From: Bacteroidales bacterium
GTDB taxonomy: Bacteria; Bacteroidota; Bacteroidia; Bacteroidales; JAIOZK01
Length of the DNA stretch: 64,000 bases
Direction: 5' to 3'
Assembly: GCA_021738625.1 (NCBI GenBank)
Contig: JAIPBS010000002.1
Coordinates: 147,225-211,224, forward strand
The translations under genes and the position numbers were made by a program. The notes under the pieces were generated by a model. The model made no database searches. It was not told the DNA's origin and saw only the letters and a list, made by a program, of their open reading frames with translations. Below are positions 1 through 64,000 of the stretch, piece by piece (within the stretch, counting starts at the first letter, position 1; every line of letters starts with the position of its first letter).

Positions 1-345
1 AACCAGATATTCCTGAAACACGGAGAACCTATGTTATTTGGCAAGGGCAAGAAAAAGGGCATCCTTTTGCGAGGCACCCAGCTTGAAGTTGTTGAACTTG
101 GGAAAAATGGCATCACCGAAAAAGACATCCTGGTACACAATATTTACAATCCCGATCCCGGTGTTCACATCATGCTTTCAAGAATGACGCCACCGGCTTT
201 CCCTGCCGCTTTGGGTGTGATCCGTTCGGTTACTGAAAGCTCCTTCGATCAGAACATGGAAGAGGTGATCGAGCAATCCAAACGGGATTCAAAGATCAAA
301 AATGTTGACGATCTGCTTAGAAGCGGGAATACCTGGAAGATTTGA
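1..345 (+). CDS. korB: 2-oxoglutarate/2-oxoacid:ferredoxin oxidoreductase beta subunit, 3' end only
   Basis: The reading frame is open from base 1, so the gene starts outside the window; 114 C-terminal residues are visible. The segment GITEKDILVH, the following stretch on low-abundance aliphatic residues, and the closing VKNVDDLL-type segment (here IKNVDDLLRSGNTWKI) match the C-terminal tail of KorB-type subunits. KorB carries thiamine pyrophosphate and, with KorA, oxidatively decarboxylates 2-oxoglutarate (or a related 2-oxoacid) to the acyl-CoA while reducing ferredoxin in the cytoplasm. The thiamine-binding core lies off the window, so the substrate cannot be judged. The ATG at 31 is an internal methionine and not a start. 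A korA partner would be expected just upstream, outside the window. Confidence 0.85.
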   Translation, partial: NQIFLKHGEPMLFGKGKKKGILLRGTQLEVVELGKNGITEKDILVHNIYNPDPGVHIMLSRMTPPAFPAALGVIRSVTESSFDQNMEEVIEQSKRDSKIKNVDDLLRSGNTWKI

Positions 346-509
346 GGTGGTTTATTGTTTAAGGTTCAAAGTTTAAAGTTCAAGGTTGGTTCAAATTAAA
401 ATTTCTTGAATCTAGATCCCAACCCATATCAAAGGAAACTGGTATTGCCTTTTAGCAACCCAGTACTTAACTTTGAACTTTGAACATGTAACATTGAACA
501 CTGCACAAT
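346..509 (+). repeat. Intergenic imperfect inverted repeats of the 'ttcaaagtttaaagttcaa' kind
   Basis: The gap between korB and tilS carries short direct and inverted repeats: caaagtttaaagttcaagg near 365 and its imperfect complement aacttaactttgaactttg near 467. They can form a long imperfect hairpin. Similar low-complexity repeats recur in other gaps of the window (38.26 kb, 39.3 kb, 39.98 kb). No gene was seen here. Confidence 0.4.
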
Positions 510-1850
510 ATGCTTGACAAATTCAAATCATTTATCCAAGAGGAAAACCAGTTCCGGCCGGATCAGCCAATTTTGCTTGCCGTTAGTTCCGGTATCGATA
601 GCGTGGTTATGGCCCATCTTTTCCGCCGTGCCCGCTTCAGGTTCGGGATTGCTCACTGCAACTTCAGGCTGCGCGGTCGCGCCTCCGATCTGGATGAACT
701 CTTTGCCGAAAACCTGGCTGTGAAACATGATGTACCTTTTCATAAGATCCATTTCAATACGCAATCCTATGCCGAAAGGCACCGTTTATCCATACAAATG
801 GCTGCCAGGGAATTGCGCTACAACTGGCTGGAAAAGATTATTCAGGAGAAAGGCTACTATGCCTTTGCCACTGCCCATCACCTGGACGACCAGATCGAAA
901 CCTTCTTCATTAACTTTTTACGCGGAACCGGTATCAGTGGCTTACGAGGTATTCCCTCCATCAGTGGCAATTGCGTGCGGCCCATCTTATTTGCTTCACG
1001 GAATGATATTGTTACCTATCAGAAACGTTATGGCTTATCTTACAGAGAAGACCAGTCAAATCTTTCAGAAAGATATCAGCGGAATAAGATAAGGCTCAGG
1101 TTACTGCCGGTGCTTGAAGAAATCCAGCAGGATTATCGGGAAGCATTTTTCAGAAATTTTGAAAACCTGAAGGAAGTTGAAAGAATATTCAAACGAGAAG
1201 TACAACTGAAATGCGACAGGCTCACCATTAAAGAAACAGATGGCAGCATCCGGTTTCCGATTGATGCATTGATCAATCTCCATCCTATCAGAGCGTATCT
1301 GCATGAACTATTGCTTCCTTATCATTTCACCAATTCCGACATTCAGGATATTATTGCTTGCCTGGATAATGAATCGGGCAGGCAGTTCTTATCATCAACG
1401 CATCGCCTGCTAAAAGACCGGGATTATCTCATACTCACCAGGCTGGAAAACAATACAGCGGAGCAGGAAATTGAAATCCTTGAAAGTTATGATTTTATCA
1501 GCGGACCGGTGAATATGAAGTTTGAAAAGATCAACATGGCGGATGACCACAAAATTGAACCCGATCAAGATGTAGCCGAACTGGACCTGGATCAGCTCAC
1601 TTTTCCACTTAAGATCAGAAAGTGGAAAAAGGGTGACAGCTTTTGTCCCCTTGGCATGAAAAAGAGCAAGAAGTTAAGCGATTTTTTTGTGGATGAAAAA
1701 CTGTCATTGTTTGAAAAGGAGAATACATGGGTAGTGCTTAGTGATGAAGAGATATGCTGGATCGTTGGCCACAGGATCGCTCATCCTTTCCGCATAACCG
1801 ATAATACCCGCCGTGTGTACCGGATGCAATTTATACATCCTTCTAAATAA
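510..1850 (+). CDS. tilS: tRNA(Ile)-lysidine synthetase
   Basis: TilS attaches lysine to C34 of tRNA-Ile(CAU) using ATP, changing both its codon reading (AUA) and its aminoacylation. The 446-residue protein has an N-terminal PP-loop ATPase domain with the motif SSGIDS at residues 26-31, followed by HCNFRLRG and HHLDDQIET, all diagnostic of the family. The C-terminal third contains the substrate-binding TilS C domain (around LKIRKWKKGDSFCPLGMKKSKKLSDFF). The usual PP-loop is SGGxDS; here the second residue is serine, a mild deviation in an otherwise intact motif. The length is normal for Bacteroidota. The gene stands alone, downstream of korB and upstream of a DsbD-like gene. Confidence 0.95.
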   Translation: MLDKFKSFIQEENQFRPDQPILLAVSSGIDSVVMAHLFRRARFRFGIAHCNFRLRGRASDLDELFAENLAVKHDVPFHKIHFNTQSYAERHRLSIQMAARELRYNWLEKIIQEKGYYAFATAHHLDDQIETFFINFLRGTGISGLRGIPSISGNCVRPILFASRNDIVTYQKRYGLSYREDQSNLSERYQRNKIRLRLLPVLEEIQQDYREAFFRNFENLKEVERIFKREVQLKCDRLTIKETDGSIRFPIDALINLHPIRAYLHELLLPYHFTNSDIQDIIACLDNESGRQFLSSTHRLLKDRDYLILTRLENNTAEQEIEILESYDFISGPVNMKFEKINMADDHKIEPDQDVAELDLDQLTFPLKIRKWKKGDSFCPLGMKKSKKLSDFFVDEKLSLFEKENTWVVLSDEEICWIVGHRIAHPFRITDNTRRVYRMQFIHPSK

Positions 1851-1969
1851 TGGTGGAGATAAACCCCAGGCAACCCTTTTAAAGGACAGGTTGTCATATC
1901 TTTTCAGTTTGGTACTTTTTTGGAAAGAGCATAACAATTATAAAACAATTATCTATTTACATATTTCGT

Positions 1970-1977
1970 TAGGTTTG
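1970..1977 (+). promoter_or_regulatory. Candidate -7 promoter box TAGGTTTG for the DsbD-like gene
   Basis: TAGGTTTG matches the Bacteroidetes -7 consensus TAnnTTTG exactly and lies 19 nt upstream of the ATG at 1997. No convincing -33 box was identified. Confidence 0.4.
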
Positions 1978-1996
1978 CAGTCTATTTTTAATCATT

Positions 1997-4054
1997 ATGA
2001 ATAATATTAATATACTCCTCAGAAAAAGCCGGCTACGAATGTTGCTCACAGCACTGATGCTTAGTGCGGCACTACAGTCCTTTTCACAGATCATCGAACC
2101 CGTTAAATGGGAATTTAAAGCCGAGAAAACCGGCAATCAGGAATATGATCTTGTTTTTAAAGCCGTAATCGAAAACAGGTGGCACCTCTATTCGCAGGAT
2201 ATTCCAATGAGTCCGCCGGCCACTGTTTATTCATTTGAGGAAAATGAAAACTATGAGTTGGTAGGCGGTGTGAAGGAGGTATCCGAAGTTATTGAAGAGT
2301 ACGATCCCAACTTTGAAATGGTTCTGAAGTATTATTCGACTGAGGCCGTTTTTATTCAAAAGATTAAGACTGCAGGCGAAGCTTCCGCCGTGATCCGCGG
2401 ATATGTTGAATACATGTGTTGTGACGACACCCGCTGCTTGCCCCCGACGGAGGAAGATTTTGAATTTGTAATCTCAGCAGACCAGATCACAGCCAGCACA
2501 GAAGTAAGTGAAAAGCCCTCGACGGAAGAAAGCACGGATGGATTTGAACTGGCGAAAGACGTCCAGCCGATTGGCACGGTTACGGAGGAAGAACCCATAA
2601 ACGTAGACACCTGGCAACCCGTGATTGACCAGGTTAAAGATTATGAAGATAAAAAAGGCGACGGCAAAGACACCAAAACATGGTGGTTCATTTTCTTTGC
2701 GGGATTTTTAGGAGGTCTTATCGCATTGCTTACACCATGTGTTTGGCCAATGATCCCCATGACGGTTACCTTCTTTCTGAAACGCTCGAACCACGACAGG
2801 AGCAAAGGAATACGCGATGCGGTTTTGTATGGCATTGCCATCATTATTATCTATGTGACGCTGGGTTTGGGTATCACACTTATCTTTGGCGCCGACGCCC
2901 TGAACGCACTGTCGACGAGCGCATTTTTCAACTTGTTGTTTTTCCTGTTGCTCATTCTTTTTGGAGCGGCTTTCCTGGGTGCTTTTGAGCTTACCCTGCC
3001 TGCCAAATGGACCAATGCTATGGACAGCCGGGCAGATAAAACCAGCGGTTTGTTGAGCATCTTTTTTATGGCTTTTACCCTTGCGCTTGTTTCATTCTCC
3101 TGTACCGGTCCCATCATCGGTACCCTGCTGGTGGAAGCTGCTGTGACGGGTGAACGCATGGGGCCTTTTATGGGTATGTTGGGTTTTTCCCTGGCCCTGG
3201 CCGTTCCGTTTACCATATTTGCCATTTTCCCATCCTGGCTGCAATCCATGCCGAAATCGGGTGGATGGCTCAATTCCGTTAAGGTTGTATTGGGTTTCCT
3301 GGAAATCGCACTCGCGCTGAAGTTCCTTTCTGTTGCCGACCTGGCTTATCATTGGGGCATACTCGACAGGGAGGTTTTCCTGGTGCTTTGGATTGTTTTG
3401 TTCACTTTGCTGGGATTCTATCTGCTGGGCAAGCTCAAGTTTGCACACGACAGTGATCTGCCCTTCATCTCGGTGCCGCGAATGTTCCTGGCAACCATTT
3501 CGCTTGCCTTTGCCATGTATATGGTCCCGGGTTTGTGGGGTGCGCCTTTGAAGGCCATCAGCGCTTTTGCCCCGCCACTTACAACCCAGGATTTCAATCT
3601 TTATGAAGATGAAGTGCATGCCGAATTTGATGATTATGACGACGGCATGGCTTATGCCCGACAGGTGAATAAACCCGTGATCGTCGATTTTACGGGTTGG
3701 GGTTGCGTGAATTGCCGGAAGATGGAGAACTCGGTATGGATCGATCCGAGGGTTAAGGATTACCTCGAAAATGAATATGTGTTGATTTCACTGTATGTTG
3801 ATGATAAAACCGATCTGCAGCCATCCGAGGAGATGAAGGTGGTTGAAAGGGGAGATGAGAAGGAACTGACCACGGTGGGTAAAAAGTGGAGCTACCTGCA
3901 ACGTTACAAATTCGGAAAGAATAGCCAGCCGTTTTATGTGATCCTCGATCATGAAGGTAATCTGCTGAATACACCACGCGCATTTAATACCAATGTGGAA
4001 GCTTATGTAAGATGGTTGAGGAATGGGCTGGAGGCCTTTAGAAATAAACAATAA
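1997..4054 (+). CDS. DsbD-like protein-disulfide reductase (thiol:disulfide interchange protein)
   Basis: A 685-residue inner-membrane protein with the three-part architecture of DsbD. The N-terminal signal/TM is followed by a periplasmic DsbD-alpha-like domain with a cysteine cluster (YMCCDDTRC near residue 150). Next comes a polytopic membrane core of the cytochrome c biogenesis (DsbD-beta) family, with its two reactive cysteine motifs LLTPCVWPMIP (near 245) and SFSCTGPI. A C-terminal thioredoxin-like domain has the redox motif CVNC at 570-573. It is expected to carry electrons from cytoplasmic thioredoxin to periplasmic disulfide substrates. The C-terminal domain reads FTGWGCVNCRKME, as is usual in Bacteroidota. 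No redox partner gene is adjacent. The symbol dsbD is reasonable but the periplasmic substrates are unknown. Confidence 0.9.
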   Translation: MNNINILLRKSRLRMLLTALMLSAALQSFSQIIEPVKWEFKAEKTGNQEYDLVFKAVIENRWHLYSQDIPMSPPATVYSFEENENYELVGGVKEVSEVIEEYDPNFEMVLKYYSTEAVFIQKIKTAGEASAVIRGYVEYMCCDDTRCLPPTEEDFEFVISADQITASTEVSEKPSTEESTDGFELAKDVQPIGTVTEEEPINVDTWQPVIDQVKDYEDKKGDGKDTKTWWFIFFAGFLGGLIALLTPCVWPMIPMTVTFFLKRSNHDRSKGIRDAVLYGIAIIIIYVTLGLGITLIFGADALNALSTSAFFNLLFFLLLILFGAAFLGAFELTLPAKWTNAMDSRADKTSGLLSIFFMAFTLALVSFSCTGPIIGTLLVEAAVTGERMGPFMGMLGFSLALAVPFTIFAIFPSWLQSMPKSGGWLNSVKVVLGFLEIALALKFLSVADLAYHWGILDREVFLVLWIVLFTLLGFYLLGKLKFAHDSDLPFISVPRMFLATISLAFAMYMVPGLWGAPLKAISAFAPPLTTQDFNLYEDEVHAEFDDYDDGMAYARQVNKPVIVDFTGWGCVNCRKMENSVWIDPRVKDYLENEYVLISLYVDDKTDLQPSEEMKVVERGDEKELTTVGKKWSYLQRYKFGKNSQPFYVILDHEGNLLNTPRAFNTNVEAYVRWLRNGLEAFRNKQ

Positions 4055-4164
4055 ATGAGTTTTATTCAATCCGGCTTGATGATATGCTGAATTTTCGGTA
4101 TGCTGTTTTTTCATATGGATATATGTAGAAATATTTATATATTAGCCCCCAAAAAATTGGAATT

Positions 4165-5895
4165 ATGAAACACTTATACATATCCTTGTTCGCAGTCTTG
4201 TTTGCCTTTATAACAACCAAAGCGGGGGCACAGTCTTTCTCGGTCATCAATACTTCCCTCGAAAATGTGGCATACAGCGAAGCCAGCTGGGGAGATATTG
4301 ACGGTGATTGCGATCTGGATGTGGTGCTCACCGGTGTGAATACCAATGATGAGATCGTTACAAAAATCTTTGAGAATATTGACGGAAGCTTTGCGGAGAT
4401 TCCGCTTGAATTGCCGGCCGTGGAAAACGGTTCCGCCAAATTCGGTGATTACGATCAGGATGGAGACCAGGATATTTTGATCACCGGTCTTGGGCAGCAA
4501 GGGCCAGCCGCATACATTCTTGAAAACCTGGGAAACAACAACTTTGTTGATGCTGAAGCCGGCCTTCCGGGCGTTGAGAATGGGAAATCCGCATGGGGCG
4601 ATTATGATAACGATGGCGACCTGGATGTGTTGTTAACCGGAAACTGGGACACATTTATCTATCGAAATGATGATGGTATATTTGTTGACATAGGCGAAGA
4701 CTTCGGTTATTTTAACAGCAGTTGCGCTGCCTGGGGCGATTGCGACAATGATGGCGACCTCGACCTTCTGCTCAGCGGCGACAGCGGAGCCGGACCGGTT
4801 AGCAAATTATTCAGGAACGATGAGGGAGACTTCTTCGAAACCGATATTCCACTTTACGGCACCATGGCCGGTGTTTCGGGATTCGTAGATTTTGACAACG
4901 ACACGGATATGGATATCTATGTCAGTGGTTTCAACTCTGCACTGGAACCTGTTTTGCGTTTGTTTATCAATGATGGTGAAGGCGGTTTTACACAGGATAC
5001 CTATTATCTGAGCGGCGCTTCTTTAACCGGCCTCGACTGGGGAGACTTTGACAACGATGGCGATCAGGACATGGTGATCGTTGGGAAAGGCGCCGGATGC
5101 GGTTTGTATATCGGAAGAATTTACAGAAATGATGGTGATTTCTTTACGGATATCGGAGCCGGTATCAACTCATTTACCCGTGGCTCGGCAAACTGGGGCG
5201 ATTATGATAACGACGGCGACCTCGACCTGCTGCTGACCGGCTACGAAAACGATGCCTCACCACGAACAAAGCTATACCAGAACAGCCTGGGCAGCAATAC
5301 TTATTCATTGAATACACCGCCCACTGTGCCATCGGGTCTTACCGCCCTTCAGGATGGGGACGATGTGGAACTGAGCTGGGATCCCTCCGAAGACGAGCAA
5401 ACTTTTGCTTTTGGGTTATCATATAATCTTATGATCGGGACCGAGCCTGATATGATGGACATTCAAACCGCTATGGCGGACCCCGAAACAGGCGTCAGAC
5501 AGATTGCAGAAACCGGCAATGCCGGACAAAACAACTCCTGGCTGGTGAAAAACCTGGTGCCCGGCACCTATTACTGGAAAGTGCAGGCGATCGACCATTC
5601 CTATTGCGGTTCCGATTTTTCGGAAAGCGGCGAGTTCACCCTGGTGGCTACTGGCATTGATGAATTTGGCAATACCTTCCCCGAACTTGTTTTTGTGAAT
5701 GATGAAAACAAGTTGATCGTAAACGTGCAGACTTCTGCTGAAAAATTCATCCGCATTATCGACATTAACGGAAGGGAAGTGAAACGAATTGAAAGCGACG
5801 GCATGCATTACCTGAGCGACCTTCAGAAAGGTGTTTATGTTGTTGTGTATGGTTCTGAGGATAGCCAGCTTGCTGAGAAAATTATCGTTGAGTAA
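4165..5895 (+). CDS. Secreted FG-GAP/VCBS-repeat protein with T9SS type A sorting domain
   Basis: A 576-residue secreted protein. It has an N-terminal signal peptide (MKHLYISLFAVLFAFITTKAGA) and about seven FG-GAP/VCBS repeats between residues 25 and 375, each with a calcium-binding-type loop such as WGDYDNDGDLDLLLTG. A fibronectin type III-like segment follows (about 385-490, including SYNLMIGTEPDM and YYWKVQAID). A C-terminal Por secretion domain (about 500-576, ending LQKGVYVVVYGSEDSQLAEKIIVE) directs export and surface anchoring by the type IX secretion system. The repeats probably form a beta-propeller. Similar proteins are adhesins or cell-surface binding modules; the ligand is not predictable from sequence. 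No neighbour suggests a pathway. Confidence 0.85.
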   Translation: MKHLYISLFAVLFAFITTKAGAQSFSVINTSLENVAYSEASWGDIDGDCDLDVVLTGVNTNDEIVTKIFENIDGSFAEIPLELPAVENGSAKFGDYDQDGDQDILITGLGQQGPAAYILENLGNNNFVDAEAGLPGVENGKSAWGDYDNDGDLDVLLTGNWDTFIYRNDDGIFVDIGEDFGYFNSSCAAWGDCDNDGDLDLLLSGDSGAGPVSKLFRNDEGDFFETDIPLYGTMAGVSGFVDFDNDTDMDIYVSGFNSALEPVLRLFINDGEGGFTQDTYYLSGASLTGLDWGDFDNDGDQDMVIVGKGAGCGLYIGRIYRNDGDFFTDIGAGINSFTRGSANWGDYDNDGDLDLLLTGYENDASPRTKLYQNSLGSNTYSLNTPPTVPSGLTALQDGDDVELSWDPSEDEQTFAFGLSYNLMIGTEPDMMDIQTAMADPETGVRQIAETGNAGQNNSWLVKNLVPGTYYWKVQAIDHSYCGSDFSESGEFTLVATGIDEFGNTFPELVFVNDENKLIVNVQTSAEKFIRIIDINGREVKRIESDGMHYLSDLQKGVYVVVYGSEDSQLAEKIIVE

Positions 5896-6050
5896 TCCCG
5901 GTAAGGATTAAATGTGAATAGCGCCGCATGCAATGCGGTGTAAATGAGGCAACACAAGCTGTAACCCCGGAAGGGGTTGAATCCCCTAGCAAACCCTGTT
6001 CCAAACCGGTATAATAAATAAATTCTTACCTTTATCCCAAAACCAAAACC
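5896..6050 (+). repeat. Short intergenic palindromes (gcaatgcggtg / aaccccggaaggggttgaa)
   Basis: The gap contains the palindrome gccgcatgcaatgcggt around 5920-5938 and aaccccggaaggggtt around 5963-5978. Both are self-complementary and typical of dispersed Bacteroidota intergenic repeats; the second could act as a terminator for the upstream gene although no T-run follows. Confidence 0.35.
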
Positions 6051-6974
6051 ATGAAAAAAATAAACCTCCTCATTGCCGCGATGCTTCTTACCGGCATCGC
6101 CTGTTCACAGGATTATTTGCCCATGGCCGTTGATCAGGCCCACTGGATGGTGGCGCTTAAAGATAAAGAAAGCCCCATGCCCTACGAATATCTGTGGCAT
6201 TATTACAGCCGGGGAGATACCACAGTAGATGGAAATGTATATATAAAGGTGTACAAACAAATGGCCGATACTTTTTCAACAAATAATCCGCCCTATACTC
6301 CATTTGGACCGGTCAGCCTGCTGGGATTGCTACGGGATGATGAAAGCAACAAGCTGGTTTATGGTATTTGTTATGAGGAAAACTTCTCGCAGGAATGTCC
6401 GGTCAATGAGGAGTTTCTGTTATACGATTTTTCACTACAGGTAGGGGATTCGATGAACTTTTGCCTGGCGGAACCCTATTATGCAGGCGATACGATTGCC
6501 TCCATTACCCAGGGGCAATTTTATGGCGTTGGTACCAGAATATTTGCGATGGCAGTTAGAATGAATAATTATTATGAAGGAATAGGCTCCGATTTCGGCT
6601 TGTTCGAAGATATGTTCGATCCTTTAAAAGATCGTGAGCTGTACCATTATTATTTGTATGGATACTGCCGCGATGACAATTGTGACCTGATCGTTGATGT
6701 GAATGAAAATGATCTGCCTGAGTATTGTATGAAGGTGTCGTCTAACCCGGTTGAAGGTGAGTTTAGTATAAGGATCAATCACAAAGACCAGAATACCAAA
6801 GAATTTAAAATTGAGATTTGCGACCTTCTGGGTAAAAGCATTGTGGAAATGTATCATTCTGGCCAGCAGAATATTGTTTATGTAGATGCTTCATCCTGGC
6901 CCGGCGGTTTGTATATACTGCGGCTTCTTTCTGAAGGCAGGGTGTTGAAGAGCGAAAAGTTGGTGGTTCGGTAA
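6051..6974 (+). CDS. Secreted protein with T9SS type A C-terminal sorting domain, function unknown
   Basis: A 307-residue protein with an N-terminal signal peptide (MKKINLLIAAMLLTGIACS; the final C could also be a lipobox cysteine) and a typical T9SS C-terminal domain of about 80 residues. That domain starts at KVSSNPVEGEFSI and ends at WPGGLYILRLLSEGRVLKSEKLVVR. The middle 200 residues (MVALKDKES, LWHYYSRGDTTVDGNVYIKVYK) resemble the uncharacterised N-terminal halves common among Bacteroidota T9SS cargo, and no enzymatic motif was recognised. It follows another T9SS cargo gene in the same orientation, but a 155-bp gap with palindromes suggests separate transcription. Confidence 0.7.
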   Translation: MKKINLLIAAMLLTGIACSQDYLPMAVDQAHWMVALKDKESPMPYEYLWHYYSRGDTTVDGNVYIKVYKQMADTFSTNNPPYTPFGPVSLLGLLRDDESNKLVYGICYEENFSQECPVNEEFLLYDFSLQVGDSMNFCLAEPYYAGDTIASITQGQFYGVGTRIFAMAVRMNNYYEGIGSDFGLFEDMFDPLKDRELYHYYLYGYCRDDNCDLIVDVNENDLPEYCMKVSSNPVEGEFSIRINHKDQNTKEFKIEICDLLGKSIVEMYHSGQQNIVYVDASSWPGGLYILRLLSEGRVLKSEKLVVR

Positions 6975-7095
6975 GGATTGCTGAGACGACCCGTGGGGGC
7001 GAGGCTGCGGATGAATTCATGGCCCCAATGGATCACGCCCATCCGGATAAGATCTAATTAATATTCGGATAAACTTTTTACAGGTTTTCTATATG

Positions 7096-7130
7096 AAAAA
7101 AAACCCTGTATGCCGTTGGCACGCAGGGTT
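7096..7130 (-). terminator. Rho-independent terminator of ahpC
   Basis: Read on the minus strand, the arm aaccctg (reverse of 7124-7130), an inner stem tgcc/ggca and the closing cagggtt form a strong hairpin followed directly by a run of T (the A-run at 7096-7102 on the plus strand). It lies 26 bp past the ahpC stop. Confidence 0.8.
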
Positions 7131-7155
7131 AATCTTTCGAAATAGTATGTAATGT

Positions 7156-7794
7156 TTACTCTTTGCGCTTGCCAAGATAATCGGAAATGCTTTCTGCATT
7201 TTCTTTCAGGCCTTCTTCTCCGGCATGCCAGTCGGCGGGGCAAACTTCGCCATGTTCTTCGTAGAAGCTGAGGGCGTCGACCATACGCAGGGTTTCGTCG
7301 ACGCTGCGACCCAGCGGCATGTCGTTGACCACCTGGTGGCGTACCACGCCTTGCTTGTCGATCAAAAACAGCCCGCGATAGGAAGCCGGTTCTCCGTCGA
7401 ATTCCATTTCGCCTTCTTCGTTGTAATCGTATTCGCCTGCCAGCACATCATAGTTTTCGCTAATGGTTTTGGAAAGGTCGGCAACAATGGGGTAGGTCAC
7501 ACCCTGTATGCCGCCTTTTTCCTGAGGGGTGTTCAGCCAGGCCCAGTGCGAAAACTTGCTGTCGACCGAGCAACCCACAACGGCCACATTTCTTTTTTCA
7601 AATTCTTCCAGCTTTTTTTGGAAGGCGATCAATTCGGTCGGGCAAACAAAAGTGAAATCGGCCGGGTAGAAAAAGAATACCACGTATTTTTTGCCGATAT
7701 ACTGCTGCAATGAAAATTTTTCCTGGAATTCTCCGCCCTTGATCACGGCGTCTGCTTCAAATGTAGGAGCTTTTTTTCCAACTAATACTGCCAT
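7156..7794 (-). CDS. ahpC: Alkyl hydroperoxide reductase subunit C / typical 2-Cys peroxiredoxin
   Basis: A 212-residue thiol peroxidase of the AhpC/Prx1 family that reduces hydrogen peroxide and organic hydroperoxides in the cytoplasm. The peroxidatic cysteine is C51 in DFTFVCPTEL, and the resolving cysteine is C185 in HGEVCPADW, so it is a typical two-cysteine enzyme. The full length is present, and the start is preceded by an A/T-rich leader. Its reductase AhpF is not adjacent, so another thiol donor or a distant ahpF must recycle it. It is monocistronic, with its own -7 box upstream and a strong terminator downstream. Confidence 0.95.
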   Translation of the reverse strand: MAVLVGKKAPTFEADAVIKGGEFQEKFSLQQYIGKKYVVFFFYPADFTFVCPTELIAFQKKLEEFEKRNVAVVGCSVDSKFSHWAWLNTPQEKGGIQGVTYPIVADLSKTISENYDVLAGEYDYNEEGEMEFDGEPASYRGLFLIDKQGVVRHQVVNDMPLGRSVDETLRMVDALSFYEEHGEVCPADWHAGEEGLKENAESISDYLGKRKE

Positions 7795-7839
7795 AATGTA
7801 TTTTGTTTTTTTGATTAATGATTCAGTTTAATTCTTTCA

Positions 7840-7847
7840 CAAAGATA
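7840..7847 (-). promoter_or_regulatory. Candidate -7 promoter box for ahpC (TATCTTTG on the minus strand)
   Basis: CAAAGATA on the plus strand is TATCTTTG on the minus strand, an exact match to TAnnTTTG, 45 bp upstream of the ahpC start. Confidence 0.45.
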
Positions 7848-7936
7848 TAAAAATCCATTTATTTAGAAATGGTTTAAATTATTAACAAATTGTTAATCTG
7901 ATTGTTTAACACGATATGGAGTTTATATTTTGGATT

Positions 7937-8039
7937 TATACTGATTCGGAACAGGTTTGCAATGATTGCCCTCCTGCTTCAATCGGTATAACTGAATCTA
8001 ACAGAAAAATGTTTTGCATTTTTAATAAGATTCAGTATA
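7937..8039 (-). repeat. 103-bp double-hairpin dispersed repeat, copy A
   Basis: One of four copies in the window (others at 26246, 40427 and 55137), here in the opposite orientation. The unit starts and ends with TATAC/GGTATA. It holds one hairpin with outer stem ACTGAATCT/AGATTCAGT and inner AAAATGC/GCATTTT, and a second with ATACCGAT/ATCGGTAT and GGAACAGG/CCTGTTCC. Copy A lies in the 308-bp gap between ahpC and the TolC gene, which otherwise holds only the ahpC promoter. Confidence 0.85.
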
Positions 8040-8102
8040 AATGGGTGCTTCAATATTTTGACAGCGCCCCCGAACTGTGGGAAGAGTATTTGGGGAAGCT
8101 GC

Positions 8103-9581
8103 CTACAGAATCTTATTCTCATCAAATTCAATACGCTGATCTTCCATGAAATCGTAGAGGGTAAGTTTACGTAACTGGAAGAAACTGTTCCAGTATGTTT
8201 TTAATGCACTGTAATATCCTTTTCTGGCATTGTCGTTATCGATCTGGGCGTTGTTAAGTTCCAACACATCGTTCACCTTGCCGATCATATAGCGTCGTTG
8301 GGTAACGTCGAAACGTTTCTGGGCCACGGTATCGGCCTTGGCGGCAATATAAAGCTGTTTTTCCTGCATGTTGAATTGCATCACCTGCAGGAAGATATTC
8401 TGATCAAAGTCGATGCGTTCCTGTTCAACAGAAGTTCTGACCAGCTCCTGGTTGGATTCGGCCATACGGATGCGTCCTTTGGCCTGCCCCCAGTCGAGTA
8501 TGGGGATGGTCAGCCCAACAACTACCTGTTGCTGGTCGAGCGGGTCCTGGTACACATTATCGAATTCCTGAGCTGTTTGGGTTAAGCCAAAAACCGCATA
8601 CAGCTCGGCGTCGAAACGGCCGTTCATTCTGGCCTGGTTTACCTGGCTTTCTGCTTCCAGCAAGCGACGCTGAAAGGCCAGTCCGTCTGAGGTGTTGTTT
8701 CTGGCTTCCACAACGGCAAGTGTCACATCCACGTCAAAATGATAGGTTTCGGTAGGAGGGATCAATTCGATCCGGACTTCCTCCGTGATCCTTAAAAAGG
8801 ACTTCAACCTGAACAAGTTGTTTTCGTATTCGAGCTGTGCGTTATCCACGGCTGCTTCTGCCCGCAAAAGATTCAATTCCAGTTGCAGAAGATCGTTCTC
8901 CGCGATTTTTCCAAGATTATATCTTCCCTGTGCAATATGGAAAAGGGTATCGTAATTGGCCAGGTTTTTGGCGGCGATTTCTTTTTCGATCTGTGAAAGC
9001 AACAAATTGAAGAAATACTCCGTGGCTTTGATCGAAATATCTTCCTTGTCTTCCAGGTAACCCCTTTTGGCTTCCTCGTATTTAAGCGGTTCGATTTTCT
9101 TGTCCCATCGGTAAGGGTTGTATTGAAAGATGGGCTGGCTATAGCCAATGTTGACGGGGGTTGACAGAAATGAGGTATCCTTGTTGCCGCTTACGATGTT
9201 CACATTTCTTTCCAGGCCCGAACGCAGAAAAACCTGTCCGCCGGTAAATCCGATGCGCTGATTGAGCGAGAGTGAACCTGAATACTCGGTAAACCTTCTT
9301 TCTTTGTATTCGGTATTTCCGTCAGGCTGGATCACTGCATCGATGGAACGGTTGAAATTGGGTACGGTACCGTCGAACTGCAGAGAGGGCAGGTAAGTGG
9401 CACGGTATGATTTATATTCCCAGTAGCTTCTTCTGAAACGGTGTTTGGCGATCAAGGCATCGGGCGACTGTTGATGCGCGATGTAGATCACATCGTTTAG
9501 GCTAAGCCGGTTGATCTCTTCCTGGGCGCCTGCCTGAAAAAACATGCCTGAAATAAGGATCAATACTAGAAATTTTTTCAT
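8103..9581 (-). CDS. TolC-family outer membrane efflux channel
   Basis: A 492-residue outer membrane protein with a signal peptide (MKKFLVLILISGMFFQAGAQ). It has two OEP (TolC) repeats rich in long alpha-helical heptads (such as LQLELNLLRAEAAVDNAQLEYENNLFRLK and the equivalent C-terminal region). TolC-type trimers form the outer-membrane duct of tripartite export systems. It is the last gene of the minus-strand run moxR, HlyD adaptor, MacB-type permease, TolC, starting 21 bp after the permease stop, which strongly implies a dedicated exporter. The substrate is unknown. Confidence 0.9.
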   Translation of the reverse strand: MKKFLVLILISGMFFQAGAQEEINRLSLNDVIYIAHQQSPDALIAKHRFRRSYWEYKSYRATYLPSLQFDGTVPNFNRSIDAVIQPDGNTEYKERRFTEYSGSLSLNQRIGFTGGQVFLRSGLERNVNIVSGNKDTSFLSTPVNIGYSQPIFQYNPYRWDKKIEPLKYEEAKRGYLEDKEDISIKATEYFFNLLLSQIEKEIAAKNLANYDTLFHIAQGRYNLGKIAENDLLQLELNLLRAEAAVDNAQLEYENNLFRLKSFLRITEEVRIELIPPTETYHFDVDVTLAVVEARNNTSDGLAFQRRLLEAESQVNQARMNGRFDAELYAVFGLTQTAQEFDNVYQDPLDQQQVVVGLTIPILDWGQAKGRIRMAESNQELVRTSVEQERIDFDQNIFLQVMQFNMQEKQLYIAAKADTVAQKRFDVTQRRYMIGKVNDVLELNNAQIDNDNARKGYYSALKTYWNSFFQLRKLTLYDFMEDQRIEFDENKIL

Positions 9582-9602
9582 AAAGCCAAATCTTTAAACA
9601 AA

Positions 9603-10967
9603 TTAGTCATGTCTGAGCGATTCCACCGGGTCCTGGTTAGCGGCACGTTTGGCGGGCATGTAACCGAAAAGGATACCGATGAATGCCGCCACACCGAACG
9701 ATATAATAATAGACCAGGGTGATATGATGGTCATGATATTGAATGCTTTCATGATGATCTTTGACAACAGGATGCCGAGCAGGATTCCGAGAAAACCGCC
9801 GCTGATGCTGATCAGGGTGGCTTCGGAAAGAAACTGGAAAATGATATCTTTTTTCCTGGCCCCTGTGGCCATCCTTACGCCGATCTCGCGTATACGTTCC
9901 ATCACCGAGGCCAACATGATGTTCATGATGCCGATTCCGCCCACGATAAGCGAGATGCTGGCAATGGCGCCCAGCACGATATTCAGCAGGTCTTTGCTTT
10001 GTTGTTCCTGACGCAGAAGAATTTCAGGTACCTTTACTTCATAATCTTTCACTTCCTGGTGCCTCCTTTTCAACATTTTTTCAATCGCTTCAGATGTAGT
10101 GCTTAACTGCTCGCTGTTTATAACCTGAACCACGATCTTGTCCAACTGGTTCATGTTGTCTTCTGCTTCGCTTCCACCCGTGGAGCTAAAAGAAACAACG
10201 CCTCCGCCATAGAAAACCACCTCGCTGCCTCCTCCCAGCAGCGATTGTTGCGTAATTAACGAGCGGTCTTTAAACCTGAGCAACACCGTTTTCAAAGGGG
10301 CATATATATTTTTGTCATAATTGCTGATGCCGTAGCCTTCCGATTCTTCCGTGCTGAAGCCGCGGTCTTCCAGTATGCCGATCACTTTCAGCCAGATTTG
10401 ACCGCACTTCAGTGTTTTACCGATGGGGTCTTCATGAGGAAAGAGTTTGGCAGCCGCCACCGGACTGATAATGCAGACGGGCTTTCCGCTTATCAGATGT
10501 GTTTTGTCAAAAAACTCACCTTTTTGTAATTCCAGATTGTAAACTTCAAAAAATTTATTGGTAACCCCTTGCAGGGAGGCCGCAGTTCTTTTTCCGTCTT
10601 TAACGATGGAAGTTTGATAGGTGACCTGCGGGCTGACCCGCTCCACAGTGGGAATGACTTCCATTATACTTTCGGCATCCTCCAGGGTGAGGCCGGGGCT
10701 GTATTTCTTTTTAAGGGTTTGCCCCTCTTCATCATCATCTTCCCCGTTTCCGCCATCGCTTTCCAGTATGGGCTGGATCACGATATTGTTAACTCCCAGC
10801 AGCTTGATCTGGTTGAGGATCTCCTGCCGGGTGCCCGAAACGATGGCCATCATGGCGATTACGGCGGCCACGCCGAAGATGATACCGAGGGCAGTGAGCA
10901 TGGTCCTGAACTTATTGGCCAGAACCGCTTCGAGTGCAACATTGATGATTTGAAGATATCTTTCCAC
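9603..10967 (-). CDS. MacB/FtsX-type ABC transporter permease
   Basis: A 454-residue permease with one N-terminal membrane segment (about residues 20-42), a large periplasmic MacB-PCD domain (about 45-300), and three C-terminal FtsX transmembrane helices (about 330-445, with GGIGIMNIMLASVMERIREIG and the closing MPAKRAANQDPVESLRHD). An acidic insertion GGNGEDDDEEG sits near residue 72 of the periplasmic domain. The protein lacks the fused ATP-binding domain of true MacB, so it needs a separate ATPase, and none lies in this cluster. It couples to the adjacent HlyD-type adaptor and TolC channel as a mechanotransmission-type exporter of peptides, lipids or drugs. Confidence 0.88.
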   Translation of the reverse strand: MERYLQIINVALEAVLANKFRTMLTALGIIFGVAAVIAMMAIVSGTRQEILNQIKLLGVNNIVIQPILESDGGNGEDDDEEGQTLKKKYSPGLTLEDAESIMEVIPTVERVSPQVTYQTSIVKDGKRTAASLQGVTNKFFEVYNLELQKGEFFDKTHLISGKPVCIISPVAAAKLFPHEDPIGKTLKCGQIWLKVIGILEDRGFSTEESEGYGISNYDKNIYAPLKTVLLRFKDRSLITQQSLLGGGSEVVFYGGGVVSFSSTGGSEAEDNMNQLDKIVVQVINSEQLSTTSEAIEKMLKRRHQEVKDYEVKVPEILLRQEQQSKDLLNIVLGAIASISLIVGGIGIMNIMLASVMERIREIGVRMATGARKKDIIFQFLSEATLISISGGFLGILLGILLSKIIMKAFNIMTIISPWSIIISFGVAAFIGILFGYMPAKRAANQDPVESLRHD

Positions 10968-10976
10968 TACGCGTTA

Positions 10977-12356
10977 TTATCTTTTTGGTCGTCCCTGTTT
11001 ACTCCCTTTACGGCCGCCCTGCCGTTCAATGTCTTTCCTGTCCTCCTTAAAGCTGATGGGAGGCGTATCCTTTTCGGGCGTCGCTTTGGGTTGTTTTTTT
11101 TCGTATTTTTTCACCAGCTCCGGATCGAGCAGTGAATAGCCCATGTCTTCGGCATCTTCAGGGGCAATCAGGTAAATCTCATCTTTTTTATCAAGACCTT
11201 CCAGCACCACGATCCGGTTTTCGTTGCTTTTGCCTGTAATCACCTGTTGCTTATGCCGTGAGGTATATACATAAGAAAGGCTGTCGTTATTCTGAACGCA
11301 TTCGATGGGGATGTAAAGCACGCTGTCGAGCACTGTAGTGATGATCCTGTTTTTGGTGGTCATAGCAGGGCGCAGGATAGAATCGTATTCATTTACATCG
11401 ATCAGCACTTCAAACACCTTTGCATTGGAGTTTCGCATTTGTTGTCCGATGTTGGCTACTTCCATAACTTCCCCGGTGTATTCCCTGTCGGGAAAGGCGT
11501 CAACACCAATTTCGACAGCTTGCCCAGCCTGTACCTTACTGATGTCGATCTCGTTCACATAGGTTTTGGAGATCATTTTTTCGAGGTTTGGAAGTTCAGC
11601 CACTACCGGGTCCCAGGCGCTGATCTGGTCTCCGGCCCCGATCTTTTTACCGTCCCAGTTTCTTTGATACACGACCATGCCCGGTTTGGGAGCGCGAACA
11701 ATAAACTCGTCCAATACGGCTTCCATTTCATTGATTCTTTTTTCAACTTTCTTAATGGAAGTGAGTACTTCCTGCATATTGGCTTCGGCTTGCTGCAATT
11801 TGATCTGGTAATTTTCGAGCGCCTGTTTATAATTTCTTTCTGCTTTATCCAGGTCGATGCGGGCCTGCCTTTGGGTGGCCGGCGGCTCATAGATGGACTG
11901 GTCAACGACAATCTGCCTTTCTTCCAGGTTGTATTTCAGATTGATCAGCTCGTCGCGCGCTGTTCGCAATTGCATGGTGGTATCCAGCCGGGTTTGCAGT
12001 AGCTGGGTTTCAAGTTTTTCAAGTTCCAGCTTTTCATCCTGTATGTTGTTGGCCAGTTCGGTTTTATCCAGGCTCGCCACATAATCCCCTGAATCCACGA
12101 TGGTACCATCAGGAATGATGTCTTCGATGGTTACCCGGTAAATTCTGACATTTCTCAGGTTTACCGGTCCCATGATCTTTTCCGATTCTTTGGCTTCCAG
12201 CTCGCCTGTGGTGGTAACATCGATCACCAGGTCGCCCTGTTCAACCTGAACCACAATGGTTTCGTTTCCGGCCGGCGAACTGTCGATGCTCAGCCAGATG
12301 ATCAATCCGATGACAACCAACAGAGCCGCTAACAGGAATATTCTGTTTTTTTTCAT
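10977..12356 (-). CDS. HlyD/MacA-type periplasmic adaptor (membrane fusion protein)
   Basis: A 459-residue adaptor with one N-terminal membrane anchor (FLLAALLVVIGLIIWLSI). A split lipoyl/barrel-sandwich domain flanks a long coiled-coil hairpin (about residues 105-215, rich in LEKLETQLL and QALENYQIKLQQAEANM), followed by a beta-barrel (IVRAPKPGMVVYQRNW onward). The last 60 residues are a charged, basic, probably disordered tail (KKQPKATPEKDTPPISF to the end), longer than usual. It bridges the inner-membrane permease and the TolC channel encoded just downstream, with intergenic gaps of 9 and 21 bp. Confidence 0.88.
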   Translation of the reverse strand: MKKNRIFLLAALLVVIGLIIWLSIDSSPAGNETIVVQVEQGDLVIDVTTTGELEAKESEKIMGPVNLRNVRIYRVTIEDIIPDGTIVDSGDYVASLDKTELANNIQDEKLELEKLETQLLQTRLDTTMQLRTARDELINLKYNLEERQIVVDQSIYEPPATQRQARIDLDKAERNYKQALENYQIKLQQAEANMQEVLTSIKKVEKRINEMEAVLDEFIVRAPKPGMVVYQRNWDGKKIGAGDQISAWDPVVAELPNLEKMISKTYVNEIDISKVQAGQAVEIGVDAFPDREYTGEVMEVANIGQQMRNSNAKVFEVLIDVNEYDSILRPAMTTKNRIITTVLDSVLYIPIECVQNNDSLSYVYTSRHKQQVITGKSNENRIVVLEGLDKKDEIYLIAPEDAEDMGYSLLDPELVKKYEKKQPKATPEKDTPPISFKEDRKDIERQGGRKGSKQGRPKR

Positions 12357-12363
12357 TTTTGAA

Positions 12364-13329
12364 TTACTTTAAAAATGCATTGATGATGTCTTCCACGCTG
12401 ATGCCCTCAGCTTCAGCCTTGTAATTTCTTACGATACGATGTCGCAGTATGGCGGTTGCCACGGCTTCCACATCTTCAATATCCGGTGAATACTTTCCGT
12501 GAAGGGCAGCATGGCATTTGGCTCCGATCACCAGGTATTGTGAGGCCCGCGGTCCGGCACCCCAGGTCAGGTACTTGTTGGCCCATTCATGGGCTTTGTC
12601 TGTCGCGGGACGGGTTTTGCCCGAAAGATTAACCGCGTATTGGAATACGTTATCGGGAACTGGGATTCTTCTAATCAGCGACTGGAAATACATGATCTCT
12701 TCAGAGCTGAGCACTATATCCGGATTGCCGAGTTCTTCAACGGTGGTGTTTTTTACAATGTTGATCTCTTCTTCAAATGCCGGGTAATCCAGCCAGATAT
12801 TGAACATGAAACGATCGAGTTGGGCTTCCGGCAGGGGATAGGTACCTTCCTGCTCGATTGGGTTTTGTGTTGCCAGTACGAAAAAGGGTTCATTCAAAAT
12901 GTACCTTTTACCGGCGACTGTAATGCCTTTTTCCTGCATGGCTTCCAGCAGGGCGGATTGGGTTTTTGGGGGGGTCCGGTTGATTTCATCCGCCAGAATA
13001 ATATTCGCGAAAACCGGCCCTTTGATGAATTTGAATTCCCTGCTCTGGTCGAGTATCTCCGTTCCGATGATGTCGGATGGCATCAAATCGGGAGTGAATT
13101 GTATGCGTGAGTAGCTCAGTCCCAATACCTTTGCGATGGTATTCACCATCAGTGTTTTGGCCAGACCGGGCACACCTACCAGCAAAACATGTCCTTTGCT
13201 GAAAATGGAAATCAGGGTGTTCTTGATTACCTCTTCCTGACCCACGATCACTTTGGCGATCTCTTTCCGCAGCAATTCATATTTTTCAACGAGGGCATCA
13301 ACCGCTTCAACATCTGATTTATATTGCAT
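12364..13329 (-). CDS. MoxR-family AAA+ ATPase
   Basis: A 321-residue AAA+ protein of the MoxR family with Walker A GVPGLAKT at 52-59, Walker B ILADEINRTPPKTQSALLEAMQE, and the family motif ATQNPIEQEGTYPLPEAQLDRF. MoxR ATPases act as chaperones that assemble or activate partner proteins, classically together with DUF58/VWA proteins; those usual neighbours are absent here. Instead it sits 7 bp upstream of the HlyD adaptor gene and 15 bp downstream of a SurA-like chaperone, so it may serve envelope assembly in this operon. That role is inference. Confidence 0.9.
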   Translation of the reverse strand: MQYKSDVEAVDALVEKYELLRKEIAKVIVGQEEVIKNTLISIFSKGHVLLVGVPGLAKTLMVNTIAKVLGLSYSRIQFTPDLMPSDIIGTEILDQSREFKFIKGPVFANIILADEINRTPPKTQSALLEAMQEKGITVAGKRYILNEPFFVLATQNPIEQEGTYPLPEAQLDRFMFNIWLDYPAFEEEINIVKNTTVEELGNPDIVLSSEEIMYFQSLIRRIPVPDNVFQYAVNLSGKTRPATDKAHEWANKYLTWGAGPRASQYLVIGAKCHAALHGKYSPDIEDVEAVATAILRHRIVRNYKAEAEGISVEDIINAFLK

Positions 13330-13344
13330 TTGACTTATTTCTTT

Positions 13345-14712
13345 TTAGAGTTCTTCATTTGCCCACTTGTAATAGTAATTACAACTTTGGAATTCATCAA
13401 TAATCTTAATATAGGCATCGTCTATTTTTTCCTTTACCCATTTGTCGACCACTTCCGATTTTTTCTTGCTTAAAGCCCACTCCTGTATTACATTGTAATC
13501 ATCTTTTAAATTGGCAATATGCGGTTCGGTCCTGTTTTTCAAATACAGGATACGATAGCCCTGTTTGCCTTCTTCATTTTCGAAAAGGACGGGTTCGGAT
13601 AATTCGCCGACTTCAAGCTTGTCGATCACAAAAAACAGTTGCGGGTCGATTTGATCGGTCTGGAATTTCGTTGTTCCTGTCATGGGGTTCACGATCAAAC
13701 CCCCATTGTTTTTTGAAGGATCGTCGGAGAACTTCATGGCCGCTTCTTCAAAGTTAAGGCTGTCTTGTTGAATGATATCCGCAATGCTGTCGAGATAAGC
13801 CTGGGCTTCCATCAATTCGTAGGGAGAGGGTTTGATGCGCAAAAGAATGTGTCGTACGTTCACATAATCTCCTTTCCTGTCGATCAGTTGGATGATGTGA
13901 AAGCCGGCTTTTGTTTCAACGATATCCGATATTTCTCCTTCATCCAGTTTAAAAGCCACGGCTTCAAATTCGGGGTATAACTCGCCTCTTCCGGCCAGTC
14001 CGATCTCACCGCCTTTTTTTGCTGAGCCGGGATCTTCGGAATACAGAATGGCCATGGTTTTAAAACTTTCGCCTTCCAGGACGCGGTTTCTTATGTTCTC
14101 CATTTTTGTCCTGATCTCCGATTTTACCTCAATCCCGACTTTGGGCATCTTCACGATTTGCCCGATTTCCACCTCGGAATTGATCCGGGGGATGCTGTCT
14201 TTGGGCATGTTTTTGTAAAACTGTTTTACCTCGGAAGGGGTGATGGTTACATTTCCTGTAATTTCTTGCTGCGCCCTTTCCACCATCATTTGTTCACGAA
14301 TGGGTTCCCGCATTTCTTCCTTGATCTCCAGAATGCTTTTATTATAATATTCTTCCAGCTTTTCGGCAGAGCCGATCTGGCCGATAAAATATCGCAGTCG
14401 CTGGTCCATACTTTGTTCCACTTCGTTGTCGGTGATTTCGATACTATCGACCTGTGCCTGATTGAGCAGTAGCTTTTGGTAAAGTACATCTTCAAGTATC
14501 TGGCATTTTACCGTTTCTTCGCTTCCCTGTATGCCTTGTTGCATACGGTATTGAAGATACTGAGCTTCAATTTCCGATTCCAGTATGATGTTTTTACCCA
14601 CGATGGCAACGATCTGATCTATAACTTTTACCTGTGCCTTCGTTTGCCGGGTTTGCAAGCCAAGCAACAACAGGATAACGATTGGGAATGCTGTTAATTT
14701 ATTTATTTTCAT
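13345..14712 (-). CDS. SurA-like periplasmic peptidyl-prolyl isomerase/chaperone
   Basis: A 455-residue periplasmic chaperone: signal peptide (MKINKLTAFPIVILLLLGL), SurA N-terminal helical region (about 35-165), and two tandem PpiC/parvulin domains (about 175-280 and 285-390, with GGEIGLAGRGELYPEFEAVAF and NVRHILLRIKPS). A C-terminal helix follows. SurA-type chaperones hold unfolded outer-membrane proteins during transit and isomerise prolines. It is the third isomerase in a row downstream of guaB, which suggests a periplasmic folding module for the many beta-barrel and T9SS proteins of this organism. Confidence 0.88.
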   Translation of the reverse strand: MKINKLTAFPIVILLLLGLQTRQTKAQVKVIDQIVAIVGKNIILESEIEAQYLQYRMQQGIQGSEETVKCQILEDVLYQKLLLNQAQVDSIEITDNEVEQSMDQRLRYFIGQIGSAEKLEEYYNKSILEIKEEMREPIREQMMVERAQQEITGNVTITPSEVKQFYKNMPKDSIPRINSEVEIGQIVKMPKVGIEVKSEIRTKMENIRNRVLEGESFKTMAILYSEDPGSAKKGGEIGLAGRGELYPEFEAVAFKLDEGEISDIVETKAGFHIIQLIDRKGDYVNVRHILLRIKPSPYELMEAQAYLDSIADIIQQDSLNFEEAAMKFSDDPSKNNGGLIVNPMTGTTKFQTDQIDPQLFFVIDKLEVGELSEPVLFENEEGKQGYRILYLKNRTEPHIANLKDDYNVIQEWALSKKKSEVVDKWVKEKIDDAYIKIIDEFQSCNYYYKWANEEL

Positions 14713-14805
14713 ATGTAAGCCGTCAATATTAGTTGAATAACTTGAATCAAAATCATTTATTGTAAAATCAAGGTACTTTACACCCTAAAAGATTCCCGCT
14801 TCCTT

Positions 14806-15654
14806 CTAAAAGATTTCCACTTCATTGTTTTCCAAAGCCCGGTTGAAGAGCTCATCTTCCATATTTTTGATGAATGCCGTTTTACGTTTGTTCAGGATGA
14901 TCCTGCTGATGTTGTTTTCCTCGTAGGCCATGGGCGATTGTTCACCCTTGAGTTTGTATTCGATAAACCTTAGCAGGTAAATATAGGGCTCTGCTTCCAG
15001 TTCGACTATGGTGTGGTTGCGCAGGTAGTTTTCCTGTTCGAGGGTTTGAATGGGTATTTTAACGATCAATTCATTAAATCTTATCCAATAATTGCTGTTC
15101 AGAAAACAATCGGCTGCATGCACTTCGCAGAGGGAATCAAGTCGTGCCTTGTCGTTTGGCTCATCTGACCGGATCAACTCCCTGAAAGGCCCAACATCGA
15201 GGGTATCATCATTTAATTTCACATAATTCACCCTTAGGATGTTTTCACGCAGGATCATACTTTCTTTATGTTCTTCGTAGTATTTTCTGATCTCTTCTTC
15301 TGTGACTACCGTGTCGATTTTTTGCTTGATCAGCAGGGATTGATACCTGTAAACAATTAAGGAGTTGCGGTATGCTTCCAGTTGTTTGTTGAAATTTTTC
15401 TGTTCATCGCTTAGATTCCTTTCCGCCTGGTTCACCAGCAAATTCTGCCTGACCCAGTTGTTGATGTAGTTTTTGGCCAGGGTAAGGCTGTCTTTTGGGG
15501 GTGTTCCTTTCGGGATCACATCCCGGAGCTCGCCGGCATACAGGTAGTCATCCTCAACCACTGCCAGCACTTCACCCTCTTCATCTGTCCCGGCATTTTT
15601 GCATGAAACGGCTATGAACAGGATACATATGGCAGTTAAAAAGTTCCTCATCAT
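14806..15654 (-). CDS. PPIase-like lipoprotein (SurA N-terminal type), probably non-catalytic
   Basis: A 282-residue predicted lipoprotein: hydrophobic leader ending in a lipobox-like IAVSC (C18 or close), then a charged alpha-helical body. It contains a SurA N-like segment (LTLAKNYINNWVRQNLLVNQAERNLSDEQ) and a degenerate parvulin-like region. The typical parvulin core seen in its two neighbours is poorly conserved, so it is likely a holdase and not an isomerase. Its stop overlaps nothing. Its start abuts the stop of the upstream isomerase at 15654, indicating translational coupling. Confidence 0.7.
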   Translation of the reverse strand: MMRNFLTAICILFIAVSCKNAGTDEEGEVLAVVEDDYLYAGELRDVIPKGTPPKDSLTLAKNYINNWVRQNLLVNQAERNLSDEQKNFNKQLEAYRNSLIVYRYQSLLIKQKIDTVVTEEEIRKYYEEHKESMILRENILRVNYVKLNDDTLDVGPFRELIRSDEPNDKARLDSLCEVHAADCFLNSNYWIRFNELIVKIPIQTLEQENYLRNHTIVELEAEPYIYLLRFIEYKLKGEQSPMAYEENNISRIILNKRKTAFIKNMEDELFNRALENNEVEIF

Positions 15655-17657
15655 TACTTCTTTAATGATGAAAGAACTTTTTCATTGACCTCAACCGGAT
15701 ATTTTTCTTTCAGGGATTTGATCCATTGTTTTTCAAGATGGTTCTGATAATCGGCAATTACCAGTCCCCTGGCTTCATTCAGCTTTTTGTGCTGAGGAGG
15801 AAGAATTTCCTGCACGTGAATGATCACAGGATGGCCGTCTTTATCAACATCTTTGTAAATGCCCCTTTCTTCCCAGCTAACATTGTCGATGAGGTTGTTT
15901 TCGCCTTCTTCAAACAGATCCTGCCTGAAACTGAGAACGGTAACCGAGTCGTTGTTGAAATGACCGGCCAGGTCTTCTTCAATTTTGCCTGCCTCAATGG
16001 CTTCATAAACCGCATCCAGTGAGTCAGGTGCAAGGATTGTATAGATGGTGGCATCCAGTCTTTCATCCCACATGTAGCTGTCTTTGTTTTCCGCATAAAA
16101 GTTTTCGAGGCCGGTGGTATCTTCAATGGCTTTCGACCATACTTTCTGATCGGTAAGTTCAAAGAGAAGTATGCCATCCCTGTATTCTTTCATCAGCAAT
16201 CCGAAATCAGGATAAATTGTTTCCAGCCGCTTATCCAGGTAATGGATGCAGCTATTGTCGACGAATTCTTTATAGCTGGTTTCGAGGTACATCCTGATGT
16301 TGTTGGGTTTGATCGCTTTTTGTTTTTCTTCGAGGAAAACCGCAAAATCATGCTGGGTATATTTTTCCTTACCTAATTTAAAAAGCTTTTTGTCCATATC
16401 CCCTACGCTGTCGGCCGACCATTCCTGTTTGAGCAGGGAAGAATCGACGGCTGCAAAAAACTTTTCTTTGTTTTTGTTGTATTCTTTAAATCTGTAATCC
16501 TCTTTAATCTTTTTGATCACCGCCTGTTTGCTTTTATGCGAACGAATATCTTTGGCCAAACGCTCCCTGATCTGATCTTCTTCTTCCTCAAATGTCCCCG
16601 GGCGGTTTCTTTCAAGCAATCTAATGATGTGCCAGCCATACTGAGTGAGGAAAGGCTTCGAATACATGGTATCTTCCAGGAGGGAAACCCGGTAAATGAA
16701 TTCGGGAACCATTTTATTGGAGTTGAAAATGGGTAGTTGTCCGCCTTTCAGCCTTGAGGCTTTATCATCAGAATACTTTTCAACCACTTCCACGAAATCG
16801 GTTCCCGATTCCAGTTCTTCATATGCTTTGTTTATTCTTTCTTTCAGTGTAGCTGAATCTTCAGCTGAGGGCTGCTGCGGAAATTTGGCATAAATATGCG
16901 CGACCCTGGCTTTGCCCATGGCCGGCTTCCTGTCGGTTACCTTAATGAGATGATAACCGTACCGGGTTCTGATGGGTTCGGATATTTTTCCTTCAGCTGT
17001 TGAATAAGCACCTGTTTCGAAAGGGTAGACCATATCGAAAACGCTGAAATAACCCAGGTCGCCTTCATTTCCTTTGCGGACCACATTGCCTTTGTTGTCT
17101 TTGACGTCTCTTGCGCTGGGGTCGTCGGAGAATTCAACAGCCAGCAAATTGAAATCTTCACCAGCCCTGGCTTTCTCAAGGATCTCAATGGCCTTGTTGT
17201 GGGCAGCAGCAGTGTCTTCAGCAGATGCATTTTGAGCCACCCGGATAAGGATGTGGCTGGCGCGAATATCGTATTGCTTTCGTTCGTATGCCTCATGTAT
17301 CAGCTCTTCGTTCACCTCCTCGTCAATAAAGTAAGGCTTGGTAAGTTGTTTGCGATAGCCACTCAATTCATTCACAAAAGAGCTAACAGTGTCCAGTCCG
17401 AGATCTTCGGCTTGTTTTACTTTTAGTTTGAAATTGATGTAAAGGTCAAGATATTCATCCACGGATTTTTTATCCATTACTTCACTCTGGAGGTTGTTTT
17501 TCTGGTAGACCCGCATGAACTCGGCAACACTGACTTTATCGTCGCCAATTTCGAGCAGGGTCCTGTTATCGTTCAGATAATCCTGAGCAACTGACTGGCT
17601 TGTCCAGGCGAGAACAAGCGTGAATACCATACCTAAAACAAAATTAAATTTTTTCAT
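15654..17657 (-). CDS. Periplasmic peptidyl-prolyl cis-trans isomerase with tandem PpiC domains
   Basis: The ATG at 17657 is preferred over an in-frame TTG at 17669 because aagga lies directly upstream of it and the signal peptide MKKFNFVLGMVFTLVLAWTSQSVAQ then starts normally. The 667-residue protein has two PpiC/parvulin domains (about 125-235 with RASHILIRVA and GDLGYFSVFDMVYPFETGAY, and 240-350 with GGQLPIFNSNKMVPEFIYR) and a long C-terminal part of unknown structure. Such large parvulins are typical of Bacteroidota and assist outer membrane protein folding. It starts 27 bp after the guaB stop and is coupled to the next gene at 15654. Confidence 0.88.
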   Translation of the reverse strand: MKKFNFVLGMVFTLVLAWTSQSVAQDYLNDNRTLLEIGDDKVSVAEFMRVYQKNNLQSEVMDKKSVDEYLDLYINFKLKVKQAEDLGLDTVSSFVNELSGYRKQLTKPYFIDEEVNEELIHEAYERKQYDIRASHILIRVAQNASAEDTAAAHNKAIEILEKARAGEDFNLLAVEFSDDPSARDVKDNKGNVVRKGNEGDLGYFSVFDMVYPFETGAYSTAEGKISEPIRTRYGYHLIKVTDRKPAMGKARVAHIYAKFPQQPSAEDSATLKERINKAYEELESGTDFVEVVEKYSDDKASRLKGGQLPIFNSNKMVPEFIYRVSLLEDTMYSKPFLTQYGWHIIRLLERNRPGTFEEEEDQIRERLAKDIRSHKSKQAVIKKIKEDYRFKEYNKNKEKFFAAVDSSLLKQEWSADSVGDMDKKLFKLGKEKYTQHDFAVFLEEKQKAIKPNNIRMYLETSYKEFVDNSCIHYLDKRLETIYPDFGLLMKEYRDGILLFELTDQKVWSKAIEDTTGLENFYAENKDSYMWDERLDATIYTILAPDSLDAVYEAIEAGKIEEDLAGHFNNDSVTVLSFRQDLFEEGENNLIDNVSWEERGIYKDVDKDGHPVIIHVQEILPPQHKKLNEARGLVIADYQNHLEKQWIKSLKEKYPVEVNEKVLSSLKK

Positions 17658-17684
17658 AATTTCCTTCAATTGTTATTTAGTACT

Positions 17685-19211
<1,527 letters not shown>

Positions 19212-19262
19212 TTAAAAAATGTTAATGAAAAGTCAATAAAAACAGGCGGTATGCGGGGTTTC

Positions 19263-21299
19263 TTAATAAATGACCGTAACGGTTCCCTGCCTCTGCAAAA
19301 CCTGGTCTTCCCTGTTGCGAAAGTTGATCAGGTAAATATATACGCCCATTGGTACATAGCTGCCGTTGGATTTTCCATCCCATCCTTCTCCGGGATCATG
19401 GGTTTCGAATATCATTTTTCCCCAGCGATCATAAATTCTGAGCGAGAATCCATCGGGTTCAATGAATTTTACAAGGGGCTTAAATTTGTTGTTAAGTCCT
19501 TTGGGTGCAAAAGCATTTGGTGCGATCACATCGGCTTCCTGCCTGGCAACGGCCATATTCGAACGTACGCTGTCGGCGAAGGGGTAAGTTGAACCTGTTG
19601 CTTCAATCGCTTCAACAAAATAAGTTTGGATCATGGTCAGCTCATCTCCTGAAATATTATCCTGATAAGTCGTTGTCCCTGAACCTACACTTCCGATTAA
19701 CATGGGTCCGGCAAGCATTTCATTCAACCTGTAAACATCATAATGACCGACGGTTCCATCCCATCCTTCATAGGCATTCCAGTTGAGACGGTTGGTGTTT
19801 TCATCAGGGCTTGTTACATTAAGCAGGATTGTTCTTGACATATTGGAACTCAGACTGGGTTTTCCACAACTGTCGAGTACATTTATCCTGTAATAATAAC
19901 TTACATTGCCGGTTTGGGCGGAAAGGTCGATCCATTTGATATTAGCATTGTCGGATGGCTGAACGGTATCGATCAGGTCATAAGGACCGCCAGGACTATC
20001 CGAGCGAAATACCAGGAAACCGGCAACCGGTGCCAGGCTGTCGGTGTAAAAAGAAAGCAATACTTCCTGGCTGGTTGTTACGCTGGCTTTCCTGAGGTAG
20101 ATGAAATCGGGCAGATTGGGATAATATGTTTCAATTGATTGAATGCAGGAAGAAGAACTCATATCCGCATTGTAAGCTCTGATGAAATAGCTGTAATTAG
20201 CCGGTGACTCCAGGTTTTGATGCAAATAGGCAGATTGGTCTGGTGGAATGGTTTCGAGCAATTCAAAGCTGCTTCCATTTTTACTCATGTATATCTTGTA
20301 TCCGCTCAATGCCGGTATCATATTGATATATGGGGTCCATGAGATCAGGCTGCTCGAATCACAGGGATTGAATTCAACGGGATGAAGCAGGATCGTGCGC
20401 AATGAGTCGTTCAGGTTTTCCGGACCGATCCCTCTTCCGCTTACGTTGCCGCAGCTGTCGAAGGCGGCGATGCTGTATGATTGGTTCTCCAGGCAGCCGT
20501 TTGCCGTACTGTCCTTGTAGCTGGTGTTCTCCAGGCCGAACACCGTATCGAATGCAGGCCAGATATTTGTTTTTCTGTAGATAATGTATCCTACAGTGCC
20601 CGAATCTTTGCTCATATCCCAGCCGAGAAGTGCGTTTCCGTTGTTGACGAGGCTTACCGAATCGAGTATCGGTTCGGAGGGCGGGGTCAGATCCTGCAAC
20701 CAGGTGCCTGAAATATTGGAAACGGAAAAACAACCCAGGTTGTTCTCAATTTCAATTTTATAATTGATTGAGTCCGGGCAAACCTGTATGGTGTCGATGT
20801 AAACGGTATTCTTGCCTTCATAGAGCAGCACCCAGTTTTTATAAGAATATTTCCTGTAAAGTTTGTGCTGCCCTATACTGGAAGGAAGGGTGGGATCGTG
20901 TTGCAGGTTCCAGTCCAGTCGTGCGATGCTGTTGTTGAATTGCGGCTGTAACCTTAATTTGATTGCGGCTAAGGTATCGGAAAAAACTTCCACACCAGAA
21001 GTATTATTGGCTTTGATGAAGTAATAGTTGTTTTCGACTGCCGGGTTTGAATTTTGATGTACATATTCTCCCATATTTGCCTGATCGATATGAGCGATCA
21101 GGCTGAACCCGTTTGTTGGCGAATTGGAGTGATACACATCATATCCCGTGAACTCTCCGGCCCCGGTCGGCAACACCCAGGTGAGGCGTATGCTGTCGTT
21201 GTTTTCAACGCTTACACAACGCAGATAATGATCGGTTTGGGCGGAGGCAGCAAAAACCGTCAGCATGATCAGAATTGCAATATGTATGTTCTTCTTCAA
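19263..21299 (-). CDS. Secreted fibronectin-like protein with T9SS type B (gliding motility) sorting domain
   Basis: A 678-residue secreted protein: signal peptide (MKKNIHIAILIMLTVFAASAQ), about five to six fibronectin type III-like modules with the repeated pattern of RLTW/LSW-type strands and YYFIKANN/YYYRINV closing strands, and a C-terminal type B sorting domain (about 590-678). The sorting domain includes FAPKGLNNKFKP, FSLRIYDRWGKMIFET and GWDGKSNG, and ends PMGVYIYLINF. Type B domains, found in SprB-like adhesins, send proteins through the T9SS. The gene starts 7 bp after the second M16 peptidase gene, so it is probably in the same operon, although a functional link is not obvious. Confidence 0.85.
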   Translation of the reverse strand: MKKNIHIAILIMLTVFAASAQTDHYLRCVSVENNDSIRLTWVLPTGAGEFTGYDVYHSNSPTNGFSLIAHIDQANMGEYVHQNSNPAVENNYYFIKANNTSGVEVFSDTLAAIKLRLQPQFNNSIARLDWNLQHDPTLPSSIGQHKLYRKYSYKNWVLLYEGKNTVYIDTIQVCPDSINYKIEIENNLGCFSVSNISGTWLQDLTPPSEPILDSVSLVNNGNALLGWDMSKDSGTVGYIIYRKTNIWPAFDTVFGLENTSYKDSTANGCLENQSYSIAAFDSCGNVSGRGIGPENLNDSLRTILLHPVEFNPCDSSSLISWTPYINMIPALSGYKIYMSKNGSSFELLETIPPDQSAYLHQNLESPANYSYFIRAYNADMSSSSCIQSIETYYPNLPDFIYLRKASVTTSQEVLLSFYTDSLAPVAGFLVFRSDSPGGPYDLIDTVQPSDNANIKWIDLSAQTGNVSYYYRINVLDSCGKPSLSSNMSRTILLNVTSPDENTNRLNWNAYEGWDGTVGHYDVYRLNEMLAGPMLIGSVGSGTTTYQDNISGDELTMIQTYFVEAIEATGSTYPFADSVRSNMAVARQEADVIAPNAFAPKGLNNKFKPLVKFIEPDGFSLRIYDRWGKMIFETHDPGEGWDGKSNGSYVPMGVYIYLINFRNREDQVLQRQGTVTVIY

Positions 21300-21306
21300 C
21301 TTTTTA

Positions 21307-22584
21307 TCATTGACCGGCCACCAGTTCCGACAGGCTGTCGGGCTGCATATATTTCCCGGCCAGCTCTTTTAATTCGACTGCCGTGGTGGTGTTAATGGTG
21401 TCGATCAAATTATTTATATATTCAAAATTATATCCATAGGTGATCAGGCTTTTAAAATTCTCAGCCAGTCCGACCGGGCCGTCCAGGCTGTGAATGATGT
21501 TTCCGATCAGGAAATTCTTAACTTTAAACAGCTCTTCTTCAGAAATGTTTTCATTGCAAAGTTTTTCAACTTCCCGATATATTTCATCCAGTGCATTATT
21601 CCGCACATTCGAGCCAACCTCGGTGGCAATGAAAAAGTAACCTGCCTGTTGTAAAGATATTAAACCTGCGCCAATTCCATAGGTATAACCCTTATCTTCC
21701 CGTATGTTGTTCATCAACCTGGATCCGAAATAACCGCCCAGGGCTGTGGTTAATATCTTCATTTTGATATAATCGGGATGCTTTTTATTGAACAAGGGTT
21801 TACCGATCCTAATAGCCGATTGCAACGCATTTTCCTGTTCGATGAACTTTTTGTTAGCTTGATATGTAAAATGATCTATCCTGGTAACCGGTTCGTTTAA
21901 ATTGTTTTCTTTATTGATGCCGATATGCTTATCAATCAACTCAGGGATGTGATCTTCAATTTTTCCGCTGATGATAAGCACAGCATTCGCCGGATTATAG
22001 AATGTTTCATAAAAGGTTTTTAAATCATTCAGAATGATGCTGTCATAATTTTCTTCCCTTGTCAGGCTTCCATACGGATGGCCGTTAAAGATCAGGGGGA
22101 AGAAATGCCTGCGGGCAAGGTGTTTTACCTTACGGTTGTTGATCAGAAAGTTTTGCTTGTGTTTTCTTTTCAGAATATTCCACTCGGATTCGGGAAAAAC
22201 AGGCCTGAAAATGATTTCAGAAAAAACCGGAAGTACTTTTTCCAGATGTTTATTTAAACTAAGCAGGGTTAAGCCGGCTTTATCTTTTTCGCAATTGGCC
22301 AGAAACTGCGCGCCGTAGAAATCGAATTTTTCAGCAATCCGGTATGCATCGTAGCCGGCAGTTCCTTCCGACAGCATTTTACTGGTGAGCAGGGCTTGTA
22401 GTGGCCTGGACTGGAAGTATGTTCCGGCATTGAATAAAAGGTCAATTTTAACGATATCCTGCTTGCCTGCATTTATGAACCAGGCGGGTATGCCATTTTT
22501 GAGCTTAATAAAATCCGGGTTTTCCAGTTTTAGCTTTTCAACCTGTTTGATCTGTGGCGCTTTCGTTCTGTCTGTTGCGTTCAT
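21307..22584 (-). CDS. M16 peptidase family protein, catalytically inactive subunit
   Basis: A 425-residue M16 (pitrilysin/insulinase) fold protein that lacks the zinc motif HxxEH: the corresponding region reads ALLTSKMLSEG. Both M16 halves are present (N domain about 20-220; C domain about 225-420 with AIRIGKPLFNKKHPDY and GSRLMNNIREDKGYTYGIG, the conserved R/Y substrate-binding region of the inactive half). It therefore resembles the alpha-type partner of a heterodimeric M16B protease. Its start overlaps the stop of the active gene (TAATG), so the two are co-translated. Confidence 0.88.
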   Translation of the reverse strand: MNATDRTKAPQIKQVEKLKLENPDFIKLKNGIPAWFINAGKQDIVKIDLLFNAGTYFQSRPLQALLTSKMLSEGTAGYDAYRIAEKFDFYGAQFLANCEKDKAGLTLLSLNKHLEKVLPVFSEIIFRPVFPESEWNILKRKHKQNFLINNRKVKHLARRHFFPLIFNGHPYGSLTREENYDSIILNDLKTFYETFYNPANAVLIISGKIEDHIPELIDKHIGINKENNLNEPVTRIDHFTYQANKKFIEQENALQSAIRIGKPLFNKKHPDYIKMKILTTALGGYFGSRLMNNIREDKGYTYGIGAGLISLQQAGYFFIATEVGSNVRNNALDEIYREVEKLCNENISEEELFKVKNFLIGNIIHSLDGPVGLAENFKSLITYGYNFEYINNLIDTINTTTAVELKELAGKYMQPDSLSELVAGQ

Positions 22585-23834
22585 TATGAATTCTGGATTT
22601 TGGCTTGGTAATTCAATATCGAGCAGTTGGCCGGGCGGAAAAGTTCTGAAGCAACCTTTTGGATTTGTTCTTTGGTGACCTTTCTGTATTGTTCCGCTTG
22701 CTTGTTGATCTGGCCGGCATCGCCAAGGACTTCAAAAAATGCCAGATTCACAGCGCGGCTCAACACGTCCATTTCCGCATATTCCAGTGCAGCTTCAACC
22801 TTGTTTTTAACTTTTTGCAGCTCAGTTGGGTCGACCGGTGTTTCGCTGATTTCTTTCAGTTGCCTGAAAACAGCTGCTTTGGCTTTTTCCGGATCGGTAT
22901 CAACCGATATTTTTCCGGTTACAATAAACAACCCTTCATCCATTTCACCTGTGATATAAGCATCTATATTGCTGAAGAGTTGTTGTTCTTTCACGAGTTT
23001 TTGATACAGGCGGGATGAATTCCCGTTGGAAAGGATATCCGAAATCAGGTCGGTGGTATAATAATCAGGACTATGCCTGTCGCACATATGAAATGCCAGA
23101 TAAAGGGCATTGGCCGGTACATCGCGTTGCACAGTTTTTTCTCTTTGCCGGGTTTGCACAGGTTCTTTTGGCAGTTTTCTCACAATGGCTTCGTTTTGAT
23201 TTTGTATGCTGCCAAACCATTTTTCTGCCAGTTGCATCACCTCACCCGGGTTGATGTTTCCGGCCACCACCACAACAGCATTATTAGGGTTGTAGTATTT
23301 TCTATAGAATGTTTTTACATCTTCCATGCTGGCTTCCTGTACATGTTTTATTTCCTTACCTATGGTTGGCCATCGGTAGGGATGTGTTATATAGGCCAGG
23401 GGCCTTAGCAGAAGCCAGGCGTCACCATAAGGCTGGTTTAGGTATACTTGTCTGAACTCCTCGCTTACAACATTTCGCTGAACCTCCAGGCTTTTGGGAT
23501 TAAAGGCCAGTTGATTCATCCGGTCCGATTCGATCCAAAAGGCCGTTTCAAGATTCTGGTGTGGGAGGCTGCAATAATAGTTGGTGACGTCGCTGTTGGT
23601 GAAAGCGTTGTTCTCTCCGCCAACCCGCTCAAGAGGCTCATCATATTTGGCCACATTTTCAGATCCGCCAAACATGAGGTGTTCGAAAAGATGGGCAAAT
23701 CCTGTTCGCTCAGGATACTCGTCTCGCGAGCCAACATCATACATTACATTCAAAACGGTTAGCGGGGTTGTTTTATCCTGATGGATAAGAACCCGCAGGC
23801 CATTGTCGAGAACAGCTCTTTCAAAATTAATCAT
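22584..23834 (-). CDS. M16 zinc metallopeptidase, active subunit
   Basis: A 416-residue M16B peptidase with the inverted zinc motif HLFEH at residues 48-52 and the downstream glutamate in NAFTNSDVTNYYCSLP context. No signal peptide is evident, so it is probably cytoplasmic or membrane-associated, although some homologues act on periplasmic peptides. It pairs with the inactive paralogue encoded immediately downstream, whose start overlaps its stop. The substrate is unknown; related pairs clear transit-like or signal-type peptides. Confidence 0.9.
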   Translation of the reverse strand: MINFERAVLDNGLRVLIHQDKTTPLTVLNVMYDVGSRDEYPERTGFAHLFEHLMFGGSENVAKYDEPLERVGGENNAFTNSDVTNYYCSLPHQNLETAFWIESDRMNQLAFNPKSLEVQRNVVSEEFRQVYLNQPYGDAWLLLRPLAYITHPYRWPTIGKEIKHVQEASMEDVKTFYRKYYNPNNAVVVVAGNINPGEVMQLAEKWFGSIQNQNEAIVRKLPKEPVQTRQREKTVQRDVPANALYLAFHMCDRHSPDYYTTDLISDILSNGNSSRLYQKLVKEQQLFSNIDAYITGEMDEGLFIVTGKISVDTDPEKAKAAVFRQLKEISETPVDPTELQKVKNKVEAALEYAEMDVLSRAVNLAFFEVLGDAGQINKQAEQYRKVTKEQIQKVASELFRPANCSILNYQAKIQNS

Positions 23835-23897
23835 ATCCTTTTGACTGTTTGGTGTTAAAACTGATAAGAGACGGTTTTATTTTACCCAATGAAAATG

Positions 23898-23905
23898 CAA
23901 AATTA
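23898..23905 (-). promoter_or_regulatory. Candidate -7 box for the M16 operon (TAATTTTG on the minus strand)
   Basis: CAAAATTA on the plus strand is TAATTTTG on the minus strand, matching TAnnTTTG, 64 bp upstream of the M16 start. It sits 4 bp from the divergent glyA box, so the two core promoters overlap. Confidence 0.35.
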
Positions 23906-23909
23906 ATCG

Positions 23910-23917
23910 TAAATTTG
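23910..23917 (+). promoter_or_regulatory. Candidate -7 box TAAATTTG for glyA
   Basis: TAAATTTG matches the Bacteroidetes consensus exactly and lies 60 bp upstream of the glyA ATG. Confidence 0.45.
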
Positions 23918-23977
23918 CAAAACATGCTGTTAGCGAACAAAAGCACCTGCAAGTAATTCATAAAAACTTTATAGAAT

Positions 23978-25258
23978 ATGGAACGCGATAAACTGGTTTT
24001 TGAAATTATTGAAAAGGAAAAACAACGTCAACTGGATGGCCTGGAATTAATTGCCTCAGAGAATTTTGTTAGCCAACAGGTTCTTGAATCCATGGGCTCG
24101 GTTATGACAAACAAATATGCGGAAGGTTATCCGGGCAAGCGATATTACGGCGGTTGTCAGTTTGTGGATGAAACCGAGCAACTGGCCATCGACCGGGCCA
24201 AAGAGCTATTCAACGCAGTTTGGGCGAATGTTCAGCCGCATTCGGGAGCTCAGGCCAACATGGCTGTTTTTCTTGCCTGCCTTAAACCAGGTGATATTTT
24301 TATGGGAATGGACCTTTCTCATGGCGGCCATCTTTCGCATGGTTCCCCGGTGAACTCCTCAGGTATACTTTATAATCAGGTTGCTTATAAAGTTAAAAAG
24401 GACACCGGCGAGATCGATTATGAAGATATGGAAGAAACCGCCTTGCGCGAAAAGCCCAAACTAATTATTGCCGGTGCTTCGGCTTACTCAAGAGACTGGG
24501 ATTACAAACGCATGCGTCAGATCGCTGATAAAATAGATGCCATACTGATGGCCGATATTGCCCACCCGGCCGGTTTGATCGCCAAAGGATTGCTTAACGA
24601 TCCCCTGCCGCATTGCCATGTAGTGACTACCACCACGCATAAAACCCTTCGCGGCCCAAGAGGTGGTATGATCCTGGTCGGAGAGGATTTTGACAACCCC
24701 TGGGGCAAGAAAACCCTGAAAGGAAAAGTGAAAAGTTTCACCCAGGTGCTCGACTCGGCCTTGTTTCCGGGTACACAGGGAGGACCACTGGAACATGTGA
24801 TCGCATCCAAGGCGGTTGCTTTTGGTGAGGCACTTACGCATGGTTACAAAGACTATGTGAAACAGGTGAAGAAAAACGCAGAGGTTATGGCCAAGGCATT
24901 TGTTGATAAGGGATACCATGTGATCTCGGGAGGTACCGACAACCACTTGATGCTGATTGACCTCAGGAGCAAATTCCCGGAGATCAGCGGAAGAAAAGTT
25001 GAAAACAAACTGGTACTTGCCGACATTACCGCAAACAAAAATATGGTTCCTTTTGACGACCGTTCGCCATTTGCCACCTCAGGTCTTCGTATAGGAACAC
25101 CTGCGGTCACAACCCGCGGCATGAAAGAAGAACATATGCCATTGATCGTTGATATGATAGATGAAGTGATCAATAACATTGAAAATGAAGACCTCATCGC
25201 CAAGGTTAAAATAAGGGTGAATGAACTGATGAAGGAGTTCCCGATGTTTGCATGGTAA
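23978..25258 (+). CDS. glyA: Serine hydroxymethyltransferase
   Basis: SHMT interconverts serine plus tetrahydrofolate with glycine plus 5,10-methylene-THF, the main source of one-carbon units. The 426-residue protein has the family hallmarks: [29 protein letters not shown] and the PLP-binding lysine K222 in [14 protein letters not shown]. The length is normal. Monocistronic, divergent from the M16 operon and closed by a strong A/T-rich terminator. Confidence 0.97.
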
Positions 25259-25303
25259 TATTTTTTTTCAATTATTTTACAAAAAAAATAATTGAAAAAA
25301 ATA
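25259..25303. terminator. Bidirectional A/T-rich terminator between glyA and the ERCC4 nuclease gene
   Basis: A near-perfect hairpin: tattttttttcaattatttt pairs with aaaataattgaaaaaaata with one bulge. T-runs flank it on both strands, so it can end both convergent genes. Confidence 0.8.
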
Positions 25304-25305
25304 TG

Positions 25306-25953
25306 TTAGGGTTCGAATGGTTGATGGAGGAAGTCATGGATTTTTTGGGCTTTGGTTTTGCCGATCCCTCTTATTTTTTGGAGGGATTTGCAATCTGCAA
25401 AAAGCACTTTCTCTATCGTTCTAAATTCTTTTAATAAATCATAGGAAAGTTTTTTACTGATGCCGGGAAGTCCCTGAACGAAAAACAATTGATGGCTATG
25501 TAAACGTTTTGGTTTGGTGCCTTTTGTGAGTAACCTGTTATGGATTCTTTCCTCATGTTGAACTATTTTAACAATCGTATTTGCCGTTTCGCATGCAGTT
25601 GCTGTATAGTAAACGGGAATTTGCCAGCAAGAGGTGATTGAAAGCAAAGCGCCTTTCACTGCGGTTTTGCTTATCATAGAAGTGGTTCGCAAAGGATTGC
25701 CTTCAATGATCATCAATACCGGCAATGACTGATTTTTAAGCTTTTTGCATTGTCCGAATAGCACTTGGGTTTTAAGTGATTGGATCAAATCAACAGCTGT
25801 TTTTCTTTCCACCAATACTTTATGGGGAATAAGGTAATCTCCCGCATTAAGATTTTTAAAACCAATGTTCGATAATTTATCTTTCAGAATTTCAGGTATG
25901 CCTGATGCCCTTTCGCGGTAATCAATGATCATTTCCGGCGTAGGAGGTTTCAT
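25306..25953 (-). CDS. ERCC4 (XPF/MUS81-like) nuclease domain protein with C-terminal helix-hairpin-helix
   Basis: A 215-residue protein. Residues 8-130 form an ERCC4-type nuclease domain with the expected acidic/basic catalytic pattern: DYRE at 11-14, then NAGDYLIP and VERKTAVDLIQSL, equivalent to the GDxxxERKxxxD signature of XPF-family structure-specific endonucleases. Residues 150-210 contain two helix-hairpin-helix motifs (GLPGISKKLSYDLL and IRGIGKTKAQKI). In eukaryotes and archaea, this architecture cuts branched DNA at ss/ds junctions. Bacterial members are scattered and little studied. It is monocistronic and convergent with glyA. A role in DNA repair or recombination is inference. 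Confidence 0.8.
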   Translation of the reverse strand: MKPPTPEMIIDYRERASGIPEILKDKLSNIGFKNLNAGDYLIPHKVLVERKTAVDLIQSLKTQVLFGQCKKLKNQSLPVLMIIEGNPLRTTSMISKTAVKGALLSITSCWQIPVYYTATACETANTIVKIVQHEERIHNRLLTKGTKPKRLHSHQLFFVQGLPGISKKLSYDLLKEFRTIEKVLFADCKSLQKIRGIGKTKAQKIHDFLHQPFEP

Positions 25954-26245
25954 TTGATAAGATTTTGATTGGTTTAAATTTATGAAAAATAATACAACTA
26001 TCCCGATCTGTTAGACTCAGTATAAAGAGCTTCTTGATCATTCGTACATTATTGCTTTTTCGTCTCAAAATGAAATAAACTGTTGATATGATAATTTTTT
26101 TCCGGATAGATTAATATACAAACCCATTGGGGTTTTTTAAGGAAGTCACTCTACTTAACACAAACTTAACCAACATTTAACATTCATATAAGCCGCAAAT
26201 TCCCCTATGCTGTATTTTCGTTGATTGAATTGTATGCTGTTGTTT
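25954..26245. other. Intergenic gap, no gene recognised
   Basis: This A/T-rich stretch between the ERCC4 gene and the copy B repeat shows no plausible ORF on either strand. It probably contains the promoter of the ERCC4 gene near 25960-26010, but no exact TAnnTTTG match was seen on the minus strand. Confidence 0.4.
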
Positions 26246-26347
26246 TATACTGAATCTTATAAAAATGCAAAACATTTTTCTATTAGATTCAGTTATACCG
26301 ATTGGAGTATGAGGTCAATCATTGCAAACCTGTTCCGAATCGGTATA
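26246..26347 (+). repeat. 102-bp double-hairpin dispersed repeat, copy B
   Basis: Same unit as at 40427 and 55137, and as at 7937 in reverse. The first hairpin and the outer stem ATACCGATT/AATCGGTAT are intact, but the inner stem of the second hairpin is degraded (gGAGTATg against CCTGTTCC). It ends 31 bp upstream of sixA, with TATCTTTA (one mismatch to the -7 consensus) at 26359. Confidence 0.85.
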
Positions 26348-26378
26348 TAATTTATAACTATCTTTATAAAAAGCTGCT

Positions 26379-26888
26379 ATGAAAACTTTGTATATCGTAC
26401 GCCACGCCAAATCCTCCTGGGATTATCCCGACCTGACGGACCATGACAGGCCCTTGCTTGAAAAAGGCAAGAAGCGAACAAAGAAGATCATCGATTTTAT
26501 CCTCGACAAAAGTATACAAGTGGATTATATCATATCTTCCTCGGCAGTGCGTGCTCTCGAAACAGCGAAGTTTCTTGCGCGCGCAATGAGATATCCGGTT
26601 GAAGATATCAAAGTTGATCCGCAGGTTTATCATGCTGATGCGGAAAAACTGAAAGACCAATTTTTTGATTTAAGCGATAAGTACAATTCGGTAATGTTGT
26701 TCGGGCATAATCCTGCCTTTACGAATTTTGCAAATTTTTTCCTGGAAGAAAAAATCGATTGGTTGCCAACATCCGGTATTGTCTGCATTGATTTTGAAAC
26801 GGAAAAATGGGATCAGATTTTTATTGCCGTTTCGCATACGAAGTTCATTATCACCCCCAAAATGCTTAAGGCGTCCGAGAACGTATAA
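26379..26888 (+). CDS. sixA: SixA-type phosphohistidine phosphatase
   Basis: A 169-residue histidine-phosphatase-superfamily protein with the RHG-type motif YIVRHAKSSW (catalytic H9), RALETAKFLARA and the second catalytic histidine in VMLFGHNPAF. SixA removes phosphate from phosphohistidine in phosphotransfer proteins; in Bacteroidota these small enzymes are often next to ppk. Here the gene is 41 bp upstream of ppk1 in the same orientation, which suggests co-transcription and a link to polyphosphate metabolism. The exact substrate is not certain. Confidence 0.85.
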   Translation: MKTLYIVRHAKSSWDYPDLTDHDRPLLEKGKKRTKKIIDFILDKSIQVDYIISSSAVRALETAKFLARAMRYPVEDIKVDPQVYHADAEKLKDQFFDLSDKYNSVMLFGHNPAFTNFANFFLEEKIDWLPTSGIVCIDFETEKWDQIFIAVSHTKFIITPKMLKASENV

Positions 26889-26929
26889 ATTTTATATCTT
26901 GTGCATTAATATTTATAATCTTTTATCCT

Positions 26930-29005
26930 ATGGCAAAAGACACATCTGATTTTGTAAATCGGGAGATCAGCTGGTTATATTTTAATGAAAGAGTTTTGCA
27001 GGAAGCCTATGATGATGGTAACCCCCTGATTGAACGGATCAAGTTTCTGGGTATTTATTCTAATAATCGGGATGAGTTTTTCAGGGTTCGTGTGGCCACC
27101 ATGAAACGCATGTTGAAAATCCACAGAAAGCAAAACCTTTCAGGTCAAAAATATAATGATGTTTTGAGCCAGATACATGCCATTGTTTCGATGCAGGAAG
27201 AAAAGTTTAACCAGACTTACGAAGTGTTAAAGGAAGAACTTGCCAAAAACAATATATTCATTGTAAATGAAGAACAGCTTAATCAATCACAAGGTGAATT
27301 TGTCAATTCATATTATCACGATAAAATCAGACCTCACCTGTTTCCACTCATGCTCAACAGCATCAAAGATCTTTCTTCCATACAGGATGCTTCCATTTAC
27401 CTGGCTGTAAGTATGGAAAGCAGCAAAGACACCGAAAAAGCGGATTATGCACTTATCCAGTTGCCTACCAATGCGGTTTCCCGTTTTTTACAGTTGCCTG
27501 ATGAGGGAGAAAAGAAATTTATCATTTTGCTTGATGATGTGATCCGCTATTGTTTGCATGATATGTTCGGGGTATATGGATTTGATAGACTAAACGCATA
27601 TACAATTAAGTTCACCCGCGACTCAGAGCTTGACATCGACAATGATGTTTCAAAGAGCTTTGTGGAATTGATGAGCGAAAGTGTGAAACAACGAAAACGG
27701 GGAGAACCTGTCCGTTTTGTTTATGATGATGCGGTTCCCGAAAAATTGCTCAAAAAGCTTTTAAAGCGATTTAATATCAGCAAGAATGATACCTTGAGAG
27801 CGGGGGGACGTTACCACAACTTTAAAGATTTTATGGGCTTTCCGAGAATCGGCTCAGGCAAGCTTGTTTACCCGCCTTCCCCTCCCTTACCACATCCCGA
27901 ATTGAAAGGCGAAAGAAGCTATTTCGATATTCTGAAAGAAAAAGACATCATGTTGCATTATCCATACCAGTCTTTTCAGGATTTGATTGATTTTTTGCGT
28001 GAAGCTTCCATCGACCCGCAGGTGCGTTCCATCAAGATGACCTTTTACAGAGCCGCCCGGCATTCCCAGGCCATGAACGCCCTGATCAATGCGGCCAGAA
28101 ACGGTAAATATGTTACTGTGTTCATGGAAATTCAGGCCAGGTTCGATGAGGAAGCCAATATCTATTGGACCGAACGACTGCAGGAAGAAGGCATCAAGGT
28201 TCTGCCCACCATTCCGGGTTATAAGGTTCATTCAAAAATGATTTTAATCAGAAGGAGGGAAGAAGGCATCAATCATTTTTATGCCAATATTTCAACGGGC
28301 AATTTCAACGAGTCCACTGCCAAAGTATATGCAGATGACAGCTTGCTTACTTCACATCCCGAAATATGTGCCGATCTTTATAAAATATTTGATTTGATTG
28401 AGGCCAAGATCATTCAACCAAAATTCAATCAGCTGATCGTAGCCCCATATTATATCAGGGATTTCTTTATACAAATGCTGGACAATGAAATTCAGGCAGC
28501 AGAACAAGGGAAAGAAGCATGGGTTATTCTGAAGATGAACAGCCTGGTGGATAAAAAAACAGCCCGGAAACTATATGCCGCCAGTCAGGCAGGTGTAAAG
28601 ATCAAATTGATTGTGCGCGGCATTTGCGTTATTTTTCCGGGTGTACCGGGCCTGAGCGAAAACATCGATGCCATAAGCATTGTGGACAAATTCCTCGAGC
28701 ATTCCCGTGTATATATCTTTAACAACAATGGCGACAACAAATATTACATTGCTTCAGCCGACTGGATGCAACGCAATTTTGATCACCGGGTGGAGATCCT
28801 TTGTCCTGTTCTGGATAAAAATATCAAACAGGAATTGATGGACATGATGCAGATCCAGCTGCGCGACAACTGCAAGGCCCGCCTGTTGGGTCCGGATAAC
28901 TTGAATCAATACCGGAAAACCGATAACCCACAGAAGCACAGGTCTCAGTTTGAGATTTATGATTATTTTAAGGAGAAGCTGGGAAAAAATCAGCAGGTAG
29001 AATAA
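26930..29005 (+). CDS. ppk1: Polyphosphate kinase 1
   Basis: PPK1 reversibly makes long-chain polyphosphate from ATP at the membrane. The 691-residue protein has the four-domain PPK1 architecture: N-terminal SWLYFNERVLQEA, head domain, and the C1/C2 phospholipase-D-like catalytic domains. The autophosphorylated histidine is H434 in YKVHSKMILI, close to E. coli H435. STGNFNESTAKVYAD and ASADWMQRNFDHRVEI are also intact. It is coupled to sixA upstream. A CHAD protein (57.8 kb), a polyphosphate-binding family, is also encoded in the window. Confidence 0.95.
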   Translation: MAKDTSDFVNREISWLYFNERVLQEAYDDGNPLIERIKFLGIYSNNRDEFFRVRVATMKRMLKIHRKQNLSGQKYNDVLSQIHAIVSMQEEKFNQTYEVLKEELAKNNIFIVNEEQLNQSQGEFVNSYYHDKIRPHLFPLMLNSIKDLSSIQDASIYLAVSMESSKDTEKADYALIQLPTNAVSRFLQLPDEGEKKFIILLDDVIRYCLHDMFGVYGFDRLNAYTIKFTRDSELDIDNDVSKSFVELMSESVKQRKRGEPVRFVYDDAVPEKLLKKLLKRFNISKNDTLRAGGRYHNFKDFMGFPRIGSGKLVYPPSPPLPHPELKGERSYFDILKEKDIMLHYPYQSFQDLIDFLREASIDPQVRSIKMTFYRAARHSQAMNALINAARNGKYVTVFMEIQARFDEEANIYWTERLQEEGIKVLPTIPGYKVHSKMILIRRREEGINHFYANISTGNFNESTAKVYADDSLLTSHPEICADLYKIFDLIEAKIIQPKFNQLIVAPYYIRDFFIQMLDNEIQAAEQGKEAWVILKMNSLVDKKTARKLYAASQAGVKIKLIVRGICVIFPGVPGLSENIDAISIVDKFLEHSRVYIFNNNGDNKYYIASADWMQRNFDHRVEILCPVLDKNIKQELMDMMQIQLRDNCKARLLGPDNLNQYRKTDNPQKHRSQFEIYDYFKEKLGKNQQVE

Positions 29006-29011
29006 AAGCTT

Positions 29012-29770
29012 TCAGTAGTTTTTTCGTCTGAGAAGAACATCCAGCAACTCATCTTTTCTTCTTCTGGAAACTTCAACTGTTGAGCCGTCATCCAGGCTGA
29101 GTGATCCGCCGCCACCTTTCTGATACTTTACTACATGGTTGAGGTTGATCAGGTGTGATTTATGACTTCTGAAAAACCCCTGTGCACAGAGCATTTCGTC
29201 ATACTCCTTTAAAGACCTCGAAACAAGAATCTTCGATCCGTCCTTCATAATAAACCAGGTGTAATTGCTTTCCGATTCGCAGCGCACAATGTCAAGCAGG
29301 TTAACAAAAGTAAAGCCTTCCAGGGTGGGGAGAGCGATCTTGTTAAATCCATGGAGATTGGCCATCATCAGTTCGATGCGCCGGTGGAAGTTGGAGTAAA
29401 GATTACTGTCGTACAACCGGTTGACAGCCCGCATTAGTTTTTCGCTTTCTATTGGTTTCAGGAGATAGTCGATGGCGCTGAAACGAAAGGCATTAATAGC
29501 GTAACGGTCGAATGCAGATACAAAAATGATCTTGAAATCTAGCGAGGGGATTTGATCGAGCATATCGAATCCGGTTCCGTCGGGCAGTTTCACATCGAGG
29601 AAAACGAGCCCCGGTTTCTTTTCCATAATGGTTTCCTGTCCCATTTTTATATTGCCGGCTTCCCCGACAATTTCCAGGTTGTTGCAGTGATCGGTGATCA
29701 GTCCTTTCAGCGAGTTGCGGCAAGCGCTCTCGTCGTCCACAATTACTGTTTTGATTAATTCTTCATCCAT
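29012..29770 (-). CDS. LytTR-family response regulator
   Basis: The start is set at the ATG at 29770 because the receiver domain begins there (MDEELIKTVIVDDE) and the upstream methionine at 29833 would overlap the kinase gene by 56 bp. The 252-residue protein has a CheY-like receiver with the phospho-acceptor aspartate in LVFLDVKLPDGTG and a C-terminal LytTR DNA-binding domain (FFRSHKSHLINLNHV). It is the partner of the TPR histidine kinase encoded immediately upstream, whose stop ends 7 bp before this ATG. Confidence 0.9.
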   Translation of the reverse strand: MDEELIKTVIVDDESACRNSLKGLITDHCNNLEIVGEAGNIKMGQETIMEKKPGLVFLDVKLPDGTGFDMLDQIPSLDFKIIFVSAFDRYAINAFRFSAIDYLLKPIESEKLMRAVNRLYDSNLYSNFHRRIELMMANLHGFNKIALPTLEGFTFVNLLDIVRCESESNYTWFIMKDGSKILVSRSLKEYDEMLCAQGFFRSHKSHLINLNHVVKYQKGGGGSLSLDDGSTVEVSRRRKDELLDVLLRRKNY

Positions 29771-29777
29771 GGTTAAT

Positions 29778-31973
29778 TCAATCTGTTTCGTATGGCAATT
29801 CAATTTCGATTCGGGTGCCTTGTTTATCTTCACCGGATTTCCCCAAATCGGTGATATCTATGATCAGTTCGGTTCCATATTGACTGGCAAGCAGGTTCAG
29901 TCGTTCGTTGGTTAGCTTCACCCCCATTGATGTATGGGCGGATTTTTGAGCATCTGTTGTTGTCCTGATTCCCGGACCGTTGTCATCTATCAAACAGAGC
30001 AAATGGTCTTTTCTGTAGCTAAACCGAATTTCGATTTTGCCCCTGTTACCTGTAAGATTTGATATTCCATGCTTTACAGCGTTTTCAACAAAAGGCTGAA
30101 TCAACATTGGCGGAATCCACACCTCGTCTGCTTTGATACCGGCTGAATCAATATGATAATCAAACTTATCCTCAAATCTTGCTTTTTCGAGGCCCAGGTA
30201 AATGTCCAACATCTCGATCTCATCTTCCAGCAGGATCATGGATTTTCTTGAACTTTCAAGGATCAGGCGCATCAGGCTGCTGAACCTGGCCAGGTATTCT
30301 TTTGCTACCTGGGTTTTGTTGTTGGTGATGAAAGAATGAACCGAATTCAGAGAATTGAAAATGAAATGTGGGTTCATTTGCATCAGCAGAAGCTTTTTTT
30401 CGGTTTCGAGCTTTTGTTTCTTGAGTTGTTCCTGCTTGTTTTTCTGACGGAGTCTGTTGATATATACAATCAAAAGGATAATGAAAATCAGTGAAACGGC
30501 TGAAATTAAAATGAACCATATCCTGTTTCTTTGCTTGCTCAAACGAAGATCCTGAATCTTCTTTTCCTGGTTCAGGCTTGCGATCTTCCTGTCCTTTTCA
30601 GCTGTTTCATATTTCTCCTGCAATTCGGCTATTTGCAGGTGTTTTTCTTCATTAAGCAAAGAATCTTTCAAAAGCATGTGGACCTTATAAAACTCATTTG
30701 CTTTTCTGTAATTAGCAGCTTTTTCGTACAATTCGGCCATGTGGTGATAAGCCTCCTTCAACATCTGGTTCAAACCTAATTCTCTGGCCAACTCAATGCA
30801 CCGGGTATTGTATAACTTTGCTTCATCGAGACTGCCCAGATCGGCCAGGCTTATGGAGAGTTTGTTGCAGGCATTGGCAAGTTCCTGTTTATCTTCCATT
30901 TCGGTAAACACTTCAATGGCTTCCTTATGTTTTCTGGCAGCTTTGTCAAATTGACCCAGGGCATGGTATACATTTCCCATGTTGCTTGTCGTAATTGCTG
31001 TACCGCGCTGGTTTCCGGCTTCTTTGTATGTATTTAACGCTTGCTCAAAGTATAATAGCGAACTGTCGAATTTCCCCCATTCCTGGTAAACATTGCCAAG
31101 GTTTCCCAGCATGATGGCAGAGGGAACCACTTTTCCCATCTCACGGTTAATCTTAAGTGCTTTGTTATAATACTCAATAGCTTTGGGATAATTGCTCATC
31201 ATCTGGTAGATGCCTGCAATATTTCCCAGGTAAATGCCAACACTTCTTTTATCGCCCAGCTTTTGCTTGATTTCAAGGGCTTGCAGGAAATGCTTTATGG
31301 CCGCCTCATAATCGCCCTGATAAAACTCGACTACGCCCATGTTGTTGTATGTTTCCGCCTTGCCTTTATCGCTGTTTGCCTTTTCAAAGAGCGGAAGCGC
31401 TTTTTGATAGTAAATAACAGAGGAGTCGTAATTGCGGATATTTTGATAAATGATACCAATGTGGTTATAGCCATTGGCAATGCCTTCAATGTTATTGTTT
31501 TGCAAGCTGATCTCCAGAGATTTTCTGTAGTAGGCGAGTGCTTGTATAAAATCTTCGGCCGCCTCAGTAACATATCCCAGGTATCCGTACATCCATGCCT
31601 CGGCAGCATGATCACCGGCCAGTTGAGCAAAATGTAATCCTTTTTCATACATACTGAAGGCGCTGTCGTATGCGGCCTGGTTTTGCCAGCCAATCCCGAG
31701 TAATTTATATGCCTCTGATGTATTCAGGTATTGTTCGTGCCGCTGACTGATTTTTCTTGCTTCTTCAGCCAACTGACGTGCTTTTTCAGGATCTTTTTTC
31801 AGGTAATGATAAGATAGCTTGATGATGATCTCTGATTTGTCGGGCTCCCTGCTGCTTGCCAGGGCTTTGTTGAGACTGTCTTCGTAGGTGTCCTGGGCCG
31901 TCAGGGCCCCACTCAATACGGCAAGTATGATCAGGGCGCCTGTTTTTTTTATAATCGACTGATAAAATACCAC
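29778..31973 (-). CDS. TPR-repeat sensor histidine kinase (LytS-type, His_kinase family)
   Basis: A 731-residue membrane sensor: signal peptide/anchor (about residues 12-26), eight or more tetratricopeptide repeats in the periplasmic part (about 40-420, with repeated YNNMGVVEFYQGDYEAAI patterns), one transmembrane helix (IWFILISAVSLIFIILLIVYI, about 470-490), a short coiled coil, and a LytS-type His_kinase domain (LMQMNPHFIFNSLNSVHSFI, phospho-accepting H). An HATPase_c domain closes it (FVENAVKHGISNL, DNGPGI). Signal unknown; TPRs suggest binding to peptides or another protein. Forms a two-gene operon with the LytTR regulator. Confidence 0.9.
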   Translation of the reverse strand: MVFYQSIIKKTGALIILAVLSGALTAQDTYEDSLNKALASSREPDKSEIIIKLSYHYLKKDPEKARQLAEEARKISQRHEQYLNTSEAYKLLGIGWQNQAAYDSAFSMYEKGLHFAQLAGDHAAEAWMYGYLGYVTEAAEDFIQALAYYRKSLEISLQNNNIEGIANGYNHIGIIYQNIRNYDSSVIYYQKALPLFEKANSDKGKAETYNNMGVVEFYQGDYEAAIKHFLQALEIKQKLGDKRSVGIYLGNIAGIYQMMSNYPKAIEYYNKALKINREMGKVVPSAIMLGNLGNVYQEWGKFDSSLLYFEQALNTYKEAGNQRGTAITTSNMGNVYHALGQFDKAARKHKEAIEVFTEMEDKQELANACNKLSISLADLGSLDEAKLYNTRCIELARELGLNQMLKEAYHHMAELYEKAANYRKANEFYKVHMLLKDSLLNEEKHLQIAELQEKYETAEKDRKIASLNQEKKIQDLRLSKQRNRIWFILISAVSLIFIILLIVYINRLRQKNKQEQLKKQKLETEKKLLLMQMNPHFIFNSLNSVHSFITNNKTQVAKEYLARFSSLMRLILESSRKSMILLEDEIEMLDIYLGLEKARFEDKFDYHIDSAGIKADEVWIPPMLIQPFVENAVKHGISNLTGNRGKIEIRFSYRKDHLLCLIDDNGPGIRTTTDAQKSAHTSMGVKLTNERLNLLASQYGTELIIDITDLGKSGEDKQGTRIEIELPYETD

Positions 31974-32334
31974 TTAGTGCTCCAAGTTTGGTTAGTTAAT
32001 AAAAGCGGTTGTTTATCCCCAACAATCCGGTTTTTATCAACCGCCAAATTATGAAAAATAATGTTCAAAAAAACATCTTTTTATATTTTGCAGTTCAATT
32101 ATTTACCATATTTATTTATCCGCACAAGTAAATAGCTGTATTATAATTGTTAAAGGATGTGTGGAGGTTTGGTGTGGTCCTTTCATGATGTATTTGAAAT
32201 TGAGCTACATCAAGAAAATAATTGCCTTTAAATAGGTGCGCTTACCATCTGGCTAAGTCTGGTATGCCTTTCCCTAACTTCAACTTTTTTAAATCTTTCG
32301 GACTCAATATTTTTGGTCTGAATCAAATTTAGCT
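31974..32334. other. 361-bp intergenic gap between divergent genes
   Basis: A/T-rich gap upstream of both the TPR kinase (minus) and the repeat-rich secreted protein (plus). The plus-strand box TATTTTTG at 32308 is the only exact -7 match noted. No ORF or repeat was recognised. Confidence 0.5.
32308..32315 (+). promoter_or_regulatory. Candidate -7 box TATTTTTG for the repeat/S74 protein gene
   Basis: Exact TAnnTTTG match 19 bp upstream of the ATG at 32335. Confidence 0.4.
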
Positions 32335-35300
32335 ATGATGAAAAAGAAATTGTTTTACCCGATCATCCTGATACTTTTTGCAGGATCAAGTCTGTTTTCG
32401 CAGAATAATGTGGCTGTTACAGATGATAACAGCTATTCGGCAGATCCTTCTGCCGTACTTGATGTGTATTCGACCGATAAGGGTTTGTTGATCCCGCGCT
32501 TAACCACTGCCCAGCGAGTTGCCATATCAAGTCCGGCTGAAGGCTTGCTTGTATACGACAGTGACAATGAGTCCATATGGTTATACAAATCGGGCGACTG
32601 GTCGGAGCTTGGCAGCAGCGATCTTATTAATTCGGTTGCGACAAGCAATCTTTTTGTTGGGGAGCAAGCGGGCGCACAGCATACCATCGGGAACTACAAT
32701 ACAGCAGTAGGCGATGGTTCCCTGTACTCGAACAAGGCCAATTATAGCAGCACTGCCCTGGGGTATCAGGCAATGTATTATGCAGATGATCGAACGACGA
32801 CCCAAACAACTTTTAACACTGCTATTGGTGCGCAGGCATTGCGTGGCAGTGCAGTTGCCGCAAACAATACCGGCATGTACAATACTGCGGTGGGCATGCA
32901 GAGTTTGTTTACCAATTCGGTAGGTTTTGGCAATACTGCAATTGGTTCCAGGGTGCTTTACAACAATTCTGACGGTACATACAATACCGCTGTTGGGAAT
33001 GATGCTTTGTTTAATAGCACCCAGGGATTTCAAAATGTTGCCATTGGAGGCGCAGCTTTGTATCATAATGTAGCTAATTTTGAAAGTGTTGCCATTGGTT
33101 ATAGGTCAATGTACTATGCTGATGACAGAACCGATGGCAGGGCTACCTATAATACCGCTGTTGGCAGTGAATCGTTGCGAGGTGGATCAACCCCCTCTGA
33201 AAATACGGGAATATCCAATACCGCAATCGGATTTTATGCGCTCAGGTTAAATACCTCGGGTGCGGATAATGTGGCGCTTGGCAAAATTGCATTGTCAAGT
33301 AATTCAAGTGGTTCATTCAATATTGCCGTGGGGAATGAAGCACTTACTCAAAACACCTCAGGTAATTATTCAATTGCCATCGGGCATAAAGCCTTATATA
33401 TGCAAACAGAAGGTAAAGGTGATGAGGAAATTGCCAATATAGCCATTGGATATTATGCATTGCATCTAACCGATCCGGTAAACGATACTTCCGGGCGTTA
33501 TAATGTGGGAATAGGCCATGGAGCGATGTGGGCTAATACCAGCGGTAGCAGCAATGTCGGTATTGGTAAATGGTCATTGCGGTATAATTCAAGCGGCCAT
33601 TCAAATACAGCTGTAGGTACGGAAGCAATCCAATTTAACTCGGTTGGCGCATACAATGCGGCAATAGGAATGCAGGCGCTTAGGAAAAATTCCACGGGTA
33701 ATAACAATACTGCTCATGGGTTTGCCTCTCTGGCCTCCAATGAAGGTGGCTCGGAGAATGTCGCAGTTGGGGCTTACGCAATGCATACCAACAAAATGAC
33801 TTCTGAAAGTACGGCCGTTGGCTTCAAAGCCATGCGCAATGCTTGTGACAGTTATACGGCTGTTCCAACTTACAATACGGCAGTTGGATATGAAGCCCTT
33901 TGCGGGAATGCAATAGCTTCATATAACAACGGAACCAGAAATACCGCCATTGGCCACCAGGCATTGGCATCCAATACTTCAGGTGATAACAATACAGCGG
34001 CAGGTTCGGGTGCGTTGTTCACAAACAGTAGCGGACACAGTAATTCGGCCTTTGGCCTGAATGCCCTGTATGCAAATACCACTGGCCGTTATAATGTTGC
34101 AATCGGAACAAATGCTCTTTATAGCAATACAACCGCATGGTACTCCATTGCAATAGGGTATGAGGCGCTTTATTCCCAAACCGATTATGCAGGTTTGTAC
34201 GATGTTGGTAATATCGCTATTGGATATCAGGCCTTATACAATACCAATCCCACGCTTTCATCAAACGGGAGATATAATATTGCAATGGGGCTCTATTCTT
34301 TAAAGGCAAACACTATAGGATACAACAACATAGCCCTGGGGAGATCTTCTCTTTCACAAAACACAACAGGTTACGCCAATGTTGCCATTGGAACCTATGC
34401 GCTGTTTTTCAATATTGAAAATACATCAAGTACTGCCATTGGATACAAAGCAATGCAATTTGCTGATAACCGCACAAGTGGAAGAGCAACCTATAATACG
34501 GCCATTGGCTATGAGGCTTTGAAAGGCAGCGCAAGCGCGGCCAATAATACAGGGCGATCCAATACCGCTATAGGTTACCAGTCGTTAAGTTCAACTTCCA
34601 GTGGTGATCAAAATATCGCAGTTGGGGATATGAGTCTGTATCAACTTACTACAGCCAATATGAATACGGCTATTGGGTCGAAAGCGGGTTATAATACAAT
34701 AACTCATCATTACAATACTTTTGTGGGATGCGAAGCCGGTTACAACAATACCGTGGATAGAAATACATTCGTAGGATATCAATGCGGATATGGAAATGAT
34801 GATGGCTGGAGGAATACCTACTTCGGTGCAGGGGCCGGTTACAACAATATATCCGGGCACAGGAATGTAATGATCGGCCTGGAAGCCGGTTACAACAGCA
34901 CGGGCAACGACAATGTTTTTATCGGTTATAAGGCAGGATATTCTGTAACAGGTAGCGATAAACTCCATATAGCCAATTATACATACAATAGTACACCCCT
35001 GATTTATGGGGACTTTGCCAGTCACAGGGTAGGCATTTACCGGGTGGCATCAACCAATGCTTTCGAAGTGAACGGATCAGCATCGAAAACCACAGCAGGG
35101 GATTGGTTGGCCAATAGCGACCGGCGCATCAAAACGGACATACAGGATGTTGACAACGCGCTGGAAACATTGATGAAGCTCAGACCGGTGAAGTTCAGGT
35201 ACACCAGTGAATGGATCTCTGAGAATCCGACAATCCAAAACAGGTATTACTACAACTTTATCGCCCAGGAATTCGAAGAAGTTTTCCCGGAATCGGTTCA

Positions 35301-35496
35301 GGGCTCGGGCGAATACCTGGAAGGCGATTCCGAAGAAATCCTTCAAATCGATACCTACAACGCCCAGATCGTGACCATCAAGGCTGTGCAGGAACAGCAA
35401 AAACTTATCGAACAATTGATGAAAGAAAACAAAGATTTGAAACAGCGCCTCCTGGAGATTGAAAAATTTCTCTCTGAAGCGTCTTCCATTGATTAG
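32335..35496 (+). CDS. Secreted head-repeat protein with C-terminal S74 intramolecular chaperone
   Basis: A 1053-residue secreted protein: signal peptide (MMKKKLFYPIILILFAGSSLFS), a short N-terminal domain (to about residue 105), then about 41 copies of a 14-25-residue motif (consensus NTAIGYxAL..N.SG, ending in AGYN variants) from about 115 to 880. This resembles the YadA-like/left-handed beta-roll heads of trimeric adhesins. Residues 925-1010 form a chaperone-of-endosialidase (peptidase S74) domain with the autocleavage dyad S928 and K933 in SDRRIKTDI. A short coiled coil ends the protein. The S74 domain trimerises phage tailspikes and then cuts itself off, so a trimeric surface fibre is likely. 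Confidence 0.85.
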   Translation: MMKKKLFYPIILILFAGSSLFSQNNVAVTDDNSYSADPSAVLDVYSTDKGLLIPRLTTAQRVAISSPAEGLLVYDSDNESIWLYKSGDWSELGSSDLINSVATSNLFVGEQAGAQHTIGNYNTAVGDGSLYSNKANYSSTALGYQAMYYADDRTTTQTTFNTAIGAQALRGSAVAANNTGMYNTAVGMQSLFTNSVGFGNTAIGSRVLYNNSDGTYNTAVGNDALFNSTQGFQNVAIGGAALYHNVANFESVAIGYRSMYYADDRTDGRATYNTAVGSESLRGGSTPSENTGISNTAIGFYALRLNTSGADNVALGKIALSSNSSGSFNIAVGNEALTQNTSGNYSIAIGHKALYMQTEGKGDEEIANIAIGYYALHLTDPVNDTSGRYNVGIGHGAMWANTSGSSNVGIGKWSLRYNSSGHSNTAVGTEAIQFNSVGAYNAAIGMQALRKNSTGNNNTAHGFASLASNEGGSENVAVGAYAMHTNKMTSESTAVGFKAMRNACDSYTAVPTYNTAVGYEALCGNAIASYNNGTRNTAIGHQALASNTSGDNNTAAGSGALFTNSSGHSNSAFGLNALYANTTGRYNVAIGTNALYSNTTAWYSIAIGYEALYSQTDYAGLYDVGNIAIGYQALYNTNPTLSSNGRYNIAMGLYSLKANTIGYNNIALGRSSLSQNTTGYANVAIGTYALFFNIENTSSTAIGYKAMQFADNRTSGRATYNTAIGYEALKGSASAANNTGRSNTAIGYQSLSSTSSGDQNIAVGDMSLYQLTTANMNTAIGSKAGYNTITHHYNTFVGCEAGYNNTVDRNTFVGYQCGYGNDDGWRNTYFGAGAGYNNISGHRNVMIGLEAGYNSTGNDNVFIGYKAGYSVTGSDKLHIANYTYNSTPLIYGDFASHRVGIYRVASTNAFEVNGSASKTTAGDWLANSDRRIKTDIQDVDNALETLMKLRPVKFRYTSEWISENPTIQNRYYYNFIAQEFEEVFPESVQGSGEYLEGDSEEILQIDTYNAQIVTIKAVQEQQKLIEQLMKENKDLKQRLLEIEKFLSEASSID

Positions 35497-35637
35497 TACA
35501 CTTCATTACCCCCTTGCAGCCGGCCTGGTTATTCATACGGGGTCGGCTGTATCCGTTTTAAGGTGCTATCGAAGTATTGCCTTTTTTAAGTGAAGGCATG
35601 GTTTCCCGTTTTTACAGGGGATTAATTCAATCCTTCG

Positions 35638-35645
35638 TACCTTTG
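35638..35645 (+). promoter_or_regulatory. Candidate -7 box TACCTTTG for the molybdopterin genes
   Basis: Exact TAnnTTTG match 19 bp upstream of the moeA ATG; probably drives moeA-moaA. Confidence 0.45.
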
Positions 35646-35664
35646 CATGATTAAATGAAGGATT

Positions 35665-36840
35665 ATGATTGGTTTTGAAGAGGCTCTGGATATTGTTTCG
35701 CGAAGTGCGAAAACTCTGGATGTTGAACAGATTGACTTTAATCTAAGCAATGCTCGCGTATTGGCAGAGGATGTGCAGTCGGATATCGATATGCCCCCTT
35801 TTGATAAGTCTGCCATGGATGGTTATGCCTGCCGTTTCGAGAATTTGAAAAATCCTTTGGAGGTGATAGAGGTAATCCCTGCAGGAAAACCTCCAAAGAA
35901 AACCATTGGCAAAAATCAGTGTTCGAAGATCATGACGGGATCAAAAGTGCCTGAAGGAGCCGATTGCGTGATCATGGTTGAACAAACTGAAGAATTGCCC
36001 GGTGGCCGTATCAGGTTTACTGCGGAAAAAACCAAATCCAACTTTGTACCGAAAGGAGAAGATGTTAAGCGTGGTGATGTAGTGCTGAAAAGAGGAACTC
36101 TGATCAAGGCTCAGCATATCGCCGTGATGGCAAGTGTTGGATGTATCCTGCCGATGGTTTATAGAAAAGCCCGGATAGGTGTTTTATCAACGGGTGATGA
36201 GTTGGTTGAGCCTTCGGTGTTTCCGGGCGAGTCAAAAATAAGGAACAGCAATGCTTATCAGCTGCTGAATCAGGCTGCTGGAATGGGGTGCGAGGCCAAT
36301 TATTATGGAATCGCTTTGGATAATGAAGAACACAGCAGGAAGTTGATCCAAAAAACCCTTAAGGAGAACGATATGGTTTTGCTGACGGGCGGGGTTTCCA
36401 TGGGCGACTTTGATTTTATCCCCAAAGTGTTTCAGCGATTGAATATTGACATTCTGTTTGACAGCGTGGCGGTGCAACCCGGCCGTCCAACCGTTTACGG
36501 AATAAGCGGGCACAAATACATATTTGGCTTGCCAGGCAATCCGGTGAGCTCGTTCAATATCTTTGAGTTGCTGGTAAAACCGCTACTATATAAGATTATG
36601 GGACATGATTTCGTTCCTGTGAGGTTGAGGTTACCCCTGGGAAAAGAATATAAACGAAAAAAGTCAACAAGGAAATCTTACTTGCCTGTTCAGATAGATG
36701 AGCAGGGCCGGGTGATCCCGATCCAATACCATGGGTCTGCTCATGTTCATGCTTTGGTGTTTGCCGATGGCCTGATCAGCATACCGGTAGGAAAAACAAC
36801 ATTGAACAAGGGAGAATTGGTGGATGTACGACAGATTTAA
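35665..36840 (+). CDS. moeA: Molybdopterin molybdenumtransferase
   Basis: MoeA inserts molybdate into adenylylated molybdopterin to form the molybdenum cofactor. The 391-residue protein has domain signatures PPFDKSAMDGYA (near 50), EVIPAGKPP, KIMTGSKVPEGADCV, the MoCF-binding domain (VLLTGGVSMGDFDFIPKVF and GLPGNPVSSF), and a C-terminal beta-barrel. The length is normal. It heads a Moco cluster; moaA starts 17 bp before its stop. Confidence 0.93.
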   Translation: MIGFEEALDIVSRSAKTLDVEQIDFNLSNARVLAEDVQSDIDMPPFDKSAMDGYACRFENLKNPLEVIEVIPAGKPPKKTIGKNQCSKIMTGSKVPEGADCVIMVEQTEELPGGRIRFTAEKTKSNFVPKGEDVKRGDVVLKRGTLIKAQHIAVMASVGCILPMVYRKARIGVLSTGDELVEPSVFPGESKIRNSNAYQLLNQAAGMGCEANYYGIALDNEEHSRKLIQKTLKENDMVLLTGGVSMGDFDFIPKVFQRLNIDILFDSVAVQPGRPTVYGISGHKYIFGLPGNPVSSFNIFELLVKPLLYKIMGHDFVPVRLRLPLGKEYKRKKSTRKSYLPVQIDEQGRVIPIQYHGSAHVHALVFADGLISIPVGKTTLNKGELVDVRQI

Positions 36841-37624
36841 CAGAAAAATCAATTATTTGCGGATTTCGGTCACCGACCGCTGCAACCTGCGTTGCAAGTA
36901 CTGTATGCCCGAAGAGGGCATCAATTTGTTGCCGCATGAAGCCATACTTTCTTATGATGAGATAAAAGAAGTGGTTGAAGTTGCCGTTGATATGGGCATC
37001 GACAAGGTTCGACTGACCGGGGGTGAACCACTTGTGAGAAAAGATGTAGTGACACTGGTTAAGATGCTTGCACGAATTGAAGGCGTAAAAGACCTGGCGA
37101 TGACCACCAACGGGATCCTGCTAAGTAAATATGCTAAGTCTTTGAAAGATGCAGGATTGAACCGGGTGAACGTCAGCCTCGACACCATGGACCCCGAGAT
37201 ATTCAAGCTCCAGACCAGGGGAGGTAATATCCGATATGTGCTGGAGGGTATAAGGGCGGCAAAGGAATTTGGCCTGGAACCCGTTAAGATCAATTGCGTG
37301 GTTTGGAATTCGTCGCAGGAAAAAGACGCCCGGGAGGTAGCGGAATTTTGCGAGCAGTTTGATTTGCAGATACGCTTTATCCACCAGATGGACCTGTCAA
37401 GCGGGGCATTTTCCATTGTTGAAGGCGGGGAAGGCGGCAATTGCGCCAGATGCAACCGCCTGCGCCTGACTTCCGACGGCAAGATAAAGCCTTGCCTGTT
37501 CAGTGACCTGGCATACGACGTTAGAGAGCTGGGAGCAAAAGAGGCCATCAAAAGAGCTGTTGGTGAAAAGCCCAAAGCAGGGACATACAGCAAAAGCAGT
37601 AAGTTTTATAATATTGGAGGATAA
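36824..37624 (+). CDS. moaA: GTP 3',8-cyclase, shortened form
   Basis: MoaA is the radical SAM enzyme that starts molybdopterin synthesis, turning GTP into 3',8-cH2GTP. Both clusters are intact: N-terminal C20, C24, C27 in CNLRCKYC and C-terminal C207, C210, C224 with the family's x2/x13 spacing (NCARCNRLRLTSDG). The C-terminal GG motif required for the final cyclisation is present (NIGG). The protein is only 266 residues because about 45 residues are missing between the core and the second cluster compared with the E. coli enzyme; the gap ends RFIHQMDLSSGAFSIVEGGEGGN. Start overlaps moeA, so it is co-translated. Confidence 0.85.
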   Translation: MYDRFNRKINYLRISVTDRCNLRCKYCMPEEGINLLPHEAILSYDEIKEVVEVAVDMGIDKVRLTGGEPLVRKDVVTLVKMLARIEGVKDLAMTTNGILLSKYAKSLKDAGLNRVNVSLDTMDPEIFKLQTRGGNIRYVLEGIRAAKEFGLEPVKINCVVWNSSQEKDAREVAEFCEQFDLQIRFIHQMDLSSGAFSIVEGGEGGNCARCNRLRLTSDGKIKPCLFSDLAYDVRELGAKEAIKRAVGEKPKAGTYSKSSKFYNIGG

Positions 37625-37790
37625 GGTTATGCACCAAATCACAAAAAACAAAAAATAAATAATTCAAAAAAAATACATTGATCAAAAATCAAAACTTTGG
37701 TATTTGCCGACAAAGACAGGTTTTGGTAATTGAACTTTAAGAATTGGAATTTATTTGTGATTTGCAAATTGTAATTTAAAAAATAAGCAT
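37625..37790 (+). other. Intergenic gap moaA-moaC
   Basis: 166 bp of A/T-rich sequence with a short palindrome (ttatttgtgatttgcaaatt near 37750). No ORF; no clear promoter. Confidence 0.4.
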
Positions 37791-38249
37791 ATGCCAAAAT
37801 TATCTCACACAGATCAAAACGGCAAGGCCAAAATGGTTGACGTAGGTCACAAGCCTGATCAGTTGCGGGTGGCCAAAGCCGTAGGGCAGATCAGCCTGCA
37901 GCTCGAAACCATCAAACTGATCCGGGAGAACCAGATCAAAAAGGGCGATGTGCTTACCATTGCCGAAATTGCCGGCATACAGGGCGGTAAAAGGACCAGC
38001 GAACTGATCCCCCTTTGTCATCCGCTTCCCATCACCAAAATATCTGTGAAAGCCCATCTGGCAGATGATTGCGTGATCGTTGAAAGCGAGGCCAGATGCA
38101 CCGGCAAAACCGGCGTGGAAATGGAAGCCCTCACCGCCGTCAACATCGCCCTGCTGACGATTTACGATATGTGCAAGGCCGTGGATAAAGAAATGGAGAT
38201 GTTTGGGGTGAGGTTGATAGAGAAAACAAAGGAAGAAATTAAACAATAA
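37791..38249 (+). CDS. moaC: Cyclic pyranopterin monophosphate synthase
   Basis: MoaC converts the MoaA product into cPMP. The 152-residue protein is full length with all family motifs: MVDVGHKPDQLRVAKA, QGGKRTSELIPLCHPLPI, GKTGVEMEALTAVNIALLTIYDMCKAVDKEM (catalytic lysine and aspartate). Confidence 0.95.
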   Translation: MPKLSHTDQNGKAKMVDVGHKPDQLRVAKAVGQISLQLETIKLIRENQIKKGDVLTIAEIAGIQGGKRTSELIPLCHPLPITKISVKAHLADDCVIVESEARCTGKTGVEMEALTAVNIALLTIYDMCKAVDKEMEMFGVRLIEKTKEEIKQ

Positions 38250-38255
38250 TAACAA

Positions 38256-38313
38256 TTGAACAATCGAACAATTGAACAGTATTGCTCGATTGCTTCATTG
38301 TTCGATTGTTAAT
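38256..38313 (+). repeat. Intergenic inverted repeat (14-bp arms) between moaC and the MOSC-MogA gene
   Basis: aacaatcgaacaat (38259-38272) and attgttcgattgtt (38297-38310) are perfect complements, giving a hairpin with a 24-nt loop. Related aacaatngaacaat-type repeats recur at 39.3 kb. Confidence 0.75.
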
Positions 38314-38325
38314 TAGCCTATTGAA

Positions 38326-39258
38326 ATGGATAGATTAAAGGTTTTATCAGTCAACATTTCCGAAAAGAAAGGCATCATCAAAAAGCCTGTTGAAAGTATC
38401 CGGCTGAGCAGGAATGGTGTGGAAGACGATGCCCACGCCGGAAGCTGGCACCGGCAGGTGAGCCTGCTCGGAAACGAAAGCGTTAAAAAATTTGAAGAGC
38501 TGGCCGGACGCAAGATTGAGTTCGGTGAATTTGCCGAAAACATCACCACCGAAGGCATTAAACTATATGAAACCAATCCTTTTGACAAATTATACAATGA
38601 CAATGTAATCCTGGAAGTAACCCAGATCGGTAAAAAATGCCATGGCGATCGTTGCGCCATTTTTCGCGAGGTCGGCAATTGTGTAATGCCCAAAGAAGGT
38701 ATTTTCGCCAGGGTTCTCAAAAGCGGCAACATGCAGGCCGGTGACGAGCTGGTTTATGAGCCCAAAATGTTCAGGGTGAAGATCGTTACCCTGAGCGATC
38801 GTGCCAGCAAAGGAGAATATAAAGACCGGAGCGGCCCCCGGATTGAGGAGTTGATCAGGGAGTATTTTGACCGGATCAAATGGAGAGTAGAGGTCGAAAG
38901 TGTGGTAATACCCGACGATCGCGATCAGCTCAGCTCCATTTTGGTAAATGAAAAAGAAAGCTGCACGGACGTGGTTTTTACCACCGGAGGAACCGGTATT
39001 GGAGCAAGAGACTTTACCCCCGAGGTGGTATCCGGCTTTCTCGACAAAGACATTCCCGGCATCATGGAGATGATCCGGATGAAATACGGTATGGAAAAGC
39101 CCAATGCTTTGCTTAGCAGGGGAGTGGCGGGCGTGATGGGCAAAAGCCTGGTCTACACCCTGCCCGGCAGCGTAAAAGCCGTAAACGAATACATGACTGA
39201 AATAACCAAAACCCTGCAGCATCTGATTTATATGTTGCATGGGCTGGATGTACATTGA
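38326..39258 (+). CDS. MOSC-MogA fusion: MOSC sulfurase domain plus molybdopterin adenylyltransferase
   Basis: A 310-residue two-domain protein. Residues 1-145 are a MOSC domain (VEDDAHAGSWHRQVSLL and CHGDRCAIFREVGNCVM), the fold of proteins that bind or sulfurate the molybdenum cofactor. Residues 148-310 are a MogA/MoaB domain (VVFTTGGTGIGARDFTPEV, SRGVAGVMGKSLVYTLPGS), which adenylylates molybdopterin before MoeA inserts Mo. Putting both in one chain channels the MogA step into cofactor handling; such fusions occur in other Bacteroidota and clostridia. In this cluster it follows moaC. Confidence 0.88.
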   Translation: MDRLKVLSVNISEKKGIIKKPVESIRLSRNGVEDDAHAGSWHRQVSLLGNESVKKFEELAGRKIEFGEFAENITTEGIKLYETNPFDKLYNDNVILEVTQIGKKCHGDRCAIFREVGNCVMPKEGIFARVLKSGNMQAGDELVYEPKMFRVKIVTLSDRASKGEYKDRSGPRIEELIREYFDRIKWRVEVESVVIPDDRDQLSSILVNEKESCTDVVFTTGGTGIGARDFTPEVVSGFLDKDIPGIMEMIRMKYGMEKPNALLSRGVAGVMGKSLVYTLPGSVKAVNEYMTEITKTLQHLIYMLHGLDVH

Positions 39259-39310
39259 TTTGAAAATTGCTTAATTTGAAAATTTGAAAATGTTGCTACT
39301 AAATGCTAAA

Positions 39311-39407
39311 TAAATGTTCGATTGTTCGATTGCTCCATTGTTGAAAAGCTAACTGCCTGTGACAATTAAACAATGAAACAATGTAGCAATGAAACAATCA
39401 TTTAAAT
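39311..39407 (+). repeat. Imperfect inverted repeats of the aacaatngaacaat family
   Basis: Left arm around gattgttcgattgctccattgtt and right arm around aacaatgaaacaatgtagcaatg form an imperfect hairpin, similar to the repeat at 38256. Confidence 0.5.
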
Positions 39408-39417
39408 AAATTATACC

Positions 39418-39972
39418 ATGAACAGAGAAGAAGCAATTGATTTATTAAAAAGCTACATCAAAAACCCCAACATGATCAACCACTGTCTTGCTTCGGAGGC
39501 GGTGATGCGGGATCTGGCCAGGCATTTTGGCGAGGATGAAGAAAAATGGGCGTTGGCGGGCCTGCTTCATGACCTGGATGTTGAAGTGATTAATGCAGAT
39601 CCCAAGGAGCATGGATTGAAGACGGCCGAGATTCTTGAAGAAAAAGGTCTTGATGGGGGCATTATCGACGCCATAAAACATCACAACGAAGAGGCAACCG
39701 GCAAGGAGCGCTCCGGCAGGTTTCAGCATGCCCTGGCGGCAGGGGAAACCATCACCGGGTTGATCGTGGCCACCACACTTGTTTATCCCGATAAAAAAGT
39801 TGCCTCGGTCAAACCCAAGTCGATTCGCAAGCGCATGAAAGAAAAATCATTTGCCGCCTCCGTTAAACGCGAAAACATCATGGAATGTGAAAAAGCCGGC
39901 ATCCCGCTGGATGAGTTTATTGTGCTGAGTTTGGGAGCGATGAGCCGAATTGGAGATGATATTGGATTGTAA
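39418..39972 (+). CDS. HD-domain (HDIG-type) hydrolase, substrate unknown
   Basis: A 184-residue HD-superfamily protein with HD pair in WALAGLLHDLDVEVINADPKEHG (H/D metal ligands) and a conserved second histidine region IIDAIKHHNEEATGKERSGRFQHALAAGETITGL. It resembles predicted HD phosphohydrolases of about 185 residues widespread in anaerobes and often encoded near Moco or cofactor genes. The substrate is not predictable. Confidence 0.75.
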   Translation: MNREEAIDLLKSYIKNPNMINHCLASEAVMRDLARHFGEDEEKWALAGLLHDLDVEVINADPKEHGLKTAEILEEKGLDGGIIDAIKHHNEEATGKERSGRFQHALAAGETITGLIVATTLVYPDKKVASVKPKSIRKRMKEKSFAASVKRENIMECEKAGIPLDEFIVLSLGAMSRIGDDIGL

Positions 39973-39978
39973 GTTTGT

Positions 39979-40045
39979 TTCAGGTTGCAGGTTTCAAGTT
40001 GCAGGTTAACCAAACATGCAACCTTTAACATGTAACTTGCAACAG
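39979..40045 (+). repeat. Intergenic imperfect hairpin (ggttgcaggtttcaagttgc / gcaacctttaacatgtaacttgc)
   Basis: Complementary tracts around 39983-40002 and 40014-40043 form an imperfect stem. Same style as other gaps in the molybdopterin region; no gene. Confidence 0.45.
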
Positions 40046-40108
40046 TTTATTAACACAATCATTTTAGTAAAAATCCCCGAATGGTTTTTTAAATGCTTCA
40101 TGTTAAGC

Positions 40109-40116
40109 TATCTTTG
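40109..40116 (+). promoter_or_regulatory. Candidate -7 box TATCTTTG for the ftsB-like gene, very close to its ATG
   Basis: Exact TAnnTTTG match only 5 bp upstream of the ATG at 40122, so transcription would start at or near the start codon (leaderless mRNA). Confidence 0.4.
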
Positions 40117-40121
40117 CCTGT

Positions 40122-40415
40122 ATGAAAATCCCGAAACTACTTAAAAACAAATACTTTCTCACCGGCCTGGCCTTCGTGGTATGGATGTTGTTTTTCGACA
40201 GCAACAACATGATCAGGCAGGCGAAGCTTTCCTCCAACCTGAACCGCCTTGAAAAGCAAAAGGCTTATTACCTGAGCGAGATCAAAAAAGACAGCACCGC
40301 CCTTCACCAGCTGCAAACCGACCTGAACACCCTTGAAAAATTCGCCCGCGAACGCTACCTGATGAAAAGAGACAATGAAGATATTTATTTGATTGTAAGG
40401 GAGAAGGGGGAGTAG
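40122..40415 (+). CDS. FtsB/DivIC-like septum formation initiator
   Basis: A 97-residue bitopic membrane protein: short cytoplasmic N-terminus, transmembrane helix (FLTGLAFVVWMLFFDSNNM), then a coiled coil (LNRLEKQKAYYLSEIKKDSTALHQLQTDL) and a short C-terminal segment ending EDIYLIVREKGE. This is the FtsB/DivIC architecture: it helps scaffold the divisome through FtsL/FtsQ. Monocistronic, with a possible leaderless promoter. Confidence 0.85.
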   Translation: MKIPKLLKNKYFLTGLAFVVWMLFFDSNNMIRQAKLSSNLNRLEKQKAYYLSEIKKDSTALHQLQTDLNTLEKFARERYLMKRDNEDIYLIVREKGE

Positions 40416-40426
40416 CGTCCTGCTTA

Positions 40427-40529
40427 TATACTGAATCTTATTAAAAATGCAAAGCATTTTTCTGTTAGATTCAGTTATACCGATAGGAACAGGAGGTCAA
40501 TCATTGCAAACCTGTTCCGGATCGGTATA
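40427..40529 (+). repeat. 103-bp double-hairpin dispersed repeat, copy C (best preserved)
   Basis: Both hairpins are perfect: ACTGAATCT/AGATTCAGT with inner AAAAATGC/GCATTTTT, and ATACCGAT/ATCGGTAT with inner GGAACAGG/CCTGTTCC. It starts 12 bp after the FtsB-like stop, between that gene and the VCBS kinase. Confidence 0.9.
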
Positions 40530-40591
40530 CACAGATTCTAAGTTTTATGTTGTAGTTTTAGAATCACCCCAAATTATTCCACTGATTTTAT

Positions 40592-40599
40592 TAGCTTTG
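40592..40599 (+). promoter_or_regulatory. Candidate -7 box TAGCTTTG for the VCBS-kinase gene
   Basis: Exact match only 2 bp upstream of the first ATG (40602). Since transcription normally starts about 7 nt past this box, the real start is more likely the ATG at 40608 or 40614. Confidence 0.4.
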
Positions 40600-40601
40600 A
40601 C

Positions 40602-42674
40602 ATGTTTATGAGCATGCGAAGGAAGCTTTTCAATATAGCTTTAAGCCCCTATTTTCTGGCCTTGTTGGTCAGTGTGATTGTCATTGCCCTTATACCATAT
40701 CGGTTCAACAGCTATCAAGCTTCTTTGATAAAATCAAACTATTCGGCTGCCTCTGAAAACCAACTGATCTCTTATGCAGACCTGGATGGGAATCAGTATG
40801 ATGAGCAGATTGATTTTAAAACCAACCTGGAAGGAAATGCTGCTATTGTAATAAGGGATCACGAACTGAAAACCATCGGGCAGTTTAATTTAAATGGCGA
40901 TTATCCTGGTGGAACACATTTTTTCTCTTTTCATGATTGTGATCATGACGATTTCAATGAAGTTTATGTATTGATCGTAAGAAATGATTCTGTTTTTCTT
41001 AGTTTTTCAGAATTGGTTGATTTAAAAAAAGTTGATTTTCAGGAAATCTATATCGACCAACTCCTAAAAAACAGTTCACTCAATGACTACAATATAGGAA
41101 TCCAACATATTGATGATTTGGATAGCGATGGAGTGGATGAAGTTTTATTCCGAATAAGAGGAGGTTTCTCCCTGCAACCGCGCAACATCTACGCCTTCAA
41201 CCCGGTTGATAAATCACTTTTGAAGTCACCTTTAAGTTATAGTTACATGAGTGTTAGATCAATAGCAGATATTGACGGGGATGGATTTAAGGAAATTCTT
41301 ACCGGCACACAGTCAACCGGAAACGCCACTGAAGATTATTACCCTTTCGATGACTCAAGCGCATGGTTGTTTGTGCTTGATCATAAACTGGAATTCAAGT
41401 GCCCGCCAAAGGAATTTCCCGGGAAGCAACTTCGCTTGATGAGTATTGATTTTGGTAAGGGCAAAATCGCAACGATCATCAAAAATAAAGGTCAGAATAA
41501 GCAATACCCAAATTTACAAGTACGATTTTATGCTAAAGATTGTAGATTGATGGACAGTCTTATTCTAGATTATCTTGTACCGGTCTATACAAGAGAATTT
41601 GTGATTGATAAGTTAAATGAAGATTTATTTCTCTTGAACAAAGGAACGAACAGCATCTATCTGATAAACAAAAATCTTAAAACCAGAAAGGTCAGGTCCA
41701 AAGCTAAAATTTCAAGTGGACACAGATACTTAAAAGATATCGATCTGGACGGATTGGATGAACTCATTATTTGGAGTACGGAAAAAAACGACATGCTAAT
41801 ATACAGGGATAAATTACAACATCCTGTTTTTATCCATATTCCCGGAAATTATTTTGGTGATGTAAGATTGATTTCACCAAGGCAGGCAGGAGAAGAAACC
41901 CAACTCTTTGTGCAAAATGGAAGGAACACTTATTTGTTCTCTTATGGAAAGAATCCGATGTACTATCTGAAATATCCTTACTATGCATTAATTTACCTGA
42001 TCATACTGGGATTTATTTTGCTTGTTAGAAAGTTGCAGCACATTCAGTTTGAGCGAAAGAAACGGATCAGCGATCAGATCTCCGACCTTCAGTTAAAGAC
42101 GGTTAAAACACGTTTCGATCCGCATTTCACCTTCAACGCCATCAATGCCATTGGTTATGCCATTTACAAGGAAGATAAAAACCTGGCTTATGATTATGTA
42201 GCCAGGCTGTCGGATTTTATGCGGGATATGATGCAGGATTCGGATAAAATCGAACGCAGCTTGCGGGAGGAACTAAATTCCGTTAAAAACTACCTTGAGA
42301 TTGAAAAATTAAGATTCAAACACAAGTTAGATTATGAAGTTCAATCGGATGGACATGATGTTCTGATTCCGAAAAACCTGATATTCACTTTTGTTGAGAA
42401 TGCTGTAAAACATGGTATCCGGCCAAAAGAAGGAGAAGGGTGCATAGGGATTCAAATAATTCCACACGATAAATACGCCACGATTATTATCGAAGACGAT
42501 GGCATTGGAAGAGCTGAAGCCGAAAAACAAAAAACCACAGGAACCGGATCGGGTTTGAAAATGGTGGATCAAATCCTGGAACTATACAAAAACCTCAAAG
42601 GAAAGACAATCACATACAAAATATCCGATAAGGTCCCTTCAGGCACAGCAATTGAAATTGAGGTCCCTTTTTGA
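40602..42674 (+). CDS. Sensor histidine kinase with periplasmic FG-GAP/VCBS-like repeats
   Basis: A 690-residue kinase. Three in-frame ATGs (40602, 40608, 40614) are possible; the promoter position favours one of the later two (MRRKLFNIAL). After one TM segment (about 12-28), the periplasmic part (about 45-440) contains at least five D-x-D-x-D-G-type calcium-loop repeats (DLDGNQYDEQID, DLDSDGVDEVLF, DIDGDGFKEIL, DIDLDGLDELII). A second TM helix (YYALIYLIILGFILLVRK) leads into a LytS-type His_kinase domain (RFDPHFTFNAINAIGY) and an HATPase (FVENAVKHGI, GTGSGLKMVDQI). Linking FG-GAP propeller repeats to a kinase is unusual; the sensed ligand is unknown. The partner LytTR gene follows 46 bp later. 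Confidence 0.85.
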   Translation: MFMSMRRKLFNIALSPYFLALLVSVIVIALIPYRFNSYQASLIKSNYSAASENQLISYADLDGNQYDEQIDFKTNLEGNAAIVIRDHELKTIGQFNLNGDYPGGTHFFSFHDCDHDDFNEVYVLIVRNDSVFLSFSELVDLKKVDFQEIYIDQLLKNSSLNDYNIGIQHIDDLDSDGVDEVLFRIRGGFSLQPRNIYAFNPVDKSLLKSPLSYSYMSVRSIADIDGDGFKEILTGTQSTGNATEDYYPFDDSSAWLFVLDHKLEFKCPPKEFPGKQLRLMSIDFGKGKIATIIKNKGQNKQYPNLQVRFYAKDCRLMDSLILDYLVPVYTREFVIDKLNEDLFLLNKGTNSIYLINKNLKTRKVRSKAKISSGHRYLKDIDLDGLDELIIWSTEKNDMLIYRDKLQHPVFIHIPGNYFGDVRLISPRQAGEETQLFVQNGRNTYLFSYGKNPMYYLKYPYYALIYLIILGFILLVRKLQHIQFERKKRISDQISDLQLKTVKTRFDPHFTFNAINAIGYAIYKEDKNLAYDYVARLSDFMRDMMQDSDKIERSLREELNSVKNYLEIEKLRFKHKLDYEVQSDGHDVLIPKNLIFTFVENAVKHGIRPKEGEGCIGIQIIPHDKYATIIIEDDGIGRAEAEKQKTTGTGSGLKMVDQILELYKNLKGKTITYKISDKVPSGTAIEIEVPF

Positions 42675-42720
42675 CGGTCCCGTCATTTTTTCTATTTTTA
42701 CTCCTATAAAAGTTGTGCGT

Positions 42721-43434
42721 ATGCCAAAACCCAGAATTTCAGCAGTTATAGTTGATGACGAACCCGACGCCCTCAATTTTCTATCAGATTTGTTAGACGA
42801 TACCAATGAAATTGAAATCTGTGCTAAAGCGGAAAAGGTTGAGCAGGGTGTTAAAGCAATTGTTGAGCACAAACCGGATTTGGTATTTCTTGATATCGAC
42901 ATGCCCAACAAAAATGGTTTTGAACTGGTCAATGAGATCAATGAGCTAAAGGTTGAAACAAAAATAATTTTCACCACCGCATACAGGCAATATGCCGTAG
43001 ATGCTTTTGATAAAGCGGCTTTTGGTTATTTGATGAAGCCCATACGACCCGACAAACTTCAAAAGCTGATCAACCGCTTTAAGCTTGAAAAGCAACAAAA
43101 CAATACCGGTAACAATAAACATAAGTTTCGCACCTTCAAAGGTTTTGTGATGATTGATCAAAATGAAGTGATGGGCTGCAAAGCCGACGGTAACTACACC
43201 CATGTCTTTTTCAACAATGGTAAAGCCGAGCATGTGATCTGCCAGATAGGTGAGATAGAGCAAAAGTTCGGATCAGAAAGCTTTTTCCGTTCACATCGAT
43301 CAGCACTGGTGAATATAAAATACATTCATTCCTTTGCGCGTAAAACCAGTACCCTGCAAATGCTGAGTGAGATCGTGGAGCTGGAGTTTCCGGTTGCGAG
43401 GGAGAAAGTGAGGGAGTTGGAAAGGCTGATTTGA
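42721..43434 (+). CDS. LytTR-family response regulator, partner of the VCBS kinase
   Basis: The ATG at 42721 (MPKPRISAVIVDDEP) is chosen because the receiver domain starts there; an upstream in-frame ATG at 42652 would overlap the kinase. The 237-residue protein has a receiver with phospho-acceptor aspartate in LVFLDIDMPNKNGF and a C-terminal LytTR DNA-binding domain (FFRSHRSALVNIKYI). It is a paralogue of the regulator at 29.0 kb; both are paired with LytS-type kinases. Confidence 0.9.
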   Translation: MPKPRISAVIVDDEPDALNFLSDLLDDTNEIEICAKAEKVEQGVKAIVEHKPDLVFLDIDMPNKNGFELVNEINELKVETKIIFTTAYRQYAVDAFDKAAFGYLMKPIRPDKLQKLINRFKLEKQQNNTGNNKHKFRTFKGFVMIDQNEVMGCKADGNYTHVFFNNGKAEHVICQIGEIEQKFGSESFFRSHRSALVNIKYIHSFARKTSTLQMLSEIVELEFPVAREKVRELERLI

Positions 43435-43603
43435 TTCGAAATATCATAAAACATGTCACATATTTTATGTGCCATGTTTTATGAGTTATGTTAAACGCCA
43501 AGAGGTTTCGACCGTCATTGTTTCGCTGATGTTCAACAATGGTGGGACAACATGCTTAAAAACAAAACCAGCAAGAGTACTTTAAACAAAGGACGGTGCA
43601 AAA
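43435..43603. other. Gap after the LytTR regulator with a partial repeat fragment
   Basis: No gene. 43505-43555 contains a degraded left part of the multi-hairpin repeat (cattgtttcgctgatgttc pairs with aacaatg), preceding the first full copy at 43604. Confidence 0.4.
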
Positions 43604-43827
43604 CGCTCAGGGATTCCCTGCCCGTCCGGCAGGCGGGCTCCCTTCATTGTTTCGCTAAAGCTCAACAATGGCGGTCGGAATGACATTGATCTTTGAGTAT
43701 AGGGAGAGGCAGGCAGGACGCGCGGAGCGCGTCCTGCCTGCCTCTCCCACCCCTTTTAATAAGACACCTGTCATTCCGACGAATCCTTTTTGCATCAGCA
43801 AAAAGGGTGAGGAGGAATCTCTTAGCG
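43604..43827 (+). repeat. Multi-hairpin repeat family B, copy 1 (224 bp)
   Basis: Outer stem cgctcagggattcc / ggaatctcttagcg closes the element. Inside: left hairpin CATTGTT (43645-43651)/AACAATG (43664-43670) with loop TCGCTaaaGCTC; an 11-bp stem TCGGAATGACA (43675)/TGTCATTCCGA (43769); a central perfect 22-bp GC palindrome at 43702-43748 with loop gga; right hairpin CCTTTTTGC (43785)/GCAAAAAGG (43798). The first half also carries cccgtccggcaggcggg. Confidence 0.85.
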
Positions 43828-43871
43828 AAATGCATTCCCACAGTAAAAGTTTTTATAACTGGTCTGCTAAT

Positions 43872-44094
43872 CGCCAGGAGATTCCTCCTTCCACAGCCTC
43901 GCTGCGCTCGGCTGTTTCAGTTGGAATGACATTCTGTTTGTTGTTTGGGGAGGTTGAGTTGGGAGGCGCGCGAAGCGCGCCTCCCAGAACCCCTCTTACT
44001 TTTTAACAGCATCTGTCATTCCGAAACCTCTCACTTTCAACTGTTTGATAAGAATCATTAAAGGTAGCATGAGAGGTTGAGGAATCTCATGGCG
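43872..44094 (+). repeat. Multi-hairpin repeat family B, copy 2 (223 bp), just upstream of the DGR target
   Basis: Same layout as copy 1 with different stem sequences: left hairpin ACAGCC (43893)/GGCTGT (43910), loop TCGCTgcGCTC; inner stem TTGGAATGACA/TGTCATTCCGA with one G-T wobble; central 12-bp perfect palindrome TGGGAGGCGCGC (43960)/GCGCGCCTCCCA (43975), loop gaa; right hairpin AACCTCTCA (44025)/TGAGAGGTT (44070). Ends 194 bp upstream of the lipoprotein start. Confidence 0.85.
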
Positions 44095-44288
44095 CTTTGC
44101 ACTGCATTTATATAAAAGGTTTTTGCATAGGAATTGCGAAACGTCAGGAGACTCCCTGTTTCAACACTTCATACACCACCACACCCATTCATACTTGCTG
44201 CATTACATTTCATACATTTCCCGGGTTTTGCCTTCCACAGTGCAGTTTCTTTGAATATTTTTATGCATTAAACCAAAAACAAGATCTT

Positions 44289-46862
44289 ATGAAAACCCGG
44301 CATTATTATCTTTTCGCAACAGCATTATTTCTAGCAATTACAAGTGTTTTATTATGGGGATGTAAAAAAGATGATGACCCAGATCCCGACCCAAACAACC
44401 AGGACCCTCCCACATACACCGACGGACAAGGTGAAATAGGAAACATAGGAGGTACGGTGATGATAGACGATCCGACTTCGCCAATTGATGGTGCTAAGAT
44501 TGTTATCCCAGAAGGTGCTCTAAATGAAAATGAAAACATTAAAATTACCACGGCTCCTGATTACATAAAAGTGCCGGGTGATACATCAGCTCTACTGATT
44601 AAATTTGAACCTGAAGGCCTGCTTTTTAATGAGCCGGTTGAGATATCAATACCTAATAGTTATAATAATAATAATGTTAGTGCATTTTATTATAACCCTG
44701 ATTCTTTGATAATTAGTCAGATACCAATAATACAGAGAACATCCGGTTTAATAACCGCAACAACCAATCATTTTAGTTATTATTATGTTTCAGATAATGG
44801 ATTTACTGTGGGAATGGAAATGTTGAACATAGAAGGGAAAATTGGATTCAGAATAAATGATATGGGTTTTAATGGCGACCCTGGCCTTGATAAAATTCCT
44901 TCCAGTAAAAACAATTATGCAAATGCTTTTGAAGCTTTGATCAATGCCGATGAAGTAAATTCAATTTTTCAGGTTTCACTTTATAAAGACGGATACTTTT
45001 GGAATAGTCGTGTTGCTACGGCAAATATAGTTCTTGGAAGATACTCAAACGATTATGATTATAAAGCTTTGGTTTACAAAAACAATGATTTAAAATACAC
45101 AAGCGATTTTCTTGGTTCAGAACCAAACGGATTAATCAATACATGGTTTTCCGGCGAACCTTTGATTTTCTACTTTGAGGACTATGTCCCCGATCAGGAT
45201 GATAGTTATTATGTAAAACTTAAGTGGCGGTTAATAAAAGATTTGAATATTAATCATTGGACTAAGGGATATACATCACTTTATGAAGTTCACAACGAAG
45301 ATGATGATCAAAAAATAACAGAAATGGGTGTTTTTCCCATCAATGATGTTTATGAAACATGCCTGGATGAATCTTATATAAGTGGTACAGGAACAAAACC
45401 TGCTGTTGCAACCTATGAAGCCACAAATATATATTGTGACGGAGCACAGTTTAATGGCGAAATTATTAATGAAGGGGATGCTGAAGTGACACAATATGGC
45501 TTTTGTTGGTCAAAGTCTTCAGACCCTGATATCAATGACGAACATTGTAACTTTGTCGATCCGGGTGGATTAATTGAATTTGATTATGACTATTACGGTT
45601 ACATGGAGCCCAATCATTATTATTATGTAAGGGCCTATGCAAAAAACAGTCATGGAATAAGTTATGGACAAAATATTGAATTTGCTACGGAACAGGATGA
45701 ACAGGAGCCTGAAGTCAGAGGCCACGATCCTTTAAATGGTGAAACCATAAATGGAACTGTTGATATTTATCTAAGTGTTGATGATGACTGTATGATGGAC
45801 AAAGCAACCTTTGAAGTTTCCGACGGTGGTTCTTATCAGTTATTGGGTGAAGATGATGAACCCGTTCTTGCAACCTGGTATGAATTTGAATTGGAATGGA
45901 ATACAGAATTATTTGATGATGGCAATTATACAATTAGAACAATTGCATACGATGCCTCAGGCAAATCAACCACTTATACCTGGGATGTAGTTGTTGATAA
46001 CAATGGCGGCTCCAACACCCCCCCCACAGCAGCCTTCTCAGTTAACCCCTCCTCCGGCTCAACTTCCACAACTTTTGAATTTGACGGCTCAGATAGCTAC
46101 GACAACGAAGACCCCACAAGCCAATTGCAAGTGCGCTGGGACTTTGACGGAGACGGCAGTTGGGATACCGGCTGGGATTATGACAAAACCGAAAACCACC
46201 AATACAGTGACGAAGGAACATACACAGCAAAAATGGAGGTAAAGGATACCGAAGGCTTAACAGATTATACAACACACTCTGTAACGGTTAACAACGGTGG
46301 CGGCGGCAACGGCTGCGATGGCCAGACCAGCTTAACATACGGCGGTCAAACCTACGATCTTGTTGAAATTGGTGACCAGTGCTGGATGGCCGAAAACCTC
46401 AATTATGAAACCGGCAATAGCTGGTGCTATGATAACAATTCTTCCAATTGTGATACCTACGGCAGGTTGTATGATTGGTCAACTGCACTGGGCGCTTGTC
46501 CCTCGGGATGGCATTTGCCGAGTGATGATGAGTGGTGTACTTTAACTACTTACATTGACCCTACAGTGGATTGTGATGAGGTAGGATGGAGCGGAACCGA
46601 TGCAGGATACAAAATGAAAAGCACAAGTGGCTGGTACTCAAACGGAAACGGCTCTGACGCATACGGCTTCGCGGCCCTTCCGGGCGGCGGCCGTAGCAGC
46701 GATGGTGGTTTCAGCTACGTAGAGGAGGGCGCCTACTTTTGGTCCTCTACTGAGGATGGGACGGATGCCTGGGGCCGGCTCCTAAACTATAACGACGATG
46801 AAGTAGGCCGTTACTACAGCAATCAGGAGAACGGTTTTTCAGTTCGTTGCTTGAAGGATTAG
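44289..46862 (+). CDS. DGR target: lipoprotein with ZU5-like, FnIII/Ig, PKD and C-terminal FISUMP (variable) domains
   Basis: The start at 44289 gives a lipoprotein signal (MKTRHYYLFATALFLAI..., lipobox LWGC, C25) followed by an acidic linker; the in-frame ATG at 44097 lies inside a repeat and is rejected. The 857-residue protein has a ZU5-like domain (about 50-150, VIPEGALNENENIKIT, KFEPEGLLF), FnIII-like (about 350-470, FCWSKSSDPD, NHYYYVRAYAKN), an Ig-like module (about 475-570), a PKD domain (about 577-670, RWDFDGDGSWDTGWDYD) and a FISUMP domain (about 675-857, WMAENLNYETGN, GFAALPGG, NGFSVRCLKD). VR covers residues 793-857. Surface-anchored, it should present the diversified FISUMP face to the outside. 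The ligand is unknown. Confidence 0.92.
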   Translation: MKTRHYYLFATALFLAITSVLLWGCKKDDDPDPDPNNQDPPTYTDGQGEIGNIGGTVMIDDPTSPIDGAKIVIPEGALNENENIKITTAPDYIKVPGDTSALLIKFEPEGLLFNEPVEISIPNSYNNNNVSAFYYNPDSLIISQIPIIQRTSGLITATTNHFSYYYVSDNGFTVGMEMLNIEGKIGFRINDMGFNGDPGLDKIPSSKNNYANAFEALINADEVNSIFQVSLYKDGYFWNSRVATANIVLGRYSNDYDYKALVYKNNDLKYTSDFLGSEPNGLINTWFSGEPLIFYFEDYVPDQDDSYYVKLKWRLIKDLNINHWTKGYTSLYEVHNEDDDQKITEMGVFPINDVYETCLDESYISGTGTKPAVATYEATNIYCDGAQFNGEIINEGDAEVTQYGFCWSKSSDPDINDEHCNFVDPGGLIEFDYDYYGYMEPNHYYYVRAYAKNSHGISYGQNIEFATEQDEQEPEVRGHDPLNGETINGTVDIYLSVDDDCMMDKATFEVSDGGSYQLLGEDDEPVLATWYEFELEWNTELFDDGNYTIRTIAYDASGKSTTYTWDVVVDNNGGSNTPPTAAFSVNPSSGSTSTTFEFDGSDSYDNEDPTSQLQVRWDFDGDGSWDTGWDYDKTENHQYSDEGTYTAKMEVKDTEGLTDYTTHSVTVNNGGGGNGCDGQTSLTYGGQTYDLVEIGDQCWMAENLNYETGNSWCYDNNSSNCDTYGRLYDWSTALGACPSGWHLPSDDEWCTLTTYIDPTVDCDEVGWSGTDAGYKMKSTSGWYSNGNGSDAYGFAALPGGGRSSDGGFSYVEEGAYFWSSTEDGTDAWGRLLNYNDDEVGRYYSNQENGFSVRCLKD
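46666..46859 (+). repeat. DGR variable repeat (VR), 194 bp, 3' end of the target gene
   Basis: Aligns without gaps to TR (offset 741 bp) from gcttcgcggcccttcc to the last sense codon. Of 69 adenines in TR, 31 differ here (25 A to G, 5 A to T, 1 A to C); none of the 125 non-adenine positions differ. 21 codons change the residue (801, 803-805, 807, 809-811, 813, 814, 816, 823, 826, 829, 831, 836, 840, 842-844, 857) and four are silent. Identity is perfect from 46830 to 46856, the likely initiation-of-homology tract; the last A-G difference at 46857 sits at its edge. Confidence 0.95.
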
Positions 46863-46887
46863 AAATTTGATATTTGAAATTTAACAC

Positions 46888-46905
46888 ATCCGCCGGTAGG
46901 CGGAT
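46888..46905 (+). promoter_or_regulatory. Hairpin with GGTA tetraloop downstream of VR (DGR cruciform-like site)
   Basis: ATCCGCC GGTA GGCGGAT: a perfect 7-bp stem with a 4-nt loop, 28 nt after the VR end. DGRs such as the BPP-1 phage system use a short stem with a 4-nt GRNA loop just past VR for target recognition; GGTA fits GRNA. The position and form match; function here is inferred. Confidence 0.65.
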
Positions 46906-46923
46906 CGAAAAATTTTATAAGAT

Positions 46924-47265
46924 TTGGCTACGTATGATCAATTGCCGGTATACAAAGTTTGTTATGATTTGCTGATAATGACTTTTTACCTGGTGAATCA
47001 TTTTAAGCGAGAGTATAAATACACGCTTGGCGAACGCATCAAATCAGAGATACTGAACACATTGATCAATATTTATTGGGCAAACACGCATAAAGAGAAA
47101 AATGAAGCACTGACAAAGGCCAGGAATCATCTGGAGCTTGTCAGGCTTTATTACAGGATAGTAAAAGATTTAAAACAGATTAATTTGGAAAAGTTTGTTG
47201 AGGCAAATGAGAAGATTGAGAATGTTTCAAAACAATTGTTTGCCTGGCAAAAATCATTTGAATAA
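46924..47265 (+). CDS. avd: Avd-like DGR accessory variability determinant (four-helix bundle protein)
   Basis: A 113-residue all-helical, basic protein (LPVYKVCYDLLIMTFYLVNH, KSEILNTLINIYWANTHKEKNEAL, EKIENVSKQLFAWQ) of the four-helix-bundle/bAvd family, located between VR and TR as in characterised DGRs. In BPP-1, Avd is a homopentamer that binds the reverse transcriptase and RNA and is essential for diversification. The only usable start is TTG at 46924; the in-frame stop TAA at 46918-46920 excludes an upstream ATG, and an ATG at 46933 is out of frame. There is no good Shine-Dalgarno. The same fold is also seen in 23S rRNA intervening-sequence proteins, so context decides the call. Confidence 0.85.
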   Translation: MATYDQLPVYKVCYDLLIMTFYLVNHFKREYKYTLGERIKSEILNTLINIYWANTHKEKNEALTKARNHLELVRLYYRIVKDLKQINLEKFVEANEKIENVSKQLFAWQKSFE

Positions 47266-47406
47266 ACTGTAAGGCCGGAGTTACCTTTTGTTAAGGCAGA
47301 GGTAAGGGTGCCGTTCTAATCCAATAACCTCCATCTGCAGTGCAGGTGGTAAATAATTCGTGTAATCTGAAAATGAATGCAGGAAGTGTAAATGGTTATT
47401 TATTAT
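47266..47406 (+). other. Leader between avd and TR
   Basis: 141 bp without a gene. 47360-47395 (aaaatgaatgcaggaagtg) shows faint similarity to the target upstream of VR (aaaatgaaaagcacaagtgg at 46613), suggesting TR arose by copying a slightly longer piece of the target gene. Confidence 0.45.
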
Positions 47407-47600
47407 GCTTCGCGGCCCTTCCGGGCGGCAACCGTAACAACAATGGTAATTTCAACAACATAGAGAAGAACGCCAACTTTTGGTCCTCTACTGAAAATGG
47501 AACAAATGCCTGGAACCGGAACCTAAACTATAACAACGATGAAGTAAACCGTAACAACAACAATCAGGAAAACGGTTTTTCAGTTCGTTGCTTGAAGAAT
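47407..47600 (+). repeat. DGR template repeat (TR), 194 bp
   Basis: Near-copy of VR with adenine-rich codons (17 AAC or AAT codons at varied positions). It keeps the reading frame of the FISUMP end but is not translated as a gene here (the surrounding 47340-47633 frame has no start context and stops soon after). Only two codons (AAG at the positions of residues 813 and 856) could become stop codons by a single A to T change, so most mutagenised products stay full length. Confidence 0.95.
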
Positions 47601-47617
47601 TGGAAACAGTTTATAAT

Positions 47618-47646
47618 AAGACCTGCCGTTTAAGATGGCAGGTCTT
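47618..47646 (+). terminator. Hairpin after TR (AAGACCTGCC / GGCAGGTCTT), terminator or structural element
   Basis: A perfect 10-bp stem (47618-47627 with 47637-47646) with a 9-nt loop, followed by tgttcttt. It may end the TR transcript or mark the 3' end of the template RNA; it begins 18 nt after TR. Confidence 0.6.
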
Positions 47647-47691
47647 TGTTCTTTGAAAAATGAATGAACAATGCTTTAAGCAGGTGCAATT

Positions 47692-47915
47692 AGCCATGAG
47701 ATTCCTCCCTTCATTGTTTCGCTATCGCTCAACAATTGCGGTCGGAATGACATTGATCTTTGAGTATAGGGAGAGGAGCTGGCAGGCGCGCCCCGCGCGC
47801 CTGCCAGCTCCTCCTCTTCTTCCAAAAACGCCTTGTCATTCCGAAACCTCCCGTTATACAAACCTATGATCAATGTGTTACATCTGGCATAGGGAGGTTG
47901 AGGAATCTCCAGGCG
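47692..47915 (+). repeat. Multi-hairpin repeat family B, copy 3 (224 bp), between TR and RT
   Basis: Left hairpin ATTGTT (47713)/AACAAT (47731) with loop TCGCTatcGCTC; inner stem TCGGAATGACA (47742)/TGTCATTCCGA (47834); central 18-bp perfect GC palindrome 47774-47812 (loop ccc); right hairpin AACCTCCC (47845)/GGGAGGTT (47892). Same architecture as copies 1, 2 and 4, with different stem sequences. Confidence 0.85.
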
Positions 47916-47951
47916 TAATACAACTTATTTACAAATTGTCAAATACAAAAC

Positions 47952-49118
47952 ATGCAACTAAACCTTTTCAATGAAACCAACAACAAAAAGCTTCTCCTCG
48001 ACTTGTTTCAAGCCTATTATGATGCCCGAAGAAACAAACGCAATACCATCAACGCCCTGAATTTCGAGATCAATTATGAAGAAAATTTATTCAGGTTGAA
48101 TGAGGAAATAACCACAGGAATCTATAAGATAAAACCCAGCATTTGTTTTATCAATTTCAGTCCGGTGCAAAGAGAAATATTTGCAGCCGATTTTCGCGAC
48201 AGGGTAATACACCACCTGGTTTACAACTATATTGCCCCTATTTTCGAAAAGACTTTCATTAACGACAGCTACAGTTGCCGCGTAGGAAAAGGCACACATT
48301 ACGGAATTAAAAGAGTGGATCATTTTATCCGTTCCTGTTCTGAAAATTATCATCAGGATTGCTACATACTTAAACTGGACATTAAAGGCTACTTCATGTC
48401 AATTGACAGGAATTTATTGTTCCAATTTGTAAAAGAGACCCTGCTCAGGTTTGCCGGCAAAACCGATTTCGATCTGCCTTTAATCATGGACCTGATCAAA
48501 CAAATTATTTTTAATGATCCAACCAAAAACTACATCCTGAAAGGAAATAAAAGAGACTGGGAAGGATTACCACCATCAAAAAGTCTTTTCCATTCGGGAG
48601 AAAACAAAGGTCTGCCCATAGGAAACCTTACCTCTCAATTATTCAGCAATGTTTACCTGAATTCATTTGATCATTTTGTAAAGAAAGAATTAAAGATCAG
48701 GTACTATGGCCGCTACGTTGATGATTTTGTAATTGTACACAAAGACAGGAATTACCTGCGTGCAATTGTTCCAAAGATTTCGGAATACCTTCAGGATAAA
48801 TTGCACATGCAATTGCATCCAAAAAAGATTTATCTGCAACATTATACCAAAGGTGTGCAGTTTCTGGGTGCAATAATAAAACCTTACCGGATTTATATTT
48901 CAAGCCGCACCAAAGGAAACTTTTATAAAGCGGTCTTCAAGTGGAACAACTTCATAGAAAACAGAAATGACATGAGCAGGGAAGAAAAACAGGAATTTGT
49001 TAGCACCATGAATTCTTATTTGGGAATTGCAAAGCACTATAAAACCTATAATCTCAGAAAGCACCTGCTCTTTAAAAAGCTTGATCAGAAGTTTTGGGAG
49101 TGTTTTGAAGTTACATAA
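47952..49118 (+). CDS. DGR reverse transcriptase
   Basis: A 388-residue reverse transcriptase with the DGR subtype motifs: CRVGKGTHYGIKRVDHFIR, LKLDIKGYFMSIDRNLL (catalytic D), GLPIGNLTSQLFSN at 220-233 with the DGR-type IGxxxSQ (group II and retron RTs have QGxxxSP) and the active site RYVDDFVIV (D257, D258). Motifs 5 to 7 (HPKKIYLQHYTKGVQFLGAII) follow. It copies TR RNA into adenine-mutagenised cDNA that replaces VR, with Avd. No endonuclease or maturase X domain is present. B-family repeats lie just upstream and just downstream. Confidence 0.93.
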   Translation: MQLNLFNETNNKKLLLDLFQAYYDARRNKRNTINALNFEINYEENLFRLNEEITTGIYKIKPSICFINFSPVQREIFAADFRDRVIHHLVYNYIAPIFEKTFINDSYSCRVGKGTHYGIKRVDHFIRSCSENYHQDCYILKLDIKGYFMSIDRNLLFQFVKETLLRFAGKTDFDLPLIMDLIKQIIFNDPTKNYILKGNKRDWEGLPPSKSLFHSGENKGLPIGNLTSQLFSNVYLNSFDHFVKKELKIRYYGRYVDDFVIVHKDRNYLRAIVPKISEYLQDKLHMQLHPKKIYLQHYTKGVQFLGAIIKPYRIYISSRTKGNFYKAVFKWNNFIENRNDMSREEKQEFVSTMNSYLGIAKHYKTYNLRKHLLFKKLDQKFWECFEVT

Positions 49119-49135
49119 ATGGGTTGCCACACGCT

Positions 49136-49556
49136 AAGAGTTTCCCTGTCCGTCCGGCAGGCGGGCTCCTTTCACAGCCTCGCCTTGCTCGGCTGTTCCG
49201 GTCGGAATGACATTCTGTTTGTTGTTAGGGGAGAGGAATACCAACGGTTCATTGAATTTCATAATTTATTGAAGAAGGATTAAAAACGGTTAAAACCGTT
49301 TTTGGAAATAATGCGTTGTTTCCAACCCCACGGATAAATCCGTGGGCTGATATTATGTTGGTTGTAAAGGTTTTAAAAATATCAGCCCGCAGCTTTAGCT
49401 GTGGGTCATAAAAAGCCAACACCTTCATTATAAACGGTTTTAACCGTTTTACATTAGAATGTTAATTTGCAAATAAAGAATCTTTGATAAGAACCATAAA
49501 AGGTAGCCGTGAGAGGTTGAGCCCGCCTGCCGGACGGGCAGGGAATCTTTTGCGAG
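49136..49556 (+). repeat. Split copy of multi-hairpin repeat family B downstream of RT
   Basis: Left half at 49136-49215 (hairpin ACAGCC 49174/GGCTGT 49191; TCGGAATGACA 49202) and right half at about 49484-49556 (agaaccataaaaggtagccgtgagaggttg and ggaatct). The middle TGTCATTCCGA is missing; instead 49230-49480 contains unrelated palindromes (accgttttt, cccacggataaatccgtggg, ccgcagctttagctgtggg). Confidence 0.6.
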
Positions 49557-49624
49557 ATGCAACTACTTTTCTATCATATTAACCTGTCAACCAACGATCA
49601 TCAATCTTCAGGCAAGGTCGATAG

Positions 49625-49684
49625 TAAAAAATGTAAAGAGCCCGCCTGCCGGACAGGCAGGGAATCTCCTGCCGTTTGGTAGCT
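49625..49684 (+). repeat. Repeat fragment upstream of the first GIY-YIG gene
   Basis: Contains gagcccgcctgccggacagg and ggaatctcctgccgtttggt, matching the right ends of B-family repeats; the GTTTGGTAGCTCATAAAT tail directly precedes both GIY-YIG copies (49674, 50249). Confidence 0.5.
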
Positions 49685-49720
49685 CATAAATTAAAGGGGA
49701 TTTTTAATTAACTTTATTCC

Positions 49721-50023
49721 ATGCATAACAACCATACCTATTACGTCTACATCATGACCAATAGAAACAGAAAAGTACTTTATGTTGGTGTCACCAATTC
49801 GCTGGGTCGAAGGGTTTATGAACATGAAAAGGGAATGATAAAAGGTTTTACCAAAAAGTATAACTGTCATTACTTGGTTTACTACGAGCTTTTCAATGAT
49901 ATTGACCTGGCCATAAACCGTGAAAAACAAATTAAAAAATGGGGGCGGGAGAAAAAGGATGCACTTATTAAAAGCAAGAATCCGGGCTTATTAATTCTGA
50001 ATGAAAAAGTAAGATTTTGGTGA
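49721..50023 (+). CDS. GIY-YIG nuclease family small protein, copy 1
   Basis: A 100-residue protein made only of a GIY-YIG domain: YYVYIMTNRNRKVLYVG (GIY and YIG-like YVG), RRVYEHEKGMIKG, and the catalytic glutamate region INREKQIKKW. Such single-domain proteins (UvrC/Endo-related) are common in Bacteroidota; function is unknown. This copy and the one at 50295 are a tandem duplication, with about 85% DNA identity, separated by a B-family repeat. Confidence 0.85.
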   Translation: MHNNHTYYVYIMTNRNRKVLYVGVTNSLGRRVYEHEKGMIKGFTKKYNCHYLVYYELFNDIDLAINREKQIKKWGREKKDALIKSKNPGLLILNEKVRFW

Positions 50024-50044
50024 TTTAATAGAAGTACTGCATAA

Positions 50045-50248
50045 CGCCCAGGGATTCCTCCCTACGGCCTTTCGCTGTCGCTCAAGGCCTGCGGTCGGAA
50101 TGACATCCTTTCTATTCATTGGGGAGGGTGTTCTGGGAGGCGCGCTCCGCGCGCCTCCCAGAACACCCTCTTGTCCTCCCAAAGCGCGCTGTCATTCCGA
50201 CGATCATTTTTTACAATAGGAAAAAATGTGAGGAGGAATCTCTTAGCG
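50045..50248 (+). repeat. Multi-hairpin repeat family B, copy 4 (204 bp), between the GIY-YIG copies
   Basis: Left hairpin GGCCTT (50066)/AAGGCC (50084), loop TCGCTgtcGCTC; inner stem TCGGAATGACA (50095)/TGTCATTCCGA (50190); central perfect 22-bp palindrome 50124-50170 (loop tcc); right hairpin CATTTTTT (50205)/AAAAAATG (50221); outer stem cgcccagggattcctcc / ggaggaatctcttagcg. Confidence 0.85.
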
Positions 50249-50294
50249 TTTGGTAGCTCATAAATAAAATAGTATTTTTAATTAACTTTATTCC

Positions 50295-50597
50295 ATGCAA
50301 AACAACCATACCTATTACGTCTACATCATGACCAACAGAAACAGAAAAGTACTTTATGTTGGTATCACCAATTCATTAGGTCGCAGGGTCTATGAACATG
50401 AAAAAGGCATGATAAAAGGTTTTACCAAAAAGTACAATTGTCATTACCTGGTTTACTACGAGCTTTTCAATGATATTGACCTGGCCATAAATCGGGAAAA
50501 GCAAATTAAAAAATGGAGACGGGATAAAAAGGATGCGCTTATTAGAAGCAAGAATGCCACCTTTGAGTCATTGAACGATAAAGTAAGGTTTTGGTGA
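50295..50597 (+). CDS. GIY-YIG nuclease family small protein, copy 2
   Basis: A 100-residue paralogue of the GIY-YIG protein at 49721 with the same motifs (YYVYIMTNRNRKVLYVG, INREKQIKKW) and a divergent last 15 residues. The 574-bp period (start to start) includes GTTTGGTAGCTCATAAAT, the gene and a B-family repeat, so the whole module was duplicated. Confidence 0.85.
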   Translation: MQNNHTYYVYIMTNRNRKVLYVGITNSLGRRVYEHEKGMIKGFTKKYNCHYLVYYELFNDIDLAINREKQIKKWRRDKKDALIRSKNATFESLNDKVRFW

Positions 50598-50619
50598 TTT
50601 GGCAGGAGTACTGCAACAC

Positions 50620-50700
50620 GCCAGGGGATTCCTCCTTCCACAGCCTCGCTTCGCTCGGCTGCTTCAGTCGGAATGACATTCTGTTTGTTTTTAGGGAAGA
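50620..50700 (+). repeat. Left half of a B-family repeat after the second GIY-YIG gene
   Basis: Contains ggggattcctccttcc, the left-hairpin pattern cacagcctcgcttcgctcggctg, and tcggaatgacattctgtttg; no matching right half follows. Confidence 0.6.
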
Positions 50701-50739
50701 AAGGCTGATATCAATGAAGAGCTCAATTACTGAGAATAA

Positions 50740-50984
50740 TCACATGATCCACTTTAAATAATTATCCGGGTTTATCAGGTTGAATTCAGAATCAGGATAA
50801 GCGTCAACAAATGTTTTTGGAGGCTTTACTTTCTTTTTACTGCTCCATTTCATTTCATAGGCAAATATTTTCCCTTCTCTTTCCTCAATCCAATCAATCT
50901 CTTGTTTTTGATAAGTACGCCAGAAATAGTTTGTTACATGAGGCTTTTAATCACTTGCTCTTTGATTTCTCTTTCAATGTACAT
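50740..50984 (-). pseudogene. Remnant of a DUF4143-type ATPase gene, internally deleted
   Basis: On the minus strand the start (MYIERE then KEQVIKSLM, from 50984) resembles the N-terminus of AAA+/DUF4143 ATPases but stops after 16 codons. A second frame then reads TNYFWRTYQKQEIDWIEE...FAYEMKWSSKK...FNLINPDNYLKW, matching the C-terminal DUF4143 domain of the intact ATPase at 51242-52372 (YFWRTYTGAEIDYVEEKGGE). About 280 internal residues are gone, with a frame break at the junction. Confidence 0.7.
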
Positions 50985-51035
50985 GACTTGCTGAGATTAT
51001 TAGTTTTTTACAAAAAAATAAATTTGGCTAGCCTG

Positions 51036-51085
51036 TTAGCGGAATTTACATTAATTTCGCTATTTTATTAGCGGAATTATACATT
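51036..51085 (-). promoter_or_regulatory. Tandem direct repeat upstream of the ATPase remnant (32-bp period)
   Basis: ttagcggaatttacatt at 51036 and ttagcggaattatacatt at 51068, exactly 32 bp apart. The same 32-bp arrangement with a related sequence precedes the intact ATPase (52397, 52429). Likely an operator for a dimeric regulator, possibly the ATPase itself. Confidence 0.55.
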
Positions 51086-51241
51086 TTCTTCTGAAGAAAA
51101 ACACCACCCAAATCAATGATTTTAAGCGTGTAAAAAAAATTCAGAAAAACGGCTAAAGCCGTTTCCATATTAGTGCTCCAATTCAAACACCCACGGCTAA
51201 AGCCATGGCCTGTTATTTTTATACTACCAACAAATTAAGGT

Positions 51242-52372
51242 TTACACCACAAACTCCCCAAAATTCTCTTTTGTAATGCACCTGTAATTATTGCCATACT
51301 GTTCTTTCCAGGTTTTTGGGGCATGGGGTTTGGCTTTTTTGTATTTTATTTCAAAAGCATAAAGTTCTCCACCTTTTTCCTCAACATAGTCTATTTCGGC
51401 TCCAGTGTAGGTGCGCCAGAAATAGGAGGATAGAAAGATTTGCTTGTAGGATAAGTATTTCAAACGCTCAGCAATGATAAAATTCTCCCACATCTGGCCG
51501 ATATCATTTCTTAGATTAAACGAATTGAAATTGTCAATCAAACTATTTCTTACTCCAAGATCCCAGAAATATATCTTATTTCTTTTGGTTACTTCTTTTC
51601 TCAAATTCCTGCTGAAACCACCAAGCCTGAATATGATAAATGCCTTTTCAAGCAAATCCAGGTATGAATTAACCGTTTCCTGGCTCAGGTTTAGATTGGC
51701 GGCAAGTTCATTTAATGAAACTTCAGTTCCAATTTGAAGTGCAAGCATCTTTAGCAAGGAGCTTATTTTTGTACTGTTTCGGATGGAAGAAAGTTCAAGA
51801 ATATCCTTATAGAGATAAGCAGACGATAATTCTCTGAGATACTTCTCCTTTTTTTGTCCTGAGGAATAATGAAATATAACCGGATACATACCAAAAATCA
51901 TGTATTCCTCTATTCTATCCTGAAGCTCAAACAGGTTGTAATGCATTCTTAATTCCGAAAGCGAAACAGGGTAAAGAATATGTGTTGAGGTTCGTCCGGT
52001 TAATGGCTCCCTGACTTTGTTTGCCAGTTCAAAAGATGAAGAACCGGTAGCGAGTATCTTAAGTTTTGGCAGGTTATCATGGATGATTTTCAGGTTAATC
52101 CCTATATCGGGTATTCTTTGTGCCTCATCAATAAATAAAACATCATAATCAGCAACCAACATCTGCATCTTTTGGAAATCGCGTGATGACAGAATATCAA
52201 CGTATTTCAGTTCATCAGCATTGATTTTTAAAACATGCTCATCAAAATTGCTTAGGATATCATTGGAAAGCGTAGTTTTCCCGGTTTGTCTTGCACCATA
52301 TAAAATAATAATTCTCTTGCTTTCTAATAAATCCTTTTTTATGATTTGTAATAATTTACGCTGAATCTTCAT
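51242..52372 (-). CDS. AAA+ ATPase with C-terminal DUF4143 domain
   Basis: A 376-residue protein: Walker A GARQTGKT at 26-33, Walker B VLFIDEAQRI, sensor-like ATGSSSFELANKVREPLTGR, a winged-helix-like middle (SLNELAANLNLSQETVNSYLDLLEKAFII), and a C-terminal DUF4143 nuclease-like domain (ENFIIAERLKYL, YFWRTYTGAEIDYVEE). This family is abundant and variable in copy number in Bacteroidota; the function is uncertain, with proposals of defence or DNA-related roles. It is monocistronic and preceded by a paired 32-bp-spaced direct repeat. Confidence 0.85.
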   Translation of the reverse strand: MKIQRKLLQIIKKDLLESKRIIILYGARQTGKTTLSNDILSNFDEHVLKINADELKYVDILSSRDFQKMQMLVADYDVLFIDEAQRIPDIGINLKIIHDNLPKLKILATGSSSFELANKVREPLTGRTSTHILYPVSLSELRMHYNLFELQDRIEEYMIFGMYPVIFHYSSGQKKEKYLRELSSAYLYKDILELSSIRNSTKISSLLKMLALQIGTEVSLNELAANLNLSQETVNSYLDLLEKAFIIFRLGGFSRNLRKEVTKRNKIYFWDLGVRNSLIDNFNSFNLRNDIGQMWENFIIAERLKYLSYKQIFLSSYFWRTYTGAEIDYVEEKGGELYAFEIKYKKAKPHAPKTWKEQYGNNYRCITKENFGEFVV

Positions 52373-52396
52373 AAAATTTTTTTTTGTAAAATTAAT

Positions 52397-52445
52397 AAAA
52401 TTAACGTGAATATTTCAAGTATAATCGAAAAATTAACGTGAATAT
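52397..52445 (-). promoter_or_regulatory. Tandem direct repeat upstream of the DUF4143 ATPase (32-bp period)
   Basis: aaaattaacgtgaatat at 52397-52413 and again, identical, at 52429-52445. The 32-bp spacing (about three helical turns) equals that before the ATPase remnant, where the half-sites read TTAGCGGAATTTA. Confidence 0.6.
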
Positions 52446-52486
52446 ATCGAATAGCAAAGTTGTTTTAATGCTCGCAAATAATATCG

Positions 52487-52510
52487 GCCCACAGTTTCAA
52501 TTGTGGGCCA
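52487..52510 (+). repeat. Short palindrome ggcccaca...tgtgggcc
   Basis: An 8-bp stem with an 8-nt loop in the gap between the ATPase and priA; similar 'cccac/gtggg' hairpins occur at 49.3 kb. Confidence 0.5.
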
Positions 52511-52569
52511 AATTGTGCTAAAACCTTTAACAACAAATAGTTTTAACCGTTTTCAACTTTCAAATTTCC

Positions 52570-55047
52570 TCACACCGGGTCCACATCCAAAATCACCCTG
52601 ACCCCTTTAAAATCGCGTATCTTTTCAAATTCCTCTACTTTTTCATGCAGCGTTGTTTTCATCATTTTCAATGAAGCCGTGCGCTCCAGTTTGATCAGGA
52701 CGGTTTTGATGTACTGGTTTTTGATGCGGGAAACAATGGGATATTCCGGTCCGAGCACCCGCTGGCCGAAGCTTGCCCGAAGGATATCTGCAAAAGCGGA
52801 TGCGCCTTCGTTGAGCAGGCGGTTTTCTTTGTGTTTGAGCCTGATCATGATAAGGCGGTAGAAAGGCGGGTATTTATAGCGCGCCCGTTCCTGTATCTGG
52901 CTTTTGTACATGGATACATAATCATGATTGATCACATCCAGTATGATGGGATGCTGCGGATTGAAGGTTTGAATAATCACTTTTCCTCTTTTGCCCTTCC
53001 TCCCGGCACGACCGCTTACCTGGGCCATCAACTGGAAGCTTCTTTCCTGGGAGCGGAAATCGGGATAGGAGAGCATGTTATCGGCATTCAGGATGCCCAC
53101 CAGTTCCACATTGTCGAAATCCAGACCTTTGGTCACCATTTGGGTTCCTACCAGGATATCGATCTTTCTTTGTTCGAAATCCGTTATGATCTGCTGGTAA
53201 GCGTGTTTTTTACGGGTGGTGTCCAGGTCCATGCGTTTGATCACCGGATCGGGAAGCAGGATGGCCAGATCGTCTTCCACTTTTTCCGTTCCGAAGCCTT
53301 TCATGAACAATGAATTGTTGTTGCATGAAGGGCACAACTCAGGGATGCGTGTGGTCCAGCCGCAATAGTGGCAGCGCAAGTGGTTGCTGTACTTATGGTA
53401 GATAAGCGTTACGTCGCAGTTTTTGCATTGGGGGATGTGCCCGCAAATATTGCATTCAAGCCGAAGTGAAAAACCGCGCCGGTTCTGGAACAGGATCAGC
53501 TGTTTGTGGTTATCAAGGCTTTCTTTCATATGATCCATTAGGAGGGAAGAGAAATGCGATTTCATGGTTTTGTGGCGGGTTTCCCTGCGTATGTCGGCCA
53601 GGATGATCTCCGGCATTTTGATCCCGCCGAATCTTTCCGTCAGCTCAACAAAGTGATATTTCCCTTCTTTCGCATTATAATAACTCTCCAGAGCTGGTGT
53701 GGCCGAACCCAGCAGGGTTTTTGCCTGATGCAGGCCGGCCAGGTAAATGGCCGAGTCGCGGGCATGGTATCGCGGCGCCGGGTCGAACTGCTTAAAGCTT
53801 TGGTCCTGTTCTTCATCCACAATCACCAGGCCCAGATCGCTGAATGGCAAAAACAAGGCCGACCTGGGCCCGATGATGATCTGGAATTTGCTGTTATTTT
53901 CATTGCCTTCGTTTACCTTGCTCCAGATCTCTACCTTTTCATTTTTTGAATACCTGGAATGATAAACGCCTACCTGCTCACCGAAATATCTGCGTAAACG
54001 ATTGATGATCTGTGTGGTAAGGGCGATTTCAGGTAGCAGATACAAAACCTGTTTGCCTTCCCGTATTACTTCATTGATGAGTTTGATGTAAATCTCGGTT
54101 TTTCCCGAAGAGGTAACCCCGTGAAGCAAAAGGGTGTTTTTTTCCTGGAATCCCTTTTTTATTTCATCATAGGCTATCTGCTGTTTTTCAGTAAACGTAA
54201 TGTCATCCGCGCTTGCTTTCGCCTCACCGCTTTCCAGTCTGCTCACTTCCTTTTCCTGAATCTCGAATACACCTTTTTCAACCAGGGCATTCAGCTGGCT
54301 ATGTGTGGCCCCGGATTTTTTTATGAGTTCAGGCCGGGAAATATCCACATTTTGTTGCGAAAGATTGAGGAAGGTCATCAGGATCTTCAGCTGTTTAAAT
54401 GCTCTTTTTTCCAGTTCGTCAAAAACATCTTTCAAACTTTCTTCATTTTCGCGGTATGTTTTTGTCAGGTAGACAAAAGACTCCTTTTTAGGCTTGTAAG
54501 GATCGGTAAGCTCCTCCTCCAGAACGATGACTTTTTTCTCGAGCATGGTTTTGATCAGGGGGATCACCTTTTGAATACCGGCCACGTCGGACAGTTCGGT
54601 GAGGGTGAGCCTCTGCTGGCTGTGCAAAGCTTCTGTTACAAACAACTCTTTTTCGTTCAGATTGCTGATGTCACCGTCGTATGCGGGATGTAGGGCGATC
54701 TTTGTTTCGCTCGCCAGCTTGAGTGAAGAGGGCAGGGCGGTATTCATGACCTCTCCCATCGAACTCATATAATATTCGCTGATCCAACGCCAGAACTCCA
54801 TCTGTATCTCATTCACCACCGGGTAAAGATCGAGCACGGAAAGAATGTATTTAACCTGATAAGATTTCGGTGGATTTTCATGAATGTTGAAAACAATGCC
54901 GGTATAAATCTTCTTTTTTCCAAACTGCACAACAACCCGTTGACCATTCCTGACTGTTTCATTTAGTTCAAAAGGTACGCGATAGGTATACAGGCCCTTC
55001 ACGGGTAGAGGTAGCAATACTTCTGCGAAAAGGGTCTGGCGTTCCAT
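52570..55047 (-). CDS. priA: Primosomal replication protein N' (helicase PriA)
   Basis: PriA rebuilds replication forks after collapse. The 825-residue protein has the 3' DNA-binding domain, a DEAH-type helicase core (Walker A GVTSSGKTEIYI, Walker B VIVDEEQDQSFKQ, GSATPALESYYNA), and the zinc-binding cysteine cluster (CNICGHIPQCKNCDVTLIYHK, CHYCGWTTRIPELCPSC). It is of normal family length and stands alone on the minus strand. Confidence 0.94.
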   Translation of the reverse strand: MERQTLFAEVLLPLPVKGLYTYRVPFELNETVRNGQRVVVQFGKKKIYTGIVFNIHENPPKSYQVKYILSVLDLYPVVNEIQMEFWRWISEYYMSSMGEVMNTALPSSLKLASETKIALHPAYDGDISNLNEKELFVTEALHSQQRLTLTELSDVAGIQKVIPLIKTMLEKKVIVLEEELTDPYKPKKESFVYLTKTYRENEESLKDVFDELEKRAFKQLKILMTFLNLSQQNVDISRPELIKKSGATHSQLNALVEKGVFEIQEKEVSRLESGEAKASADDITFTEKQQIAYDEIKKGFQEKNTLLLHGVTSSGKTEIYIKLINEVIREGKQVLYLLPEIALTTQIINRLRRYFGEQVGVYHSRYSKNEKVEIWSKVNEGNENNSKFQIIIGPRSALFLPFSDLGLVIVDEEQDQSFKQFDPAPRYHARDSAIYLAGLHQAKTLLGSATPALESYYNAKEGKYHFVELTERFGGIKMPEIILADIRRETRHKTMKSHFSSLLMDHMKESLDNHKQLILFQNRRGFSLRLECNICGHIPQCKNCDVTLIYHKYSNHLRCHYCGWTTRIPELCPSCNNNSLFMKGFGTEKVEDDLAILLPDPVIKRMDLDTTRKKHAYQQIITDFEQRKIDILVGTQMVTKGLDFDNVELVGILNADNMLSYPDFRSQERSFQLMAQVSGRAGRKGKRGKVIIQTFNPQHPIILDVINHDYVSMYKSQIQERARYKYPPFYRLIMIRLKHKENRLLNEGASAFADILRASFGQRVLGPEYPIVSRIKNQYIKTVLIKLERTASLKMMKTTLHEKVEEFEKIRDFKGVRVILDVDPV

Positions 55048-55136
55048 TTTTTAGCTTTGTTTAAAAGATATTTATAATGATACAAAATCACCAAAACACG
55101 AAGAAACACAAAAAAGATGATTTTCTTATGGGATTT

Positions 55137-55237
55137 TTACTGAATCTTACATAAGATGCAAAGCATTTTTCTGTTGGATTCAGTTATACCGATTAAAGCA
55201 TAAGGTCAATCATTGCGAACCTGTTCCGGACGGTATA
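55137..55237 (+). repeat. About 101-bp double-hairpin dispersed repeat, copy D
   Basis: Same unit as at 40427: actgaatct/cagt-type first hairpin with gcaaagcatttttc, and ataccgatt with a partly degraded second hairpin ending cctgttccggacggtata. Sits between priA and pfkA. Confidence 0.8.
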
Positions 55238-55250
55238 CAGAGCCATCATT

Positions 55251-56231
55251 CTAGATTGACAACACTCTCGCCATTTCCAATAGGGGCTTGTTGATTTTAT
55301 GATGTTGTTTGACGGCGTTCTCGAAGGGCGTATAAACGATTTTGTTGTCGATCTCGCCCACCATCACACCGCTTCTGCCTTTCAAAAGTGCGCGAACGGC
55401 TTCGTAACCCAGGCGGCTGGCCAGCACACGGTCTGCACAACTTGGCGGTCCGCCTCGCTGGATATGCCCCAAAATCGTCACCCGGATCTCGTACTCGGGA
55501 TAGCTTTCCTTGATCTTATCTGCAATGTCATAGGCGCCTCCTGCGTCATCTCCTTCCGATACGATGATGATCCCCGACATCTTGTTTTTTCTTCTGCTTT
55601 GTTTTAGTTTGCTGATCAGTTCGCTGATGTAGGTTTTTGTTTCCGGGATCAGGATGTCTTCCGCTCCTGCTGCTATGCCGCTTCTAAGTGCAATGAAGCC
55701 GGCGTCGCGCCCCATCACCTCGATCAAAAACAAACGGTTATGGGCGATTGCGGTATCCCGGATCTTATCGGTCGCCATCACCACATTGTTTAAAGCGGTA
55801 TCATAACCTATGGTGAAATCCGTACCGTACAGGTCGTTATCGATGGTGCCCGGTAAACCGATCATCGGAATATCATGTTCCCGGCTGAATATATCCGCAC
55901 CGGTGAAAGTTCCGTCGCCTCCAATCACCACAAGGGCATCAATTTTATGCTTTTTCAGATTGTTAAGGGCTTTTTCACGGCCTTCTTTTGTTTTAAAATC
56001 TTCACTTCGTGCCGATTTCAGAATGGTGCCCCCACGCTGTATGATGTTGGCAACAGAACTGGTTTCCATCCTGGCGATCTCATTCTTGATCAACCCCTGG
56101 TAGCCGCTCATGATACCGTATACTTCCAGGTCGTTGTTGATACCGGTTCTGACAACTGCACGAATGGCTGCATTCATACCGGGGGAATCTCCGCCCGAAG
56201 TAAGTATTCCAATTCTTTTGATTTTCAGCAT
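55251..56231 (-). CDS. pfkA: 6-phosphofructokinase (ATP-dependent)
   Basis: Phosphorylates fructose-6-phosphate to fructose-1,6-bisphosphate, the key glycolytic step. The start at 56231 (MLKIKRIGILTSGG) is preferred; the upstream ATG at 56351 would overlap the methyltransferase by 119 bp. The 326-residue protein has the family motifs GGDSPGMNAAIR, GGDGTFTGADIF, PGTIDNDLYGTDFTIG and EVMGRDAGFIAL. It is coupled to the methyltransferase upstream, whose stop overlaps its start region (TGATATG). Confidence 0.95.
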   Translation of the reverse strand: MLKIKRIGILTSGGDSPGMNAAIRAVVRTGINNDLEVYGIMSGYQGLIKNEIARMETSSVANIIQRGGTILKSARSEDFKTKEGREKALNNLKKHKIDALVVIGGDGTFTGADIFSREHDIPMIGLPGTIDNDLYGTDFTIGYDTALNNVVMATDKIRDTAIAHNRLFLIEVMGRDAGFIALRSGIAAGAEDILIPETKTYISELISKLKQSRRKNKMSGIIIVSEGDDAGGAYDIADKIKESYPEYEIRVTILGHIQRGGPPSCADRVLASRLGYEAVRALLKGRSGVMVGEIDNKIVYTPFENAVKQHHKINKPLLEMARVLSI

Positions 56232-56232
56232 A

Positions 56233-57408
56233 TCATTTTTGATTTTTCCTGGTTTCAGATTTATTAGGGAAGCTTTTTTTTGTTTTCCGGCTTCCTTCAT
56301 ACACCTCAAATTTAGCAAATTTACAGGGGATCTTGCCGTTGAAAACATCATATTTTTCTGAAGGCCGCAATCCGATCAGTTTAACAGCCTGTTGATCGGA
56401 ACTGATAATCCACGCATTCCAGTTATTGTATTTTTCTTTTAGGACGTCCCCTATCATTTTATAAAGCGCAGTAATATTTTTGTGCTCAATTCGTTCCCCA
56501 TAGGGTGGATTTGCAATAATCATACCTGAGGCAGAAGGAGGAGGCAATCTTTCAAAACTCTGGTTAAGCAGGATGATATCTTTGTGCAGCCTGGCATGTC
56601 TGATATTTATTTTAGCTGTTTTAAGGGCCTCGGGTGACCAGTCTGCACCAATAATTTGAACTTCGGTTTCCCGGATCATGCCCAGGGCTTCATTTTTTAT
56701 TTTTTCCCAAAGTTCCTTATCGTAATCAGGCCAGTTCTCAAAACAATATGATTTCCTGTAATAGCCTGCCGGGATGTTTTGCGCCATCATTGTGGCTTCC
56801 ATGAGAAGTGTTCCGGACCCACAAAAAGGATCCATGAATGTGGTTTTGCGGTCCCATCCGCTTAGAAAGATTAGCCCGGCCGCGAGCACCTCGTTTAAGG
56901 GAGCCATCCCGCCCAATTGCCGGTAACCGCGTTTGTGTAGCGAATCACCCGAACTGTCGAGCGAAAGGGTGCATTGGTTACTCACAATGTGTACATTGAC
57001 CTGTATATGGGGGTTCTTGATGTCTACCGAAGGTCGCTTTCCATGCTTTGCCACGAAATAGTCTGCGATGGCGTCTTTGGTTTTCAAAGCCGCATAATAG
57101 GAATGGGTGATCTTTGAGTTGGCAGCGAAACAATCCACCGCAAAGGTTTGCCGGAGGTCAAGTATGCTGTCCCATTCAATTTTTTTCACTTCCTGGTAGA
57201 GCATGTCTTCATTTTCGGCGGGGAATTCTGCTATTGTTTTTAACACCCGCAAAGCGGTCCGGCACAAATAGTTGATCTTGTAGATCAATTCGTTGTCTCC
57301 TTCGCAACTTACGGCACGTTTTAAAATCTGTATGTTGGTGGCATTAAGCGCCCTGATTTCGCCGGCAAGAATATCTTCCAGGCCGGAAAGGGTTTTTACA
57401 ATGATCAT
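56233..57408 (-). CDS. RlmL-like class I SAM-dependent methyltransferase (THUMP domain)
   Basis: A 391-residue protein: N-terminal ferredoxin-like/THUMP region (SGLEDILAGEIRALNATNIQ), then the UPF0020 Rossmann methyltransferase fold with DPFCGSGTLLMEA (SAM site) and the N6-adenine-type motif NPPYGERI. Related to the RlmL N-terminal half that methylates 23S rRNA G2445; whether the target here is rRNA or tRNA cannot be told. Shares a two-gene unit with pfkA. Confidence 0.85.
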   Translation of the reverse strand: MIIVKTLSGLEDILAGEIRALNATNIQILKRAVSCEGDNELIYKINYLCRTALRVLKTIAEFPAENEDMLYQEVKKIEWDSILDLRQTFAVDCFAANSKITHSYYAALKTKDAIADYFVAKHGKRPSVDIKNPHIQVNVHIVSNQCTLSLDSSGDSLHKRGYRQLGGMAPLNEVLAAGLIFLSGWDRKTTFMDPFCGSGTLLMEATMMAQNIPAGYYRKSYCFENWPDYDKELWEKIKNEALGMIRETEVQIIGADWSPEALKTAKINIRHARLHKDIILLNQSFERLPPPSASGMIIANPPYGERIEHKNITALYKMIGDVLKEKYNNWNAWIISSDQQAVKLIGLRPSEKYDVFNGKIPCKFAKFEVYEGSRKTKKSFPNKSETRKNQK

Positions 57409-57501
57409 CCGATTTTTTTTAAGGCTGCAAGTGTAGCCTATTTTTGCTTAAAAATTACACATTTTTGCAGAAATATCAAAAATTTTTAAAGTATTTGTCA
57501 T

Positions 57502-57675
57502 ATGACCATAAATGAAGCCCAACAAATTGTCGATCGATGGATCAATACAACCGGCATAAGATATTTTGATGAACTCACCAACACAGCGCTTTTAATGGAA
57601 GAAGTGGGAGAGGTGGCCCGCATCATTGCCCGCAAATACGGGGAGCAGTCTTTTAAAAGGATTTATTTGCTCTAA
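57502..57675 (+). pseudogene. Truncated MazG-like nucleotide pyrophosphohydrolase
   Basis: 57 residues (MTINEAQQIVDRWINTTGIR, ELTNTALLMEEVGEVARIIA) match the first half of the MazG-like family, including the E..EvgE metal-binding motif, but the frame ends at a TAA after QSFKRIYLL. The second half with the second acidic motif is missing. Divergent from the methyltransferase gene; likely a dead gene, although a short product is possible. Confidence 0.7.
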
Positions 57676-57830
57676 TGTGTTCTTATGTGTCTTATGTGGT
57701 TCAAAGTTCAATGGTCATTCAGTAGAAATTCAGTGGTTATTCAAGTATCAGCAGTCTGTCTGTCATTCCAGAGTCAAGTATCCAGAATCCAAGTATCCAG
57801 TTATCCGGTACCTATCATCCAGTTATCCGG
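57676..57830 (+). other. Gap with short direct repeats after the MazG remnant
   Basis: Low-complexity repeats: gtgttcttatgtgtcttatg, and several near-copies of tccagttatccggt, catccagttatccggt (57790-57840). No gene. Confidence 0.45.
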
Positions 57831-58658
57831 TCAAACTTCCAGCTCGTATTTAAACGCATGCTGTGTTCTTTTCAGCAGGGAGGATTTATAGCGCCGGATT
57901 GCTTTTAGCAAAAGCTTGTATTTTTCTTTCTGGGCTTTGTCTTCGATTTGTTTGCTGTTGAGGTATGCTTTGACAAAAAGCATGGCATTCACCTGGTCGT
58001 GCCATTTGCCAAGGGTTTGCTCGATTTGTTTTAGCCTGCTGAGGGAAACTTTCAACCTTTTGGATTCGGGTATGTTGCCGTTGAAAATATTTAGCAAATA
58101 GCGGATTTCTTTTAATATTCTTCTGATCTCATGCAGGTTTTTTTCTTTATCGGTGGGGATTTTATTCAGGTTGCTGATCAACTCAAATTTCTCATCCAGC
58201 ATTTTGCCTGCATTTTTTATAATCTCTTCATCGCTGAATTGATCAATAATTTTATATGTTTTTGTGTGAAGCTTTTCGAAGGGTTTTGCTGAAAAACCCT
58301 TCATGCTTTGCTTTAAATCTTTATGATGCTGTTTTTCCAGCATACCCAGGTATGACCTGTAATCGGTAAACTCAAACTGCAATCTTTTTTCATAAGAATC
58401 CAAAAGACCAAGATGAACCTGCACATCCCTGATCCTGCCGGCGGGTTTGTAAACAACTTTCAATGCTTTGATGTCTTTTTTGCCTTTACTGGGTTTGCCG
58501 GTCAGGAACTGCAAAAAAGTAAACAGCGCCCGGATGCGCTTAACGCTAAGCCTCAGTTGATGGATCAATTCCGCGTTATCGCTTTTTTTGACCAAACCGA
58601 GATGCTCCTCAAAAATCTTTTTTTGCTTATCAAAAAATTGCCTCAGCTCTCCTTTCAT
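57831..58658 (-). CDS. CHAD-domain protein (polyphosphate-associated)
   Basis: The start at 58658 (MKGELRQFFDKQ) is chosen because the upstream part from 58751 has no family similarity. The 275-residue protein is a CHAD domain (conserved histidine alpha-helical): ELIHQLRLSVKRIRALFTFLQF with the typical H..R..R..K pattern, RIRDVQVHLGLLD, and a second helical half with HEIRRILKEIRYLLN. CHAD proteins bind inorganic polyphosphate through basic grooves and localise to polyP granules. ppk1 at 26.9 kb encodes the polymerase. Confidence 0.85.
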   Translation of the reverse strand: MKGELRQFFDKQKKIFEEHLGLVKKSDNAELIHQLRLSVKRIRALFTFLQFLTGKPSKGKKDIKALKVVYKPAGRIRDVQVHLGLLDSYEKRLQFEFTDYRSYLGMLEKQHHKDLKQSMKGFSAKPFEKLHTKTYKIIDQFSDEEIIKNAGKMLDEKFELISNLNKIPTDKEKNLHEIRRILKEIRYLLNIFNGNIPESKRLKVSLSRLKQIEQTLGKWHDQVNAMLFVKAYLNSKQIEDKAQKEKYKLLLKAIRRYKSSLLKRTQHAFKYELEV

Positions 58659-58882
58659 ATTTGTTGACTTTAAGGAGCTTACGAATATACGAAATTTTAT
58701 TGCGCTTTGTCGAAATGTTTTCAAAACACTCCCCATTCTCTTTGTCCGCAAGCGAACGCATGTTGTTCGTTTTGCTACGCCATTCGGTTGATTTGTTAAA
58801 AATTATTAAAGGGCAAAGCATTCAATATAAGTTTATTGTAAATTCGTGCACAAAGTTTGCTTCATTCTTATCAACCAAAATC

Positions 58883-60367
58883 ATGCTTATGCTAAAATGG
58901 TTTATTGTTCAGCAATGGAAAGAAGCCACGCGATCGCCTATGTGGCAGAAGAATTTGATCCTGAACATCATCATCGGCTTCTTTCTGTTGTTGATGATAC
59001 TTTACCTGCTTGCCCTGGGGTTGTTCATCAACCTGATCCTAAACGAAGTATATCCGGAGGGGGAACACGTTAAAATTTTCAATGGTTTCCTGCTTTATTA
59101 TTTCTTTGTAGATCTTTTAATGCGTTTTTTAATGCAGGGATTGCCAAAGCTTTCCATCGAATCCTATCTGCATTTGCCCATTAAAAAGAACCGGATTGTG
59201 CATTATATCGTTGGCAAGACCATGCTGGGCGTGTTTAACTTTTTGCCCCTGCTGGTGCTTATCCCGGTTGCGGTCAAACTGGTAGCTTCACAAGCCGGAT
59301 CAGCCGCCGGCTGGAGCTGGATGATCGCCCTGCTGGCCCTGATCCTGGCCAACAACTTTCTGGCCACTTACCTGAAACGTCAGCTTGGCTCCAAACCATT
59401 GGTGGTGGCGGTTTACGGGCTGGCCATCATAGCTTTGTTTGTACTCGACCATTTCAATCTCCTTTTGCTTTCCGGGTTATCATCCGCATTTTTCGGTTTG
59501 TTTATTGAGCATCCGGTTTATCTTGTGATCCCGGTATTGTGGATGATTGTTGCTTATCAGTTGCATTTCCATTTTTTGAAGAAAAGACTGTATCCTGAAG
59601 AAATTCAGGTGAAAAAGGACAGGAAACTCGACCGGATCTCGGATATACGCTATTTGCGGTCGCTGGGGATCATCGGTTCGATCATCGCTTTGGAGATGAA
59701 GCTTTACTGGCGGAACAAGCGCACACGAACCATCATATACATGCTCCCGGTTTTTCTGTTGTATGGCCTCTTTTTCTATTCGAATCCTGAATACAAAAAC
59801 GCTACAGGCTTCCTGATCTTTGTGGGTATTTTCATGTCGGGGGGCATGATGTTGAATTACGCCAATTATGCCTTTGGCTACGAAAGCGGTTATTTTGACG
59901 CCCTCTTAACCAAAAGCATAAACTTCAGGAAATACATCCGGGTGAAGTACCTGATCGCGGTGATGATCAGCAGCATTTGTTTTGTGCTGACCATCCCATA
60001 TGTGTTCCTCGACTCCAAATACCTTTTTATCAACTTTGTGACCTATTTGTATAATATCGGGATTTTATCGATCATCCTGCTATATATGGCAACTTTCAAC
60101 AAACGCAGGATGGACCTCACAAGGGGCGCGGCATTCAATTACCAGGGCATTAGCGGCCTGAATTGGCTGGCCATGTTGCCTACATTTTTGATGCCTGTAT
60201 TGATCTACTGGCCATTCAGCGCCAACGGCCTGCCCAATACGGGACTGATGTTTATCGGCATCCTCGGATTGATTGGACTGGTATTCAACAGGAGTCTGGT
60301 GGGCCTGATCACAAAAAATTTCTATGCACATAAATATAAAATGGCGGATGGTTTCCGGCAGAAATAA
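58883..60367 (+). CDS. DUF5687-family ABC-2-type membrane permease
   Basis: The start at 58883 (MLMLKWFIVQQWKEATRSPMW; 58889 is also possible) is chosen because the upstream 74 residues from 58661 show no similarity and overlap the CHAD promoter region. The 494-residue protein has about twelve hydrophobic segments in two halves (IIIGFFLLLMILYLLALG, ... LIPVAVKLVAS, and the second half from IIALEMKLYWRNKRTRTIIY). It is the permease partner of the ATPase encoded 23 bp downstream, forming an ABC exporter of unknown substrate. Confidence 0.85.
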   Translation: MLMLKWFIVQQWKEATRSPMWQKNLILNIIIGFFLLLMILYLLALGLFINLILNEVYPEGEHVKIFNGFLLYYFFVDLLMRFLMQGLPKLSIESYLHLPIKKNRIVHYIVGKTMLGVFNFLPLLVLIPVAVKLVASQAGSAAGWSWMIALLALILANNFLATYLKRQLGSKPLVVAVYGLAIIALFVLDHFNLLLLSGLSSAFFGLFIEHPVYLVIPVLWMIVAYQLHFHFLKKRLYPEEIQVKKDRKLDRISDIRYLRSLGIIGSIIALEMKLYWRNKRTRTIIYMLPVFLLYGLFFYSNPEYKNATGFLIFVGIFMSGGMMLNYANYAFGYESGYFDALLTKSINFRKYIRVKYLIAVMISSICFVLTIPYVFLDSKYLFINFVTYLYNIGILSIILLYMATFNKRRMDLTRGAAFNYQGISGLNWLAMLPTFLMPVLIYWPFSANGLPNTGLMFIGILGLIGLVFNRSLVGLITKNFYAHKYKMADGFRQK

Positions 60368-60390
60368 AAATATGTAAAAATTAAAAGAGG

Positions 60391-61092
60391 ATGATTGATA
60401 TAAAAGATTTAACAAAAGTATACGGACGTACAACCGTTCTGGATATCCCGGAACTGCACATCAAAAAGGGCGAGAGTTTTGGACTGGTTGGCAATAACGG
60501 GGCAGGTAAAACCACCATGTTCCGTTGCATACTCGATTTGATCCGGCCCAATGCAGGCGAAGTACGGTCAAAAGATGAAAATGTGGCCAAAAATGAGGAC
60601 TGGAAAATCTATACCGGTTCCTACCTTGATGACGGATTCCTGATCGACTTTCTCACACCGGATGAGTATTTCCGTTTCGTGGCCGATGTGTATGGCTTGT
60701 CGGAAGGGGATATTCAGAATTTTTATGAGGATTTTGAGGAGTTTTTCAATGAAGAGATCACCGGCAAGAAAAAACTGATCCGGGAATTGTCGAGCGGCAA
60801 CAGGCAGAAGATCGGGATAGCCGGCGCCCTGATGCCCAAACCGGAAATCCTGGTGCTGGACGAACCTTTTATCAGTCTCGATCCCTCAACACAAATTCGT
60901 TTGAAAAATCTTCTGAGGAAACTAAAGCAGGAACAGGAAGTCACCATGCTGATCTCCAGTCACGACCTGAATCATGTTACCGAGGTTTGTGAACGCATCG
61001 TTGTGTTGCAGGAAGGCAAGATCGAGCACGATATCAAAACCAGCGAAAACACCCTGAAAGAACTTGAAAGCTATTTTGCAGTTGATATTTAA
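60391..61092 (+). CDS. ABC transporter ATP-binding protein
   Basis: A 233-residue ATPase with Walker A VGNNGAGKTTMFR (residues 31-38), the signature LSSGNRQKIGIAGAL, Walker B ILVLDEPFISLDP and a His in the H-loop (LISSHDLNHVTEVCE). It powers the DUF5687 permease just upstream; the two form an operon, with the DUF5686 outer-membrane gene starting 8 bp later. Confidence 0.93.
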   Translation: MIDIKDLTKVYGRTTVLDIPELHIKKGESFGLVGNNGAGKTTMFRCILDLIRPNAGEVRSKDENVAKNEDWKIYTGSYLDDGFLIDFLTPDEYFRFVADVYGLSEGDIQNFYEDFEEFFNEEITGKKKLIRELSSGNRQKIGIAGALMPKPEILVLDEPFISLDPSTQIRLKNLLRKLKQEQEVTMLISSHDLNHVTEVCERIVVLQEGKIEHDIKTSENTLKELESYFAVDI

Positions 61093-61100
61093 TATTTGAT

Positions 61101-63563
61101 ATGGTAAGACGTATATTTCTTTTTGCGCTTCTTTTGATGTTTACCGCCGGTGTCCTTAATGCCCAGCATTGCTTGCGTGGCAAGGTGGTGGACGCCGACC
61201 GGCGAAATCCACTGGCCTTTGTACACGTTCTTGTGAACAACGGAGAAAGCGGGGTAACCACCGACATCGACGGGAAATTTTATGTGTGTTCGGATGATCC
61301 GCCTGAAAACATTCGTTTTTCCTATGTGGGTTATGAAACCTATGTTATGGAAGATTTTCCTGGAGATGATGCACTATTTGTGTTGCTTGAGCCGGTTGAA
61401 TACCAATTGCATGAAGTGGAGGTGTTCCCTACCGAGAATCCTGCTCACCGCATCATCAACAATGCCGTCGAAAACCGGAAACTGAACGATCCGGAAAGCC
61501 TGGAGGCCTTTACCTACAATTCTTATGATAAGATGATCTTTTCGCTGGAACCGGATTCGCTTATGCAGATCGACTCGATGGTGTTCGATACCGCGGATTC
61601 CGAAACGCGCGAATTCCTTGAAAAACATCATTTGTTTATGATGGAAAGCGTTTCCGAGCGCAAGTATATGCGTCCCGGCCTGAACAAGGAAGAGGTGATC
61701 GCAACCAGGATTTCTGGCTTCAAAGATCCCATTTTTGTTTTCCTGATTTCCCAGATGCAATCCACTTCTTTTTATGAGGAGCGCATCAGCATATCGGATA
61801 AAAACTACATCAATCCCATTTCCAGGGGAAGCACCGGAAAATATTTCTTTTTGTTAAGAGACACGACCTACACCGACCGGGGCGACTCTGTTTTCATCAT
61901 TTCTTACCGGCCACGGAAAAAAACCAATTTCGATGGTTTGCGGGGTGTGTTGTCGATCAACTCCAACAATTGGGCCATACAGAATGTGATCGCCGAACCG
62001 GCGCGCAAGGAAAGCGGCATCAGCATGCGTATCGAGCAGATGTACGAAATGATCGATAAAGAAACCTGGTTCCCGGTTCAACTGAAAACAGAGGTTTACG
62101 TGGGCGGATTGATGGTGAGTGATTCGACGCTGGAGGTGGGTGTGGGATCGGACAGCACCAACGTGGATTTCCCGATCGGGATTGGTAAAAGCTATATTCG
62201 CGACATCAATCTGAACCCTGATCTGAAACGCAGGCATTTCAACCATATCGAAGTGGAAGTGATGCCCGACGCCTCGGAAAAGGACGAGAAGTTCTGGGAA
62301 TACTACCGCATCGACTCTCTGAGTTTCAAAGAGAAAAACACTTACGCATTTCTCGACAGCATAGGCGATGAATACAATTTTGACGAGGTGGCCAAAACCT
62401 TTGAAACCTTGTTGGTAGGAGAGATCCCCTGGGGAAAGTTCAACCTCGACCTGGATGAGTTCATTCATTACAACGGCTATGAAGGGCTGTACCTCGGACT
62501 GGGCGGCCACACCAACAAAAAGCTTTCGCGCTGGTTTCGCCTGGGCGGATACTGGGGATACGGTTTCAAAGATAAAACAGCCAAATACGGCGGAAACCTG
62601 AACCTGTTGTTGAACCGGTACCGGGAGCTGGAAGCCGGATTTTCATATGATTTTAATGTGATGGAGAGCGGTGGGGTCAACTTCTATGATGAGCGGGACA
62701 ATATTTTGTATCCTGAGAATTTCAGGGACTTCCTAATCAAACGGATGAACCTGTACGAGCGCTGGCAGGCGAGGGTTTCCTTCAGGGCGCTGAACTGGTT
62801 TAAGGTTCATCTGGGCTTTGGTGAATCGGCAAAGGAGGCATACAGGGATTACCGCTTCGGGACAGTTGGCGAAAATGCATCCTTGATGTTGAACGAATTC
62901 CGCTTCACGGAACTTACCGCCGGATTTCGTTTTGCCTACCAGGAAAAATTCGTCCAAACCATGAACACCCGGGTTTCGCTCGGGACAAAGTTCCCGATCG
63001 TTCAGTTTAAATACACCCGGGGCTTTAACGACCTGCTGAACGGGGAGTTTGAATATGACCGCTTCGATCTGCAGATCGATGAATCTTTTTATTCGAAATA
63101 CCTCGGTGAAACAAAGATCAGGTTGAGGGCCGGTTACATCGACGGCAACATCCCGTATTGCAACCTTTACAACGGAAACGGCAGCTACCGTAGCTTTACG
63201 ATATTTGCACCCTTCAGCTTTGCCACCATGCGGATGAATGAATTCCTTTCCAATAAATATTTGGCGCTTTACCTTACGCATAATTTCGGGGAGCTGTTGA
63301 TCAGGAACGAAAAATTTTCGCCCGAATTTGTGATCAGCAGCAATTTTGCCATCGGCTGGCTCGACAATCCGGGCATGCACCACAACAGCGATTTCAAGAT
63401 CATGGACAAAGGATACTTCGAGTCCGGTCTCCTGATAAACGATCTGCTGAACCTGCAGATATACCAGCTCGGACTGGGCGCCTATTACAGGTACGGACCT
63501 TATGCTTATGATCAGGTGATGAAGAATTTTGCCTGGAAGCTGAGTATTACATTTCCATTCTGA
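61101..63563 (+). CDS. DUF5686/carboxypeptidase-regulatory-domain outer membrane protein
   Basis: An 820-residue protein: signal peptide (MVRRIFLFALLLMFTAGVLNAQ), an N-terminal CarboxypepD_reg-like domain (about 25-110, LRGKVVDADRRNPLAFVHV, GVTTDIDGKFYV), and a DUF5686 beta-rich body predicted to form an outer-membrane barrel (repeated aromatic strands such as GYWGYGFKDKTAKYGG and GLYLGLGGHTNKKLSRWFRLG). Such proteins are common in Bacteroidota. It follows the ABC exporter by 8 bp, so the three genes may work together in envelope export. Confidence 0.85.
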   Translation: MVRRIFLFALLLMFTAGVLNAQHCLRGKVVDADRRNPLAFVHVLVNNGESGVTTDIDGKFYVCSDDPPENIRFSYVGYETYVMEDFPGDDALFVLLEPVEYQLHEVEVFPTENPAHRIINNAVENRKLNDPESLEAFTYNSYDKMIFSLEPDSLMQIDSMVFDTADSETREFLEKHHLFMMESVSERKYMRPGLNKEEVIATRISGFKDPIFVFLISQMQSTSFYEERISISDKNYINPISRGSTGKYFFLLRDTTYTDRGDSVFIISYRPRKKTNFDGLRGVLSINSNNWAIQNVIAEPARKESGISMRIEQMYEMIDKETWFPVQLKTEVYVGGLMVSDSTLEVGVGSDSTNVDFPIGIGKSYIRDINLNPDLKRRHFNHIEVEVMPDASEKDEKFWEYYRIDSLSFKEKNTYAFLDSIGDEYNFDEVAKTFETLLVGEIPWGKFNLDLDEFIHYNGYEGLYLGLGGHTNKKLSRWFRLGGYWGYGFKDKTAKYGGNLNLLLNRYRELEAGFSYDFNVMESGGVNFYDERDNILYPENFRDFLIKRMNLYERWQARVSFRALNWFKVHLGFGESAKEAYRDYRFGTVGENASLMLNEFRFTELTAGFRFAYQEKFVQTMNTRVSLGTKFPIVQFKYTRGFNDLLNGEFEYDRFDLQIDESFYSKYLGETKIRLRAGYIDGNIPYCNLYNGNGSYRSFTIFAPFSFATMRMNEFLSNKYLALYLTHNFGELLIRNEKFSPEFVISSNFAIGWLDNPGMHHNSDFKIMDKGYFESGLLINDLLNLQIYQLGLGAYYRYGPYAYDQVMKNFAWKLSITFPF

Positions 63564-63764
63564 AGAGAATAGCCTGAGCCCCCAGCTTAAACCCGTCGGG
63601 TTTGTAAGATATATGGCAAAACCCAGGGGGGGAGGCATCGATAGCACAGATTGTCAGCCATTTGTTGTGGTAAAGATATCAAGAGAATAAAATCGCCAAA
63701 ACACCTTATAAATCCAAAACCAAAAAAAATATAATCATATCATTGGTGTCCGGATAATTAAAGG

Positions 63765-63907
63765 AGATCCCTCGCTCCGCTCGGGATGACAATGTTTTCA
63801 GAGGTTTAAGAGGGAGTAGGGGTGGTTTGGAGGCATAGCCCCCAGTCCACCCCTACTCCCTCCAAATCGCCCAACTAGCATGTCATCCCGAGCGGAGCGA
63901 GGGATCT
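63765..63907 (+). repeat. 143-bp inverted-repeat element with perfect 27-bp ends
   Basis: Arm 1 at 63765-63791 (agatccctcgctccgctcgg...) is the exact reverse complement of 63881-63907. Inside, gagggagtaggggtgg (63810) pairs with ccacccctactccctc (63847-63862). The ends are unrelated in sequence to family B but similarly structured; this could be a MITE-like element. An (AT)n run follows at 63939-63955. 63564-63764 holds no recognised gene. Confidence 0.75.
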
Positions 63908-64000
63908 GTCGGCGTTTAGTCGGACAGTAGTGTAATCATATATATATATATATAATGTTAATAAATTTCTTGTATTTTGAGGTTACTTTTCTTAAATTTA

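Follow-up and report, generated by a model that had tools for sequence, protein, structure and literature searches.

Within the window, a 64,000-nucleotide stretch of contig JAIPBS010000002.1 from a Bacteroidales bacterium, positions 44289 to 49118 contain a complete diversity-generating retroelement (DGR). All of the parts named in the original prediction were recovered, on the + strand and in the order that it gave: a target gene, a variable repeat (VR), a hairpin with a GGTA loop, an accessory gene (avd), a template repeat (TR), and a reverse transcriptase (RT). To these we add a leader, a hairpin, and a dispersed repeat at the same locus, along with three remote VR-like copies. The features of the locus are as follows.

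44289-46862, + strand: DGR target, a predicted lipoprotein of 857 amino acids with a PKD domain and a C-terminal FISUMP domain
46344-46859, + strand: FISUMP domain (residues 686-857), C-type-lectin-like fold
46666-46865, + strand: VR, with the IMH at its 3' end, around 46840-46865
46888-46905, + strand: post-VR DNA hairpin, 7-bp stem, loop GGTA
46924-47265, + strand: avd accessory gene, TTG start
47274-47406, + strand: conserved structured leader of 133 bases, related to Rfam RT-7, with helix P1 (47282-47288/47298-47304) and long-range helix P2 (47323-47329/47394-47400)
47407-47606, + strand: TR, with IMH* at its 3' end
47618-47646, + strand: terminator-like hairpin directly after TR, 13-bp stem, T-rich tail
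47690-47918, + strand: dispersed palindromic REP-like repeat, between the TR hairpin and the RT gene
47952-49118, + strand: DGR RT of 388 amino acids, with motifs IGNLTSQ and YVDD

The assembly yielded one DGR RT and one TR, and the other long matches to TR are VR-like copies. Ten other proteins of the window belong to housekeeping, envelope, or outer-membrane families or have no match, at E values up to 1e-10.

The target is full length, as had been claimed, with a reading frame that is open from the ATG at 44289 to the stop at 46862. It is a predicted lipoprotein, based on a signal that we read by eye as ..LLWGC-KKDDD. The claim that it ends in a FISUMP domain with a C-type-lectin-like fold also held: besides PKD, the protein matches Pfam Fib_succ_major/FISUMP (PF09603; E = 1.2e-34, 120.7 bits against a cut-off of 33.9) and TIGR02145 (E = 5.3e-51), and the best solved match of the domain is TvpA, itself a DGR target. 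A sequence search of solved structures returned none for FISUMP and none convincing for Avd. The VR lies inside the C-type-lectin-like fold.

VR and TR align without gaps at an offset of 741 bases and with 84% identity. Of the 72 template adenines, 31 are changed in VR, compared with 1 of the 128 non-adenines (Fisher P = 2.4e-15; one VR, rather than a population, was compared), so non-adenine changes were far from being as frequent as adenine ones. A published threshold for DGRs asks that TR adenines account for at least 75% of the mismatches (PMC8144416); here, the share is 31 of 32, and 19 of 23 AAY codons were changed. The adenine pattern had been called perfect, which is accurate for all differences but one, a TGG in TR that reads TAG in VR, where it is the stop codon and closes the 3' end. 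The sequence GGATTAG at the 3' end of VR recurs in all three other VR-like copies and in one from a genus relative, while TR has GAATTGG. Because GGATTAG is common to all of those copies, the two 3'-end bases look like the usual difference between IMH and IMH* and not like mutagenesis.

The hairpin that follows VR by 22 bases agrees with a rule stated for phage DGRs in PMC3240598, namely, a GC-rich stem of 7 to 10 bp with a GRNA loop, located 4 to 34 bases after VR. Its 6-bp core, TCCGCC-N4-GGCGGA, is present at three sites in the genome, and the loop GGTA is found only at the post-VR hairpin.

The accessory gene, whose frame is also open, matched PF22296 (bAvd; 1e-12) above the Pfam cut-off and phrog_3206, the PHROG family "Avd protein of DGR" (4.4e-20), which identifies it as Avd; its score against NF033474 (50.8 bits) was under the cut-off of 80. 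The RT motifs are intact within an open frame, in line with the original prediction, and include IGNLTSQ, a type of motif that we take to be a marker of DGR RTs. The best match in the PDB was the bRT of phage BPP-1 (8ub7; 4.9e-37), and the match to the PHROG "Reverse transcriptase" was at 4e-98. We constructed a phylogeny from 58 of 80 genome-contig loci (63 tried, 5 dropped by the length filter), 15 of 80 viral loci, and an outgroup of 14 retron-like and group II rows, two of which are the same protein. Rather than clustering with retrons or group II introns, the RT fell among DGR RTs, and 13 of the 14 outgroup rows lay beyond a branch with 100/100 support. The remaining row, retrieved by means of a group II profile, carries IGNLTSQ and fell beside BPP-1 among the DGR rows. 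Other matches came from PADLOC (generic, Cas1-linked, or DRT/UG) and from NCBIfam (group II, retron, or Drt, all under cut-off); we set them aside because of the better match to bRT and the placement among DGRs in the tree. Of the 80 closest RT relatives retained, 57 have adenine-biased repeat pairs.

VR-like copies of TR are also present in three other FISUMP genes of the genome. Changes in these copies are mainly at template adenines, with 8 to 17 others: counting gaps, adenine and non-adenine sites differ at 37/72 versus 8/128, 30/69 versus 17/126, and 36/69 versus 15/132 (Fisher P = 4.8e-13, 4.6e-6, and 7.2e-10, respectively). As candidates for several targets served by one TR, as in Treponema denticola, the three copies have the adenine excess but also the additional differences. 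The test for trans targets in PMC10907252 is a perfect match to TR at non-adenines. Since the copies lack such a match to the present TR, an older TR could have made them. It is also conceivable, though rather unlikely, that they are ordinary duplicates of the cis FISUMP domain that were never rewritten in place. Duplication would fit the non-adenine differences and the fact that similarity to the cis gene begins upstream of VR, by about 160 bases in the C74 and C81 copies and by about 100 in the C15 copy. However, when five VRs are compared pairwise (ten pairs), differences affect 34 to 47 of 71 to 72 adenine sites versus 7 to 25 of 128 other sites, a contrast that is not given by drift after duplication, and an ancestor rewritten before duplication would have left the copies alike at adenine sites. 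The remote copies are likely older or former trans targets.

The cis DGR itself appears to be active now or to have been so recently, judging from its sequence. An alternative is that it is inactive or decaying, having made this VR in the past, with the repeat between TR and RT now blocking RT expression. The REP-like repeat, which has 20 matches in its own genome (counting itself and inverted self-matches), could lower RT expression, and the TR-RT gap that contains it spans 345 bases, compared with 12 to 105 in 20 of the 23 relatives' loci read. Moreover, among the best 120 of 5,323 proteins in the protein search, we found no variant strain and no near-copy of the target (its own protein at 100%, the next at 58%). 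Yet the gap is 254 to 589 bases in the other three relatives, the RT, Avd, and target frames are all open, and the TR hairpin is present; relatives likewise have a hairpin after TR, with a different sequence. The cis VR is also without non-adenine change except for the one 3'-end base, unlike the remote copies. We therefore consider decay unlikely and retain a currently or recently active element as the probable state. Rfam also reported mir-like matches inside the palindromic repeat, which we took as chance.

Between the avd stop and TR lie 141 bases, most of which form the leader. It matched the full length of the RT-7 model (RF03028) with an E value of 1.4e-8 and 43.7 bits, under the gathering score of 116.8. 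RF03028 had five matches in 99 genomes (this one included), all beside DGR RTs; since all five are under the gathering score, we regard the leaders as related to RT-7 and not as filed members. At Rfam gathering level, none of the 20 DGR loci searched (out of 80) gave an RT-7 match. The source paper of RT-7 is reportedly Weinberg 2017.

We built an RNA model (R1) from 14 leaders, one of which is the leader of the window (85.6 bits, as a seed sequence). R1 matched upstream of the RT in 60 of the 80 relatives' loci (51 of the 60 are non-seed) and had no such match in the other 20; a leader match was likewise absent from one of the DGR loci in G013 and from the DGR locus in G048. In whole-genome scans, 9 of 10 new matches adjoined a DGR RT, and the value of R1 lies in reaching these without the use of protein in the search. 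The helices covary, with 95.2% of cells paired versus 33.6 to 49.9% when slid, although A4 was fitted to the structure of the model, which inflates the pair counts. Among strong matches with a known TR, the leader ends within 10 bases of the TR start in 29 of 38 (20 of 29 without seed loci). That the leader serves the RT gene as a cis-regulatory element or promoter region, and is not part of a template RNA, is very unlikely: its position upstream of RT on the same strand (73 of 82 R1 matches) and the Rfam listing of RT-7 as a free-standing sRNA would suit this, but the leader end stays at the TR start while the distance to RT varies, and each of three TRs found at locus L118 and two of three at L122 directly follow a leader of their own. 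Leader matches also extend to relatives in culture, among them Parabacteroides chinchillae DSM 29073 (L118), Bacteroides reticulotermitis (L090), and Odoribacter lunatus (L097). We also considered pairing of the leader with the 5' end of TR, its 3' end, or the stretch after TR; cognate combinations did not significantly outperform swapped ones (26 cassettes, Wilcoxon P = 0.26, 0.92, and 0.42).

We read the leader as the 5' domain of the predicted template RNA. The transcript would begin with the leader (47274), continue through TR, and extend to the 47618-47646 hairpin, and an RT-Avd complex may recognize the leader, this hairpin, or both. It would then copy TR with errors opposite A, halting at helix P2, where the 3' strand stops 6 bases short of TR. 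Guided by the IMH and the GGTA-loop DNA hairpin, the cDNA would replace VR. The cis target would be in current or recent use, whereas the remote targets would drift, presumably owing to post-VR hairpins that are damaged or absent. Overall, we think it highly probable that this is a complete DGR that likely alters a predicted surface lipoprotein at template adenines within its C-type-lectin-like end, and likely did so earlier in three further FISUMP genes, with a predicted template RNA that starts with a conserved folded leader. More broadly, we lean toward the view that RT-7 and related elements form the 5' domain of the template RNA across a large cellular DGR lineage (Bacteroidota, Patescibacteria, Cloacimonadota, Omnitrophota, Pseudomonadota, and others), where each TR would have its own covarying leader, on which RT-Avd is loaded and by which cDNA synthesis is stopped at the TR edge.

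With its possible trans targets, the cis DGR is one more well-formed example of the FISUMP type. The leader is less familiar than the rest of the system, which is of a known kind, and it matters more than the DGR itself: what is known of how the template is copied comes mainly from phage BPP-1, in which the template RNA is organized otherwise. A conserved, covarying element fixed to the TR start would help to explain how the template is chosen and delimited in many cellular DGRs, and it points to a possible function of an orphan Rfam family, whose RF03028 entry says only "RT-7 RNA" and sRNA. Our literature search found nothing linking RT-7 RNA or RF03028 to DGRs, although an earlier link may exist, and a wider search had nothing on point among the matches listed. 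A text search of PMC6642488 found no structure terms, and one of PMC8867640 found nothing on a conserved leader. The term FISUMP did not occur with "diversity-generating retroelement" in the search, but Fib_succ_major does occur with DGR.

FISUMP targets of DGRs are already in print: the accessible part of PMC4159848 describes human-microbiome DGRs with the same type of target, a lipoprotein ending in Fib_succ_major, and lists nine such proteins. Those DGRs are from human metagenomes, and remote Fib_succ_major copies and RNA elements do not appear in that part. The DGRs of Thiohalocapsa PB-PSB1 (PMC10907252) likewise have remote targets and repeats around their loci; the remote copies here differ in lacking a perfect non-adenine match to TR. 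Unlike the T. denticola DGR of TvpA (PMC4891356), this one has FISUMP proteins as targets, and its accessory gene precedes TR instead of lying between TR and RT. With the BPP-1 DGR (PMC3240598), the element shares the order target-avd-TR-RT, the IMH, a GRNA-loop hairpin, and an RT homologous to bRT. The two differ in the predicted template RNA. The avd stop of BPP-1 is followed immediately by TR (3020/3021), compared with the 141 bases between avd and TR here, and TR and brt lie 144 bases apart in BPP-1. R1 scored at most 4.9 bits on positions 1 to 6000 of the BPP-1 stretch, which indicates that the leader element is absent there. A 3' hairpin is present here too, but the structured spacer of BPP-1 lies 3' of TR (PMC12875486), whereas the conserved structured element at this locus lies 5' of TR, the reverse of the BPP-1 plan if the leader is indeed part of the template RNA.

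The DGR cassette in the window comprises the following features, among them a structured leader between avd and the template repeat (TR).

44289-46862, + strand: target gene, carrying the variable repeat (VR) at its end
46666-46865, + strand: VR, at the end of the target gene
46888-46905, + strand: post-VR hairpin (7-bp stem, GGTA loop)
46924-47265, + strand: avd
47274-47406, + strand: leader, between avd and TR
47407-47606, + strand: TR
47618-47646, + strand: post-TR hairpin
47690-47918, + strand: dispersed repeat, inside the TR-RT gap
47952-49118, + strand: reverse transcriptase (RT)

The leader matches the Rfam orphan RNA family RF03028 (RT-7) over the full model at 47274-47406 (E = 1.4e-8; 43.7 bits, with a gathering score of 116.8). 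Across 99 genomes, including the window's own, we obtained five matches to this family; all adjoined DGR RTs, and none exceeded the gathering score. The literature searched, whose coverage omits key papers, yielded no link between RT-7 and DGRs. We then worked from an alignment of 14 leaders (A2), for which RNAalifold returned a fold of 32 pairs, 22 with changes on both sides. This fold, after removal of one isolated pair, was used to build an RNA model, R1.

We examined the best 80 of 564 confirmed relatives of the window's RT in genome_contigs, some of which are near-copies (e.g., L089/L092, L084/L085, and L056/L066). Using a script, we found an adenine-biased repeat pair (50 bases or longer, with 5 or more mismatches and no fewer than 70% of these at adenines of one copy) in 57 of the 80. 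Where spacing was read, the distance from TR to the RT match was 12 to 105 bases in 20 of 23 relatives and 254 to 589 in 3. In the window and all 80 loci, R1 gave 83 matches at E up to 1. Outside the window, 81 of 82 matches were on the strand of the RT and 73 of 82 lay upstream of the RT match by no more than 1.6 kb. An upstream match was present in 60 of 80 loci and missing in 20; of those 60, 51 were outside the seed, some being close to seed loci. Many weaker matches covered mainly helix P1, 40 to 140 bases before TR.

The leader is closely tied in position to TR. Among matches scoring 31 bits or more where the TR of the locus is known, the leader ended within 10 bases of the TR start in 29 of 38 cases, or 20 of 29 without nine seed loci. 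Seven of the nine misses fell in loci with at least two leader matches (L118, L119, L090, L121, and L122), and two to five R1 matches each were found in L118, L119, L122, L083, and L090. Three of the matches in Parabacteroides locus L118 (at least three; 3448-4673) end at the three TRs found, and two of those in L122 (at least three; 3839-4640), from the same genus, end at two of its three TRs. The leader-TR series in these two loci, that is, appear from their sequence to be arrays of template units. At least three leader matches also occur in L119 (Parabacteroides; 3633-4850) and in L083 (Prevotella; 1529-3605), where no TR was found.

R1 gave no match at E up to 1 in 18 retron-like or group II loci or in five stretches encoding FISUMP, the C-type-lectin-like domain that ends the cis target lipoprotein. 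The 18 loci include DGR-like L221 (G018:C140), fetched with a group II profile, whose RT has IGNLTSQ and YMDD and is placed near BPP-1 in the tree, on a long branch. On the BPP-1 stretch (1-6000), the best score was 4.9 bits with filters off. For viral contigs, 57 of 80 fetched loci were scanned, and 12 of these had a match at E below 0.01, in two of them out of the expected place (L138, other strand; L124, downstream of RT); viral loci L126 to L128 look like near-copies. In 99 whole genomes (E up to 0.1), there were nine matches: five seeds, three new ones beside DGR RTs, and one (L237) that was weak, partial, and not beside a DGR RT. In 395 genomes of the phylum (E up to 0.01), there were seven, the window and six new matches that were all followed by DGR RT sequence, in L240 and L245 as short open pieces only. 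Over both scans, 9 of 10 new matches adjoined a DGR RT. Of the six genomes in which a separate RT search placed a DGR RT, five carry an R1 match. Because full scoring was limited to the best 29 (99-genome set) or 7 (395-genome set) first-look candidates in each genome, absence of a match in a genome is weak evidence.

In the model-fitted alignment of the 83 matches, 95.2% of cells pair, compared with 33.6 to 49.9% for a slid partner strand and 64.1% after shuffling. Thirty of 31 R1 pairs vary on both sides. Because fitting to the model favors the structure, both results count as supportive evidence for the fold, short of a clean test. Long-range helix P2 reads AATAACC/GGTTATT in the window, and its commonest seed form is GGTAACC/GGTTACT. 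When the window RNA spanning the leader through the hairpin was folded without constraint, P1, P2, and the post-TR hairpin all formed. Pairing between leader and TR was also looked for, with a negative result.

The cis VR aligns to TR without gaps and differs at 31 of 72 TR adenines and 1 of 128 other bases (Fisher P = 2.4e-15). The sole non-adenine change falls at the 3' end, on a base of the stop codon. An A change cannot yield a stop in the 23 AAY codons of TR, 19 of which are altered in VR; two other TR codons (AAG) could become stops. Substitutions in the cis VR (46666-46865) show a strong preference for A to G (25 G, 5 T, and 1 C). Pooling the first repeat pair from each of 57 relatives gave 563 G, 410 T, and 181 C at changed adenines.

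Searching the window's own genome (94.7% complete; 82 contigs) with TR revealed three further long matches beyond TR and the cis VR, all within FISUMP genes. Four of 19 FISUMP matches, excluding TR's own frame, bear a VR. Counting gaps as changes, the copies differ from TR at 37/72 adenines and 8/128 other positions (contig C74), 30/69 and 17/126 (C15), and 36/69 and 15/132 (C81). Close to the 5' end of VR, the three copies have GGTTGGCGC in common, at a place where TR is different. These copies and one in a genus relative (G001) have GGATTAG where TR has GAATTGG, a difference that would be as expected for the 3'-end elements IMH versus IMH* and not for mutagenesis. By eye, C74 and C15 retain the T-rich tract after VR; at C15 it is accompanied by an imperfect hairpin (4-bp stem, loop GGCA), at C74 there is no hairpin, and C81 lacks both tract and hairpin. 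One DGR RT was found in the genome, a second RT match being a group II intron RT. We read the three copies as candidate targets, probably homed from the present TR or an earlier version and now drifting. G001 has one VR-like FISUMP end (L226; G001:C47:103700-103901; 34/71 TR adenines and 12/131 others changed) and no RT match at E of 1e-40 or with retron or group II profiles, both of which detect the window's RT. Elsewhere in the window's own genome, L223 (G000:C15:70000-81500) holds four tandem FISUMP genes with VR in one only. A 42- to 45-base TR/VR-core match lies inside another FISUMP gene (L225 3049-3092; G000:C8); 8/14 A and 2/28 other positions are changed, and the match is too short to be designated a VR.

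Palindromic REP-like repeats flank the cassette and occupy the TR-RT gap (43500-44120, 47690-47918, and 49119-50300). They also occur near remote VRs (L222 1326-2603; L224 1337-2024), ending roughly 1.5 kb away at C74 and 0.2 kb away at C81. Among the repeats is a small GIY-YIG gene (49721-50023; Pfam, 1.8e-15, for this gene only), with near-copies by sequence likeness at 50295-50597 and L222 1805-2104. Such repeats or genes may have helped move target genes.

Among 58 cassettes, from the window and 57 relatives, a hairpin just after TR exceeds the mean of simple single-base shuffles by a score of 6 or more in 35, its sequence being unlike between many loci; the post-VR hairpin reaches the same crude mark in 24 of 58. 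Many post-VR hairpins in the lineage are a short ACCGC-GNA-GCGGT stem, with CGA and T coming next. In the window, the 7-bp hairpin with loop GGTA agrees with the GRNA rule given in PMC3240598.

Several elements of this system have precedents: a Fib_succ_major lipoprotein as a DGR target (PMC4159848), a single TR serving many targets, of which several are lipoproteins (PMC4891356), and trans targets (PMC10907252). One metagenome survey states that it would not detect remote targets (PMC8144416). According to PMC12875486, the BPP-1 spacer 3' of TR recruits RT-Avd and supplies a base that primes the cDNA, whose synthesis is stopped by a motif within the 3' end of avd. Unlike in BPP-1, TR in the window does not touch avd, and a conserved structured element lies between the two. 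By analogy with BPP-1, we propose that the leader could serve as an RT-Avd platform and that P2 might mark the cDNA stop.
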